From NCBI RefSeq assembly GCF_004349105.1, contig NZ_SMLB01000055.1:1-42934 (forward strand): a DNA stretch of 42,934 nucleotides. Reading direction: 5' to 3'. Position numbers and translations under genes: made by a program. This document shows, piece after piece, positions 1 to 42,934 of this stretch. The stretch comes from Jiangella aurantiaca. Lineage in GTDB: Bacteria; Actinomycetota; Actinomycetes; Jiangellales; Jiangellaceae. Under the pieces are notes generated by a model. That model saw only the letters and a list, made by a program, of their open reading frames with translations, did not search any database and was not told where the DNA came from. Within the stretch, counting starts at the first letter, position 1. Each line of letters starts with the position of its first letter.

Positions 1-8
1 GGGCGGGG

Positions 9-1097
9 TCAGCCGTCGTGCTTCAACAGGGCGCCGGCGTGCCGTCCGGCGGCGGCCGCCGCCAGGAAGTAGGCGGTGTCGTCCTCCAGGCCGCGGCCCA
101 TCGTGGTCAGCGCGACGGGCGCGGTGGCCAGCGCCTCCTCGAGCCCGTCGACGGGCACGGTGACGACGTGGTGGCGGCTCTCCAGCCGGGCCGCCTGGGA
201 GCGGACCTTCTCGCCGAACTCGCCGGGCAGGTCCGGGACGACGATGTCGGCCGGCGCCAGCGCAACCCGGCCGTACGCCGTCAGGCTGTGGTGCGACACG
301 CCGTGGTGCCGGGCCCGCGGGTCGGCGGAACTGACCCGCAGCGACCCCACCGGCCGCCCACCCAGGACCACCGCCGCGTTGACCGCCTCGCCGCAGGCGA
401 CGCCGGAGAACCCCCAGCGGGTCCCCGTGCCGAGGTTGCCCGGCCCTTGCGTGACGACCGCGACGTCGGCCTCCAGCACGTGCTTGGCGGCCAGCAGCCC
501 GGTGTGCAGCGTCACGGCCTCCAGGTCGCCGCCGAACGCCTGCCCGACGGTGACCGTCCCGGCCAGCCATCCGGCCTCGCGCAGCGCCGCCGCGGTCTTG
601 CTGAACCACAGCGGCAGCGCGCCGCCGTCCGTCATCACGTAGGCCACGCGCACCGAAGCGGGGAACGACGCGGACGTCGTCAGCCCGGCCAGGATCGCGG
701 GCAGAGCCGAGTGCAGGTCCGCCGTCACGACCGGCAGTCCCTCCAGGTCGTCGGCCTCGCGCAGCAGTTCGTACCACTCCGAGTCCTGCTCGTCGACGCC
801 GAGGACCGTTGCCTGCAGCGGCGTGTAGCGAGCCTTGACCAGGTGGCCGGGGCCGGGCGCGGGGTCCGGCGGCAGCTGGTTCGGCACCGCGACGACCAGC
901 GCGTACCCGCCGGTGCCCAGGCCCATGGCCAGCGCCGTAGTGTTGAGCACGACGATCTCGCCCGGCCGCGGCCGCCCGACCAGGTGGTCGTAGGCCACGG
1001 CGCGCACCAGCTCCCCGTCGACCTCGACACGCAGCTGCGTGGCACCGGGCCAGGAGGCGTCTACTGTTTTGACAACACCGTTTCGCCAGCGGATCAC
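9..1097 (-). CDS. DUF3866 family protein
   Basis: This 362-residue protein resembles the actinobacterial DUF3866 family, whose biochemical role I do not know. No signal peptide or membrane segment is visible. It is rich in Gly and Ala, with conserved-looking stretches such as GPGNLGTGTRWGFSG in the middle and HHGVSHHSLTAYG further on, which suggest a Rossmann-like enzyme fold rather than a structural protein. The ATG start is followed by IRWRNGVV, the usual beginning of this family. It is transcribed away from pafB, and the two share a gap of about 55 bases that must hold both promoters. The position next to pafBC is common in actinobacteria. Family assignment is from memory of sequence pattern; function unknown. 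Confidence 0.75.
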   Translation of the reverse strand: MIRWRNGVVKTVDASWPGATQLRVEVDGELVRAVAYDHLVGRPRPGEIVVLNTTALAMGLGTGGYALVVAVPNQLPPDPAPGPGHLVKARYTPLQATVLGVDEQDSEWYELLREADDLEGLPVVTADLHSALPAILAGLTTSASFPASVRVAYVMTDGGALPLWFSKTAAALREAGWLAGTVTVGQAFGGDLEAVTLHTGLLAAKHVLEADVAVVTQGPGNLGTGTRWGFSGVACGEAVNAAVVLGGRPVGSLRVSSADPRARHHGVSHHSLTAYGRVALAPADIVVPDLPGEFGEKVRSQAARLESRHHVVTVPVDGLEEALATAPVALTTMGRGLEDDTAYFLAAAAAGRHAGALLKHDG

Positions 1098-1151
1098 GCC
1101 TTGAGACTAGCTATTGGCTAGTCTCGCGCTGGCAAGGGATTGGGGGTAGGC

Positions 1152-2126
1152 GTGTCGCAGGCGGCCAAGAGCGAGCGGCTGATGAACCTCGTCATCTGTC
1201 TGCTCGTCGCGCGCGGGTACGTGCCGAAGAGCCGGATCCGCGAGGTGGTCGGCGGGTACGGCGACCAGAGCGACGATGCCTTCGAGCGGATGTTCGAGCG
1301 CGACAAGGAAGAGCTGCGCGAGGTCGGCATCCCGATCGAGACCGGCTCGTTCGACCCGCTCGGCGACGAAGAGCCCGGCTACCGCATCCTGCGGCACGAG
1401 TTCGAGCTGCCGGAGATCCGCCTGGAGCCCGACGAGGCCGCCGTCGTCGGGCTGGCCGCGCGGGTCTGGCAGCACACGTACCTCTCCGAGGCGTCCAGCA
1501 ACGCCGTTCTCAAGCTGCAGGCGGTCGGCGTCGAGGCCGACACCGGGTCGCTGGGCGCCGTCGAGCCGCGGGTCGGGGGAGAGGAGCCGGCGTTCTGGCC
1601 GCTCTGGGAGGCCGTCCGCGACCGCCGCCCGGTCGCCTTCCACCACCGCAAGAGCTCGACGTCGGAGCCGCTGCTGCGGCACCTCCAGCCGTGGAGCGTA
1701 CTGTCCTGGCACGGCCGCTGGTACGTCGTCGGCTTCGACACCGTCCGCGAGGCGGCCCGGATGTTCCGCATGTCGCGCATCGTCGGCGACGTCCGGCCCG
1801 ACGGCCACCCCGGCGGCTACGAGGTCCCGGCGCCTGAGACGGTCCGCGAGGCGGCCGCCAGCCTCGCACCGCCGGAGCGCTCGCCCGTCCTGCACGCGCT
1901 CGTCCGGGTCCGGCACGGCAGCGGGCACGGCATGCGCCGGCGCGCTACGTTCGTAGCTACGGACGCGACTACGGGATGGGACGAGGTGACAGTGCCCTAC
2001 ACCAGCAACCAGGCGCTGGCCGAAGAGCTGGTCAGCCACGGTGCCGACGTCGTCGCGCTGGAGCCGGTCGAGCTGCGCGACGCCGTCGTCGAGCGGCTGC
2101 GAGCCATGTTGGCGGTGCCCGCGTGA
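1152..2126 (+). CDS. pafB: PafB, WYL-domain transcriptional regulator
   Basis: PafB forms a complex with PafC that activates the mycobacterial-type, LexA/RecA-independent DNA damage response. The product has about 324 residues: an N-terminal winged helix (about 1-75, SERLMNLVICLLVARGYV), then a WYL domain around 150-225 with the diagnostic HGRWYVVGFD, and a C-terminal WCX-like extension. I chose GTG at 1152 because GGGGGTAGG lies just upstream and SQAAKSERLMNL is the usual PafB beginning; an in-frame TTG at 1140 would add four residues. The stop overlaps the pafC start by 4 bases (GTGA), so the two subunits are translationally coupled. The name 'proteasome accessory factor' is historical; no proteasome gene lies in the window. 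Confidence 0.92.
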   Translation: MSQAAKSERLMNLVICLLVARGYVPKSRIREVVGGYGDQSDDAFERMFERDKEELREVGIPIETGSFDPLGDEEPGYRILRHEFELPEIRLEPDEAAVVGLAARVWQHTYLSEASSNAVLKLQAVGVEADTGSLGAVEPRVGGEEPAFWPLWEAVRDRRPVAFHHRKSSTSEPLLRHLQPWSVLSWHGRWYVVGFDTVREAARMFRMSRIVGDVRPDGHPGGYEVPAPETVREAAASLAPPERSPVLHALVRVRHGSGHGMRRRATFVATDATTGWDEVTVPYTSNQALAEELVSHGADVVALEPVELRDAVVERLRAMLAVPA

Positions 2127-3172
2127 CGTCGGAGAAGAAGCGGCCGGCGAAGAGGACCACCCGGAAACGGACGGCCGCGAAGACCACTGCGCCCGCCCGC
2201 CGCGCCGACAGCGCGCAGGCGCAGGTCACCCGGCTGCTGTCGATGCTGCCGTACCTGCGCTCGCACCCCAGCGCGAAGGTCTCCGAGGTCGCCGCGCTGT
2301 TCGGGGTCAGCGAGCGGCAGGTCATCCGCGACCTGCAGGTGCTGTGGTTCTCCGGCCTGCCCGGCCTGCAGATGGGCGACTACATCGAGGTCGACATGGA
2401 GGCGGTCGAGGGCGAGGGCATCATCAGCGTCTCGAACGCCGACTACCTCGCCCGGCCGCTGCGGCTGCGCACCGACGAGGCTGTCGCGCTCATCGTGGCG
2501 CTGCGGACGCTGGCGTCCGTGCCCGGCTCGTTCGAGCGGGGCGCCGTCGAGCGGGCCATCACGAAGCTCGAGAACGCCGCCGGCGAGGCCGCCCAGCAGG
2601 CGGCGGCCGTGCAGGTGCAGGTCGACGGCGACGCGGTCGCCGACGTCGCCGCGACGGTGCGCAGCGCACTGGACGCGAAGAACCGCCTGCACCTGTCCTA
2701 CTGGGTGCCCGCGCGCGACGAGGCCACCGAGCGCGACGTCGACCCCATGCGCCTGGTCGTGGTCGACGGCCGGCTCTACCTGGAGGGCTGGTGCCACCGC
2801 GCCGAGTCGGTGCGGCTGTTCCGGCTCGACCGCGTGCTCGACGTCAAGGAGCTCGACGTCCCGGCGGAAGTGCCTAGCGAGGCGCGGCCGCGGAACCTCG
2901 ACGGCGGCCTGTTCCAGCCGTCCCCAGATGACGAGTTGGTGACATTCGAGCTGACTCCGGCCGGCCGCTGGGTGGCCGACTACTACCCGTACGAGACCGC
3001 CGAGGAGCTGCCCGGAAGCGCGCTGCGACTGCAGCTGCGCGCCCGCGACCGCGCCTGGGTGCGACGGCTGGCGCTCCGGCTGGGCAGCACTGGCCGGGTG
3101 GTCGCGCCGGCCGACCTGTCCGCCGAGGTCACGGCGGCCGCCCGCGAGGCGCTGGCCGCGTACGAGGGGTAG
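2123..3172 (+). CDS. pafC: PafC, WYL-domain transcriptional regulator
   Basis: PafC is the partner of PafB in the DNA-damage-responsive activator. The product is about 349 residues, starting at the GTG that overlaps the pafB stop. A lysine/arginine-rich tail of about 25 residues (SEKKRPAKRTTRKRTAAK) comes before the winged helix, SQAQVTRLLSMLPYL being the real domain start in shorter homologues; this basic tail may add nonspecific DNA affinity (inference). The helix-turn-helix includes VSEVAALFGVSERQVIRDLQVL, and the WYL domain carries DPMRLVVVDGRLYLEGWC followed by RLFRLDRV. An in-frame start further upstream would lie inside pafB and is rejected. The gene runs directly into the next small ORF. 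Confidence 0.92.
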   Translation: MTSEKKRPAKRTTRKRTAAKTTAPARRADSAQAQVTRLLSMLPYLRSHPSAKVSEVAALFGVSERQVIRDLQVLWFSGLPGLQMGDYIEVDMEAVEGEGIISVSNADYLARPLRLRTDEAVALIVALRTLASVPGSFERGAVERAITKLENAAGEAAQQAAAVQVQVDGDAVADVAATVRSALDAKNRLHLSYWVPARDEATERDVDPMRLVVVDGRLYLEGWCHRAESVRLFRLDRVLDVKELDVPAEVPSEARPRNLDGGLFQPSPDDELVTFELTPAGRWVADYYPYETAEELPGSALRLQLRARDRAWVRRLALRLGSTGRVVAPADLSAEVTAAAREALAAYEG

Positions 3173-3357
3173 TGTTCAGGGTCATGTCCGCACTCGCCGC
3201 CTGGCTGTTCGTCGCCCTCGCCGTGGCGTTCGTGCTCGCGATCGTCCTGGTCGTGCGGGCCGGGTGGGTGCTGCTGCGCAAGCTCGGCGTGCTCGGCCGG
3301 GAGATGAACGCTCTGCAAGACGACATTGACGAGACCGTAGGATCGAGGTTGAAGTAG
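3172..3357 (+). CDS. Small single-pass membrane protein, function unknown
   Basis: This is a 61-residue protein with one strong membrane segment (about residues 7-30, AAWLFVALAVAFVLAIVLVV) followed by a short basic and then acidic cytoplasmic tail ending DDIDETVGSRLK. Its GTG start shares one base with the pafC stop (TAGTG); an ATG at 3184 is an alternative that would give 57 residues. It sits between pafC and tatA, where actinobacteria often carry a small membrane ORF, so it is probably co-transcribed. I do not recognise a family with a known role. Helper or regulatory functions in Tat export are possible only by position. Confidence 0.7.
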   Translation: MFRVMSALAAWLFVALAVAFVLAIVLVVRAGWVLLRKLGVLGREMNALQDDIDETVGSRLK

Positions 3358-3363
3358 TCCCCG

Positions 3364-3394
3364 GCACGACGGCGGGATGCCCGGCTTGTCGTGC
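3364..3394 (+). terminator. Hairpin between the small membrane ORF and tatA
   Basis: GCACGAC (3364-3370) pairs perfectly with GTCGTGC (3388-3394), and CGGG/CCCG inside can extend the stem. It lies 6 bases after the preceding stop and about 48 bases before tatA. No T-run follows. It may act as an intrinsic-like terminator, attenuator or processing site that lets tatA be expressed at its own level. Confidence 0.4.
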
Positions 3395-3441
3395 ATCACG
3401 GGTACCATTCGACGGGACGCCCCCGTAGGAAGAGGTCGACC

Positions 3442-3756
3442 ATGGGCAACATCGGCACCTGGCAACTCATCATCGTCTTGGCCATCGTGCTCCTCCTTTT
3501 CGGGGCCAAGCGGCTGCCGGAGGCCGCGCGGGGGCTGGGTCGTTCGCTGAAGATCTTCAAGTCCGAGACCGAGGGCCTCATCAACAAGGACGACAAGGCC
3601 GGCGACGTCACCGGCGAGGGCGCTCCGCAGGCCCAGCAGCCCGCGCAGCGCGCCGTCGAGCCGACCGCCACGCCGCAGCAGCAGGCAACCCCGCAGCAGC
3701 CCGCGGCCCAGCAGCCGGGCGCGCCGGCCGACGACCAGACGCGCCGCGACGCCTGA
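3442..3756 (+). CDS. tatA: Twin-arginine translocase subunit TatA
   Basis: TatA builds the protein-conducting channel of the twin-arginine translocase, which exports folded proteins across the cytoplasmic membrane. The 104-residue product shows the family layout: a very short N-terminus (GNIGTW), one membrane helix (about 6-21, [19 protein letters not shown]) with the conserved FG pair and KRLPE hinge, an amphipathic helix ([15 protein letters not shown]), and a long Gln/Pro/Ala-rich disordered tail. I chose ATG 3442, preceded by GGAAGAGGTCGACC; an upstream in-frame start at 3391 would add 17 residues that do not belong to the family. tatC follows after 21 bases, so the two form an operon. 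TatB is not seen here. Confidence 0.95.
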
Positions 3757-3777
3757 CGAAGCACGCAGTAGACCGAC

Positions 3778-4653
3778 GTGGCGACAGTGATCGGCCGTCG
3801 GGGGAAGGGCTCCAAGCCGGAGCGTGACCCCGAGGGCCGCATGACCCTCACCGAACATTTGCGCGAGCTGCGCAACCGCGTCCTGAAGGCCGCGCTCGCG
3901 GTGGTGGCGTTCGGCGTCCTCGGGTTCGTCTTCCGCGACCAGATCTTCAACTTCCTGGTCGACCCGTTCATCGAGGCCACCGAGCAGACCGGCCGCGACG
4001 CCGACCTGAACTTCCGCGAGATGATGGACCCGCTCGTGGTCCCACTGCGCATCGCCATGCTCACGGGCCTCGTTCTCGGCGCCCCGGTCTGGATCTATCA
4101 GCTCTGGGCGTTCGTCACGCCGGCGCTGTACCGCAACGAGAAGAAGTGGGCGCTGGCCGTCGTGGGCGCCGCCGTGCCGATGTTCGGCCTGGGCGTGCTG
4201 CTGGCCATCTGGCTGATGCCGCGGGCGATGGTCTTCATGCAGAACTTCGCCCCCGACAACGCCAGCATGCTGGTCGACTTCAGCAGCTATCTCAGCTTCG
4301 CAATCCGGCTGGTGCTGGTCTTCGGTATCGGGTTCCTGCTGCCCATCTTCGTGATCCTGCTCAACGCCGTCGGCGTGCTGCGGCACGAGACGCTCGGCGC
4401 CGCACGGCGCTGGGTCATCGTCGGGATCTTCGCCTTCGGCGCCATCGCCACGCCGACCGGCGACCCGCTCTCGCTCATGGTGCTGGCCACCCCGATGTGG
4501 CTGCTGTTCGAGGTCGCCGTGCTCGTCTGCCGCTTCATGGACAAGCGCCGTGACCGGGTGGCGGGGGCTGGGCTGGCCGACGACGAGGCCACGCCGGACG
4601 ACATGCTGGACCAGCTGGGCCGCGTCGACGACGATGACGACCGCCGGCGATGA
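3778..4653 (+). CDS. tatC: Twin-arginine translocase subunit TatC
   Basis: TatC is the membrane receptor that binds RR signal peptides and nucleates the Tat translocon. The 291-residue product has the six-helix TatC architecture. MTLTEHLRELRNRVLKA near residue 22 is the canonical first cytoplasmic loop (the L-x-E-L-R-x-R signature), and IYQLWAFVTPALYRNEKKWA is the conserved segment after the second helix. GTG 3778 gives an N-terminal extension of about 20 basic residues that is usual in actinobacteria. The end overlaps the lipid kinase start by 20 bases. A candidate Tat client, the amidase at 15130-16779, lies in the same window. Confidence 0.95.
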   Translation: MATVIGRRGKGSKPERDPEGRMTLTEHLRELRNRVLKAALAVVAFGVLGFVFRDQIFNFLVDPFIEATEQTGRDADLNFREMMDPLVVPLRIAMLTGLVLGAPVWIYQLWAFVTPALYRNEKKWALAVVGAAVPMFGLGVLLAIWLMPRAMVFMQNFAPDNASMLVDFSSYLSFAIRLVLVFGIGFLLPIFVILLNAVGVLRHETLGAARRWVIVGIFAFGAIATPTGDPLSLMVLATPMWLLFEVAVLVCRFMDKRRDRVAGAGLADDEATPDDMLDQLGRVDDDDDRRR

Positions 4654-5533
4654 GGTCGCGCTCCTGATCAACCCGTCGGCCGGCCGTGGGCGTGGCGCCC
4701 GGGCCGGCCGACGTGCCGCTCACCGGCTGGCCGCGGCCGGGCTGACGGTGCGCACCGTGGCCGGCCGCGACGTCCGCGAGGCCGCCGATCTGGCCCGCGA
4801 GAGCGTCGAGGACGGCGTCCGCGCGCTCGTCGTGGTCGGCGGCGACGGCATGGTCCACCTGGGTCTGCAGGCCGTGGCCGGCACCGGGATCCCGTTCGGC
4901 GTCGTCCCGGCCGGCACCGGCAACGACTTCGCCCGGGCGCTCGGCCTCCCGCTCCGCGACCCGGACGCCGCCGCCGACGTCGTCGCCGCAGGCCGGCTCC
5001 GCGAGGTCGACCTCGGCCGCACCGAGGGCCAGTGGTTCGCGGGCGTCGTCGCGGCCGGGTTCGACGCCAAGGTGAACGACCGCGTCAACCGCATGCGCTG
5101 GCCGAAGGGGCCGCGCCGCTACGACGTCGCCACCTTCGCCGAGCTGGGCGTCTTCAAACCCATCGCGTACCACCTCGAGCTCGACGGCGAGGTGCTCGAC
5201 CTCGAGGCCATGCTGGTCGCCGTCGGCAACATCCCGTCCTACGGCGGCGGGCTGCGCATCACGCCCGGTGCCGAGCTGGACGACGGCATGTTCGACGTCG
5301 TCGTGGTGGCGCCGGTGAGCCGGGCGACGCTGGTCCGGGCGTTCCGCCGGGTCAAGCGGGGCACCCACACGGCGTACCCGTTCGTGACGGTGCATCGGGC
5401 CCGGCGGGTCAAACTGGACGCACCCGGCATCACCGCTTACGTCGACGGCGAACGGCTCGGCCCGCTGCCCCGCACGTTCGACGTCGTCCCGCGAGCCCAG
5501 CAGGTGTACGCACCGCCCGGCGGGTTACCGTAG
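4634..5533 (+). CDS. Diacylglycerol kinase / lipid kinase family protein
   Basis: Proteins of this family phosphorylate diacylglycerol or related lipids with ATP at the membrane. The 299-residue product has the nucleotide-binding GGDG (about 69-72) in VVVGGDGMVHLGLQA, the substrate-loop GTGNDFARALG (about 94-104), an N-terminal LLINPSAGRGRG and the C-terminal beta-sandwich with VDGERLGPLPRTFDVVP. I took ATG 4634 inside the end of tatC, since the family begins just before LLINPSAG; the 20-base overlap implies coupled translation. Known relatives are DgkB/YerQ and sphingosine-kinase-like enzymes, and the exact lipid cannot be told from sequence. helY follows after 4 bases. Confidence 0.88.
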   Translation: MTTAGDEVALLINPSAGRGRGARAGRRAAHRLAAAGLTVRTVAGRDVREAADLARESVEDGVRALVVVGGDGMVHLGLQAVAGTGIPFGVVPAGTGNDFARALGLPLRDPDAAADVVAAGRLREVDLGRTEGQWFAGVVAAGFDAKVNDRVNRMRWPKGPRRYDVATFAELGVFKPIAYHLELDGEVLDLEAMLVAVGNIPSYGGGLRITPGAELDDGMFDVVVVAPVSRATLVRAFRRVKRGTHTAYPFVTVHRARRVKLDAPGITAYVDGERLGPLPRTFDVVPRAQQVYAPPGGLP

Positions 5534-5537
5534 CCTC

Positions 5538-8297
5538 ATGAGTTCGCCGGCGGAACGCTACGCGGCAGCACATGAGCGGCAACGCGATCCGTCCCCCCGG
5601 CTGCGGGAGTTCCAGGCCGGGTACGGGTTCCGGCTCGACGAGTTCCAGCTGCGCGCCTGCCGCAGTGTCGAGGCCGGCCGCGGTGTGCTGGTAGCGGCGC
5701 CGACCGGGGCCGGCAAGACGCTGGTCGGCGAGTTCGCCGTGCACCTGGCCCTGGAAGAGGGCCGCAAGTGTTTCTACACCACGCCGATCAAGGCGCTGTC
5801 GAACCAGAAGTACCACGACCTCGTCGAGCGCCACGGCGAGGACAAGGTCGGCCTGCTGACCGGCGACAACACCGTCAACGGCGAGGCGCCCGTGGTCGTC
5901 ATGACCACCGAGGTGCTGCGGAACATGCTCTACGCCGGCTCGACGACGCTGAACGGCCTGAGCTACGTCGTCATGGACGAGGTGCACTACCTCGCCGACC
6001 GGTTCCGCGGCGCCGTCTGGGAGGAAGTGATCATCAACCTCCAGGAGTCGGTGAGCGTCATCTCGCTGTCGGCCACCGTCTCCAACGCCGAGGAGTTCGG
6101 CGACTGGCTCACCACCGTCCGCGGCGACACCGACGTCGTCGTCGAGGAGAAGCGGCCGGTCCCGCTGTGGCAGCACGTCATGATCGGGTCGCGGCTGTAC
6201 GACCTGTTCGGCCAGGGCGAGGCCGACGGCGACGGCCGCCGCGTGGTCAGCCCGGAGCTGGTCCGGGCCGGCCGCGACGACGTCCGCAACTCCCGGCCCG
6301 GCGGACGTACGGGCCGCGGCGGGCGACCGCCACGCCGTCCGCGCGGTACGTACACGCCGGGCCGGGTCGAGGTGCTGGAGAAGCTCGACGCCGCCGGGCT
6401 GCTGCCGGGCATCGTGTTCGTGTTCAGCCGGGCCGGCTGCGAGGCCGCCGTGCAGCAGTGCCTGAGCGCCGGCGTGCGGCTGACGTCGCCGGACGAGCGG
6501 CAGGAGATCCGGGCGCTGGTCGAGGAGCGCACCGCCGGCATCCCCGAGGGCGACCTGCACGTTCTCGGCTACCACGAGTGGGCCGAGGGCCTGGAGCGCG
6601 GCATCGCGGCCCACCACGCGGGCATGCTGCCGACGTTCAAGGAGGTCGTCGAGGAGCTGTTCGTCCGCGGGCTGATCCGGGCCGTCTTCGCCACCGAGAC
6701 GCTGGCGCTGGGCATCAACATGCCGGCGCGCACCGTCGTGCTGGAGCGGCTGGTCAAGTGGAACGGCGAGACCCACGCCGACGTCACGCCGGGGGAGTAC
6801 ACCCAGCTCACCGGCCGGGCCGGGCGGCGCGGCATCGACATCGAGGGGCACGCCGTCGTGCTGTGGCAGCCCGGGTTCGACCCCACGGCGGTCGCCGGAC
6901 TGGCCTCGACCCGCACGTTCCCGCTGCGCTCGTCCTTCCGGCCGTCGTACAACATGGCCGTCAACCTGGTCGGACGGGTCGGGCGCGGCTCCGCGCGGGA
7001 GATCTTGGAGTCGTCGTTCGCCCAGTTCCAGGCCGACCGCGCGGTCGTCGGCCTCGCCCGCCAGCTGCGCCGGGCCGAGGAGGCGCTCGATGGCTACCGC
7101 GAGGCGATGACCTGCGACCAGGGCGACTTCGAGGAGTACGCCCGGCTGCGCCAGGCGATCAAGGACCGTGAGACCCAGCTGGCCCGCGAGGGCACGGCGC
7201 AGCGCCGGGCGGCGTCCCAGGCGTCGCTGGAGAGGCTGCGGCCGGGCGACGTGATCCGGGTGCCGACCGGCAAGTTCGCCGGGCTGGCGGTCGTGCTCGA
7301 TCCCGGCATGCCCGGCGGCGGGCCGCACGGCGGCGACGGCCCCCGCCCGACGGTGCTCACCGAGGGCCGGCAGGTGCGCCGGCTGTCGCTGATCGACTTC
7401 CCGAGCGCGGTCGAGCCGCTGGCGAAGGTGCGCATCCCGCGCTCGTTCAACCCGCGGGTCCCGGCGTCGCGGCGCGACCTCGCGGCGTCGCTGCGGGCGA
7501 AGGCGCCCGACGACGGCGGCCGCCAGTACCACGGCCGCCGGCGCGGCCGGTCCGCGGCGGCCGACGACGAGGAACTGGCCCGGCTGCGCCGGCAGCTGCG
7601 CGACCACCCGTGCCACCGCTGCCCGGACCGCGAGGAGCACGCCCGCTGGGCCGAGCGCTGGCTGCGGCTGCGGCGCGAGGCCGACCAGCTGCAGCGCCGC
7701 GTCGAGTCGCGCACCAACACCGTCGCCCGGCAGTTCGACCGCGTCTGCCGGGTGCTCGAGGATCTCGACTACCTGTCCGGCGACGACGTCACGCCGTCCG
7801 GCCGGCGGCTGGCCCGGCTCTACGGCGAGCTGGACCTGCTGGCCGCCGAGTGCATCCGCCGCGACGTGTGGGCCGGGTTGGACCCGGCCGAGCTGGCCGC
7901 CGCCGTCGCCGCGCTCACGTACGAGTCGCGGCAGCCCGACGACGCCGTCCCGCCGCGGCTGCCGCCGGGCCGGGTCCGCGACGTGCTGGCTGAGATGGTG
8001 CGGCTGTGGGGCGACCTCGACCACGTCGAGTCCACCCACCGGCTGGACTTCCTGCGCGAGCCCGACCTCGGGTTCACCCACGCCGCCTGGCGCTGGGCCA
8101 GCGGCCACCAGCTCGACTCCGTGCTGCGCGACGCCGACCTCGCCGCCGGCGACTTCGTCCGGGCCGTCCGGCAGCTGCTGGACCTGCTCGACCAGATCGC
8201 CGACGCCGCGTCCGGCACGCCGCTGCGCGAGACCGCGCGGCTGGCGGCGGGGGCGCTGCGGCGCGGCGTGGTGGCGTACGCGACGCTGTCGGCGTGA
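5538..8297 (+). CDS. helY: HelY, Ski2/Mtr4-like DEAD/DEAH-box helicase
   Basis: HelY is a large superfamily 2 helicase related to eukaryotic Ski2 and Mtr4, presumed to unwind RNA or DNA in the cytoplasm; its substrate is not firmly known. The 919-residue product carries Walker A APTGAGKT (54-61), DEVH (147-150), SAT (178-180), and QLTGRAGRRGID near 425 (motif VI). A basic Gly/Arg linker at about 250-272 interrupts the helicase core (GGRTGRGGRPPRRPRG), and a C-terminal DSHCT region follows. A second basic linker lies near 655. The ATG is 4 bases after the lipid kinase stop. This order after tatC matches many actinobacterial genomes. Its GTGA stop overlap makes a downstream GTG possible as the next start. 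Confidence 0.92.
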   Translation: MSSPAERYAAAHERQRDPSPRLREFQAGYGFRLDEFQLRACRSVEAGRGVLVAAPTGAGKTLVGEFAVHLALEEGRKCFYTTPIKALSNQKYHDLVERHGEDKVGLLTGDNTVNGEAPVVVMTTEVLRNMLYAGSTTLNGLSYVVMDEVHYLADRFRGAVWEEVIINLQESVSVISLSATVSNAEEFGDWLTTVRGDTDVVVEEKRPVPLWQHVMIGSRLYDLFGQGEADGDGRRVVSPELVRAGRDDVRNSRPGGRTGRGGRPPRRPRGTYTPGRVEVLEKLDAAGLLPGIVFVFSRAGCEAAVQQCLSAGVRLTSPDERQEIRALVEERTAGIPEGDLHVLGYHEWAEGLERGIAAHHAGMLPTFKEVVEELFVRGLIRAVFATETLALGINMPARTVVLERLVKWNGETHADVTPGEYTQLTGRAGRRGIDIEGHAVVLWQPGFDPTAVAGLASTRTFPLRSSFRPSYNMAVNLVGRVGRGSAREILESSFAQFQADRAVVGLARQLRRAEEALDGYREAMTCDQGDFEEYARLRQAIKDRETQLAREGTAQRRAASQASLERLRPGDVIRVPTGKFAGLAVVLDPGMPGGGPHGGDGPRPTVLTEGRQVRRLSLIDFPSAVEPLAKVRIPRSFNPRVPASRRDLAASLRAKAPDDGGRQYHGRRRGRSAAADDEELARLRRQLRDHPCHRCPDREEHARWAERWLRLRREADQLQRRVESRTNTVARQFDRVCRVLEDLDYLSGDDVTPSGRRLARLYGELDLLAAECIRRDVWAGLDPAELAAAVAALTYESRQPDDAVPPRLPPGRVRDVLAEMVRLWGDLDHVESTHRLDFLREPDLGFTHAAWRWASGHQLDSVLRDADLAAGDFVRAVRQLLDLLDQIADAASGTPLRETARLAAGALRRGVVAYATLSA

Positions 8298-8317
8298 CGT
8301 CTTCCGGGGGTGCTGCG

Positions 8318-9331
8318 GTGCGGCTGCTGGTACTCGGCGGGTCGGGGTTCCTGGGGCGCGCTGTCGTCGATGAGGCGGGGGCGCGCGGCTGGGCTGTGAC
8401 GACGTTCAACCGCGGGCTGCGCGGTCCGGCGCCCGAGGGGGCCGAGACGCTGCACGGCGACCGGCTGGACCCGTCGTCGCTGGCCGTGCTGGGCAGCGGC
8501 CGCAAGTGGGACGCCGTCGTCGACACCTGGTCGGGCATCCCGCGGGCGGTCCGCGACAGCGCTCGCGTCCTGCGCGGGCGGGTGGGGACGTACGCGTACG
8601 TGTCCAGCCGGTCGGTGTACGCGCCGCCGGTGCCGCCGGACGCCGACGAGTCCGCGCCGGTGCTGGCCTCGTCGCCCGACGCCGAGGACGGCGACTACGG
8701 CGAGCAGAAGGCCGGCGGCGAGCTGGCCGCGGTGCGCGCGTTCGGTGACGATGCGCTGATCGCCAGGGCCGGGCTGATCCTCGGCCCGCACGAGGACGTC
8801 GGCCGGCTGCCGTGGTGGCTGACCCGGGCCGCGCGCGGCGGGCCGATGCTGGCGCCTGGGCCGGCCGACCTGCCGATCCAGTACATCGACGCGCGCGACC
8901 TCGCCGCCTGGCTGGTGTCGTGTGTCGCGGCCGGGACGGGCGGCGTGTTCAACGCGGTCAGCCGGCCGGGCCACGCGTCGATGGGGGCGCTGCTGGATGC
9001 GGTCGTGGCGGTGACCGGCGGGGCGGCGTCGCTGCGCTGGGTGGACCCGGCGCCGATCCTGGCCGCGGGCGTCGTGCCGTGGACCGACCTGCCGGTCTGG
9101 ATCCCGCCGGAGCACGAGTTCGAGACGTTCGGCCTGCACTCTGCCGACGCGTCGAAGGCCGAGGCGGCGGGACTGCGGCCGCGGCCCGTCGAGGAGACGG
9201 TCGGCGACACGTGGGCCTGGCTGCGCTCGATCGGCGGCTCCGTGCCCCAGCGGCCCGATCGCCCCGCCGTCGGCCTCGACCCGGCCATCGAGGCGGCGAT
9301 TCTCGCGTCCGCGGGCTCACCGTCCCCCTGA
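8318..9331 (+). CDS. NAD-dependent epimerase/dehydratase (extended SDR)
   Basis: This is a Rossmann-fold reductase or epimerase acting on an unknown substrate. The 337-residue product opens with the dinucleotide-binding MRLLVLGGSGFLG, has a DTWSGIP/YAYVSSRSVY segment that supplies the active-site Ser and, further on, DYGEQK as a YxxxK catalytic pair, then PIQYIDARDLAAWLV, typical of extended SDRs. I prefer GTG 8318, 7 bases after a GGGGG run; GTG 8294, overlapping the helY stop as GTGA, would add eight residues and is equally possible. It is the last plus-strand gene of the block, followed by a long hairpin at 9367-9438. Confidence 0.8.
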   Translation: MRLLVLGGSGFLGRAVVDEAGARGWAVTTFNRGLRGPAPEGAETLHGDRLDPSSLAVLGSGRKWDAVVDTWSGIPRAVRDSARVLRGRVGTYAYVSSRSVYAPPVPPDADESAPVLASSPDAEDGDYGEQKAGGELAAVRAFGDDALIARAGLILGPHEDVGRLPWWLTRAARGGPMLAPGPADLPIQYIDARDLAAWLVSCVAAGTGGVFNAVSRPGHASMGALLDAVVAVTGGAASLRWVDPAPILAAGVVPWTDLPVWIPPEHEFETFGLHSADASKAEAAGLRPRPVEETVGDTWAWLRSIGGSVPQRPDRPAVGLDPAIEAAILASAGSPSP

Positions 9332-9366
9332 CGGTCCCACCGCGCCCGCACCAGCGCCCGACCCGG

Positions 9367-9438
9367 GTTGATCTTGGAGTTGTTCGGCGATTGCTGGGCG
9401 ATTCGTCCGTTTGATACCCGAAGAACTCCAAGATCAAC
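9367..9438. repeat. Intergenic long inverted repeat, GTTGATCWTGGAG family
   Basis: The left arm 9367-9387 begins GTTGATCTTGGAGTT and the right arm 9418-9438 is its reverse complement with one mismatch over 21 bases; the loop is 30 bases. It lies between the ends of two convergent genes, so it can terminate transcription from both sides. The outer 13 bases match the arms of the hairpin at 42362-42424, which marks it as a dispersed element rather than a simple terminator. Confidence 0.75.
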
Positions 9439-9461
9439 GTTCGCGGCGACCCTGGCATCGC

Positions 9462-9602
9462 TCAGCTCTGGCTGAAGTAGACCCGGGTGACGGTGTCGTC
9501 CGGGCCGAAATCGACCACCAGCAGCTCGAAGTCGATCATGGTCGGCCGCGCCTCGGCGGCAGCCGAACACCAGGCGTCCGCGTGGAGACCGCCCGGCGTC
9601 AT
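9462..9602 (-). CDS. Small ORF coupled to the 5'-3' exonuclease, function unknown
   Basis: This 46-residue ORF starts at an ATG that shares one base with the exonuclease stop (TGATG), the arrangement expected for translational reinitiation. The product, beginning MTPGGLHADAWCSAAEARP, continues with a TMIDFELLVVDFG stretch and ends TRVYFSQS. The second half looks like two beta strands of a folded domain, and its codon use is GC-rich like its neighbours. I do not recognise it. It may be a real small protein or the surviving C-terminus of a longer gene truncated by rearrangement; the adjacent repeat at 9367-9438 fits either view. Confidence 0.45.
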   Translation of the reverse strand: MTPGGLHADAWCSAAAEARPTMIDFELLVVDFGPDDTVTRVYFSQS

Positions 9603-10531
9603 CAGGCCGGTGCCGGGCTGAACGCGTTGAGCACCCGGTTCAGCGACGAGTCCAGGCCCCAGCGGTTAGCCAGCTCGACCAGCGCCTCTGGGTCGGCCGG
9701 CGCCGAGGGCAGGGTGTCGTCGTAGTCGGGCAGCGGCACGTCGTGGCGCACCTCGACGACGTCTGGCGCGACGAGGAGGTATTCGCGCGCGTCGGCGAGC
9801 TTGCGGCGCAGCGTGGGCGACAGGTCCGCCGCCGGGTCGTCGACCGCCGCCAGCAGCCCGTCGATGCTGCCGAACCGGGTGATCAGCGTGCCGGCGGTCT
9901 TGTCGCCGACACCGGCGACGCCGGGCAGGCCGTCACTGGGGTCGCCGCGCAGCGTCGCGAAGTCGGCGTACGAGCGGCCCGGGATGCCGTACTTCGCGGC
10001 GACCACGGTCTCGTCGACCACCTCGTGCCGGCCGACGCCGCGGGCGGTGTAGAGGATGCGGACGCCCCGGGCGTCGTCGACCAGCTGGAACAGGTCGCGG
10101 TCGCCGGTGACGACGTCGACGGGGCCCGGGTCGCCGGTCGCGAGCGTGCCGATGACGTCGTCGGCCTCGAAGCCCGGCACGCCGATGTGCGCGATGCCCA
10201 GTGCCGTCAGGACCTCGAGGATGACCGGGATCTGCGCCTCGAGCGCCGCCGGGACCTCTTCGATGTTGCGGGCGGCGTTGGCCAGCCGGTGCGCCTTGTA
10301 CGACGGCAGCAGCGCCACCCGGAACGCCGGCCGCCAGTCGGCGTCTAGGCAAGCGACCAGCCGGGCCGGCCGCCGGTCGGTGGTCAGCCGGGCGATGAAG
10401 TCCAGCAGCCCCCGCACAGCGTTCACCGGCGTGCCGTCGGGGGCCTTGATGGACTCCGGCACCCCGAAGAAGGCGCGGAAGTACAGCGAGGCGGTGTCGA
10501 GGAGCATCAGGCGGTTCTCGGTGCCGGGCAT
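9602..10531 (-). CDS. 5'-3' exonuclease (PolA N-terminal-domain-like)
   Basis: This 309-residue protein matches the 5' nuclease domain of DNA polymerase I as a stand-alone enzyme, expected to remove RNA primers or flap ends using two metal ions. The family signatures are visible: LMLLDTASLYFRAFFG at the N-terminus, GFEADDVIGTLA with the metal-binding acidic cluster near 120, VVTGDRDLFQLVDD, and SDGLPGVAGVGDKTAGTLI (helix-hairpin-helix) near 200. The ATG is the first start of the frame. It is divergent from the broken MMPL gene, with about 90 bases between them. Actinobacteria often carry such a second nuclease in addition to PolA. Confidence 0.92.
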   Translation of the reverse strand: MPGTENRLMLLDTASLYFRAFFGVPESIKAPDGTPVNAVRGLLDFIARLTTDRRPARLVACLDADWRPAFRVALLPSYKAHRLANAARNIEEVPAALEAQIPVILEVLTALGIAHIGVPGFEADDVIGTLATGDPGPVDVVTGDRDLFQLVDDARGVRILYTARGVGRHEVVDETVVAAKYGIPGRSYADFATLRGDPSDGLPGVAGVGDKTAGTLITRFGSIDGLLAAVDDPAADLSPTLRRKLADAREYLLVAPDVVEVRHDVPLPDYDDTLPSAPADPEALVELANRWGLDSSLNRVLNAFSPAPA

Positions 10532-10623
10532 GCCGATCAGCCTACTGAGCCGTCGTCGCCCTCAGGTCGTTGACAGGCCCGGATGCCGGTCCTACGTTCG
10601 CAGGAAGACGCCGGGGGGCGACG

Positions 10624-12772
10624 ATGGCGGAATCAACGGGGTTGGAGCGGCTCGGGCGGGGGTGCGCCCGGCACCCGTGGCCGGTCGTCGTGGTGTGGCT
10701 GGTGGTCCTGGCCGGCACCGTGGTCGCCGACCGAGTCTGGGGCGGCACGTACAGCGACGACTTCACCCTGCCGGGCACCGAGTCCGGGCAAGGCAGCGAC
10801 CTGCTGGTCGAGCACGAGGTCGCTGCCAGCGCGTACTCGGCGCGGCTGGTGTTCCAGGACGACGCCGGCCTGGCGGCGCAGTCCGGCGCCGTGGACGAAT
10901 CAGTGGCGAACGTCGAGTCGGTCGAGCACGTGCTGACGGTGTCCGACCTGGTCCCGGCGCCCGGACGGCTCCGTCGGCTACGTCACCGTCCAGTTCGACG
11001 GCAACCCCGGCGCGTTCGGATCGACGTTCGTCGATTCCATGGATACCGCCACCGACCCGGCGCGCGAGGCCGGCGTCGATGTCGAATACACCGGCGCGCT
11101 GGGCCAGGCGGCGGAGCCGGCGCCGGACGACCGGCGCTCCGAGGGCATCGGGATCGCGGTGGCGCTCGTCGTGCTGCTGGTGGCGTTCGGCAGCGTCGTG
11201 GCCGCGGTCCTGCCGATCGCGTCGTCGGTGGTCGGCGTGGTGGCGGCGCTGAGCCTGCTCGGGCTGCTCGCCGCCGGGGTCGACTTCGCGACGGCGTCGC
11301 CGACGCTCGCCGTCATGCTCGGGCTGGGCGTCGGCATCGACTACGCGCTGTTCCTGACGACGCGGCACCGGCAGGGGCTGCTGGACGGCGCCGACCCGGT
11401 TGCGGCCGCCGGGCGGACCGTCGCGAGCAGCGGCCGTTCGGTGCTGATCGCCGCCTGTACGGTCGTCATCGCGCTGGCCGGGCTGTGGGCCACGCGCATC
11501 GGCTTCATCGGCAAGCTCGGGCTGGCCGCCGCGGTGGCCGTCGTCGTCGCCGGGATCGCCGCGGTCACGCTGGTGCCGGCCCTGCTCGGCGCGGCGGGAC
11601 GGCGGATCGACCGGCTGCGGGTCCGGACACCGGTGGCGGAGGAGTCCGGCGACGGTGCCGCGTCGGGCTGGCGGCGGTACGCGCTGGCGCTGGACCGGCA
11701 CCCGTGGCGCTACCTCGTCGCCGGCGTGCTGGTCGCCGGTATCCTCGCGGTGCCGACGCTCTCGCTGCGGCTCGGGCACGTCGACGATGGCGCGTCGGCG
11801 CCGGGCAGCACCACCCGGGCGGCCTACGACGCTATCTCGACCGGCTTCGGCCAGGGCGTGAACGGCCAGTTCACGCTCGCCGTCGACGTCGGTGACGGCG
11901 ACGACGGCGCGACCATCGCGTCGGAGCTGCAGTCCGCCATCGCCGGCACGTCCGGCGTCGCCGCCGTCACCGACTTCGCCCCCAGCCAGGACGGTGCCCT
12001 GCTGGTCGCGACGGTGACGCCGTCAACGCGGCCACAGGACGCCGCGACCGACGACTTGCTGCACACGCTGCGGGACGACACCATCGCCCCGCTGCTGGCG
12101 GGGTCGAACACGTCGGCCTATGTCACCGGCCTGACGGCGGCCCAGCTGGACTTCCGCGACCTGGTGGCCGACCGGCTGCCGGAGATCATCGCGATCGTCG
12201 TCGGCGCGGCGTTCGTCGTGCTGCTGCTGTCGTTCCGCAGCCCGGTGCTCGCGCTCAAGGCGGCGCTGCTCAACCTGCTCTCGATCGCCGCCGCCTACGG
12301 CGTCGTCGTCGCCGTGTTCCAATGGGGCTGGGGGTCGTCGCTGCTTGGCGTGGACCAGCCGGTGCCGATCGAGTCCTACGTCCCGATGATCATGTTCGCG
12401 ATCGTCTTCGGGCTGTCGATGGACTACGAGGTGTTCCTGCTGTCACGAGTCCGGGAGGCGTGGCTGGCGACGGGGGAGAACCACGGCAGCGTCGCGACCG
12501 GGCTGGCGGTGACGGCGCGGGTCATCTCGTCGGCGGCGCTGATCATGATGACCGTCTTCTTCGCGTTCGTGGTCGCCGACGACGTCGTCATCAAGATGCT
12601 GGCGGTCGGACTGGGGTTCAGCGTGTTGATCGACGCCACCGTGATCAGGCTGCTGGTGGTGCCGGCGGCGATGTTCCTGCTCGGGGACCGGTGCTGGTGG
12701 CTGCCTCGCTGGCTGGACCGGGCGCTGCCGCACCTGGAGCCGGAGGCGGACCTCACCCGCTCGGGCCGCTGA
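10624..12772 (+). pseudogene. MMPL family transporter, broken by a single frameshift
   Basis: Together the two reading frames encode a roughly 715-residue RND-type MMPL transporter, which normally exports lipids or hydrophobic compounds. The first frame (from ATG 10624 after a GGGGG run) gives RHPWPVVVVWLVVLAGTVVAD and reads well up to VSDLVPAP. The frame then shifts by one base at the CCC run 10960-10962; the next frame continues as DGSVGYVTVQFDG and stays open to 12772. That second part has the expected membrane helices and the MMPL signatures GVGIDYALFLTTRHR and FGLSMDYEVFLLSRVREAW. Deleting one C would restore a full-length protein. No other decay is seen, so this is either a very recent mutation or a sequencing or assembly error. 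The end overlaps the convergent sortase gene by 20 bases. Confidence 0.82.
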
Positions 12773-13457
12773 CCAGCGTGCCGGTGGCGTACATGCGGTG
12801 CGACGAGCCGAACCGCGGCCAGCACGTGGTGAGCGTGATGCGCTGCTCGGTCGGCTCGGTGTCGCGTGGCTCGCCGGGCACGGGGTCGACCACCCAGACG
12901 TCGCTGATGTCGATGCGGTTGCCGTCGCTGTCGCCGTCGGGGGCGTCGTCGAGCTGGTAGACGTAGGTGCCGTCGGCCATCTCGATCTCGATGGTGTCCC
13001 CGACGCGGAGCTGGGGGAAGTCGGCGAACGGCTCGGCGTGCCCGGAGCGGTGCGCGGCGATGCCGACGTTGCCCAGCTCGCCGGGGTTGGCCGTGTTCGG
13101 GTAGTGGCCGGGGCCGCGGGCGAGGTCGTCGGGCTGCACGCCCTGGACGATGGTGAACTCCCAGTCGTCGCCGAAGCGGGGGATGCGCAGGATGCCGTAC
13201 GCGTCGCCCTCTGCCAGCGCGTCGGGGTCAGGCGCCGGCGCATCCGGCGCGAGCTGCTCCCACTGGGTCCCGAGCTCGTCCTCGAGCGCGTCCTGCGCCC
13301 GCGCCGTCTGGATGCCGGTGCCCCAGAGGATGTAGACGACGAAGAGCAGGACCAGCGCGCCCGCGGTGAGCAGCAGCTCGCCGATGCCTCCGATGACGAC
13401 GGCCCAGGCACTGCGGCGGGGCCGGGTGCTGACGCGCTGCTGCGCGTGTCGTGGCAT
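12753..13457 (-). CDS. Class E sortase
   Basis: Sortases cleave a C-terminal sorting signal on exported proteins and attach them to the cell wall; class E enzymes of high-GC actinobacteria prefer LAXTG. The 234-residue product has an N-terminal membrane anchor (about 17-44, preceded by RPRRSAW), the catalytic His in GIAAHRSGH (H136), Cys in TLTTC (C212) and Arg in HRMYATG (R221). The Asn/Gly-rich GELGNVGIAAHR context is typical of class E. The ATG at 13457 is the family-consistent start. A possible substrate, the LAQTG mini-protein at 20027-20194, lies 7 kb away. The gene is convergent with the MMPL gene. Confidence 0.92.
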   Translation of the reverse strand: MPRHAQQRVSTRPRRSAWAVVIGGIGELLLTAGALVLLFVVYILWGTGIQTARAQDALEDELGTQWEQLAPDAPAPDPDALAEGDAYGILRIPRFGDDWEFTIVQGVQPDDLARGPGHYPNTANPGELGNVGIAAHRSGHAEPFADFPQLRVGDTIEIEMADGTYVYQLDDAPDGDSDGNRIDISDVWVVDPVPGEPRDTEPTEQRITLTTCWPRFGSSHRMYATGTLVSGPSG

Positions 13458-13496
13458 ACCCACGACCCTAATAGGGCGGCGGCTGGAGTCGAAGGC

Positions 13497-13619
13497 GTGT
13501 TGATCGCCGAAGATCTTCTCCTGCTCGCGTACGACGACGAAACGGGCACACCGGTCCAGGCGGCGGTGACGGGTGCCATCGTGGTCGCCAGCTCCGCCGC
13601 GGCGGCCGGCGGCAGCTGA
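13497..13619 (+). pseudogene. Remnant of a GPP34 (GOLPH3-like) family protein
   Basis: The plus strand reads VLIAEDLLLLAYDDETGTPV, the normal N-terminus of bacterial GPP34 proteins (about 200-230 residues, phosphoinositide-binding family in eukaryotes). After some 20 residues similarity is lost and the frame ends with an Ala-rich stretch after 40 residues. The rest of the domain is absent, since the M24 peptidase begins 24 bases later. I read it as a deletion remnant. It could still be translated, because GTG 13497 and TTG 13500 are both possible starts. Confidence 0.6.
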
Positions 13620-13643
13620 GCGGCGGCTGGCTAGAGTGCGACA

Positions 13644-14750
13644 GTGACCGCCGACCTCGACGACCGCCTGGTCCGGGCCCGCGCCGCGGCTGCCACCGCG
13701 GGCCTCGACGCCCTGCTCATCACGCCCGGCGCCGGGCTGCGCTACCTCACTGGCTACGACGCGAAGCCGCTGGAGCGGCTGACCTGTCTGGTGCTGCCGG
13801 TCGACGGCCCGGCGACGCTGCTGGTGCCCGCGCTGGAGCAGCCCGCGGCACTCGCGTCCGGTGCGGGCGAGCTCGCCCTCGAGGTGTGGTCGTGGCAGGA
13901 GACCGACGACGCCGTCGCGCTCGCCGCGGCGTTGCTGCCCGGCGCGCGCAGGGTGGGGCTGGACGACCAGATGTGGGCCGAGAAGACGCTGCGGTTCCGG
14001 GCCGCGATGCCTGGTGTCGAGCAGGTCGCCGCCGGTGCCGTCCTGTCCGAGCTGCGGATGCGCAAGTCCCCGACCGAGGTCGAGCTGCTGCGCGAGGCCG
14101 CGGCCGCCATCGACCGCGTGCACGCCCGGATGGGCGAGTGGCTGCGGGCCGGCCGCACGGAGGCCGAGGTGGGCCGCGACATCGCCGCGGCGATCCTCGC
14201 CGAGGGGCACGTGAGCGTCGACTTCGTCATCGTCGCGTCCGGGCCGAACGGCGCCAGCCCGCATCACGAGACCAGCGACCGCGTCATCGCGGCCGGCGAC
14301 CCCGTCGTCGTCGACATCGGCGGCACGACGGCGGCCGGGTACTGCTCCGACTCCACCCGCACGTACGCCGTCGGCGAGCCGCCGGAGGAGTACCGGACGG
14401 CGTACGAGGCGCTGTGGCGGGCCCAGGAGGCCGCGGTCGCGCACGTCCGGCCGGGCGTGACGGCGGAGTCGGTCGACGCGGCTGCTCGGGACCTGCTCAC
14501 CGATGCCGGGCTGGGGGAGTACTTCATCCACCGCACCGGCCACGGCATCGGGCTCGAGACGCACGAGGATCCGTACATCGTCGCCGGCAACGCCACGCCG
14601 CTGGAGCCGGGCATGGCGTTCTCCGTCGAGCCGGGGTTCTACCTGGCCGGCCGCTACGGGGCGCGCATCGAGGACATCGTCGTGGCGACCGCGGACGGGG
14701 TGGAGGCGCTGAACCGTCGGCCGCGCGACCTGGTGATCCTGGATACGTGA
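13644..14750 (+). CDS. M24 family metallopeptidase (Xaa-Pro aminopeptidase-like)
   Basis: This 368-residue enzyme is predicted to remove N-terminal residues before proline using a dinuclear metal centre in the cytoplasm. It has the creatinase-like N-terminal domain (about 1-130) and the pita-bread catalytic domain. The metal ligands are visible: Asp in VVVDIGGTTAAGYCSDSTRTY (two Asp), His in HRTGHGIGLETHEDP, Glu in FSVEPGFYL and Glu in GARIEDIVVAT. No signal peptide is present. GTG 13644 is the only good start, following a GAGTG-rich leader. It may be a Pro-dipeptidase rather than an aminopeptidase; the family members are not separable here. Confidence 0.9.
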   Translation: MTADLDDRLVRARAAAATAGLDALLITPGAGLRYLTGYDAKPLERLTCLVLPVDGPATLLVPALEQPAALASGAGELALEVWSWQETDDAVALAAALLPGARRVGLDDQMWAEKTLRFRAAMPGVEQVAAGAVLSELRMRKSPTEVELLREAAAAIDRVHARMGEWLRAGRTEAEVGRDIAAAILAEGHVSVDFVIVASGPNGASPHHETSDRVIAAGDPVVVDIGGTTAAGYCSDSTRTYAVGEPPEEYRTAYEALWRAQEAAVAHVRPGVTAESVDAAARDLLTDAGLGEYFIHRTGHGIGLETHEDPYIVAGNATPLEPGMAFSVEPGFYLAGRYGARIEDIVVATADGVEALNRRPRDLVILDT

Positions 14751-14787
14751 CATCGCGGACATAGCGCCGAAACCGTTCCGCGCGAGC

Positions 14788-14816
14788 GTGTCAGTGCACA
14801 TCCACCGTCCTGACAC
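14788..14816. promoter_or_regulatory. Inverted repeat upstream of the amidase operon
   Basis: GTGTCAG (14788-14794) and CTGACAC (14810-14816) form a perfect 7-base inverted repeat with a 15-base spacer, ending 14 bases before the ATG of the small ORF. It could be an operator for a dimeric repressor or a small leader hairpin next to the ribosome-binding site GAGGAG. No matching regulator was identified. Confidence 0.35.
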
Positions 14817-14830
14817 CCTCGAGGAGCGAC

Positions 14831-15133
14831 ATGGCGCCCACCCCACCGACCGACGCCGAGCTCGACGTCATGATCCGGGCCCGGCTCGCCGCCGTCGGCA
14901 TCGACCTGGACCAGCTGCCGCCGGGCACGGCCGCTGACCCGGAGACCGGCGCACCCGGCCGGGCCGCCGTCCTGGCTTCGCTGCGCTCGTTCGCGCGGTC
15001 GTCGCTGGCCGAGATCAGCGCTTGGGTGCCGCCGGCGCCGACCGGCACGCCCGCCACGCAGGCCGTCGAGCTGTCGCAGCAGGCCGCGCCGATGCTGTAC
15101 CCGTCCATCAGCACGGCCTGGAGGGACTCGTGA
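14831..15133 (+). CDS. Small protein coupled to the Tat amidase, function unknown
   Basis: This 100-residue soluble-looking protein has a good GAGGAGCGAC ribosome site 4 bases before its ATG. It is predicted mostly helical, with an acidic N-terminal part (DAELDVMIRARLAAVGIDLDQLP), a middle helix (GRAAVLASLRSFARSSLAEISAW) and a Pro/Ala-rich tail ending LYPSISTAWRDS. It has no signal peptide or cysteines. Its stop overlaps the amidase GTG by 4 bases (GTGA). I do not recognise the family. By analogy with small partners of amidase-signature enzymes such as GatC or AtzG it could be an accessory subunit, but the amidase appears exported while this protein does not, which argues against a simple complex. 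Confidence 0.75.
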   Translation: MAPTPPTDAELDVMIRARLAAVGIDLDQLPPGTAADPETGAPGRAAVLASLRSFARSSLAEISAWVPPAPTGTPATQAVELSQQAAPMLYPSISTAWRDS

Positions 15134-16779
15134 CGGGGGTGCCGGAGCTGGAGACCGGCGACCCGCAGGATGTGCACGTCGACCGGCGCTCGTTCCTCGC
15201 CCGGATGGCCGTGCTGTCCGCGGGCGCAGCGGTGGCCGGCACCGTCGGGCTGCCGCAGGTGGCCTTCGCCGGGCCGGCCGCGCCGCGGTCCCGGACCGGC
15301 CCGCACACGGACGCATCCACGTCGCCGCGGCCGGAGGCGGTGGCCGACCCGACCGAGCTGACCATCGCCGAGGCGGCGTACCTGCTGCGCGCTGGGACGC
15401 TGCGGGCGGAGACGCTGCTCGAGGCGTACCTGGAGCGCATCGCGGCGTACGACGACGTCTACCAGGCGTTCAACCTGGTGCTCACCGAGCAGGCCGCGGC
15501 GGCGGCCCGGGCGCTGCGGCGCGGCCACTACCGCGGCCCGCTGCACGGGATCCCACTGGCGATCAAGGACAACTACTACACGGCGGGCGTGCGGACGACG
15601 GCGAACTCGTACGTCTTCGCCGACTTCGTCCCGCCGTTCGACGCCACCAGCGTCGCCAAGCTGACGGCGGCGGGCGGCATCGTGCTCGGCAAGACCCAGA
15701 TGGGTCCGCTGGCGACGACCCGCGCGACCACGCCCGACGGCATGGTCACGACGGTGAACGCCTGGACGCCGGAGAACCCGTCGACGAACCCGGGCGGCTC
15801 CTCGACCGGGACCGCGACCGCGGTGGCCGGCCGCCTGGCGACGTCGGGCATCGGGACGCAGACCGGCGGCTCGATCACGGCGCCGTCGAACGCGCAGAAC
15901 CTCACCGGGCTGAAGCCGACGATGGGCCGGGTGTCGCTGTACGGGATCGTCCCGCTGACGTACTCGCGCGACCACCCGGGCCCGCTGGCCCGCGACGCCA
16001 GGGACGCGGCGATCATGCTGTCGGCGATGGCCGGCGAGGACGCCAACGATCCGCGCACCCAAGGGCTGCCGCCGGTGCCTGACCTCGTCGCCGCGGCGAC
16101 GCCGGTGTACCGGGGCAAGCGGCTGAAGCTGCGCTGGCCCACCCGGATCGGCGTCATCCCGGGGTTCGTCTCGGGGACCAGCCCGACGGCGGCCGCTCGG
16201 CGCGCGTTCCTCGACACGCTGGCCGGTGTCGAGGGCGTCAGGGTGGTCGACGTGACGCTGCCGGACGAGTGGGACCTGCTCACCGGTCGCTTCAACGACG
16301 TCCGCCTGCCCGAGCGGGCCGAGCCGTTCGTGCCGTACCTGCGCCAGGACCTGCGGCTGTTCGGTGTGTCGCTCACCAGCTGGCTGCAAGGCGCGCTCAT
16401 GGGCGCCGACGAGTACCTGACCGGCCAGCGGGCCAAACTGGTGCTGCTGGAGCGGGTGCTGGACGACCTGTTCGCCCAGTGCGACGTCGTGGTGCAGACC
16501 TCACCGGTGCCGTTCGACATCATCGGGCTGCCGGAGCTGGCGCTGCCGATCGGCTTCTCCGGCGGGTTGCCGATCGGGACCATCCTGGGCGGCCGCCCTT
16601 ACGCCGAGGACCGGCTGCTCGCGGTGGCGGCGGCCTACCAGGCCCTGACCGACTGGCACTGGCGCCGTCCGGCCGACCCGGTCGCGGCGGGCGCGGCGGC
16701 CGGGGCACGGTCGCTGGCGAGCGCGGCGGCGGCCCGGCCCCGGCTGACGGCGGCGGAGGCGGCCGAGCAGTCGCAGTAG
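15130..16779 (+). CDS. Amidase-signature family amidase with Tat-type signal
   Basis: Amidase-signature enzymes hydrolyse amide bonds with a Ser-cisSer-Lys triad. The 549-residue product begins with an acidic leader, then DRRSFLARMAVLSAG, a Tat-type signal (RR-S-F-L followed by a hydrophobic core and an AFA-like cleavage site near 47). The catalytic Lys is in GIPLAIKDNYYT, the cis-Ser in NPGGSSTGTATAVAG and the nucleophile in GTQTGGSITAPS. The second Gly pair of the usual GGSSGGS is replaced by TG, a mild deviation. GTG 15130 overlaps the preceding stop. The substrate is unknown. Tat export is inferred from the signal alone. It converges on the oxidoreductase at 16966-18318. Confidence 0.88.
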   Translation: MTGVPELETGDPQDVHVDRRSFLARMAVLSAGAAVAGTVGLPQVAFAGPAAPRSRTGPHTDASTSPRPEAVADPTELTIAEAAYLLRAGTLRAETLLEAYLERIAAYDDVYQAFNLVLTEQAAAAARALRRGHYRGPLHGIPLAIKDNYYTAGVRTTANSYVFADFVPPFDATSVAKLTAAGGIVLGKTQMGPLATTRATTPDGMVTTVNAWTPENPSTNPGGSSTGTATAVAGRLATSGIGTQTGGSITAPSNAQNLTGLKPTMGRVSLYGIVPLTYSRDHPGPLARDARDAAIMLSAMAGEDANDPRTQGLPPVPDLVAAATPVYRGKRLKLRWPTRIGVIPGFVSGTSPTAAARRAFLDTLAGVEGVRVVDVTLPDEWDLLTGRFNDVRLPERAEPFVPYLRQDLRLFGVSLTSWLQGALMGADEYLTGQRAKLVLLERVLDDLFAQCDVVVQTSPVPFDIIGLPELALPIGFSGGLPIGTILGGRPYAEDRLLAVAAAYQALTDWHWRRPADPVAAGAAAGARSLASAAAARPRLTAAEAAEQSQ

Positions 16780-16807
16780 GAGGCGGAGTGAAGGGAACGG
16801 AGGCCGG

Positions 16808-16850
16808 CATCACCAGGATTTCTGGACCATCGACACGATTGCAGACGTAG
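16808..16850. repeat. Dispersed intergenic repeat, CACGATTGCAG family, copy 1
   Basis: This copy reads CATCACCAGGATTTCTG (16808-16824), a 9-base variable spacer and CACGATTGCAG (16834-16844). The two blocks are identical, in the same order and spacing, to the reverse complement of 28221-28266. The stem flanking ATTGCAGA is degenerate here. It lies just after the amidase stop. Confidence 0.65.
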
Positions 16851-16907
16851 TGCGACACGGGATCTCGTGCTGAACGTGATCGTTTGGCCCGAGCCAACCG
16901 ATCCCAC

Positions 16908-16938
16908 CCGCGCCGACCCCCCACGGAGGTCGGCGCGG
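16908..16938. terminator. Bidirectional terminator hairpin
   Basis: CCGCGCCGACC (16908-16918) pairs perfectly with GGTCGGCGCGG (16928-16938) across a 9-base loop. It lies between the convergent amidase and FAD oxidase genes, 28 bases from the latter's stop. No T-run follows, which is usual for GC-rich actinobacterial terminators. Confidence 0.6.
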
Positions 16939-16965
16939 CGGCGTGTCCCCTTCGACTGCTCCGCC

Positions 16966-18318
16966 TCAGCTCGCCGGCGGGATGTTGTGGGTGTACTGGA
17001 ACACGTTGTCCGGGTCCCAGGTGCGCTTGACCTCCTGCAGCCGCTGGTAGGCGCCCTCGGAGAAGACCGACTTCACGACGTCGGGCGTCGAGCCGGGGGA
17101 GAGGAAGTTGAATGCGCCGACCGGTCGCGTGTGCCCGGCGAGGCCGGCGAACCCCTCGTCGAGCCGCTGCCGCACGGCGGTCAGCTGCTCCGGCGTGGCG
17201 GCCAGCGCGTTCGCCGCCGCGATGTACGGGGTGTCGCGGTGGGAGAGCGGGCCGTCCTGGTCCTTCGCCGCCGCACCGCCGAGGTGGCGGATGTCGACGC
17301 CGGGAACCGGCGACCCCGGCGCGGCCAGCTCGAGCAGCGCATCGATGGCGGCGTCGGTCAGCCCGCCCAGGCCGGTGCTGCGGCCGGCCGCCGGCATCGG
17401 GTCGGTGGGCTCGTTGCCGGACAGCGCCGCCTCGAGGTACGTCGACGTGCGGAAGCCGTCCATCAGCGGCTCACCCAGCGCCGCGCGCAGCGGCTCGAGC
17501 GCGGACCCGTCGTCGCCGGCGATGGTGGCCCGGAGCATGGCGACGTGCTGGCCGCGCAACGGCTCGGGCACGGCCGGGATGGGCGGGAACGACATGACCA
17601 TGACGGCGGACGTGACGTCGTCGGAGACCTGGCCGGTCCAGTCGGCCCATGCGCGCAGCACCTCCGCCGCCCGGGCGCCCGGGTACATCATCGTGCCGTT
17701 GTGCACCGACGGCACGTCGTACAGCCGCACCTCGAGCGAGGTGACGACGCCGAAGTTGCCGCCGCCGCCCTTGAGCGCCCACAGCAGGTCGGGGTTCTCG
17801 TCGCGGCTGGCGTGCACCAGCGAGCCGTCGGCGGTGACGACGTCGGCGGCGAGCACGCTGTCGGCGGCGAAGCCGAACCGGCGCAGCAACAGGCCGATGC
17901 CGCCGCCGAGGGTGTAGCCTACGGCGCCGACCGTCGGCGCGGTGCCGGACAGCCCGGCCAGCTGGTGCGGCGCGGCGGCTTCGAGGACGCTGCGCCAGCG
18001 GACACCGGCGTCGATGCGGGCCACCTTGCGCTCGGCGTCGACGTCGACCCCGGTGAGCCGGGTGACGTTGAGCACCACGCCGTCGTCGTTGGGCCGCACG
18101 GCGCCGTGGCCGGACGACTGCACGGAGAACGGCACGCCGTTCTCGCGCGCCAGCCGGACCGCCGCCTGGACGTCGGCGGCGGACTCGGCCACGACGACGA
18201 CCGCGGGGTGCTGGTCGATGAGCAGGTTCCACGGCCGCCGTAGGTCGTCGTAGCCGTCGTCGCCGGGTGCGTAGGCCCGGCCGGTGAGCGTCGAGCGGAA
18301 GCCGTCGAGGTGGATCAT
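16966..18318 (-). CDS. FAD-binding oxidoreductase of the berberine-bridge type
   Basis: This 450-residue flavoprotein oxidises an unknown alcohol, sugar or secondary metabolite with oxygen. The PCMH-type FAD domain shows VVVVAESAADVQAAVRLARE, then FSVQSSGHGAVRPN whose His is the usual 8-alpha-histidyl FAD anchor, and GYTLGGGIGLLLRRFG. The cysteine that makes the flavin bicovalent in berberine bridge enzyme is not seen, so a single covalent link is expected (inference). The C-terminal BBE segment ends with TWDPDNVFQYTHNIPP. I prefer ATG 18318, which has GGAGAG four bases upstream; ATG 18330 would add four residues. No signal peptide is visible. Confidence 0.88.
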   Translation of the reverse strand: MIHLDGFRSTLTGRAYAPGDDGYDDLRRPWNLLIDQHPAVVVVAESAADVQAAVRLARENGVPFSVQSSGHGAVRPNDDGVVLNVTRLTGVDVDAERKVARIDAGVRWRSVLEAAAPHQLAGLSGTAPTVGAVGYTLGGGIGLLLRRFGFAADSVLAADVVTADGSLVHASRDENPDLLWALKGGGGNFGVVTSLEVRLYDVPSVHNGTMMYPGARAAEVLRAWADWTGQVSDDVTSAVMVMSFPPIPAVPEPLRGQHVAMLRATIAGDDGSALEPLRAALGEPLMDGFRTSTYLEAALSGNEPTDPMPAAGRSTGLGGLTDAAIDALLELAAPGSPVPGVDIRHLGGAAAKDQDGPLSHRDTPYIAAANALAATPEQLTAVRQRLDEGFAGLAGHTRPVGAFNFLSPGSTPDVVKSVFSEGAYQRLQEVKRTWDPDNVFQYTHNIPPAS

Positions 18319-18412
18319 GAGACTCTCCATCCGGGTGCGTGATCATGGTGCCCGAACCAGTCTGCCGGTCGGGTCCGACAACGGGACGGACCGAAGCTCG
18401 AAAGTGTGACAG

Positions 18413-19450
18413 TCAGCTGGTCAGGGCCGCGACGGCCAGGTCGGCGTCCGCCTCGGAGGAGTACAGGTGGAACGACACCCGCAGCTGGCCGCCGCGCACC
18501 GCGGCCCGGACGCCGGCCGCGGCCAGCCGCTCCTGCGCGCCCGGCACGTCCACCGAGACGATGGCGGAGTCGCCCGGCGGCAGCCCGAGTCCGGCCCGGA
18601 ACCGGTTCGCCAGCCCGACGTTCCAGTCGTGCACCGCCTCGACCGTCACCGCCTCCAGCAGCTCGAGCGCCGGCGCCGCGCCCACCCACGAGAACCACGC
18701 CGGCGACAGGTCCAGCCGGCGGGCGTCCGAGGCCAGCCGCAACGGCGGCCCGTAGTACGAGGCGTGCGGGTCGTCGCCCGCCCACCAGCCCGCTTGCGAG
18801 GGCACCACGCGCGCCCGCAGGTCCGCCGTCGTCACGAGGAACGCCGTCCCGCGCGGCGACAGCTGCCACTTGTATCCGCCGGCCACCATCGCGTCGAACC
18901 GGCGCGCGTCGACCGGCAGCCAGCCCGCCGCCTGGGTCGCGTCGGCGACGGTGATCGCTCCGGCCGCCCGCGCCGCGGCCGTGACGCCGTCGACGTCGGC
19001 GATCACGCCGCTGGCCGACTGGACGACGCTGAACGCGACGACGTCGACGTCGGGCGTGATCCGCGCGGCGAGCTCCGCCGCCGGCACCGTCCGCACCTCG
19101 ACGCCGCGGTGCGCCTGCGCCAGCCACGGGAACAGCAGCGACGTGAAGTCCTCCTCCGGCGCCAGCACCACGGTCCCGTCCGGCACCGACGCCGCGAGCA
19201 GCCCGACCAGCTGCGACACCTGGGCGCCGGTCGTCACGTCCTGCTCGTCGGCGTGCACGAGCCGGGCGAACGCCGACCGCGCCCGCGCCGTCGACGCACC
19301 CCAGCCCTCCCACGACACCCGCCCGTGCCGCCATTCGTCCAGCGCCTCCTGCAGCGCCGTCCACGCCGTCGACGGGGGCAGTCCGTAGCTCGCGGTGTTC
19401 AGCCAGCCAGGTTGAGGGTCGAACAGCGAGCGCGCTGCGGCAAGTTCCAT
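18413..19450 (-). CDS. Class V PLP-dependent aminotransferase
   Basis: This 345-residue enzyme belongs to the class V fold type I group (cysteine desulfurase, isopenicillin-N epimerase and kynureninase relatives). The PLP lysine is in VAGGYKWQLSPRGTAFL, the Asp that holds the pyridine nitrogen in TVADATQAAGWLPVD, and GWLNTASYGLPP at the N-terminus is the usual substrate-side loop. The substrate is unknown. ATG 19450 is the family-consistent start; an upstream GTG at 19510 would run into the Lrp start region. It is divergent from the Lrp gene with only 62 bases between starts, so that regulator probably controls it. Confidence 0.85.
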   Translation of the reverse strand: MELAAARSLFDPQPGWLNTASYGLPPSTAWTALQEALDEWRHGRVSWEGWGASTARARSAFARLVHADEQDVTTGAQVSQLVGLLAASVPDGTVVLAPEEDFTSLLFPWLAQAHRGVEVRTVPAAELAARITPDVDVVAFSVVQSASGVIADVDGVTAAARAAGAITVADATQAAGWLPVDARRFDAMVAGGYKWQLSPRGTAFLVTTADLRARVVPSQAGWWAGDDPHASYYGPPLRLASDARRLDLSPAWFSWVGAAPALELLEAVTVEAVHDWNVGLANRFRAGLGLPPGDSAIVSVDVPGAQERLAAAGVRAAVRGGQLRVSFHLYSSEADADLAVAALTS

Positions 19451-19512
19451 GCCGTCATCGTGCCAGCGTGGCGTGGACGGGGTGTGGGCCGGGCCGCCAG
19501 TAGAGTGCACCC

Positions 19513-19953
19513 GTGGAGGACATCGACAGGAAGATCGTGGCGTTGCTTATGCGGGACGGCCGGATGAGCTACACCGATCTCGGCAAGTCCACCGGCCTGT
19601 CCACGTCGGCCGTGCACCAGCGGGTCCGCCGGCTCGAGGAGCGCGGCGTCATTCGCGGCTACGCCGCCGTCGTCGACCACGAGGCGGTCGGGCTGCCGCT
19701 GACGGCGTTCATCTCCATCAAGCCGATCGATCCCAGCCAGCCCGACGACTCCCCGGACCGGCTGGCCGGCATCCCGGAGATCGAGGCCTGCTACTCCGTC
19801 GCCGGCGACGAGAACTACATCCTCAAGGTGCGGGTGGGCCGCCCGGCCGACCTCGAGAACCTGCTGGCCCGCATCCGGTCGTCGGCGAACGTGTCCACCC
19901 GCACCACCATCGTGCTGTCGACGGCGTACGAGAACCGGCCGATGACGGCGTGA
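19513..19953 (+). CDS. Lrp/AsnC family transcriptional regulator
   Basis: This 146-residue regulator has the standard Lrp layout: an N-terminal helix-turn-helix (about 1-50, IDRKIVALLMRDGRMSYTDLGKSTGLSTSAVHQRVRRLEERGVI, quoted only to show the pattern in parts) and a C-terminal RAM/effector domain with GDENYILKVRVGRPADLENLL. Such proteins sense amino acids. GTG 19513 gives EDIDRKIVALL, the usual beginning. It is divergent from the aminotransferase. In mycobacteria an Lrp regulator sits next to the lysine aminotransferase gene; here the lysine operon lies 1.8 kb further on the opposite strand, so lysine control is plausible but not shown. Confidence 0.92.
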   Translation: MEDIDRKIVALLMRDGRMSYTDLGKSTGLSTSAVHQRVRRLEERGVIRGYAAVVDHEAVGLPLTAFISIKPIDPSQPDDSPDRLAGIPEIEACYSVAGDENYILKVRVGRPADLENLLARIRSSANVSTRTTIVLSTAYENRPMTA

Positions 19954-19990
19954 GGCGCGGCCCGGTGCCGGCTCGGCAGCAGGTTGCGGG

Positions 19991-20022
19991 AGGGTCCGCC
20001 GATCTGGTGACCGACGGGCCCT
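19991..20022. terminator. Probable terminator between the Lrp gene and the LAQTG ORF
   Basis: AGGGTCCGCCG (from 19991) can pair with CGACGGGCCCT (to 20022) allowing G-U pairs, around a loop of about 10 bases. It lies between two convergent genes, 38 bases after the Lrp stop. No T-run is present. Confidence 0.4.
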
Positions 20023-20026
20023 CACC

Positions 20027-20194
20027 TCACCTGGCCGCCGCCCGGCGCGGGATGATCCGCATGATCGCTGTGCCAATGGCCAGTAGGGCGAAGCCTGCCA
20101 GGATCGCCCAGACCGGGCTCGTCCCCGTCTGAGCCAGGCACCCGGCACCGCCGGCGCCCCCGGCGCCCACCACGCACTTGTCGTACATCGTCAC
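20027..20194 (-). CDS. Mini-protein with LAQTG cell-wall sorting signal
   Basis: This 55-residue ORF has all parts of a class E sortase sorting signal: LAQTG at residues 20-24, a hydrophobic segment (about 28-46, VWAILAGFALLAIGTAIM) and a basic tail (RIIPRRAAAR). Before the motif there are only 19 residues, MYDKC plus a Gly/Ala repeat ending AGGAGGAGC, with no signal peptide, so it cannot be a normal exported surface protein. I chose GTG 20194 because its GTGA overlaps the glycosyltransferase stop and AGAGG lies 5 bases upstream; ATG 20197 or 20188 are alternatives. The Cys residues at 7 and 19 are notable. It is translated with the upstream membrane glycosyltransferase and is presumably its partner. 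The cognate sortase may be the gene at 12753-13457. Confidence 0.75.
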   Translation of the reverse strand: MTMYDKCVVGAGGAGGAGCLAQTGTSPVWAILAGFALLAIGTAIMRIIPRRAAAR

Positions 20195-21330
20195 CATTTC
20201 CTCTCGCGGTTCAGGATCACATCGGCGTAGGCCTTGGCGTGTACGAGCTGGAGGAAGATGTCATACACCAGCTCGAACATCGTGGCGGCCGCCACCATGT
20301 GCCGCCAGCCTCGGTCGCTGACGGTGACGACGCGCTCCAGGATGAAGACGCCCGTGACCGCCATCCAGACCGGCTGGAGGCTCACACCCCCGTCGACTGC
20401 GATGGCGACGGCGATGGAAGTCAGGTAGATGAACGTGACCGCGACACCGGCCATCGTCAGGAGTTGCCGGCCCCAGTAGCGCCACGTCACCGGGGTCACG
20501 CCGTACTGGAAGCAGTTCTCCACCGCGCCGCGCTTCCAGCGCAGCCGCTGTTTCCACAGGTCACGCCACGTCGGCATGACCTCGGTCACGAGAGTGCATT
20601 CCTTCGGGCTGAGCACCTCATAGCCCAGGTGGAGAAGTGCGAACGTGAGCTCGTTGTCTTCGGTCAGGACGGTGGTGTCATAGATGCCACCCCGCCCGTC
20701 ACCGGCCGGCACCGTGCGATCGAGCCTCGCCCGGGAGAGGTGCTTGAGCGTGCCGGCCCGCATCATCGCGGCGGTACCGGTCACGACCAGGCACTTCCCG
20801 CCCAGGCGGCGCACGTCCCTTGCGTACCTGGCGTACTCGTTGCGCTGGAGGTACCCGACCAGCCCGGCACCAGGCTCGCCCTGGAAGACACCACCGACGG
20901 CACCGAGCTTGGGACGTGCGTCCATGTACTCGAGCGCCGCCTCGATGAAGTGCTCACCGAGCTGGCTGTCAGCATCCTGGACGAGCACGAGGTCCTGATC
21001 GCGCAGCCTCGGCAGGATGTCCGCGAGAATCTGGTTGAGTGCGCCGGCCTTCTTGTCGGTGTTCCCCTCTGTCACGGCGACCTCGGCACGCCACGCGGCC
21101 GCGACCTTCGCGGTGTCGTCGGTGCAGTTGTCGGCGATGACGATGACGCTGTCCGGTCGACGGGTCTGGCGGCTGAGCGCGGCCAATGCCGCACCGATGC
21201 CTGCTTCCTCGTTGTGTGCCGGAATGAGCACGGTGATCCGTACGTCCGGCACACCGGCATAGCGCAGGGCATTGCCCACGGCGATGAATTCCCCCCGAGA
21301 ATGCGGGCCGGATGCCGTGCTGGAATGCAC
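20191..21330 (-). CDS. Processive family 2 glycosyltransferase, membrane
   Basis: This resembles hyaluronan/cellulose-synthase-like GT2 enzymes, which build a polysaccharide from a nucleotide sugar and move it across the membrane. From GTG 21330 (379 residues): VLIPAHNEE, then the acidic motifs QDADS (118-122) and TEDNE (223-227) and the QRLRW motif (261-265) expected for a processive enzyme. Three C-terminal membrane helices follow (about 290-312, 318-337, 345-363); no N-terminal helix is seen. GTG 21279, with GGGGGGAA 9 bases upstream and starting just before VPDVRITVLIPA, is a better start by ribosome site and would remove 17 residues and place a large hairpin in the leader. The sugar and product are unknown. 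Its codons are less GC-rich than its neighbours', which hints at transfer. Confidence 0.88.
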   Translation of the reverse strand: MHSSTASGPHSRGEFIAVGNALRYAGVPDVRITVLIPAHNEEAGIGAALAALSRQTRRPDSVIVIADNCTDDTAKVAAAWRAEVAVTEGNTDKKAGALNQILADILPRLRDQDLVLVQDADSQLGEHFIEAALEYMDARPKLGAVGGVFQGEPGAGLVGYLQRNEYARYARDVRRLGGKCLVVTGTAAMMRAGTLKHLSRARLDRTVPAGDGRGGIYDTTVLTEDNELTFALLHLGYEVLSPKECTLVTEVMPTWRDLWKQRLRWKRGAVENCFQYGVTPVTWRYWGRQLLTMAGVAVTFIYLTSIAVAIAVDGGVSLQPVWMAVTGVFILERVVTVSDRGWRHMVAAATMFELVYDIFLQLVHAKAYADVILNRERKW

Positions 21331-21344
21331 GGCATCTCGGCCCG
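21304..21344. promoter_or_regulatory. Strong hairpin at or before the glycosyltransferase start
   Basis: CGGGCCG-GATGCCGTGC (21304-21320) pairs with 21327-21344 over 17 base pairs with one bulged base and a 6-base loop (TGGAAT). The upstream GTG candidate (21330) lies inside the stem; if translation begins at 21279 the hairpin is in the leader, 25 bases before the start. It may be an attenuator, RNA switch or protein-binding site. Confidence 0.55.
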
Positions 21345-21732
21345 TTGCCCCCCTTCGCCGCCGGCATTTCCCGGCGGCCGAACTTGCTCTTTGAGGTTAA
21401 CCCCGCCGGGCGCCGCGCGCATCTCGAAAGTATGTCCGCCAATGGCGCCACGCCTGGTCAAACCCACTTGATCGTCACCATGCGTGACGGCGGGACCGGT
21501 CGGAGCCCCGAAATCTCGTCACCATGGGTGACGACAATGGAGAAAATGTGTCCGGCATCTCATTGGTCACGAACTCGGCCGCCCAGCGCAATTCGGACAA
21601 TACGCCCACTCTCGCAGCGGAAATTATCGCGTTGAGCAGGCGTCCTCCCGCTTCCAGGCATGCATTCCTGGGAAGCGGCATGGGCCCACTCAACGTGATC
21701 ATTTCCGGCCCGCGCCGACGGAGCGGAACGCG
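21345..21732. other. Lower-GC gap of about 390 bases without a convincing gene
   Basis: This stretch has clearly lower GC than the rest and no frame with normal actinobacterial codon use. It holds the two palindromes at 21473-21533 and presumably the glycosyltransferase promoter. An ORF on the minus strand (21475-21702) is open for 75 codons but uses rare codons throughout and crosses both palindromes, so I do not call it. Confidence 0.5.
21473..21533. promoter_or_regulatory. Pair of 17-base palindromes, probable operators
   Basis: CGTCACCATGCGTGACG (21473-21489) and CGTCACCATGGGTGACG (21517-21533) differ at one base. Each has perfect CGTCAC/GTGACG arms and a 5-base centre. Their centres are 44 bases apart, about four helical turns, as expected for cooperatively bound dimers. 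They lie 140-200 bases upstream of the glycosyltransferase start. Confidence 0.6.
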
Positions 21733-22908
21733 TCAGTTGAAGGCGTTCTGTCCCGTGAGGGCCTGGCCGATGACGAGCTGGTGCACCTCGCTGGTGCCCT
21801 CGTAGGTCAGCACCGACTCCAGGTTGTTGGCGTGCCGCAGCACCGGGTACTCCAGCGTGATTCCGTTGGCGCCGAGGATGGTGCGGCACTCGCGGGCGAT
21901 CGCCAGGGCCTCGCGGACGTTGTTCAGCTTGCCCAGGCTGACCTGCTCCGGCCGCAGCTCACCCGCGTCCTTGAGCCGGCCCAGGTGCAGGGCGAGCAGG
22001 TAGCCCTTCTGCAGCTCCAGCGCCATGTCGGCGAGCTTGGCCTGGGTGAGCTGGAACGACGCCAGCGGCCGGTCGAACACGTCGCGCGTCTGCGCGTAGG
22101 AGATCGCCGTGGCCAGGCAGTCGCGGGCCGCGCCGAGCGCGCCGAACACGATGCCGAACCGGGCCTCGTTGAGGCAGGACAGCGGCCCGCGCAGGCTCGA
22201 CACCTCCGGCAGGACGGCGTCGGCCGGCAGCCGGACGCCCTCCAGCACGAGCTCGCTGGTCACCGACGCCCGCAGCGACAGTTTCTTCCCGATCTTGGGT
22301 GCGGAGAACCCGGGTGTCCCCGCCGGGACGAGGAAGCCGCGCACCGTCCCGTCGTCGACGCATCGGGCCCAGACGACGGCGACGTCGCCGACCGCGCCGT
22401 TGGTGATCCACATCTTGGTGCCGTCGAGCACCCAGTCGTCGCCGTCGCGGCGGGCGCGGGTGCGCATGCCGGCCGGGTTGGAGCCGAAGTCGGGCTCGGT
22501 CAGCCCGAAGCAGCCGATCAGCTCGCCCGCCGCCATGCCGGGTAGCCAGCGCTGCTTCTGCTCCTCCGACCCGAACTTCCAGATCGCGAACATCGCCAGC
22601 GACCCCTGCACCGACACCAGCGAGCGGACGCCGGAGTCGCCGGCCTCCAGCTCCATGCAGGCCAGGCCGTAGGAGACGGCGTTCGTCCCGGCGCAGCCGT
22701 ACCCGGTGAGGTGCATGCCGAGCAGGCCCAGCTTGCCGGCCTCCAGCGCCAGCTCCCGCACGGCATTTTCAGACAGCCCGTCCTCGTACCAGTCGGCGAT
22801 CGACGGGCGGACGCGGTCGTCGACGAAGTGGGCGACGGCGTCGCGCAGGTCGCGCTCCTCCTCGCTGAGCAGGTGCTCGACGGTCAGCAACTCCAGGGGC
22901 GAGGTCAT
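21733..22908 (-). CDS. gcdH: Glutaryl-CoA dehydrogenase
   Basis: GcdH is an FAD acyl-CoA dehydrogenase that oxidises and decarboxylates glutaryl-CoA to crotonyl-CoA. The 391-residue product follows the family closely: GCFGLTEPDFGSNPAGM and KMWITNGAVGDVAVVWAR in the FAD-binding middle, SLRASVTSELVLEGVRLP, and the catalytic Glu in SVLTYEGTSEVHQLVIGQALTG near the C-terminus. It begins with ATG 22908, one base after the stop of the E1 gene, and is the last gene of the lysine operon. The glutaryl rather than short-chain specificity is inferred from overall similarity (for example RSLVSVQGSLAM, YGLACMELEAGDSG) and from the operon. Confidence 0.85.
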   Translation of the reverse strand: MTSPLELLTVEHLLSEEERDLRDAVAHFVDDRVRPSIADWYEDGLSENAVRELALEAGKLGLLGMHLTGYGCAGTNAVSYGLACMELEAGDSGVRSLVSVQGSLAMFAIWKFGSEEQKQRWLPGMAAGELIGCFGLTEPDFGSNPAGMRTRARRDGDDWVLDGTKMWITNGAVGDVAVVWARCVDDGTVRGFLVPAGTPGFSAPKIGKKLSLRASVTSELVLEGVRLPADAVLPEVSSLRGPLSCLNEARFGIVFGALGAARDCLATAISYAQTRDVFDRPLASFQLTQAKLADMALELQKGYLLALHLGRLKDAGELRPEQVSLGKLNNVREALAIARECRTILGANGITLEYPVLRHANNLESVLTYEGTSEVHQLVIGQALTGQNAFN

Positions 22909-22909
22909 G

Positions 22910-25120
22910 TCACTCCTTCTCGGCCAGCTCGACGGCGGCCTTCTCGATCTGCTGCTCGCCGAGCAGCACGTGGCTCGCGGCGGTGCCCAGGGGCACGAAG
23001 CTGTCGTGGCTGGCGACACGGGCGATGCGGCCGTCGTACCCGGACTCCACCAACGCGGTGACGACGCCCTCGCCGACGCCGCCGGAGTGCCGGGTCTCAT
23101 CGGCCACCAGCACCCGGCCGGTGAGGTTCGCCTCGCGGACGATGTCCTCGACCGGCAGCGGCGCCAGCCAGCGCAGGTCCAGCACCTGGGCGCTGATGCG
23201 CCGCTCGGCCAGCCGTTCGGCCACCCGCAGGCTCATCGGCACGCCGTTGCCGAACGTGACGATGGTGAGGTCGGCCACGGCGCCGTGCACCCGGGCCCGG
23301 CCGATCGGCGCGTGCTCGCCCGTGTCGGGAGCAAGCCAGCCGCCGTCGCCGTCCCGGTGCAGGTCACGGGTGTGGTAGAGCGCGATCGGCTCGAGGAACG
23401 CCGACACCGTCCCGTCGACGGCGGCCGCGGCCAGGCAGGTGCGGAGCATGGCGGCGGCGTCGTCGCCGCGCGACGGGCAGGCGACCACCAGGCCGGGGAT
23501 GTCGCGCAGCACGGCGACGCCGTTGTCGTTGTGGAAATGCCCGCCGAAGCCGCGCTGGTAGGCCAGTCCGGCGATGCGGACGACCAGCGGGTTGCGGTAC
23601 TGCCCGGTGGAGAAGAACGAGAGCGACGCGGCCTCGCCACGCAGCTGGTCCTCGGCGTTGTGCAGGTAGGCGAGGTACTGGATCTCCGGGACGGGGAGCA
23701 GCCCGGCCAGGCCGGCGCCCAGCCCGAGGCCGAGGATGGACTGCTCGTCCAGCAGCGTGTCGAACACGCGGGCCCGGCCGTGCCTGCGGGCCAGGCCGCG
23801 GGTGACGCCGTAGACGCCGCCCTTGCGCCCGACGTCCTCGCCGAACACGACGACGCGGCGGTCGCGCTCGAGCGCGGCGGAGAGCGTCGCGTTGATCGAC
23901 TCGGCCAGCGTGGCCGGCTGCTCGCCGCGGGACTCGTCGTACAGACCGGCTGCGGCCCGGGCGACGGCGTCCGGCGTGCGCGGGGCGAGCGGGGCGACGA
24001 TCTCCGTCGCGGAGCCGAGCGTGCGGGCGTCGCGCAGCGACTCGGCGACGGCGTCGACCTCGGCCCGCAGCTCGCGGTATCGGCCGATCAGCTCGGTGGG
24101 GGTGGCGGCGTCGGTCGTGACCAGCGCGCGGGCGGTACCGAGGATCGGGTCGCGGGCGTGGTCGGCGGCGATCTCGGCCGGCGTGCGATAGCCGATCTCG
24201 GCGTCGCTGCCGGCGTGCCCGAGGTAGCGGACGGTGCGCAGGTGCAGGAACGCCGGCTTGCGCTGCTGGCGGACGTAGCCGGCGGCGCGCCGGGCCGCGG
24301 TGAGCGCCGTCGCGGTGTCCGACCCGTCGGCATGGATGTACGTGAGGCCGGGCCGCGACCCGTACACCGTCTCGATCCAGCCGGCCGGCGTCGGGACGGA
24401 GATGCCGAGGCCGTTGTCCTCGCAGACGAACAGCACCGGCACCGGCAGCCCTTGGAACGCCGTGTTCAGCGCGGTGTTGATCGCGCCGACGGCGGTCGAG
24501 TGGTTGGCCGAGGCGTCACCGAACGAGCAGACGACGACGGCGTCGGCCGGCCAGGTTTCCTTTCCTTCGTGGGACTCGCCGCCGCCTGGGACTTCGCGGT
24601 CGGCTTGGGGGCTGGCGTCGACGCCGAGCCGGTGGGCCCGGTGCAGCGCGACGGCCAGCCCGACCGCCCGCGGCAGGTGCGAGGCGATCGTCGACGTCTG
24701 CGGGACGATCGACAGCGCCGCGTTGCCGAACACCTTGTGCCGGCCGCCGGCGATCGGCTCGTCCGCGGCGCCCATGAGGCTCTGCAGCACGTCGCGGATG
24801 GGCGTCGAGCCGGGCACCTGCGCGGCGCGCGCCGCGTAGAACGCGCCGGAGCGGTAGTGCAGCAGCGCCGGGTCGCTCGGGCGCAGCGCCGTCGCGACCA
24901 CGGCGTTCGACTCGTGCCCGGCCGACCCGATGGTGTAGAAGCCGCGCCCGGCCGCCTGCAGCTCCCGCGCGACGACGTCCAGGTGCCGGCTGGTCACCTG
25001 GGCGTCGAAGATGCCGCGCAGCACCTCGGGCGAGCCGGCCGCTGACCCCGTCGACGCCTGGCCCGGCAGCGACGAGATGGCGTCCAGCAGGGCCTGTTCG
25101 AGGGCGGCCGGAGTGCTCAC
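22910..25120 (-). CDS. 2-oxoacid dehydrogenase E1, fused alpha and beta (probably 2-oxoadipate)
   Basis: This is a 736-residue thiamine-diphosphate enzyme that decarboxylates a 2-oxoacid and passes the acyl group to a lipoyl E2. The alpha-like half has the ThDP motif from GDAS (201-204) to CEDN (233-236). The beta-like half starts near 400 with ESINATLSAALERDRRVVVFGEDVGRKGGVYGVTRGL and ends with ADETRHSGGVGEG and a DSFVPLG segment. A hydrophilic insertion (about 168-190) precedes the ThDP motif. The GTG overlaps the aldehyde dehydrogenase stop (GTGA), and gcdH starts 1 base after its own stop. In lysine breakdown the missing step here is 2-oxoadipate to glutaryl-CoA, so that is the proposed substrate. 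No E2 or E3 gene is in the window. A branched-chain 2-oxoacid substrate is the alternative. Confidence 0.85.
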   Translation of the reverse strand: MSTPAALEQALLDAISSLPGQASTGSAAGSPEVLRGIFDAQVTSRHLDVVARELQAAGRGFYTIGSAGHESNAVVATALRPSDPALLHYRSGAFYAARAAQVPGSTPIRDVLQSLMGAADEPIAGGRHKVFGNAALSIVPQTSTIASHLPRAVGLAVALHRAHRLGVDASPQADREVPGGGESHEGKETWPADAVVVCSFGDASANHSTAVGAINTALNTAFQGLPVPVLFVCEDNGLGISVPTPAGWIETVYGSRPGLTYIHADGSDTATALTAARRAAGYVRQQRKPAFLHLRTVRYLGHAGSDAEIGYRTPAEIAADHARDPILGTARALVTTDAATPTELIGRYRELRAEVDAVAESLRDARTLGSATEIVAPLAPRTPDAVARAAAGLYDESRGEQPATLAESINATLSAALERDRRVVVFGEDVGRKGGVYGVTRGLARRHGRARVFDTLLDEQSILGLGLGAGLAGLLPVPEIQYLAYLHNAEDQLRGEAASLSFFSTGQYRNPLVVRIAGLAYQRGFGGHFHNDNGVAVLRDIPGLVVACPSRGDDAAAMLRTCLAAAAVDGTVSAFLEPIALYHTRDLHRDGDGGWLAPDTGEHAPIGRARVHGAVADLTIVTFGNGVPMSLRVAERLAERRISAQVLDLRWLAPLPVEDIVREANLTGRVLVADETRHSGGVGEGVVTALVESGYDGRIARVASHDSFVPLGTAASHVLLGEQQIEKAAVELAEKE

Positions 25121-26670
25121 GGCTGGTCGTCGAGCCGGAAGCCGAGGTCGGCGTCCAGGTCGGCGACGTCCATCTGCGCCTTCTGCAGCCGGCCGGAGTA
25201 GTCCCAGTTGACGGACTGCCAGCGGGTGAACTGGTCGAGCACCCACATGCCGGACTGCCGGGAGCCGTTGCCGGACTTGCCGTTGCCGCCGAACGGCAGG
25301 TGCGCCTCGGCGCCCGACGTGGAGTTGTTGATGCTCACCATGCCGGCGGAGATGCCGCGCCGGTACGCGAACGCGTCGGCCGGGTTCGTCGTGTAGATGC
25401 TGCTGGACAGGCCGTAGCCGGGCGCGTTGGCGAGGTCGATGGCCTCCTCGAGCGTCGAGTAGGAGGTGACGCCGACGATCGGGCCGAACGTCTCTTGGTC
25501 GAACAGCTCGTCGCCCGGACGGACGCCGTCGACCACGACCGGGTGGTAGAAGAGGCCCTTCGCGGGGTCGCCGACGAAGCCGTCGCGCGGGTTGCCGCTG
25601 GTGATGCGGCCGGTCCGGCCGAGCACGGTGTGCTGCGGCTGGACCCAGCCGAGGAACTTCTCGTACCGCTCGGCGAACTTGGCGTCGAGCAGCGGGCCCA
25701 TGAGGACGTCCTGGGTCGGGTCGCCGACGGCGGCGGCGTCGACCGCCGCGGTGAACCGGCGGAGGAACTCGTCGTGCAGCGACTCGTGCACGATGACGGT
25801 GCCCAGCGACGTGCAGCGCTGGCCGGCGGTGCCGAAGCCGGAGAACAGCGCGCCCTCGACGGCGAGGTCGAGATCGGCGCTCGGCGTGACGACCAGCGGG
25901 TTCTTGCCGCCCAGCTCGAGGCACGCGGTCTGCAGGTGCCGGCCGGTGAGCGCGCCGATCTCGCGGCCGACCTCCGACGAGCCGGTGAAGCCGACCTTGT
26001 CGATGTAGCCCAGCTCCAGCGACTCCTGCAGGCCGGCGTAGGTCTCGGCGCCGTCGGCGTGCACCAGGTTGAACACGCCGTCGGGCAGCCCGCCGCCCTT
26101 GACGAACAGGTCATAGAGAGCACTGGAGGCGTTGGCCGCATATTCGGCCGGCTTCCACACGATGGTGTTGCCGGTGAGCAGCGCCGGGACGATGTACCAG
26201 GACGGCACCGCGACCGGGAAGTTGCCGGCGGTGATGACGGCGACCGTGCCGACCGGGTTGCGGAACGTGAACAGCTGCTTGTCGGGCATCTCGCTGGGGA
26301 CGGTCTGCCCGTACAGCCGGCGGCCCTCGCCCAGGAAGAAGTCGCAGGTGTCGACGATCTCGCGGACCTCGCCGAGCGCCTCGGCGTACGGCTTGCCGAT
26401 CTCTCTAGTGACCAGCGACGCAAGTCGTTCAGAGTTTTCCTCGACCACCCGCCCGATGTGCGCGATGGCCCGGCCGCGGACCGGCGCCGGGACGTCGGCC
26501 CAGGCGCGCTGGGCGTTGCGGGCGACGACGGCGGCGGCGGTGAAGATGCGCCCGGGAGCGAGGCTCACCTCGCCGACGACCTCGTCGAGGTCGGCCGGGT
26601 TGAGGCTGGCGACGGTGCGGTCGCCGGGGACGGCCTGGCCGTCGACGACCGAGGTGACGGTGCGGGTCAC
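25117..26670 (-). CDS. Aminoadipate-semialdehyde / piperideine-6-carboxylate dehydrogenase
   Basis: This 517-residue NAD(P)-dependent aldehyde dehydrogenase oxidises L-2-aminoadipate 6-semialdehyde (in equilibrium with piperideine-6-carboxylate) to 2-aminoadipate. Family features are the Rossmann loop GFTGSSEVGREIG, catalytic Glu in CLELGGKNPLVV, catalytic Cys in GTAGQRCTSLGTV, and EIFDQ-like DELFDQETFGPIVGV. The GQRCTSLGT context and the C-terminal AQMDVADL-type tail are those of the Amadh/Pcd subgroup. GTG 26670 has GAGGAG 9 bases upstream. It lies between the lysine aminotransferase and E1 genes. The semialdehyde substrate is inferred from this position. Confidence 0.85.
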   Translation of the reverse strand: MTRTVTSVVDGQAVPGDRTVASLNPADLDEVVGEVSLAPGRIFTAAAVVARNAQRAWADVPAPVRGRAIAHIGRVVEENSERLASLVTREIGKPYAEALGEVREIVDTCDFFLGEGRRLYGQTVPSEMPDKQLFTFRNPVGTVAVITAGNFPVAVPSWYIVPALLTGNTIVWKPAEYAANASSALYDLFVKGGGLPDGVFNLVHADGAETYAGLQESLELGYIDKVGFTGSSEVGREIGALTGRHLQTACLELGGKNPLVVTPSADLDLAVEGALFSGFGTAGQRCTSLGTVIVHESLHDEFLRRFTAAVDAAAVGDPTQDVLMGPLLDAKFAERYEKFLGWVQPQHTVLGRTGRITSGNPRDGFVGDPAKGLFYHPVVVDGVRPGDELFDQETFGPIVGVTSYSTLEEAIDLANAPGYGLSSSIYTTNPADAFAYRRGISAGMVSINNSTSGAEAHLPFGGNGKSGNGSRQSGMWVLDQFTRWQSVNWDYSGRLQKAQMDVADLDADLGFRLDDQP

Positions 26671-26693
26671 GGTGGTTGTGCTCCTCGGGATGC

Positions 26694-28040
26694 TCAGTTG
26701 ACGCGGGCGAACTGACGGGCGACGGCGCGGCCGAACGCCGCGACGGCGAGGTCGATCTCATCATCGGTCACCGACAGCGCTGGGCGGAAGCGGATCGCCC
26801 GCTCGCCGCTGGGCAGCGCGATGACCTGCTCGTTCTCTCGGAGGTCGGTGAGGACGGCGGTGCGGACCGCGCCGTCGGGCAGGTCGGCGGCGACCATGAG
26901 GCCGCGGCCGCGCACGTTGCTGACGGCGCCGCCGGTCTCGGCCGCGACGACGTGCAGGCCGGCGAGGAACCGCTCGCCCTTGGCGGCGGCCGCCTCGATG
27001 AGGCCGTCCTGCTCGATGAGCTCCAGCAGCCGGCGCGACCGGACCATGTCGGCCAGCCCGCCGCCCCAGGTGGAGTTGATACGGCCGGAGACGGTGAACA
27101 CGTTGTCGGCGACCTCGTCCACGCGGCCGCCGGCCATGATGCCGCCGATCTGCACCTTCTTCGAGAACGCGACGACGTCGGGCTGCAGGCCGAGCTGCTG
27201 GTAGGCCCACGCCGTGCCCGTCGTGCCGGTGCCGGTCTGCACCTCGTCGACGATGAGCAGCGCGTCGTGCTCGTGCACGAGACGCTGCATGGCCTGCAGG
27301 AACTCCGGACGCATGTGGTTGTCGCCGCCCTCGCCCTGGATCGGCTCGCAGATGAACGCGGCGATGTCGTGCGGGTGGTCGGCGAAGGCCTGGCGCGCTT
27401 GCGCGAGGGCGTGCTCTTCGGCGCGCTGAACGTCGTCGAGGTGGTCCTCGAGCGGGAACGTGACGGCCGGGACGTCGATGCGCGGCCAGTCGAACTGCGG
27501 GAACCGGGCGGTCTTGTTCGGCTCGGTGTTCGTCAGTGACATGGTGTAGCCGCTCCGGCCGTGGAACGCCTTGGTGAGGTGCATGATGCGGGTGCCGAGG
27601 CGGGGGTCGCGGCCGTGCGCCTCGTTGTGCCGGCTCTTCCAGTCGAACGCGACCTTGAGCGCGTTCTCGACGGCCAGCGCGCCACCCTCGACGAAGAACA
27701 GGTGCGGCAGCCGGGGGTCGCCCAGGACGCGGACGAACGTCTCGGTGAACTCGGCGAGGTGGACGGAGTAGATGTCCGGGTTGGCCGGCTTGTTGGCCGC
27801 GACCCGGCCGAGCAGATCCATGAACGCGGGGTCGTCGACGAGTCCCGGCGGGTTGCAGCCCAGCGGCGCGGAGGCGAAGAAGGTGTACATGTCCAGGTAC
27901 CGCCTGCCGTCGCGCGCGTCGACCAGCCAGCTGCCCTGGCTGGCGTCGGTGTCGAGGACCAGCTTGAAGCCGTCGGTGAGCAGGTGCTTGCCGAGAACCG
28001 CGTGCACCTCGCCCGCGGTGATGGTGAGCTGTTCGGCCAC
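26694..28040 (-). CDS. lat: L-lysine 6-aminotransferase
   Basis: This enzyme moves the epsilon-amino group of lysine to 2-oxoglutarate, giving aminoadipate semialdehyde and glutamate. The 448-residue product matches the usual LAT length. Typical features are LVDARDGRRYLDMYTFFASAPLGCNP, FFVEGGALAVENALKVAFDWKSR, the PLP Asp in LLIVDEVQTGTGTTG, the PLP lysine in DVVAFSKKVQIGGIMAGGRVDEV and NSTWGGGLADMVRSRRLLE; fragments are given only as landmarks. I chose GTG 28040, preceded by AGGAGG; upstream in-frame starts would add up to 48 residues without family similarity. It is the first gene of a four-gene operon with aldehyde dehydrogenase (23-base gap), E1 and gcdH. Confidence 0.92.
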   Translation of the reverse strand: MAEQLTITAGEVHAVLGKHLLTDGFKLVLDTDASQGSWLVDARDGRRYLDMYTFFASAPLGCNPPGLVDDPAFMDLLGRVAANKPANPDIYSVHLAEFTETFVRVLGDPRLPHLFFVEGGALAVENALKVAFDWKSRHNEAHGRDPRLGTRIMHLTKAFHGRSGYTMSLTNTEPNKTARFPQFDWPRIDVPAVTFPLEDHLDDVQRAEEHALAQARQAFADHPHDIAAFICEPIQGEGGDNHMRPEFLQAMQRLVHEHDALLIVDEVQTGTGTTGTAWAYQQLGLQPDVVAFSKKVQIGGIMAGGRVDEVADNVFTVSGRINSTWGGGLADMVRSRRLLELIEQDGLIEAAAAKGERFLAGLHVVAAETGGAVSNVRGRGLMVAADLPDGAVRTAVLTDLRENEQVIALPSGERAIRFRPALSVTDDEIDLAVAAFGRAVARQFARVN

Positions 28041-28110
28041 GATCGGTGAACCTCCTCGAACCCGGGTACGCTGACAGAAGACGTCCCTCGTGAGGCTCGC
28101 CTTGGCGTAA

Positions 28111-28141
28111 TTCTTGCGCTCATTCGCCACCAGAGCAAGAA
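28111..28141. promoter_or_regulatory. Inverted repeat in the lysine operon promoter region
   Basis: TTCTTGC (28111-28117) and GCAAGAA (28135-28141) form a 7-base inverted repeat 70 bases upstream of the lat start. On the minus strand a possible promoter overlaps it: TTGCTC, a 17-base spacer and AAGAAT. This is a reasonable operator candidate for the lysine operon. Confidence 0.4.
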
Positions 28142-28220
28142 GACATCCCGCCGGCCGCGCGGCGTCCACGTGGTGAGATTCCACCGTGATCCTGGGCGCG
28201 TCACCACGTTCTCTGGAGCA

Positions 28221-28266
28221 TCATCACGCCTGCAATCGTGGTGAGGCTGCAGAAATCCTGGTGATG
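28221..28266. repeat. Dispersed intergenic repeat, CACGATTGCAG family, copy 2
   Basis: TCATCACG and CGTGGTGA flank an 8-base loop CCTGCAAT (28229-28236 approximately) with one mismatch, followed by CAGAAATCCTGGTGATG (28250-28266). The reverse complement matches copy 1 at 16808-16850; the right flank matches 36576-36605 in the same direction. It sits in the gap after the GNAT gene stop and before the lat promoter. Confidence 0.65.
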
Positions 28267-28305
28267 TAGGCGATCCTTGATGATCATGGCTGGGCGAGTG
28301 GCATC

Positions 28306-28815
28306 TCACACGGCGCGCTGGAGCAGGACGGTGTCGAGCCAGCGGCCGTGCTTGTGGCCGACGGCGGTGAGCCGGCCCGCCTCGGCGAAGCCCAGCGCAC
28401 GGTGTAAGACGAGCGACGGGTTCGGGCCGGCGCCGTCGTCGACGACGACGGCGATGAGGCGGCGCACGCCGGCGTCCGCGCAGGCGTCGATCAGCACCGT
28501 CATCAGCGTCCGGCCCAGGCCGCGGCCGGTGTGCGCGGGGGAGAGGTAGACGGTGTTCTCGGCGGTGTGCCGGTAGGCGGGCTTGGGTCGCCATGGTGCG
28601 GCGTACGCGTAGCCGGCGATCGTGGCGCCCGACTCCGCTACGAGGAAGGGCAGGCTGCGGTCGCGGAGATCGGCGAGCTTGCCCGCCCAATCGGCGACCG
28701 ACGGCGGGGCCTCCTCGAAGGTGACGACGCTGGTCTCGACGTAGTGCGCGAAGATCGCGGCGATGGCGGGCAGGTCCGCCGTGTCCGCGGGCCGGACCGT
28801 GGTCGTCGTCAGCAT
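28306..28815 (-). CDS. GNAT acetyltransferase, phosphinothricin-acetyltransferase-like
   Basis: This 169-residue protein is of the Pat/Bar/YncA subgroup of GNAT enzymes, which acetylate small amines such as amino-acid analogues using acetyl-CoA. It shows VRPADTADLPAIAAIFAHYVETSVVTFEEAPPS in outline, the acetyl-CoA loop HTGRGLGRTLM, and the closing NPSLVLHRALGFAEAG and VGHKHGRWLDTVLLQ of this subgroup. ATG 28815 has GGAGAG four bases upstream. It is divergent from an XRE-cupin regulator and shares the two-site operator at 28831-28864. Substrate unknown; methionine sulfoximine or similar compounds are known substrates in the family. Confidence 0.88.
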   Translation of the reverse strand: MLTTTTVRPADTADLPAIAAIFAHYVETSVVTFEEAPPSVADWAGKLADLRDRSLPFLVAESGATIAGYAYAAPWRPKPAYRHTAENTVYLSPAHTGRGLGRTLMTVLIDACADAGVRRLIAVVVDDGAGPNPSLVLHRALGFAEAGRLTAVGHKHGRWLDTVLLQRAV

Positions 28816-28830
28816 GTACTCTCCAGGACA

Positions 28831-28864
28831 TTCGCTATAGAGAACGATACCTCATTATAGTGAA
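28831..28864. promoter_or_regulatory. Two-site operator and overlapping divergent promoters
   Basis: TTCGCTATAGAGAA (28831-28844) is a near-perfect palindrome (TTC-n-CTATAG-n-GAA) and CTCATTATAGTGAA (28851-28864) is a second, weaker copy 20 bases away, two helical turns. TATAGT at 28855-28860 can be the -10 box for the regulator and its reverse strand TATAAT the -10 box for the GNAT gene. The regulator is likely to repress both. Confidence 0.6.
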
Positions 28865-28868
28865 CGGC

Positions 28869-29429
28869 ATGGACCTCGTCGCGCTCGGCCACCGCATCAC
28901 CGACGCCCGCATGCAGCGGTCGTTGCCGATGACGGCGCTGGCGGAAAGGGCCGGCGTGAGCGCCAGCATGCTGTGGTCGGTCGAGCGCGGCCGCAAGGCG
29001 CCCACCGTCGTCGTGCTGGACCGGATCGCCCGGGCGCTCGGCACGCCCATGTCGGCGCTCCTGGACCCCGGCGACGTCCCGCGGGTGATCGTGCGCCGCG
29101 CCGCCGACCAGGACGTCGCCGTCGCCCCGGACGGCTGGCGGCGCACGATCCTGACGCCGGTGGTGCCTGGGGTGAACTTCGAGTGGGTCCGGACCGAGCT
29201 GCCGCCCGCGACCGCGGCCGTCGAGTATCCGCCGTACGCCGCCGGGTCGCACGAGTACATCGTGGTCGAGACCGGCCGCCTCCGCCTCAGCCTCGGCGAC
29301 GACGCGCACGACCTCGCCGCCGGTGACTCGATCTACTTCGCCGCCGACGTGCCGCACGCCTACGCCAACCCGTGGGACGAGCTGTGCACGTACCACGTCG
29401 CCGCGATGATCATGCGGCCGCGCCGCTGA
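28869..29429 (+). CDS. XRE family regulator with C-terminal cupin domain
   Basis: This 186-residue protein has an N-terminal helix-turn-helix (about 5-60, SLPMTALAERAGVSASMLWSVERGRKAPT) and a C-terminal cupin (about 105-170) with AAGSHEYIVVETGRLRLSLGD and GDSIYFAADVPHAYANP. Cupin His residues are present, so metal or small-molecule sensing is possible. I prefer ATG 28869: it lies 8 bases after the putative -10 box and has no ribosome site, which suggests a leaderless mRNA; GTG 28860 would put three codons inside the operator. Members of this group commonly control an adjacent metabolic or GNAT gene, here the divergent acetyltransferase. Confidence 0.85.
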   Translation: MDLVALGHRITDARMQRSLPMTALAERAGVSASMLWSVERGRKAPTVVVLDRIARALGTPMSALLDPGDVPRVIVRRAADQDVAVAPDGWRRTILTPVVPGVNFEWVRTELPPATAAVEYPPYAAGSHEYIVVETGRLRLSLGDDAHDLAAGDSIYFAADVPHAYANPWDELCTYHVAAMIMRPRR

Positions 29430-29443
29430 CGGCCGGCGCCGCC

Positions 29444-30547
29444 TCACTCCGGCGGCAGCACCCGCACGTCGGCGCCGTCGGGCGAGTCCGGTGAGAGGGC
29501 GAACGCCAGCAGGTCGCGTCCCTCCGCCTCGACGGCCGACGTCTCGGCCGCCGACAGCAGCCGGAACGGCGTCACCGTCAGCACGCCGGCCTCGAGACGC
29601 CACCACCCGGCCACCTCGCCGTCGACCAGGAGGGCGTGTGGGACCACGCCGTTGCGGCGGTTCATCCGCTTGCGGTTGATGTCGTCGATGACGCGGGTGC
29701 GATCGGCATGCGAACGGAGCACGTTGTCGAAGTCAGGCAGGAAGCGGACCGGCGCCGGCACGTCCGCGCCGGGCCGGGGCGCGTCGGGCAGGTCGAACAG
29801 CTCGCGGCCGGCCTCGTCGCGGAACACCCGCAGCTCCGGCCGCAGCGAGTCGACCACGCCGCGCAGCCGGGTCAGCCCGCACCACGTCTGCAGGTCGGCG
29901 ACCGAGGCCGGTCCGAACGCGCCGAGGTAGCGCCGGACGTACTCGGCCGGCGCCGGTGCGGGGTCGAGTGGCCGGCCGACCCAGCGCTCGACCGTCGTCA
30001 GCCGGGTCTGCCCGCTCTGGCCCCACAGGGCCCTCGGCGGCACCTGGACCAGCGCCAGCAGGTTCCGGGCCACGTGCGCCAGGTGTGCGGGCCCCACGGA
30101 CGGCCACGACGGCGCCAGCAGCGCGCCCAGCTCGGCCATCGTCCGCGGTTCGTCCTCGAGCAGCGGCCGGGAGGCGGCGGCGACGGCGTCCAGGTCGACG
30201 CCGACGAGCGCCTTCGCGTGCTCGGTGTTGCTGCGCAGGTCGGTGACGTAGAGCGGCTGGATCCACGGCCGCATGGCCAGCGCGTCGGGCACCGACAGCA
30301 GATGAATGGTGCCGCGCTGCACCGCGATGCGCACCACCGTCCGGTCCAATAGCAGCCGAGCGAGGTCGTCGGGCCGGAACCCGCGCAGCCGGGACCACAG
30401 CTGGTAGTACGGCGAGAACGGCTGCTGGGCCTGCAGACCGCCCAGGTGCTCGACGGTCTCGAGCACCTGGCGGTCGGCACGGTCCAGCAGCAGCTGGCGG
30501 GCCAGCGTGGCGCGGTTCAGCTCGCGCCGGGTCAGCACGTCGGGCAT
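29444..30547 (-). CDS. AlkZ-type winged-helix DNA glycosylase
   Basis: Members of the HTH_42 (DUF1006) family remove alkylated or crosslinked bases; AlkZ protects the producer of azinomycin and YcaQ repairs crosslinks. The 367-residue product has tandem winged helices and LGGLQAQQPFSPYYQLWSRL near residue 40, containing the QxQ motif of the AlkZ branch, and a C-terminal beta-barrel with PDFDNVLRSHADRTRV. ATG 30547 is the likely start; an upstream start at 30613 adds residues without similarity. It stands alone, with its 3' end facing the regulator gene. Activity is inferred from family; many members are uncharacterised. Confidence 0.85.
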   Translation of the reverse strand: MPDVLTRRELNRATLARQLLLDRADRQVLETVEHLGGLQAQQPFSPYYQLWSRLRGFRPDDLARLLLDRTVVRIAVQRGTIHLLSVPDALAMRPWIQPLYVTDLRSNTEHAKALVGVDLDAVAAASRPLLEDEPRTMAELGALLAPSWPSVGPAHLAHVARNLLALVQVPPRALWGQSGQTRLTTVERWVGRPLDPAPAPAEYVRRYLGAFGPASVADLQTWCGLTRLRGVVDSLRPELRVFRDEAGRELFDLPDAPRPGADVPAPVRFLPDFDNVLRSHADRTRVIDDINRKRMNRRNGVVPHALLVDGEVAGWWRLEAGVLTVTPFRLLSAAETSAVEAEGRDLLAFALSPDSPDGADVRVLPPE

Positions 30548-30770
30548 GGCCTCACCGTAGCCCGCGGAAAAGCTCGCGCAGGTCCGGACCAGCAGGTCCG
30601 GCACCTGGCGCACCGAGTAGCGCCCGCCCCGGCCGACGTGATGCGCGGGCGGATCCCGGTTGCCGCCAGGTCGGTGACGCCCGACGGCCTGAGCTGGCCG
30701 AGTACGTCGCCGAGCTGGGCTGCCGGTACACCCGGGCCGGCGCCGGATCGGCGTCGGGGAGAATCGGCGG

Positions 30771-32360
30771 GTGACGACGACGCTCTACCGCAACGGCCGC
30801 ATCCACAGTCCCGCCGACCCGTTCGCGACCGCGATGCTGGTGGTGGACGACACCGTCGCCTGGGTGGGCGCCGAGGGCGCCGCGCAGACCCACCTCGACG
30901 CGGCCGACGAAGTGGTCGACCTGGAGGACGCGCTGGTCGCGCCCACGTTCGTCGACGCGCACGTGCACCTGACGGAGACCGGGCTGGCCCGCGACGGCCT
31001 CGACCTGGCGGGCGTGGCGAGCCGGACCGCGCTGCTCGACCTCGTCGCCGAACGGGCCCGGTCGCGGCCCGGCGAGGCGATCCTGGGGTTCGGCTGGGAG
31101 GAGGACGGCTGGCCCGACGGCGGCGCGCCGACGCCGGACGAGCTGGACCGCGCGGCCGGTGGCGTCGCCGTCTACCTCGCCCGCCGCGACGTCCACACCG
31201 CCGCCGTGTCCGGCGCGCTGCTCGCCGCCGACCGCTCCATCGCCCGCGCCGACGGCTACGACGAGGGCCTGGTCCGCCGCGACGCCCACCACCGCGCCCG
31301 CCAGGTCGCCCGGTCCGCCGTCCCCGCCAGCCGGCTGGCTCGGCTGCGCGAGGAGGCGCTGCGGCACGCCGCGTCGGTCGGTATCGGCGCCGTGCACGAG
31401 ATCGGCGCGCCGCACATCAGCGACCCCGCGGACTTCACGGCCGTCCTTGCGCTCGGTGCGTCGCCGGACCTGCCGGACGTCATCGGGTACTGGGGCGCGA
31501 CAGCGGTCGGCGAGGCGCAGGCACTCGGCGCGGCCGGGGCGGCCGGCGACCTCAACGTCGACGGCTCGATCGGTTCGCGCAGCGCCCGGCTGTCCGCCCC
31601 GTACGCCGACGACCCCGGTGAGCGTGGCCGGCTCTACCTGGACCTCGACGCCGCCACCGAGCACGTCGTCGCCTGCACCCGGGCCGGGATCCAGGCCGGC
31701 TTCCACTGCATCGGCGACGAGGCGGTCCGGATCGCCGTCGAGGCCATCGCGGCCGCCGCCGAGGTGTGCGGCCTGGCCGCGGTCGTCGGGTCGCGGCACC
31801 GGCTGGAGCACGTGGAGATGATCGACGACCTGCTGATCGCAGAGCTGGCCCGGCTGGGCGTCGCGGCGAGCATGCAGCCGGCCTTCGACGCGCTGTGGGG
31901 CGGACCGGACGGGCTGTACGTCGAGCGGCTGGGGCCGGCGCGCGGGGTGGCGCTGAACCCGTTCGCCGCGATGGCCCGGGCCGGCGTCCTGCTGGCCTTC
32001 GGGTCCGACTCGCCCGTGACGCCGCTGGCCGGCTGGGAGACGGTGCGCGCGGCGTCGCAGCACCGGACGCCGGCGCAGCGGATCAGCGCCCGGGCGGCCT
32101 TCTCGGCCGCGACGAGGGGCGGCTGGCGGGCCGCGCGGGTCGAGGACGCCGGCGTGCTGGCGCCCGGGATGCGCGCGTCGTTCGCGGTGTGGGAGGTGCC
32201 GTACGAGCTGGTCGTCCAGGCGCCGGACGAGCGGGTCGCGGCGTGGTCGACGGACCCGCGGGCGGGCGTGCCGGGCCTGCCCGACCTGTCGCCGGACGTG
32301 CCGCTGCCGAGGTGCCTGCGGACGGTGGTGCGCGGCCGGACCGTCTACACGGTGCGCTGA
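30771..32360 (+). CDS. Amidohydrolase family 3 (YtcJ-like)
   Basis: This 529-residue metal-dependent hydrolase is of the YtcJ/N-substituted formamide deformylase group. The metal ligands are visible: VAPTFVDAHVHLTE (HxH), FHCIGDEAV, RHRLEHVEMI and FGSDSPVTPL (Asp). The C-terminal end has the usual AGVLAPGMRASFAVWE and returns to the beta-sandwich formed with the N-terminus. A Lys between the metals, carboxylated in many relatives, is not evident. GTG 30771 is the only good start; its ribosome site GGGGAGAAT lies upstream. The substrate is unknown. The 223-base gap before it contains a short inverted repeat (30584-30601) but no gene. Confidence 0.88.
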   Translation: MTTTLYRNGRIHSPADPFATAMLVVDDTVAWVGAEGAAQTHLDAADEVVDLEDALVAPTFVDAHVHLTETGLARDGLDLAGVASRTALLDLVAERARSRPGEAILGFGWEEDGWPDGGAPTPDELDRAAGGVAVYLARRDVHTAAVSGALLAADRSIARADGYDEGLVRRDAHHRARQVARSAVPASRLARLREEALRHAASVGIGAVHEIGAPHISDPADFTAVLALGASPDLPDVIGYWGATAVGEAQALGAAGAAGDLNVDGSIGSRSARLSAPYADDPGERGRLYLDLDAATEHVVACTRAGIQAGFHCIGDEAVRIAVEAIAAAAEVCGLAAVVGSRHRLEHVEMIDDLLIAELARLGVAASMQPAFDALWGGPDGLYVERLGPARGVALNPFAAMARAGVLLAFGSDSPVTPLAGWETVRAASQHRTPAQRISARAAFSAATRGGWRAARVEDAGVLAPGMRASFAVWEVPYELVVQAPDERVAAWSTDPRAGVPGLPDLSPDVPLPRCLRTVVRGRTVYTVR

Positions 32361-32406
32361 CGCCCTGGAGTCCTACCCTGTCCAGTACCGGAACAGGGAG
32401 GGATCA

Positions 32407-33111
32407 ATGCAGATCGACAACCAGTTCACGGTCGGCGTCCCGGTCGAGCGCGCCTGGGAGGTCCTCACCGACCTCGAGGACATCGCGCCCTGCATGCCGG
32501 GCGCCCAGCTCACCGGCGTCGAGGGTGACGTCTACTCGGGCCGGATCAAGGTCAAGGTCGGGCCGGTCGTGTCCGAGTACGCCGGCACCGCCGCGTTCGT
32601 CGAGAAGGACGACGCCGGCCACCGCGCCGTCATCAGCGCGTCCGGCCGCGACTCTCGCGGCGCCGGCAACGCGTCGGCCCGGATCGTCGCACAGCTGCGG
32701 CCCGAGGGCGACCGCACCGTCGTCACCGTCGACACCGAGCTGCGCATCACCGGCCGCATCGCGCAGCTCGGCCGCGGCATGATCAAGGAGGTGTCGACGA
32801 AGCTGCTCGGCCAGTTCGTCGACTGCCTCGAGAGCAAGCTCGGCGCGCCCGCGGAGGCTCCTCCCGCGCCGGCGACGGAGGTGCCCGAGGTCGCCGCGAC
32901 GACGCCGGACGTCCCGATCCGTCCCCGGGACGAATCCGCCGGGCAGCTGCCGCCCGTCGCGGGGGAGCCCGCCGGAACGCCGTATGCCGCCGAACCCGAG
33001 CCGCTGGACATCATGGGGGTCTCCGGCGGGTCGATCGTCAGGCGGGCGATCCCGCTCGTTCTCGTCCTCGTGGTGCTGGTCGGCCTGGTGATCTACCTCG
33101 CGACCCGTTGA
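32407..33111 (+). CDS. CoxG-like SRPBCC protein with C-terminal membrane anchor
   Basis: The first 145 residues are a CoxG-type START/SRPBCC domain (IDNQFTVGVPVERAWEVLTDLEDIAPCMPGAQL), the type found with CO dehydrogenase-like molybdenum hydroxylases where it is thought to help membrane attachment or maturation. A Pro/Ala/Glu-rich linker (about 148-205) and one C-terminal membrane helix (RAIPLVLVLVVLVGLVIYL) follow. No coxSML genes are in the window, so the partner is unknown. The ATG has GGGAGGGATCA upstream. It is 46 bases after the amidohydrolase and may be co-transcribed. The product has 234 residues. Confidence 0.85.
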   Translation: MQIDNQFTVGVPVERAWEVLTDLEDIAPCMPGAQLTGVEGDVYSGRIKVKVGPVVSEYAGTAAFVEKDDAGHRAVISASGRDSRGAGNASARIVAQLRPEGDRTVVTVDTELRITGRIAQLGRGMIKEVSTKLLGQFVDCLESKLGAPAEAPPAPATEVPEVAATTPDVPIRPRDESAGQLPPVAGEPAGTPYAAEPEPLDIMGVSGGSIVRRAIPLVLVLVVLVGLVIYLATR

Positions 33112-33705
33112 CGATCGGTATCGGCAGTGTGGTATTTGCCCGACTCCGCATGACGACACGCCGTGCGGAAGCAACGTTTCTCGATCGACTTCTGTGTATC
33201 CAGTCGTTCGTGACCAGCGGCGCACGGGCGTTTGCGCAGGTCGACCGGCAGCTTGACACCCTGCCGATGCATCCAGCAAAGTCACGAGAGTCCACCAGCG
33301 GACGAAACCGTTCGGGCCGGCGGTCCGGACGGGCGTTGCGAGGAGGGTCGAGGGGCGGTTCCTGTGTCACACAGGGGCCGGGCATCCTTCGTGAGCCAGG
33401 CCCTCGCTCGCATGACCCGTCTGTACGTCGCCCGCAACGGCACGGGGTGAGACGAGGTCGGGCCCGGCCCGCCCAGTAGACAACGGTCCGCGAGCCGCAT
33501 CCAGCGGCGTCCGCGGCCCGGTCCGAAGGGCGGGGCCGGGCTGCGTCCTCGTCACAGATCGCTGGGCCAGCACGGCCCCCGGGCACTCTCGGCCGGGGGT
33601 GCACGTTGTACCGTCGCGCGATCGGCAGCACACTTGTCGGGGCCGGGTCGCGACCCGGGGAAGGCCCCACGCCAGCCGCTGGACGTCGGACGGAGCAGGA
33701 ACAAC
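33112..33705. other. 594-base gap before lnt with no convincing gene
   Basis: No frame in this gap has a protein that looks real, although several are open. It contains a structured RNA candidate at 33451-33553, a possible sigma-70-like -35 box TTGACA at 33253-33258, and presumably the lnt promoter. The base composition of the first 200 bases is less GC-rich than the genes. Confidence 0.6.
33451..33553 (+). ncRNA. Candidate structured RNA upstream of lnt
   Basis: GACGAGG (33451-33457) pairs with CCTCGTC (33547-33553); GCCCGGCCCGCC (33462-33473) pairs with 33529-33541 with one bulge; CCGCG (33488-33492) pairs with CGCGG (33512-33516), with CCGC/GCGG inside. These nested helices with asymmetric internal loops form a long, compact structure in a gap with no gene. 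No known family was recognised. The strand is undetermined by sequence; plus is assumed because lnt follows. Confidence 0.4.
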
Positions 33706-35247
33706 GTGACTCATCTGTGGCGATACGCAGGAGCCGCGCTCCTCGGCGTGTCCCTGATCGCCGCATTCCCGCCATACGACCTCTGGTTCGTCGCCGTCCT
33801 CGTGCCCGGCGCGTTCGCGCTGCTGGTGCGCGACCAGCCGCTGAAGCGGTCGGCGCTGCTGGGGTACCTGTTCGGCGCCGGCTTCTTCCTGCCGCTGCTC
33901 GACTGGACCGGCATGGAGGTCGGGCCGATCCCGTGGGTCATCCTGGCCCTGTTCGAGGCGCTGTTCTTCATCCCGCTGGCGCTCGGCCTGACGCTCGTCC
34001 AGCGGCTGCCCGGCTGGCCCGTCTGGACTGCCGCGGTCTGGGTGGCCGACGAGGCCATCCGCGGCCGCCTCCCGTACGGCGGCTTCACCTGGGGGAAGCT
34101 GGCGTTCTCGCAGGCCGACAGCCCGATGCTGGGCCTCGTGTCATGGTCCGGCACACCGGGGCTGTCGTTCGCCGTCGCGCTGGTCGGCGGGCTGCTCGCG
34201 TGGGTCGTCGTCGAGCGACGGCTCTGGGTGCGCGCCGCGGCCGCCGCGGCTGCCGTCGCGATCGTCGTCGCGCCGCTGCTCATCGAGCCGATGCGGGGTG
34301 ACGGCGACACCGTCACCGTCGCGGTCGTGCAGGGCAACGTGCCGGCCGAGGGGCTGGCGTACAACGACGAGAAGCGCGCCATCACCCGCAACCACGTCGA
34401 GGCGACGGAACGGCTGGCCGCCGACGTCGAGGCCGGCCGGGTCGAGCGGCCCGACGTCGTGCTGTGGCCGGAGAACTCCTCCGACATCAGCCCGTTCCAC
34501 GACGCCGACACGTACCGCGCCATCGACGACGCGGTGCAGGGCATCGGGGTGCCGACGTTGATCAGCGCGATCGTCCCGACCGACGACGGCCGCAACGTCC
34601 GCAACACGTCGATCATGTGGGACCCGGCCACCGGGCCCGGCGACACCTACGTCAAGCGGCACCCGATGCCGTTCGGCGAGTACATCCCGTTCCGGTCCAT
34701 CGCCGAGCGCATCACCGACGCCGTCAGCCAGCAGCCGCGCGACCACCTGCCCGGCGACCGCGTCGGCATCTTCCAGGTGGGCGACACCACCATCGGCGAC
34801 GTCATCTGCTTCGAGGTCGCCTTCGACGGCATCGTCCGCGACGCCGTCATCGACGGCGGCCAGTTCCTCGCGGTGCAGACCAACAACGCGACGTTCGGGC
34901 GCACGGAGATGACGGAGCAGCAGCTGGCGCAGTCGCGGGTGCGGGCGTTCGAGCACGGCCGGACGGTGCTGGTGTCGGCACTGGCGGGCGTGAGCGCCGT
35001 CGTCGCGCCGGACGGGTCGGTCCAGGACCGCGCCGAGCTGTTCACGCAGGACGTCCTCGTCGCCGACGTCCCGCTGGCCGACGGCCTCACGCTGGCCACC
35101 CGCATCGGCGCCTGGCCCGAGTGGGTGCTCACCGCGCTGGGCCTCGGCGCCGTCACGATCGTCGTCGTCAACGCCCGCCGCACGCGGCGCGCCGGCGCTC
35201 CCGTCGCCGACGAGCCGCGGCCGCCCGTGGAGGCAGGAGTGCCGTGA
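33706..35247 (+). CDS. lnt: Apolipoprotein N-acyltransferase
   Basis: Lnt adds the third acyl chain to the N-terminal cysteine of lipoproteins in the outer leaflet of the cytoplasmic membrane. The 513-residue product has N-terminal membrane helices (about 1-190) and a nitrilase domain. The triad is present: Glu in VLWPENSSD (about 256), Lys in TYVKRHPMPFGEYIPF (about 316) and Cys in GDVICFEVAFD (about 368). The last helix is near the C-terminus (VLTALGLGAVTIVVV). I chose GTG 33706, with AGCAGGAACAAC before it; GTG 33634 would add 24 residues without similarity. The stop overlaps ppm1 by 4 bases. Confidence 0.92.
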   Translation: MTHLWRYAGAALLGVSLIAAFPPYDLWFVAVLVPGAFALLVRDQPLKRSALLGYLFGAGFFLPLLDWTGMEVGPIPWVILALFEALFFIPLALGLTLVQRLPGWPVWTAAVWVADEAIRGRLPYGGFTWGKLAFSQADSPMLGLVSWSGTPGLSFAVALVGGLLAWVVVERRLWVRAAAAAAAVAIVVAPLLIEPMRGDGDTVTVAVVQGNVPAEGLAYNDEKRAITRNHVEATERLAADVEAGRVERPDVVLWPENSSDISPFHDADTYRAIDDAVQGIGVPTLISAIVPTDDGRNVRNTSIMWDPATGPGDTYVKRHPMPFGEYIPFRSIAERITDAVSQQPRDHLPGDRVGIFQVGDTTIGDVICFEVAFDGIVRDAVIDGGQFLAVQTNNATFGRTEMTEQQLAQSRVRAFEHGRTVLVSALAGVSAVVAPDGSVQDRAELFTQDVLVADVPLADGLTLATRIGAWPEWVLTALGLGAVTIVVVNARRTRRAGAPVADEPRPPVEAGVP

Positions 35248-35987
35248 CATCCGTCCTGGTGGTCATTCCGACCTACAACGAGGCCCTCACCATCGGCAAG
35301 GCGATCGACCGCACCCGCACGTCGGTGCCCGACGCCCACATCCTGGTGGTCGACGACGCCTCGCCGGACGGCACCGGCGCCATCGCCGACGAGCTGGCCG
35401 AACTCGACGATCACGTGCACGTGCTGCATCGCGGCGGCAAGGAGGGACTCGGCGCGGCGTACGTGGCCGGCTTCGGCTGGGGGCTGTCCCGCGACTACGC
35501 CATCCTCGTCGAGATGGACGCGGACGGCTCGCACCAGCCGGAGGAACTGCCCCGGCTGCTGCACGCCGCCGAGAACGCCGACCTCGTCATCGGGTCGCGC
35601 TACGTGCCCGGCGGGCGAACGGTGAACTGGCCGTACAAGCGGCAGGCCATCTCGCGCATCGGCAACACCTACACGCGGCTGGCGCTGGGGACGGCGCTGC
35701 GCGACGCTACCGGCGGGTTCCGGGCGTTCCGGGCGTCCGCCCTGCGCGAACTGGACATCGAGAGCGTGGCGTCGCAAGGTTATTGCTTCCAGGTCGACCT
35801 GGCGTGGCGGGCGGTCCGGGGCGGCCTTCGGGTCATCGAGGTCCCCATCACGTTCGTCGAGCGGGAGCAGGGAGAGTCGAAGATGGACGGCAGGATCGTG
35901 CGTGAGGCGCTCTGGCGGGTCACCCACTGGGGCGCGGTCCACCGTGCTCGCCAGCTGCGCGCGCTGCTCGGAGGGAGCCGGCGGTGA
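35244..35987 (+). CDS. ppm1: Polyprenol monophosphomannose synthase
   Basis: Ppm1 (dolichol-phosphate-mannose synthase type GT2) makes polyprenyl-phosphate-mannose from GDP-mannose, the donor for lipoglycan and protein mannosylation. The 247-residue product has VLVVIPTYNEALTIGKAI, the DxD-like acidic motifs VVDDASPDGTG and MDADGSHQPEELP, and RDATGGFRAFR. In mycobacteria the two functions are one protein with an Lnt domain; here they are two genes joined by a GTGA overlap at 35244, so the same partnership is kept. No membrane helix is present in this protein. It overlaps fxsA in the same way. A short upstream extension in the frame lies inside lnt and is rejected. Confidence 0.92.
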   Translation: MTSVLVVIPTYNEALTIGKAIDRTRTSVPDAHILVVDDASPDGTGAIADELAELDDHVHVLHRGGKEGLGAAYVAGFGWGLSRDYAILVEMDADGSHQPEELPRLLHAAENADLVIGSRYVPGGRTVNWPYKRQAISRIGNTYTRLALGTALRDATGGFRAFRASALRELDIESVASQGYCFQVDLAWRAVRGGLRVIEVPITFVEREQGESKMDGRIVREALWRVTHWGAVHRARQLRALLGGSRR

Positions 35988-36508
35988 GACGTTTCGGCCC
36001 GTTCGCCCTCGGCGTGATCGAGCTGATCACGCTGGTCATGGTGGCCAACTGGGTCGGACTCGGCTGGGCCCTGCTGCTCCTGCTCGGCACCAGCATCCTC
36101 GGCGTCGCCCTGCTGCGCATCGAAGGACTGCGGGCCTGGCAGGAGCTGCGCGCGGCCGCAGCCGACGGCCGGTTCCCGCAGGACGAGCCCGAGTCGGTGC
36201 CGGCGTCGTCGGCGCGCATGGCCGACACCGGCGCGCGGATCCTCTCCGGCGTCCTGCTGACGTTCCCCGGTTTCGTCACCGACCTCATGGGGCTGGTGCT
36301 GCTGATCCCGCCGATCCGCCGTGGCGTGGGCCGGCGGCTGGCGGCGTCGGCGTTCCGGACGTTCCCCGGCCGCCGCGGTCACGGCATGGGCGGGCTCGGC
36401 CGGCCCGGCGGGCCGGGTTCTGCCGGCGGCCCGGGCGGTATCCACCACGGCGTCGTCATCGAGGGCGAGGTCGTCGAGAACGACCCGCCCCGCGACCAGC
36501 ACAAATGA
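35984..36508 (+). CDS. fxsA: FxsA family membrane protein
   Basis: FxsA-type proteins are small inner-membrane proteins; in E. coli overproduction affects phage exclusion, but their normal role is not known. The 174-residue product starts with GTG overlapping the ppm1 stop, has about four hydrophobic stretches in the first 110 residues (VIELITLVMVANWVGLGWALLLLL and PGFVTDLMGLVLLIPPIRRGV), and ends with a Gly/Pro-rich tail and an acidic VIEGEVVENDPP segment that is usual in actinobacterial members. It closes the lnt-ppm1-fxsA operon. A 19-base-pair hairpin follows at 36664-36706. Confidence 0.9.
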   Translation: MRRFGPFALGVIELITLVMVANWVGLGWALLLLLGTSILGVALLRIEGLRAWQELRAAAADGRFPQDEPESVPASSARMADTGARILSGVLLTFPGFVTDLMGLVLLIPPIRRGVGRRLAASAFRTFPGRRGHGMGGLGRPGGPGSAGGPGGIHHGVVIEGEVVENDPPRDQHK

Positions 36509-36553
36509 GGCCCTTCTGCCCGATCCGTGGGTCGGTACACCACCACGATCACC

Positions 36554-36605
36554 CGAGCCTCAACACGATTGCAGGCGTGTTGAGGCTCGAGAAACCCTCA
36601 TGATG
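36554..36605. repeat. Dispersed intergenic repeat, CACGATTGCAG family, copy 3
   Basis: CGAGCCTCAACACG (36554-36567) pairs perfectly with 36576-36589 around an 8-base loop ATTGCAGG (36568-36575), 14 base pairs. The right flank, TGAGGCT-n-n-AGAAA-n-CCT and TGATG to 36605, aligns with copy 2, but the loop is in the opposite orientation. Confidence 0.7.
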
Positions 36606-36663
36606 GCCCGCACCCCGGCCAACGCACGCCTAGGCCAGTGGGGCGCGACCGGCCCGGACACGA

Positions 36664-36706
36664 AACCGCGCCTGCCCCCGGGTGGCTCCCGGGGGCAGGC
36701 GCGGTT
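36664..36706. terminator. Perfect 19-base-pair terminator hairpin between fxsA and rbpA
   Basis: AACCGCGCCTGCCCCCGGG (36664-36682) is perfectly repeated in reverse complement at 36688-36706 with a 5-base loop TGGCT. It lies between the convergent fxsA and rbpA genes, 20 bases beyond the rbpA stop, and should terminate both. No T-run is present on either side. Confidence 0.85.
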
Positions 36707-36725
36707 CAGCGGACGAGACGGACGA

Positions 36726-37115
36726 TCAGGCGGTCTTCTTGCGGCGCGTGCCGCGGTCGGCCAGGTGAGCGGCGCCGGGGATGAGGCCGGAGCGCAGCAG
36801 CTCGAGCCGCTCGTCGAGCAGCGCCTCGAGGTCCTCGATGGACCTGCGCTCGAGCAGCATGTCCCAGTGGGTGCGGGCCGGCTTGCCGGGCGCCTCCTCG
36901 GGGCGGTCGGTGGCGACACGCAGCGACTCGGATCCGCAGCGAGGGCAGTCCCACAGGGCGGGCACCTCGGCCTCGGTCGAGAAGGTCATCTCGAAGCGGT
37001 GGCCGGCGGTGCAGCTGTAGGCGACCGTCTGGCGCTCGGCGAACTCGACGCCGCGCTCGTCCTCGTAGCTCGTCGCGCCGAGGCGGGAGCCGCGCAGGGT
37101 GGAACGCTCAGACAT
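36726..37115 (-). CDS. rbpA: RNA polymerase-binding protein RbpA
   Basis: RbpA binds the primary sigma factor and RNA polymerase and stabilises open complexes in actinobacteria. The 129-residue product has the basic N-terminal tail (SERSTLRGSRLGATSYE), the zinc-type core with Cys residues in YSCTAGHRF and LWDCPRCGSE, and the C-terminal sigma-interaction domain (KPARTHWDMLLERRSIEDLEALLDERL in outline), closing with a basic RRKKTA. Its ATG is preceded by GGAAGGGTTTCACAC. The upstream region has a sigma-R-type promoter at 37208-37236. Confidence 0.95.
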   Translation of the reverse strand: MSERSTLRGSRLGATSYEDERGVEFAERQTVAYSCTAGHRFEMTFSTEAEVPALWDCPRCGSESLRVATDRPEEAPGKPARTHWDMLLERRSIEDLEALLDERLELLRSGLIPGAAHLADRGTRRKKTA

Positions 37116-37207
37116 GTGTGAAACCCTTCCGGGGCGGTGGCCCCTGGGACGAGACGTCGGTCCATTACCTCGCCGTCGTGGTCAGGTCGCGATCACAACG
37201 ACATGGT

Positions 37208-37236
37208 GACAACGGACAGCCGAAGAGTAATGTTCC
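37208..37236 (-). promoter_or_regulatory. Sigma-R/sigma-E-type promoter of rbpA
   Basis: On the minus strand the sequence reads GGAAC (37236-37232), an 18-base spacer and GTTGTC (GTT at 37213-37211), fitting the GGAAY-N18-GTT consensus of the disulfide-stress sigma factor SigR/SigH family. rbpA is a known SigR target in Streptomyces. The distance to the ATG is about 95 bases, so the mRNA would have a short leader. Confidence 0.6.
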
Positions 37237-37277
37237 GGGTTCCTTGTGATAATGCAATCTGAGCGACGTGATGTTCC

Positions 37278-38675
37278 TCACCGGTAACGTGCGACCGAAC
37301 GGGGTACCCGGTTGCCCGCCGCGACGATGCCGGTCCTCAGATCCACCCTCGACAGCAGCGCCAGCCCGGCGATGAAGAACGTCACCAGCACCAGCACTGA
37401 CCACCGGTACGAGCCCGTCAGCTGGAACGCCAGCCCGAACGCCAGTGTTCCGAACCAGCTCGTGCCGCGCTCGGCGGCCTGGTAGAGGCTGAAGTACTCC
37501 GCCTCCTTGCCCTTGGGGACGAGCAGGCTGAACAGCGAGCGCGACAGCGCCTGGCTGCCGCCGAGCACGAACCCGATGGCCACGGCGAGGATCAGGAACG
37601 GCACGACCTGCTCGACCGGCAGGAAGAACGCGGCCCCGACGACGACCGTCCACAGCACCAGGCTGGACATGACGACGTTCTTGGCGCCGAACCGGTTGGC
37701 CAGCCGGCCCAGCGCGAGCGCGCCGCCGAACGCGACGAACTGCACCATGAGGATCGCGATGATGAGGACGTCCTCGCCCAGCCCCAGCTCCCGGTTGCCG
37801 TAGATCGACGATGCGGAGATGACGGTCTGGACGCCGTCGTTGTAGAGCATGTACGCGATCAGGAACAGCAACGTCTGCGGGTAGCCGCGGGCGTGCCGCA
37901 GCGTCTGGCGCAGCTGGCCGAACGCCTGCCGCGTCGCGCTGCCGCCGACCCGCTCGACGCCGGTGGGCGGCCGGTTGCGGATGCCGCGGTACGGGATGAT
38001 CGTCCACGCCGCCCACCACAACCCGGCCGACAGCAGGCTGATCCGGACGGTGTCGGACCGGCTCAGCCCGAACGGCTCCAGCGTCACCAGGGCCAGGTTC
38101 AACACCAGCAGCAGGCCGCCGCCGAGGTAGCCGAACGCCCAGCCGCGTGACGAGACGCGGTCGCGGTCGTCCTCGTGCGCGATCTGCACGAGGATCGCGT
38201 CGTACACCACCATCGACGAGCCCAGGCAGATCGCGGCGACGACCAGGAGGGCCGAGCCCAGCTGCCAGTTCGCCCCGGCGACGAAGAACATCGACGCGGC
38301 CGCCGCGGATCCCGTCCACGCGAACCCGGCCATCAGGTGCCGCTTCTTCGCCGTCCGGTCGGCGATCGCCCCGACGATCGGCAGCAGGATCGCGGACAGG
38401 ATCGTCGCGAACGTGACGGTGTACGCGGCGACCGACCCGGCGGCGACCGGGATGCCCAGCACGGACAGGTCGCCGTGACACGGATCGTCGGTGGTGCCGG
38501 CCTCGCCGCACGCGGCCGTCTCGGCGACCGCCGTCAGGTACGGACCGAACAGCACGGTGGCCGTCGTGGTGACGAAGGCCGAGTTCGCCCAGTCGTAGAA
38601 GTACCATGCTCGGTGCTCCCTGGCCCGCTCGACGGGGTCGGCCAGGGGGCCGGGCGGGGCGAGAACGTCGGTCAC
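37278..38675 (-). CDS. MFS transporter, UMF1/Atg22-like
   Basis: This 465-residue multispanning membrane protein belongs to the UMF1 family (vacuolar Atg22-like transporters), which move amino acids or unknown substrates. It shows the characteristic start REHRAWYFYDWANSAFVTTTATVLFGPYL (in outline), 12 predicted helices, the loop DRTAKKRHLM after the second pair and ALGRLANRFGAKNVV in the second half. The only Cys pair in the first periplasmic loop (AACGEAGTTDDPCHG) could form a disulfide. GTG 38675 lies far enough from def to allow both divergent promoters. No substrate can be assigned. Confidence 0.88.
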   Translation of the reverse strand: MTDVLAPPGPLADPVERAREHRAWYFYDWANSAFVTTTATVLFGPYLTAVAETAACGEAGTTDDPCHGDLSVLGIPVAAGSVAAYTVTFATILSAILLPIVGAIADRTAKKRHLMAGFAWTGSAAAASMFFVAGANWQLGSALLVVAAICLGSSMVVYDAILVQIAHEDDRDRVSSRGWAFGYLGGGLLLVLNLALVTLEPFGLSRSDTVRISLLSAGLWWAAWTIIPYRGIRNRPPTGVERVGGSATRQAFGQLRQTLRHARGYPQTLLFLIAYMLYNDGVQTVISASSIYGNRELGLGEDVLIIAILMVQFVAFGGALALGRLANRFGAKNVVMSSLVLWTVVVGAAFFLPVEQVVPFLILAVAIGFVLGGSQALSRSLFSLLVPKGKEAEYFSLYQAAERGTSWFGTLAFGLAFQLTGSYRWSVLVLVTFFIAGLALLSRVDLRTGIVAAGNRVPRSVARYR

Positions 38676-38758
38676 GCACGGACGGTATCGGGTACGGGCG
38701 GTCGTGGCCAGACGACACGATGTCGCCGCGGTGAACGAGTGACGAGGAGACGACGACG

Positions 38759-39253
38759 GTGACGGTGCGGGAGATCCGGCTCTACGGCGACCCGGTGTTG
38801 CGGACGGTGGCCGACCCGGTGACGGAGTTCGGCGAGGCGAGCCGCGCGCTGGCCCAGGACCTGCTGGACACCCTGGACCTGCCGGGACGTGCCGGCGTCG
38901 CGGCGCCGCAGATCGGGGTGCCGGTGCGGGCGTTCTCGTACGACCTCGAAGGGAAGCGCGGCGTCGTGTTCAACCCCGTCCTCGTCGCGACCGAGGGGGA
39001 GCAGAGCGGCGAGGAGGGCTGCCTGTCGGTGCCGAATCTCTGGTTCCCGACGCCGCGCGCGGCCTGGGCCGCCGTCGAGGGCTTCGACGCCGACGGCGAG
39101 CCGGTCCGCGTCGAGGGCGACGGCGAGTTGGCCCGTTGTCTGCAGCACGAGACCGACCACGTGAACGGCATCGTGTACATCCAGCGGCTGGAGCCGTCGA
39201 CCCGGCGAGGCGCGATGCGCGAGATCCGGCGGAGCGCCTGGTTCGCCGCCTGA
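38759..39253 (+). CDS. def: Peptide deformylase
   Basis: Deformylase removes the formyl group from new proteins using Fe or Zn. The 164-residue product has the three motifs: GVAAPQIG (46-53), EGCLS (86-90) with the metal Cys, and QHETDH (129-134) with the metal His residues and catalytic Glu. GTG 38759 follows a GAGGAGACGACGAC site. The usual GxG before the first motif reads GRAG here, a tolerable variation. The gene is not next to fmt, unlike many bacteria, so it may be a second copy. After its stop, a few codons of coding-like sequence (39270-39316) look like a remnant. Confidence 0.93.
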   Translation: MTVREIRLYGDPVLRTVADPVTEFGEASRALAQDLLDTLDLPGRAGVAAPQIGVPVRAFSYDLEGKRGVVFNPVLVATEGEQSGEEGCLSVPNLWFPTPRAAWAAVEGFDADGEPVRVEGDGELARCLQHETDHVNGIVYIQRLEPSTRRGAMREIRRSAWFAA

Positions 39254-39338
39254 TGGCCGGCGGGCCCCGGCATCGAATGGTTCGCCGACGTGCTGGCCGA
39301 CCTGGACCGCGGCTGACGGGAGCGGCATCCGTAACCTC

Positions 39339-40127
39339 TCAGCCGCCGGTGCCGTGCCAGGCCGACCGGGCGACCAGCACGTCGCGGAGCAGGTCGGCGC
39401 GGTCCGTGATGAGGCCGTCCACGCCGAGGTCGAGCAGCCGGCGCATCTGCGCGGGCTCGTTGACCGTCCACACGTGCACCTGCTTGCCCGCGGCGTGCGC
39501 GGCCGCCACCGTCGCCGGCGTCACCACGGCCCGGCCGCGGAACGTCGCGGGCACCTGCAGGCAGTCGACGCCGCGCAGGGCGGTGGCGGCGAACCGCCGA
39601 GCGCCCGGTGTGGACGCGGCCGCGACGAACGCCGCGATCAGCGTCTGACCGGCCGACGTCGCGACCGGGGCGGCGACGCGGCGCAGCACGGCTCGCCGTC
39701 GGGCGTCGGAGAACGAGGCGACACAGACGCGGTCGTGGGCCCGGGTGCGGTCGAGCACGCGGGCCAGCGGCGCGACGGCGCTGGGCGACTTCACGTCGAT
39801 GTTCACCCGCAGCTCCGGCCAGCTGCCCAGCACGTCCTCGAGCGCCGGCACCGGCTCGACGCCGCCGATCAGCGCCCGCTTGACCTCGGACCAGGGGAGG
39901 GTGGCGACCGCGCCGGTACGGTCGGTGACGCGGTCGAGCGTGGCGTCGTGCAGGGCGACGGCGATGCCGTCGGCCGTCGCGTGCACGTCCGTCTCGACGT
40001 ACTCGTAGCCCAGCTCCACGGCCGCGGCGAAGGCCGCCATGCTGTTCTCCAGGCCGTCGAGGGAGAATCCACGGTGGGCCAGCGCGAGCGGGCCGGGACG
40101 GTCGAGGTAGGGATGGATGCCGGCCAC
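39339..40127 (-). CDS. Glycerophosphodiester phosphodiesterase
   Basis: This 262-residue GDPD-fold enzyme hydrolyses glycerophosphodiesters to glycerol 3-phosphate and an alcohol. The conserved LAHRGFSLDGLENSMAAF contains the catalytic His and metal Glu, EYVETDVHATADGIAVALHDATLDRVT supplies the second His and Asp (in outline), and VWTVNEPAQMRRLLDLGVDGLITDR is the family C-terminus. No signal peptide is visible, so it is cytoplasmic. GTG 40127 is the first start of the frame. The gene is convergent with the def remnant and divergent from a GNAT gene. It is close to E. coli UgpQ in layout, but I do not name it. Confidence 0.92.
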   Translation of the reverse strand: MAGIHPYLDRPGPLALAHRGFSLDGLENSMAAFAAAVELGYEYVETDVHATADGIAVALHDATLDRVTDRTGAVATLPWSEVKRALIGGVEPVPALEDVLGSWPELRVNIDVKSPSAVAPLARVLDRTRAHDRVCVASFSDARRRAVLRRVAAPVATSAGQTLIAAFVAAASTPGARRFAATALRGVDCLQVPATFRGRAVVTPATVAAAHAAGKQVHVWTVNEPAQMRRLLDLGVDGLITDRADLLRDVLVARSAWHGTGG

Positions 40128-40215
40128 GAGGCCAGGCTAGCCGCAGCCTCGAGGCCGACCGCGAGGTCCCGGGCGGCAGCGAGTGCCACGAGGGCAAGGC
40201 GGATCGGGAGGCGAC

Positions 40216-40917
40216 GTGGGTGACGACGGCAACCTGCGCGAGCTGCTGCTGCGCTGGCAGGCCGGGTGGGTGACGGCGCGCGACTACCGGTCCGCCGTCG
40301 ACGGCGACGTCGTCACCGTCGACATCGGGCTGCCCGACCGCATGTCCGAGACCATCGTGCTGTCGATCGACCCGGACCTGTACGCGCTGATCGCCCAGCG
40401 GGTCGCCGAGCCGGGCCACTGGCTCACCGCGCCGACGGCCGACCGCGCACGGACGGAGGCCGCGGCGGCCGCCGCCGGGTTCACCCTCCTCGCGCCGGAG
40501 TGGCTGATGTCGCGGGCGCTGGACGGCCATCCCCGTCACGAACCGCCGGACGGGTACGAGACCTGGCTCAGCGGCCAAGAGCCCATGGTCGTCGCCGAGA
40601 TCGTCACGGCCGGCGGCGAGGCGCGCGCGCTGGCGGCGAAGGGCCACCTGGCGCTCAGCGGCGAGGGCGACGCCGACGCCGTCGCCGACCGCATCTTCAC
40701 GGTCCCCGAGCACCGGCGGCGCGGGCTCGGCACCGTCGTGATGGGGGCGCTGACGGCGGCCGCGCGCGAGCGCGGTGCCCGGAACGGACTGCTGGTCGCG
40801 TCGCAGGAGGGCCGCAAGCTCTACGAACGGCTGGGCTGGCGGGTCGAGGCGGAGATGGCGTCGGCGCGCTGGTCCGGTCACGGGTCGCCCGCGGTGACCC
40901 GTGACCCGTTAGAGTGA
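40216..40917 (+). CDS. GNAT family acetyltransferase with N-terminal extension
   Basis: This 233-residue protein has a weakly conserved N-terminal region (about 1-110, LLLRWQAGWVTARDYR) and a GNAT domain at the C-terminus with the acetyl-CoA loop PEHRRRGLGTVVMGAL and LLVASQEGRKLYERLGWR. The substrate is unknown. GTG 40216 follows GGGAGGCGAC; an upstream start at 40183 would add 11 residues. The stop is immediately followed by the ZTP riboswitch of glyA, whose promoter must therefore lie in this gene's 3' end (TAGAGT at 40910-40915 is a candidate -10). Confidence 0.8.
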   Translation: MGDDGNLRELLLRWQAGWVTARDYRSAVDGDVVTVDIGLPDRMSETIVLSIDPDLYALIAQRVAEPGHWLTAPTADRARTEAAAAAAGFTLLAPEWLMSRALDGHPRHEPPDGYETWLSGQEPMVVAEIVTAGGEARALAAKGHLALSGEGDADAVADRIFTVPEHRRRGLGTVVMGALTAAARERGARNGLLVASQEGRKLYERLGWRVEAEMASARWSGHGSPAVTRDPLE

Positions 40918-40918
40918 T

Positions 40919-41014
40919 GCCGTCGCGACTGGCGCAGCGGCCCGGGCGACCGGGCCCGGGGTGGAACCGACCACCGGGGAGCGGACGGCCGTGGCACCGC
41001 GCGCCTGGGTGCCC
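40919..41014 (+). ncRNA. ZTP (pfl) riboswitch upstream of glyA
   Basis: The pfl/ZTP consensus is recognisable: CGCGACTGGCGC near the start, CCACCGGGGAGCG in the middle and GCGCCTGGG near the end. Pairing supports it: GCCGTC (40919-40924) with GACGGC (40984-40989, P1), GGTGG with CCACC (P2), and GGCACC with GGTGCC enclosing the last motif (P3). An extra 7-base-pair hairpin capped by GCGA (40939-40956) is inserted before P2. The riboswitch senses ZTP/ZMP, a signal of low 10-formyl-tetrahydrofolate, and glyA is a standard target. Confidence 0.9.
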
Positions 41015-41032
41015 CGGGACACACCGACACAT

Positions 41033-41051
41033 CGAGAGGATGTGGCTCTCG
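41033..41051 (+). promoter_or_regulatory. Hairpin sequestering the glyA ribosome-binding site
   Basis: CGAGAG (41033-41038) pairs with CTCTCG (41046-41051), and the GAGAGGA ribosome site lies in the left arm, 13 bases before the ATG at 41054. This is a likely expression platform, allowing translational control by the riboswitch. GTG 41042 is inside the loop and in frame but too close to the ribosome site. Confidence 0.55.
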
Positions 41052-41053
41052 CC

Positions 41054-42331
41054 ATGACCACGAACGCTCGCGCCGCGCTGCAGTCCGCCGACCCCGAGGT
41101 GGCCGCGCTCATCACCGCCGAGGAGGAGCGGCAGCAGCAGACGCTGAAGCTGATCCCGTCCGAGAACTATGTGTCCGCGGCGGTCCTCGAGGCCACCGGC
41201 ACCGTGCTGACGAACAAGTACTCCGAGGGATACCCCGGCCGCCGCTACTACGAGGGCCAGCAGGTCATCGACCAGCTCGAGACCCTCGCAGTCGAGCGGG
41301 CCAAGGCGCTGTTCGGCGCCGACCACGCCAACGTGCAGCCGTACTCCGGCTCGCCGGCCAACCTCGCCGCCTACCTCGCCGTGGCCAGCGCCGGCGACAC
41401 CGTCATGGGCATGTCGCTGCCGATGGGCGGGCACCTGACGCACGGCTGGAAGGTCTCGGCGACGGGCACCTGGTTCCGCGCGGTCCAGTACGACGTGCGC
41501 CGCGACACCGGCCGCATCGACCTCGACCAGGTCCGTGAGCTGGCGCTGGCCGAGCGGCCGAAGCTGATCTTCTGCGGCGGCACCGCCATCCCGCGCACCA
41601 TCGACTTCGCCGGCTTCGCGGCCGTCGCCCAGGAGGTCGGCGCCGTCCTCGTCGCCGACATCGCGCACATCGCCGGCCTGGTCGTCGGCGGCGCGCACCC
41701 GACGCCGATCGGCCACGCCGACATCGTCACGACGACGACGCACAAGACCCTGCGCGGCCCGCGCGGCGCGATGATCCTCACCACCGAGGAGTACGCCAAG
41801 CCGATCGACAAGGCGGTCTTCCCCGGCCTGCAGGGCGGCCCGCACAACCACACGACGGCCGGCATCGCGGTGGCGCTCGGCGAGGCGGCCCAGCCGGAGT
41901 TCAAGGACTACGCGCACCAAGTGGTCGCGAACGCCGCTGTTCTTGCCGACGAGCTGCTGGCCCGCGGGTTCGACCTGGTGTCGGGCGGGACGGACAACCA
42001 CCTGATCCTCATCGACCTCACCTCGAAGGGCGTCGCCGGCAAGCCCGCCGCCAAGGCCCTCGACCTCGCCGGGCTGGAGACCAACTACAACACCGTCCCG
42101 TACGACCCCCGCAAGCCGTTCGACCCGTCGGGCCTGCGCCTCGGCACCCCCGCCCTGACCAGCCGCGGCATGGGCGAGCCGGAGATGCGCGAGGTCGGCC
42201 GCTGGCTGGACGAGGTCGTCGCCGCGGCTGCGGGCTCCGACTCCGACGAGTTGGACGCGGTGGTCGCCCGGGTCCGTGGCGAGGTCACCGAGCTGACCGG
42301 CCGCTTCCCGACGCCCGGCGTGGACGGCTGA
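41054..42331 (+). CDS. glyA: Serine hydroxymethyltransferase
   Basis: GlyA interconverts serine and glycine with tetrahydrofolate, supplying one-carbon units to purine and thymidylate synthesis. The 425-residue product has LIPSENYVS near the N-terminus, TNKYSEGYPGRRYY, the PLP lysine in VTTTTHKTLRGPRGA (about 230), QGGPHNHTTAG and a C-terminal LRLGTPALTSRGMGE. I chose ATG 41054 over in-frame starts upstream (40961), because those lie in the riboswitch. The leader is 135 bases including a ZTP riboswitch and a ribosome-site hairpin. A long hairpin repeat follows the stop. Confidence 0.96.
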   Translation: MTTNARAALQSADPEVAALITAEEERQQQTLKLIPSENYVSAAVLEATGTVLTNKYSEGYPGRRYYEGQQVIDQLETLAVERAKALFGADHANVQPYSGSPANLAAYLAVASAGDTVMGMSLPMGGHLTHGWKVSATGTWFRAVQYDVRRDTGRIDLDQVRELALAERPKLIFCGGTAIPRTIDFAGFAAVAQEVGAVLVADIAHIAGLVVGGAHPTPIGHADIVTTTTHKTLRGPRGAMILTTEEYAKPIDKAVFPGLQGGPHNHTTAGIAVALGEAAQPEFKDYAHQVVANAAVLADELLARGFDLVSGGTDNHLILIDLTSKGVAGKPAAKALDLAGLETNYNTVPYDPRKPFDPSGLRLGTPALTSRGMGEPEMREVGRWLDEVVAAAAGSDSDELDAVVARVRGEVTELTGRFPTPGVDG

Positions 42332-42361
42332 CCCCGGCATCGGTCCACACACGACGCCTTC

Positions 42362-42424
42362 CGTTGATCATGGAGAACGTCCCCTTTCGAGGCGCTGGAA
42401 AGGGACGTTTCTCCATGATCAACG
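42362..42424. repeat. Intergenic long inverted repeat, GTTGATCWTGGAG family
   Basis: CGTTGATCATGGAGAA (42362-42377) is repeated in reverse complement at 42409-42424, and ACGTCCC/GGGACGT extends the stem inside with a bulge. The loop is 18 bases. It lies between the convergent glyA and the OmpR-type gene and can terminate both. Its outer 13 bases match the element at 9367-9438 apart from one base. Confidence 0.8.
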
Positions 42425-42519
42425 CGATGCGCGCGACGCGACGCCACGTCAGTTCCGCCGAGGGTCGAACCGCGCCGACGAGCCAGCCCCGCCAGCCAAC
42501 TCCGCACCGCGCGTCTGCC

Positions 42520-42934
42520 TTAAGTGCGCCGGAGCGCCCGGCCGGCCGACTTCACCAGCGCGAGCTCCGGACCGCCGTCGAGCCGGAACCCGACCCCACG
42601 CGTGGCGCGGATCGTGACCGACGCGCCGGCCGAGCGCAGCTTGCCCCGTAACCGCTTGATGACCGACTGCACCGCCGCCGGCCCGACGAAGTAGGTGCCG
42701 CCCCAGGCGCGTTCGTGCAGCTGTTGGTACGTCCACACCTGTCCGGGACGCCCGGCGAGGCAGCTGAGCACCTTGAACTCATACGGCGTCAGCGGCACCA
42801 CGCGACCCCGCCAGGTCGCCTCGTGGCGGGGAAGGTCGAGCGCCAGTCCGCCGACCCGGACGATCTCGTCGGCGGCGGGCACCGCCGACTGCCGCACCGG
42901 TAGAGCGGCCGCCGCCCCGCCAGCGGTACCAGCC
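42520..42934 (-). CDS. OmpR-type winged-helix DNA-binding protein, 5' end beyond the window
   Basis: The visible part is a Trans_reg_C winged helix as found in OmpR/PhoB response regulators: VRVGGLALDLPRHEATWRGRVVPLTPYEFKVLSCLAGRPGQVWTYQQLHERAWGG (in outline; the LTPYEF and QLHERAWG motifs are diagnostic), then the recognition helix VQSVIKRLRGKL and RATRGVGFRL. The frame stays open through the window edge, with an Ala-rich linker before the domain. An in-frame GTG at 42897 could instead give a 125-residue stand-alone protein. A receiver domain upstream is possible but not seen. Target genes are unknown. Confidence 0.75.
   Translation of the reverse strand, partial: AGTAGGAAAALPVRQSAVPAADEIVRVGGLALDLPRHEATWRGRVVPLTPYEFKVLSCLAGRPGQVWTYQQLHERAWGGTYFVGPAAVQSVIKRLRGKLRSAGASVTIRATRGVGFRLDGGPELALVKSAGRALRRT

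Follow-up and report, generated by a model that had tools for sequence, protein, structure and literature searches.

A membrane glycosyltransferase gene and the small sortase-motif protein encoded behind it

Why should a gene for a membrane glycosyltransferase (GT2) be followed directly by one for a protein of some fifty residues that carries a sortase motif, a hydrophobic helix and a basic tail? The question is raised by the window, by which we mean the whole stretch of 42,934 nucleotides of Jiangella aurantiaca that was analysed. An earlier note on this DNA had reported a GT2 gene (20191-21330, minus strand) that overlaps, at GTGA, a small open reading frame (20027-20197, minus strand), and had taken the product of the latter for a bare sorting signal. 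Both ORFs, the overlap included, were found again. The sortase literature that we searched has large surface proteins as its subject, whereas the protein in question, here called the mini-protein, has about 50-60 residues, occurs in several classes of one phylum, is nearly inseparable from a membrane glycosyltransferase, and is probably a sortase substrate. The evidence suggests an unrecognised small system that ties the GT2, or its product, to the cell wall.

The glycosyltransferase and the mini-protein

The GT2 ORF encodes 379 amino acids from a GTG start, matches Pfam Glyco_tranf_2_3 and relatives, and contains the motifs DAD, TEDNE and QRLRW, which correspond to the DxD, TED and QxxRW of processive GT2s. 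In an alignment of 43 rows, D118-A-D120, T222-E-D224, Q260, R263 and W264 are invariant (that is, Q-R-x-R-W save for the x). The AlphaFold2 model (mean pLDDT 87.7) starts with 25 disordered residues, lacks N-terminal helices, and has long C-terminal helices at residues 282-312, 319-335 and 353-371, which we take as about three membrane helices. Among the folds listed by Foldseek, to which the structural comparison was limited, the best matching solved structures are Chlorella virus HAS (CvHAS; Z 26.6, rmsd 3.3, 329 residues, model 20-372 on HAS 73-451), Xenopus HAS1 (XlHAS1), BcsA (Z 23.9) and chitin synthases. CvHAS, XlHAS1 and BcsA share their fold with the model over the catalytic domain, the interface and part of the membrane helices; they differ from the window GT2 in sequence (12-17% identity), and the HAS residues before 73 are unmatched. 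With respect to a full channel, it should be noted that the N-terminal helix pair of HAS has no counterpart in the model, and that the archaeal membrane mannosyltransferase PcManGT, which is not a HAS, also matches, close behind the HAS and BcsA structures (Z 23.6, 291 residues). Since this match is nearly as good, the fold of the GT2 is no proof of a polymer product. Motifs and predicted fold together make it likely that the enzyme is processive; the fold class is all that the structural comparison gives, and a product polymer cannot be named from it.

Where the mini-protein starts needed some correction. The GTG overlap with the GT2 gene is possible (alternative starts lie at 20194, GTG, and 20197, ATG), but the homologues share an ATG-TAC that lies two codons further inside, at 20188 in the window. 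We therefore read the gene as 20027-20188 (minus strand, 53 amino acids plus stop), beginning 2 nt past the GT2 stop with AGAGGAA upstream, as read by eye. Its homologues were collected in a scan with the GT2 alignment, which gave 544 confirmed candidates, and the best 80 of these are the named loci of this text; when the first start codon with a Tyr codon next to it is chosen, Met-Tyr is read in 77 of these 80, and the start lies 0-17 nt past the GT2 stop in 66 of them. Read in this way, the protein is MYDKCVVGAGGAGGAGC-LAQTG-helix-RIIPRRAAAR, with 17 residues ahead of LAQTG. All parts lie on the minus strand: the N-terminal Met-Tyr (20183-20188); LAQTG as residues 18-22 (20123-20137), identified by sequence, profile match and alignment; a hydrophobic helix of approximate boundaries at about residues 24-43 (20060-20119), with W27, F33 and A41; and the basic tail RIIPRRAAAR (20030-20059), which contains an invariant proline.

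Conservation was read from 93 aligned mini-proteins, namely 77 of the 80 named ones plus 16 others, the three named ones without a clear Met-Tyr start having been dropped. A41 and P47 are conserved in all 93, Y2 in 92 (because of the three dropped sequences, 92/96 is the fair figure), W27 in 87, R44 in 86 and L[AP]xTG in 76, so that the helix and the Met-Tyr start are conserved at least as well as the sortase motif. No charged residue precedes the motif in 51 of the 76 motif-bearing proteins, and 85 of the 93 have 3-5 K/R within their last 16 residues. The positive-inside rule is an established basis for assigning topology, and by this rule the N-terminus would lie outside and the C-terminus inside. 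The 17 residues ahead of the motif, as read by eye, are low in charge and show no signal peptide; the stub is short and of low complexity, and no other domain is present. Letter-by-letter conservation is not expected in ordinary sorting helices; as the helix of the mini-protein does show it, this helix probably makes a specific contact. Finally, the near-neutral substitution that the earlier note had thought of as evidence against its idea was not observed: pooled pN/pS is 0.244 over 28 disjoint gene pairs, and 285 pairs that are not independent of each other give a median dN/dS of 0.14. The mini-protein is under purifying selection.

The pair across genomes, with and without the motif

Forty genomes, that of the window among them, were searched for the GT2; 12 of them contain 13 matches with an E value of 1e-20 or lower, and a mini gene is next door in 13/13 (window included). 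Conservation beside the GT2 in relatives, on which the earlier note had made its proposal depend, is thus found, with one of the 13 partly masked (in G020, an N-masked stretch leaves the first residues alone legible) and one, in G037, bearing an altered LAXTG motif. The coupling of the two genes extends further, as in 80/80 named loci (again the best 80 of 544) the best match to the mini-protein comes immediately after the GT2 and in the same orientation. These loci come from Jiangella, Micromonospora, Streptomyces, Arthrobacter and its kin, Microbacterium, Geodermatophilaceae, Amycolatopsis, Pseudonocardia, Streptosporangiales-type genera and others. The GT2 itself is patchy: 48 of the 393 genomes of a class sample gave 54 matches at E 1e-45 or better. 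A recognisable partner is present at 51 of the 54, a count that takes in the window and the partly masked G020, and in which the partners of the group described below as clade II were recognised by pattern and by eye. The exceptions are L227, without a partner, and L230 and L232, where the GT2s are more distant (188-192 bits) and the small membrane ORFs behind them, each with one helix, are of unproven kinship. Among the 246 genomes of a phylum sample, 12 had a GT2 match. Eight of the loci were new, all of them outside the class. Seven of these show a partner, which has L[AP]xTG and a Met-Tyr start at six loci (L239 and L240 being near-copies) and is of the clade II kind at one; at L243, the remaining locus, the GT2 match is truncated. 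We are confident, on this record, that the GT2 and the mini-protein form a functional pair.

An ORF this short, lying directly behind a stop codon, might be suspected of being spurious or a translational tail of the GT2. This suspicion we regard as ruled out, for practical purposes, by the 80/80 pairing, the Met-Tyr start, the conserved helix and proline and the pN/pS of 0.24; moreover, all three reading-frame relations to the GT2 are seen (33, 25 and 22 of the same 80 loci).

In two genomes (G010 and G003), the same chromosomal slot has the neighbours AsnC, an aminotransferase, an FAD oxidase and a peptidase, in G010 also an amidase, and a class E sortase at a distance of 6-8 kb; the GT2 in this slot is 50-54% identical and is accompanied by a different mini-protein of its own. 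The simplest reading is that GT2 and mini gene are exchanged together as a unit. Neighbouring ORFs of at least 120 aa within about 5-6 kb were clustered after a composition filter. The GT2 accounts for 78 loci in 10 families. Two clusters that lie over the GT2 on the opposite strand (8 and 7 families) were taken as antisense ORFs; of the other clusters, the widest reach 3 families (40 loci) and 4 families (13 loci). As the others span at most 3-4 families, no third gene recurs widely beside the pair, and the idea that the pair is a piece of a larger exopolysaccharide operon was dropped, with rarer partners being possible. As a separate observation, two long open frames, of 1821 and 1747 aa from stop to stop (L022, 8039-13504, minus strand; L026, 906-6149, plus strand), end in LADTG/LPDTG sorting signals a few kb from a GT2-mini pair.

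In several lineages the pair is retained where LAXTG is gone. One such group is a second tier of GT2s (425-459 bits), referred to here as clade II, which have some 120 or more extra N-terminal residues, measured from stop to stop, with two hydrophobic segments as read by eye. At 22 loci (L205-L212, L214-L226 and L228) the ORF behind such a GT2 has a similar helix, AAFVAINTxxYVxLAxAKxLP, and no LAXTG. The partner is short (about 70-105 aa) with an RRSETRSIHPD-like tail in 14 of the 22; this tail is absent in the other 8 (L218-L222 and L224-L226), six of which (L219-L222, L224 and L225) extend into a second hydrophobic stretch. Scans of two clade II partners gave no credible family in NCBIfam or Pfam. 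Profile-profile comparison with the mini-protein gave a weak match (P 1.2e-4, prob 55), and with the mini HMM eight single clade II partners were not separable from shuffles. Jiangellaceae have an intermediate form of the partner, GLNTIGYLLLATRNLLPARR. Position, this intermediate form and the profile match make it likely that the clade II partner is homologous to the mini-protein.

A GT2 tree of 84 rows, with 21 of the 22 clade II loci, made by a quick method and containing several long branches, places LAXTG rows at several basal positions and the clade II loci in one clade (support 94). The 14 motif-less rows, L098 with LAYSG included, require 6 changes on this tree, at least 5 of them on starred branches. 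With basal LAXTG rows and repeated changes, LAXTG looks ancestral and repeatedly lost while the partner was kept, and the tree suggests that most lineages have retained it. The view that LAXTG is the essential part must be rejected, as whole clades keep the mini-protein without it. Since the helix and the Met-Tyr start outlast the motif, the mini-protein is more than a bare sorting signal, and in this respect the description in the earlier note fell short.

Sortases near the pair and in the genomes

Class E sortases and their recognition of LAXTG are already known (PMC5148588). The class E sortase (SrtE) that had been noted at 12753-13457 (minus strand) is borne out by model NF033747 (213.1 bits, cut-off 160); it lies about 6.6 kb from the mini gene and is a candidate processing enzyme. 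Other genomes of the genus have retained its neighbourhood, and the own genome (G000) has three class E sortase matches. The mini-protein shares with class E substrates a C-terminal LAXTG, a hydrophobic helix and a basic tail in a genome with a class E sortase, and the LPXTG anchor model TIGR01167 recognises it (18.4 bits, cut-off 15.9, E 0.0025).

The connection with sortases that the earlier note had drawn gains weight from several lineages in which a sortase gene adjoins the pair. Three genomes have an operon of GT2, mini gene and class E or class E-like sortase: Citricoccus sp. CH26A (L110), with a class E sortase of 243.6 bits, and G081 and G379, which belong to one genus. In G081 (L177), the GT2 (7244-8401) is followed by a mini gene (8405-8575, LAMTG) and a class E-like sortase that ends at 9159 and scores 140 bits, under the cut-off of 160; this genome has LAXTG mini-proteins, no SrtE over the cut-off, and only this class E-like sortase beside a mini gene. 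The mini-protein of the G379 operon (L179) has LAATG. At the Streptosporangiales-type loci, a sortase adjoins the pair at 8/8 with flanks read, according to our own profile (two each in Nonomuraea and Microbispora, and one each in Microtetraspora, Planotetraspora, Actinomadura and G037). It is divergent upstream in six cases, directly downstream in one and upstream on the same strand in one, and the three that were scanned with NCBIfam are all class F over the cut-off (209, 214 and 207 bits). At these eight loci (L121, L128-L130, L132, L124, L134 and L019) the mini-protein has [ST]APFxG, ASPLFG or ASPWLG, that is, xPxxG in place of LAXTG, and we infer that [AS]PxxG is a candidate class F sorting signal. 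Outside the Streptosporangiales-type loci sortase adjacency is rare: among the other 73 named loci, some with short flanks, a sortase within about 2 kb was seen only at L110. Based on these arrangements, the sortase link of the GT2-mini pair is supported. At two further loci, GT2-mini pairs with LALTG or LAMSG have a divergent class F-like sortase immediately upstream (L178, 6693-7610, and L180, 7000-8295, both minus strand); these score 66 and 74.5 bits, under the cut-off of 166.

The co-occurrence of the pair with class E sortases, which the earlier note had proposed to test, is suggestive in the raw counts. SrtE is found over the cut-off in 44 of the 49 genomes searched, which were taken from 50 of the 80 named loci, the class-wide base rate being 256 of 393 genomes. 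It is present in 35/35 genomes whose mini-protein has L[AP]xTG (L111, with a LAVTG farther from the helix, being counted as motif-bearing) versus 7/12 motif-less ones (Fisher 5e-4, ancestry ignored); the table omits two LAYSG cases, both with SrtE. In the class sample, at E 1e-40, SrtE is present in 17/18 genomes with a LAXTG mini-protein versus 12/22 with a clade II-tier GT2, ancestry again ignored; the latter count includes the partnerless G260, without which it is 11/21, G326 stands on both sides, and G020 (masked), G048, G037, G098, G104, G272 and G298 are omitted. Five of these, G037, G098, G104, G272 and G298, are the class-sample genomes with a motif-less clade I mini-protein, and 5/5 have kept SrtE, which, like the lack of an over-cut-off SrtE in G081, speaks against the association; two of the five are already among the 12 motif-less genomes. 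However, an independent-pairs test of motif and sortase on the tree offered 5 pairs (median p 1) and is powerless, so the suggestive tables do not carry a claim of correlated evolution. A scan for any sortase found at least one in each of 10 genomes. In Actinomycetospora and Pseudonocardia (L122 and L136), SLPFLEMSP replaces LAXTG in genomes without an over-cut-off class E sortase, and no sortase was found within the flanks read there; in Arsenicicoccus (L105 and L107), LTYAG replaces LAXTG despite the presence of SrtE. For the lineages that have LAXTG, we think it very probable that the mini-protein is a sortase substrate.

Possible role of the pair and its relation to known systems

The reading that we prefer, with a probability of roughly 60%, is a two-gene glycan cassette in which the GT2 has a dedicated one-helix partner whose outer stub is usually a sortase substrate, coupling the enzyme or its product to the wall. 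The GT2, with the fold of HAS and cellulose synthases minus the HAS N-terminal helix pair, would probably make and export a polysaccharide. The mini-protein, with its N-terminal stub outside and its basic tail inside, would dock to the GT2 through its conserved helix. In most lineages a class E sortase would cleave between T and G of the L[AP]xTG on the outer stub, and in Streptosporangiales-type genomes the neighbouring class F sortase would cleave the stub; the short, MYNN-tipped stub would then be transferred to a wall amine. Processivity, product, topology, helix docking, cleavage, wall acceptor and glycan link are the elements of this scheme that we infer. The most likely role for the mini-protein would be to tether the GT2 product, or to hand it over, to the wall, and we put forward a part in tethering the glycan tentatively, at somewhat less than even odds. 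If the mini-protein is a sortase substrate, sortases would gain a direct place in glycan biology, [AS]PxxG would stand as a candidate class F signal, and there would be a two- or three-gene system of a size that can be rebuilt and tested.

Three other accounts have to be weighed against this one. The mini-protein may be a subunit only, which activates the GT2 or completes its channel, any sortase cleavage being a matter of regulation or turnover and not of anchoring. IcaD and PgaD are such subunits for their synthases, the helix and the pairing outlast the motif, and the GT2 model lacks the HAS helix pair; we also count in favour of this account that clade II GT2s, with their extra N-terminal hydrophobic segments, still keep the partner. 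Against it, LAXTG is, as the tree suggests, ancestral and kept in most lineages, sortase genes adjoin the pair in several lineages, and the Met-Tyr start is near-invariant though far from the helix; we hold it to be a possible but doubtful alternative. Another account, in which the mini-protein is a bare sorting signal that does no more than coat the wall surface with its stub peptide, with co-expression as the only link to the GT2, fits the short, low-complexity stub without any other domain and the TIGR01167 match over cut-off (18.4 of 15.9 bits); it is difficult to reconcile with a pair that is exchanged as a unit at one slot, with a helix conserved in sequence and with a motif that can be lost while the protein stays, and we consider it improbable.

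The third account goes beyond the cassette that we prefer, and we judge it unlikely: a protein-primed, sortase-anchored polysaccharide, for which Tyr2 (or the following Asn) would be the chain acceptor of the GT2, the glycan-bearing stub would emerge through the enzyme, and a sortase would join it via LAXT to peptidoglycan. If true, the reducing end of the polymer would be attached to the wall with neither an LCP enzyme nor a lipid carrier involved, and the same design could be completed interchangeably by a class E sortase, a class F sortase or an exosortase.

Returning to the two-gene cassette, several known systems share parts of it. IcaD and PgaD are small membrane partners of the PNAG synthases IcaA and PgaC, which thus likewise combine a GT2 with a small membrane protein; the mini-protein differs from them in having one helix and usually a sortase motif, and the PgaC/IcaA model TIGR03937 gives the window GT2 75 of 422.3 bits. 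The chaplins ChpA-C, and SspA and CwpA/B of Actinoplanes missouriensis, resemble the mini-protein in having LAXTG, a helix, a basic tail and a class E sortase (PMC5148588, PMC13251363), and seven further SrtE substrate candidates of 219-762 aa have been named and tested in A. missouriensis (PMC13251363). Unlike those candidates, the mini-protein has no exported body beyond its approximately 17 residues and is tied to a GT2. In Actinomyces oris LcpA/GspA, an LCP phosphotransferase acts on a surface protein, while the GT2-mini pair is without a widely recurring third gene. The presence of exosortases with polysaccharide genes is also known, and PEP-CTERM/EpsH, XrtG and XrtP likewise combine polysaccharide genes and sorting-signal proteins with a membrane enzyme that resembles a transpeptidase (PMC1569441). 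The window pair differs from these in that the sortase is a true one, the target has 53 aa and there is one GT2 only, and the exosortase-associated GT2 models score low on it (TIGR03111 25.5 of 363.95 bits, NF053846 31.5 of 520 bits). Judged by titles and abstract openings, the GT2-mini pairing is not described in the open-access literature among the matches listed. Sortase-substrate systems as such are known; here the partner of a GT2 would be the substrate.

Concerning families of small proteins, a match of the mini-protein to RseC_MucC in Pfam (E 0.087, under the cut-off) was taken as chance. NF058583 (LAXTG_small_WW, 'LAXTG motif-containing small protein') is a 54-position model with LAXTG and a helix that is loosely related to the mini-protein; it is not the family to which the mini-protein belongs, as the window protein reaches 26.7 bits (E 3.2e-6) and nine further partners at most 37.5 bits, with a cut-off of 65, and no match over the cut-off was found in 197 class genomes. 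Its three best matches in the class sample (L137-L139; L181-L183 when larger stretches are taken) are MY...LAXTG mini-proteins. Behind each come an exosortase-family protein, which exceeds the TIGR04178 cut-off in 3/3 and is nearest to XrtR, and a different GT2, whose nearest model is NF053846 (276 and 282 of 520 bits for the two scanned, the third having been found by tblastn). That the design recurs with a different finishing enzyme strengthens the view that a tiny target, a GT2 and a transpeptidase belong together. The three loci lie in G056, G001 and G007, respectively, the last two of which belong to the window's own genus.
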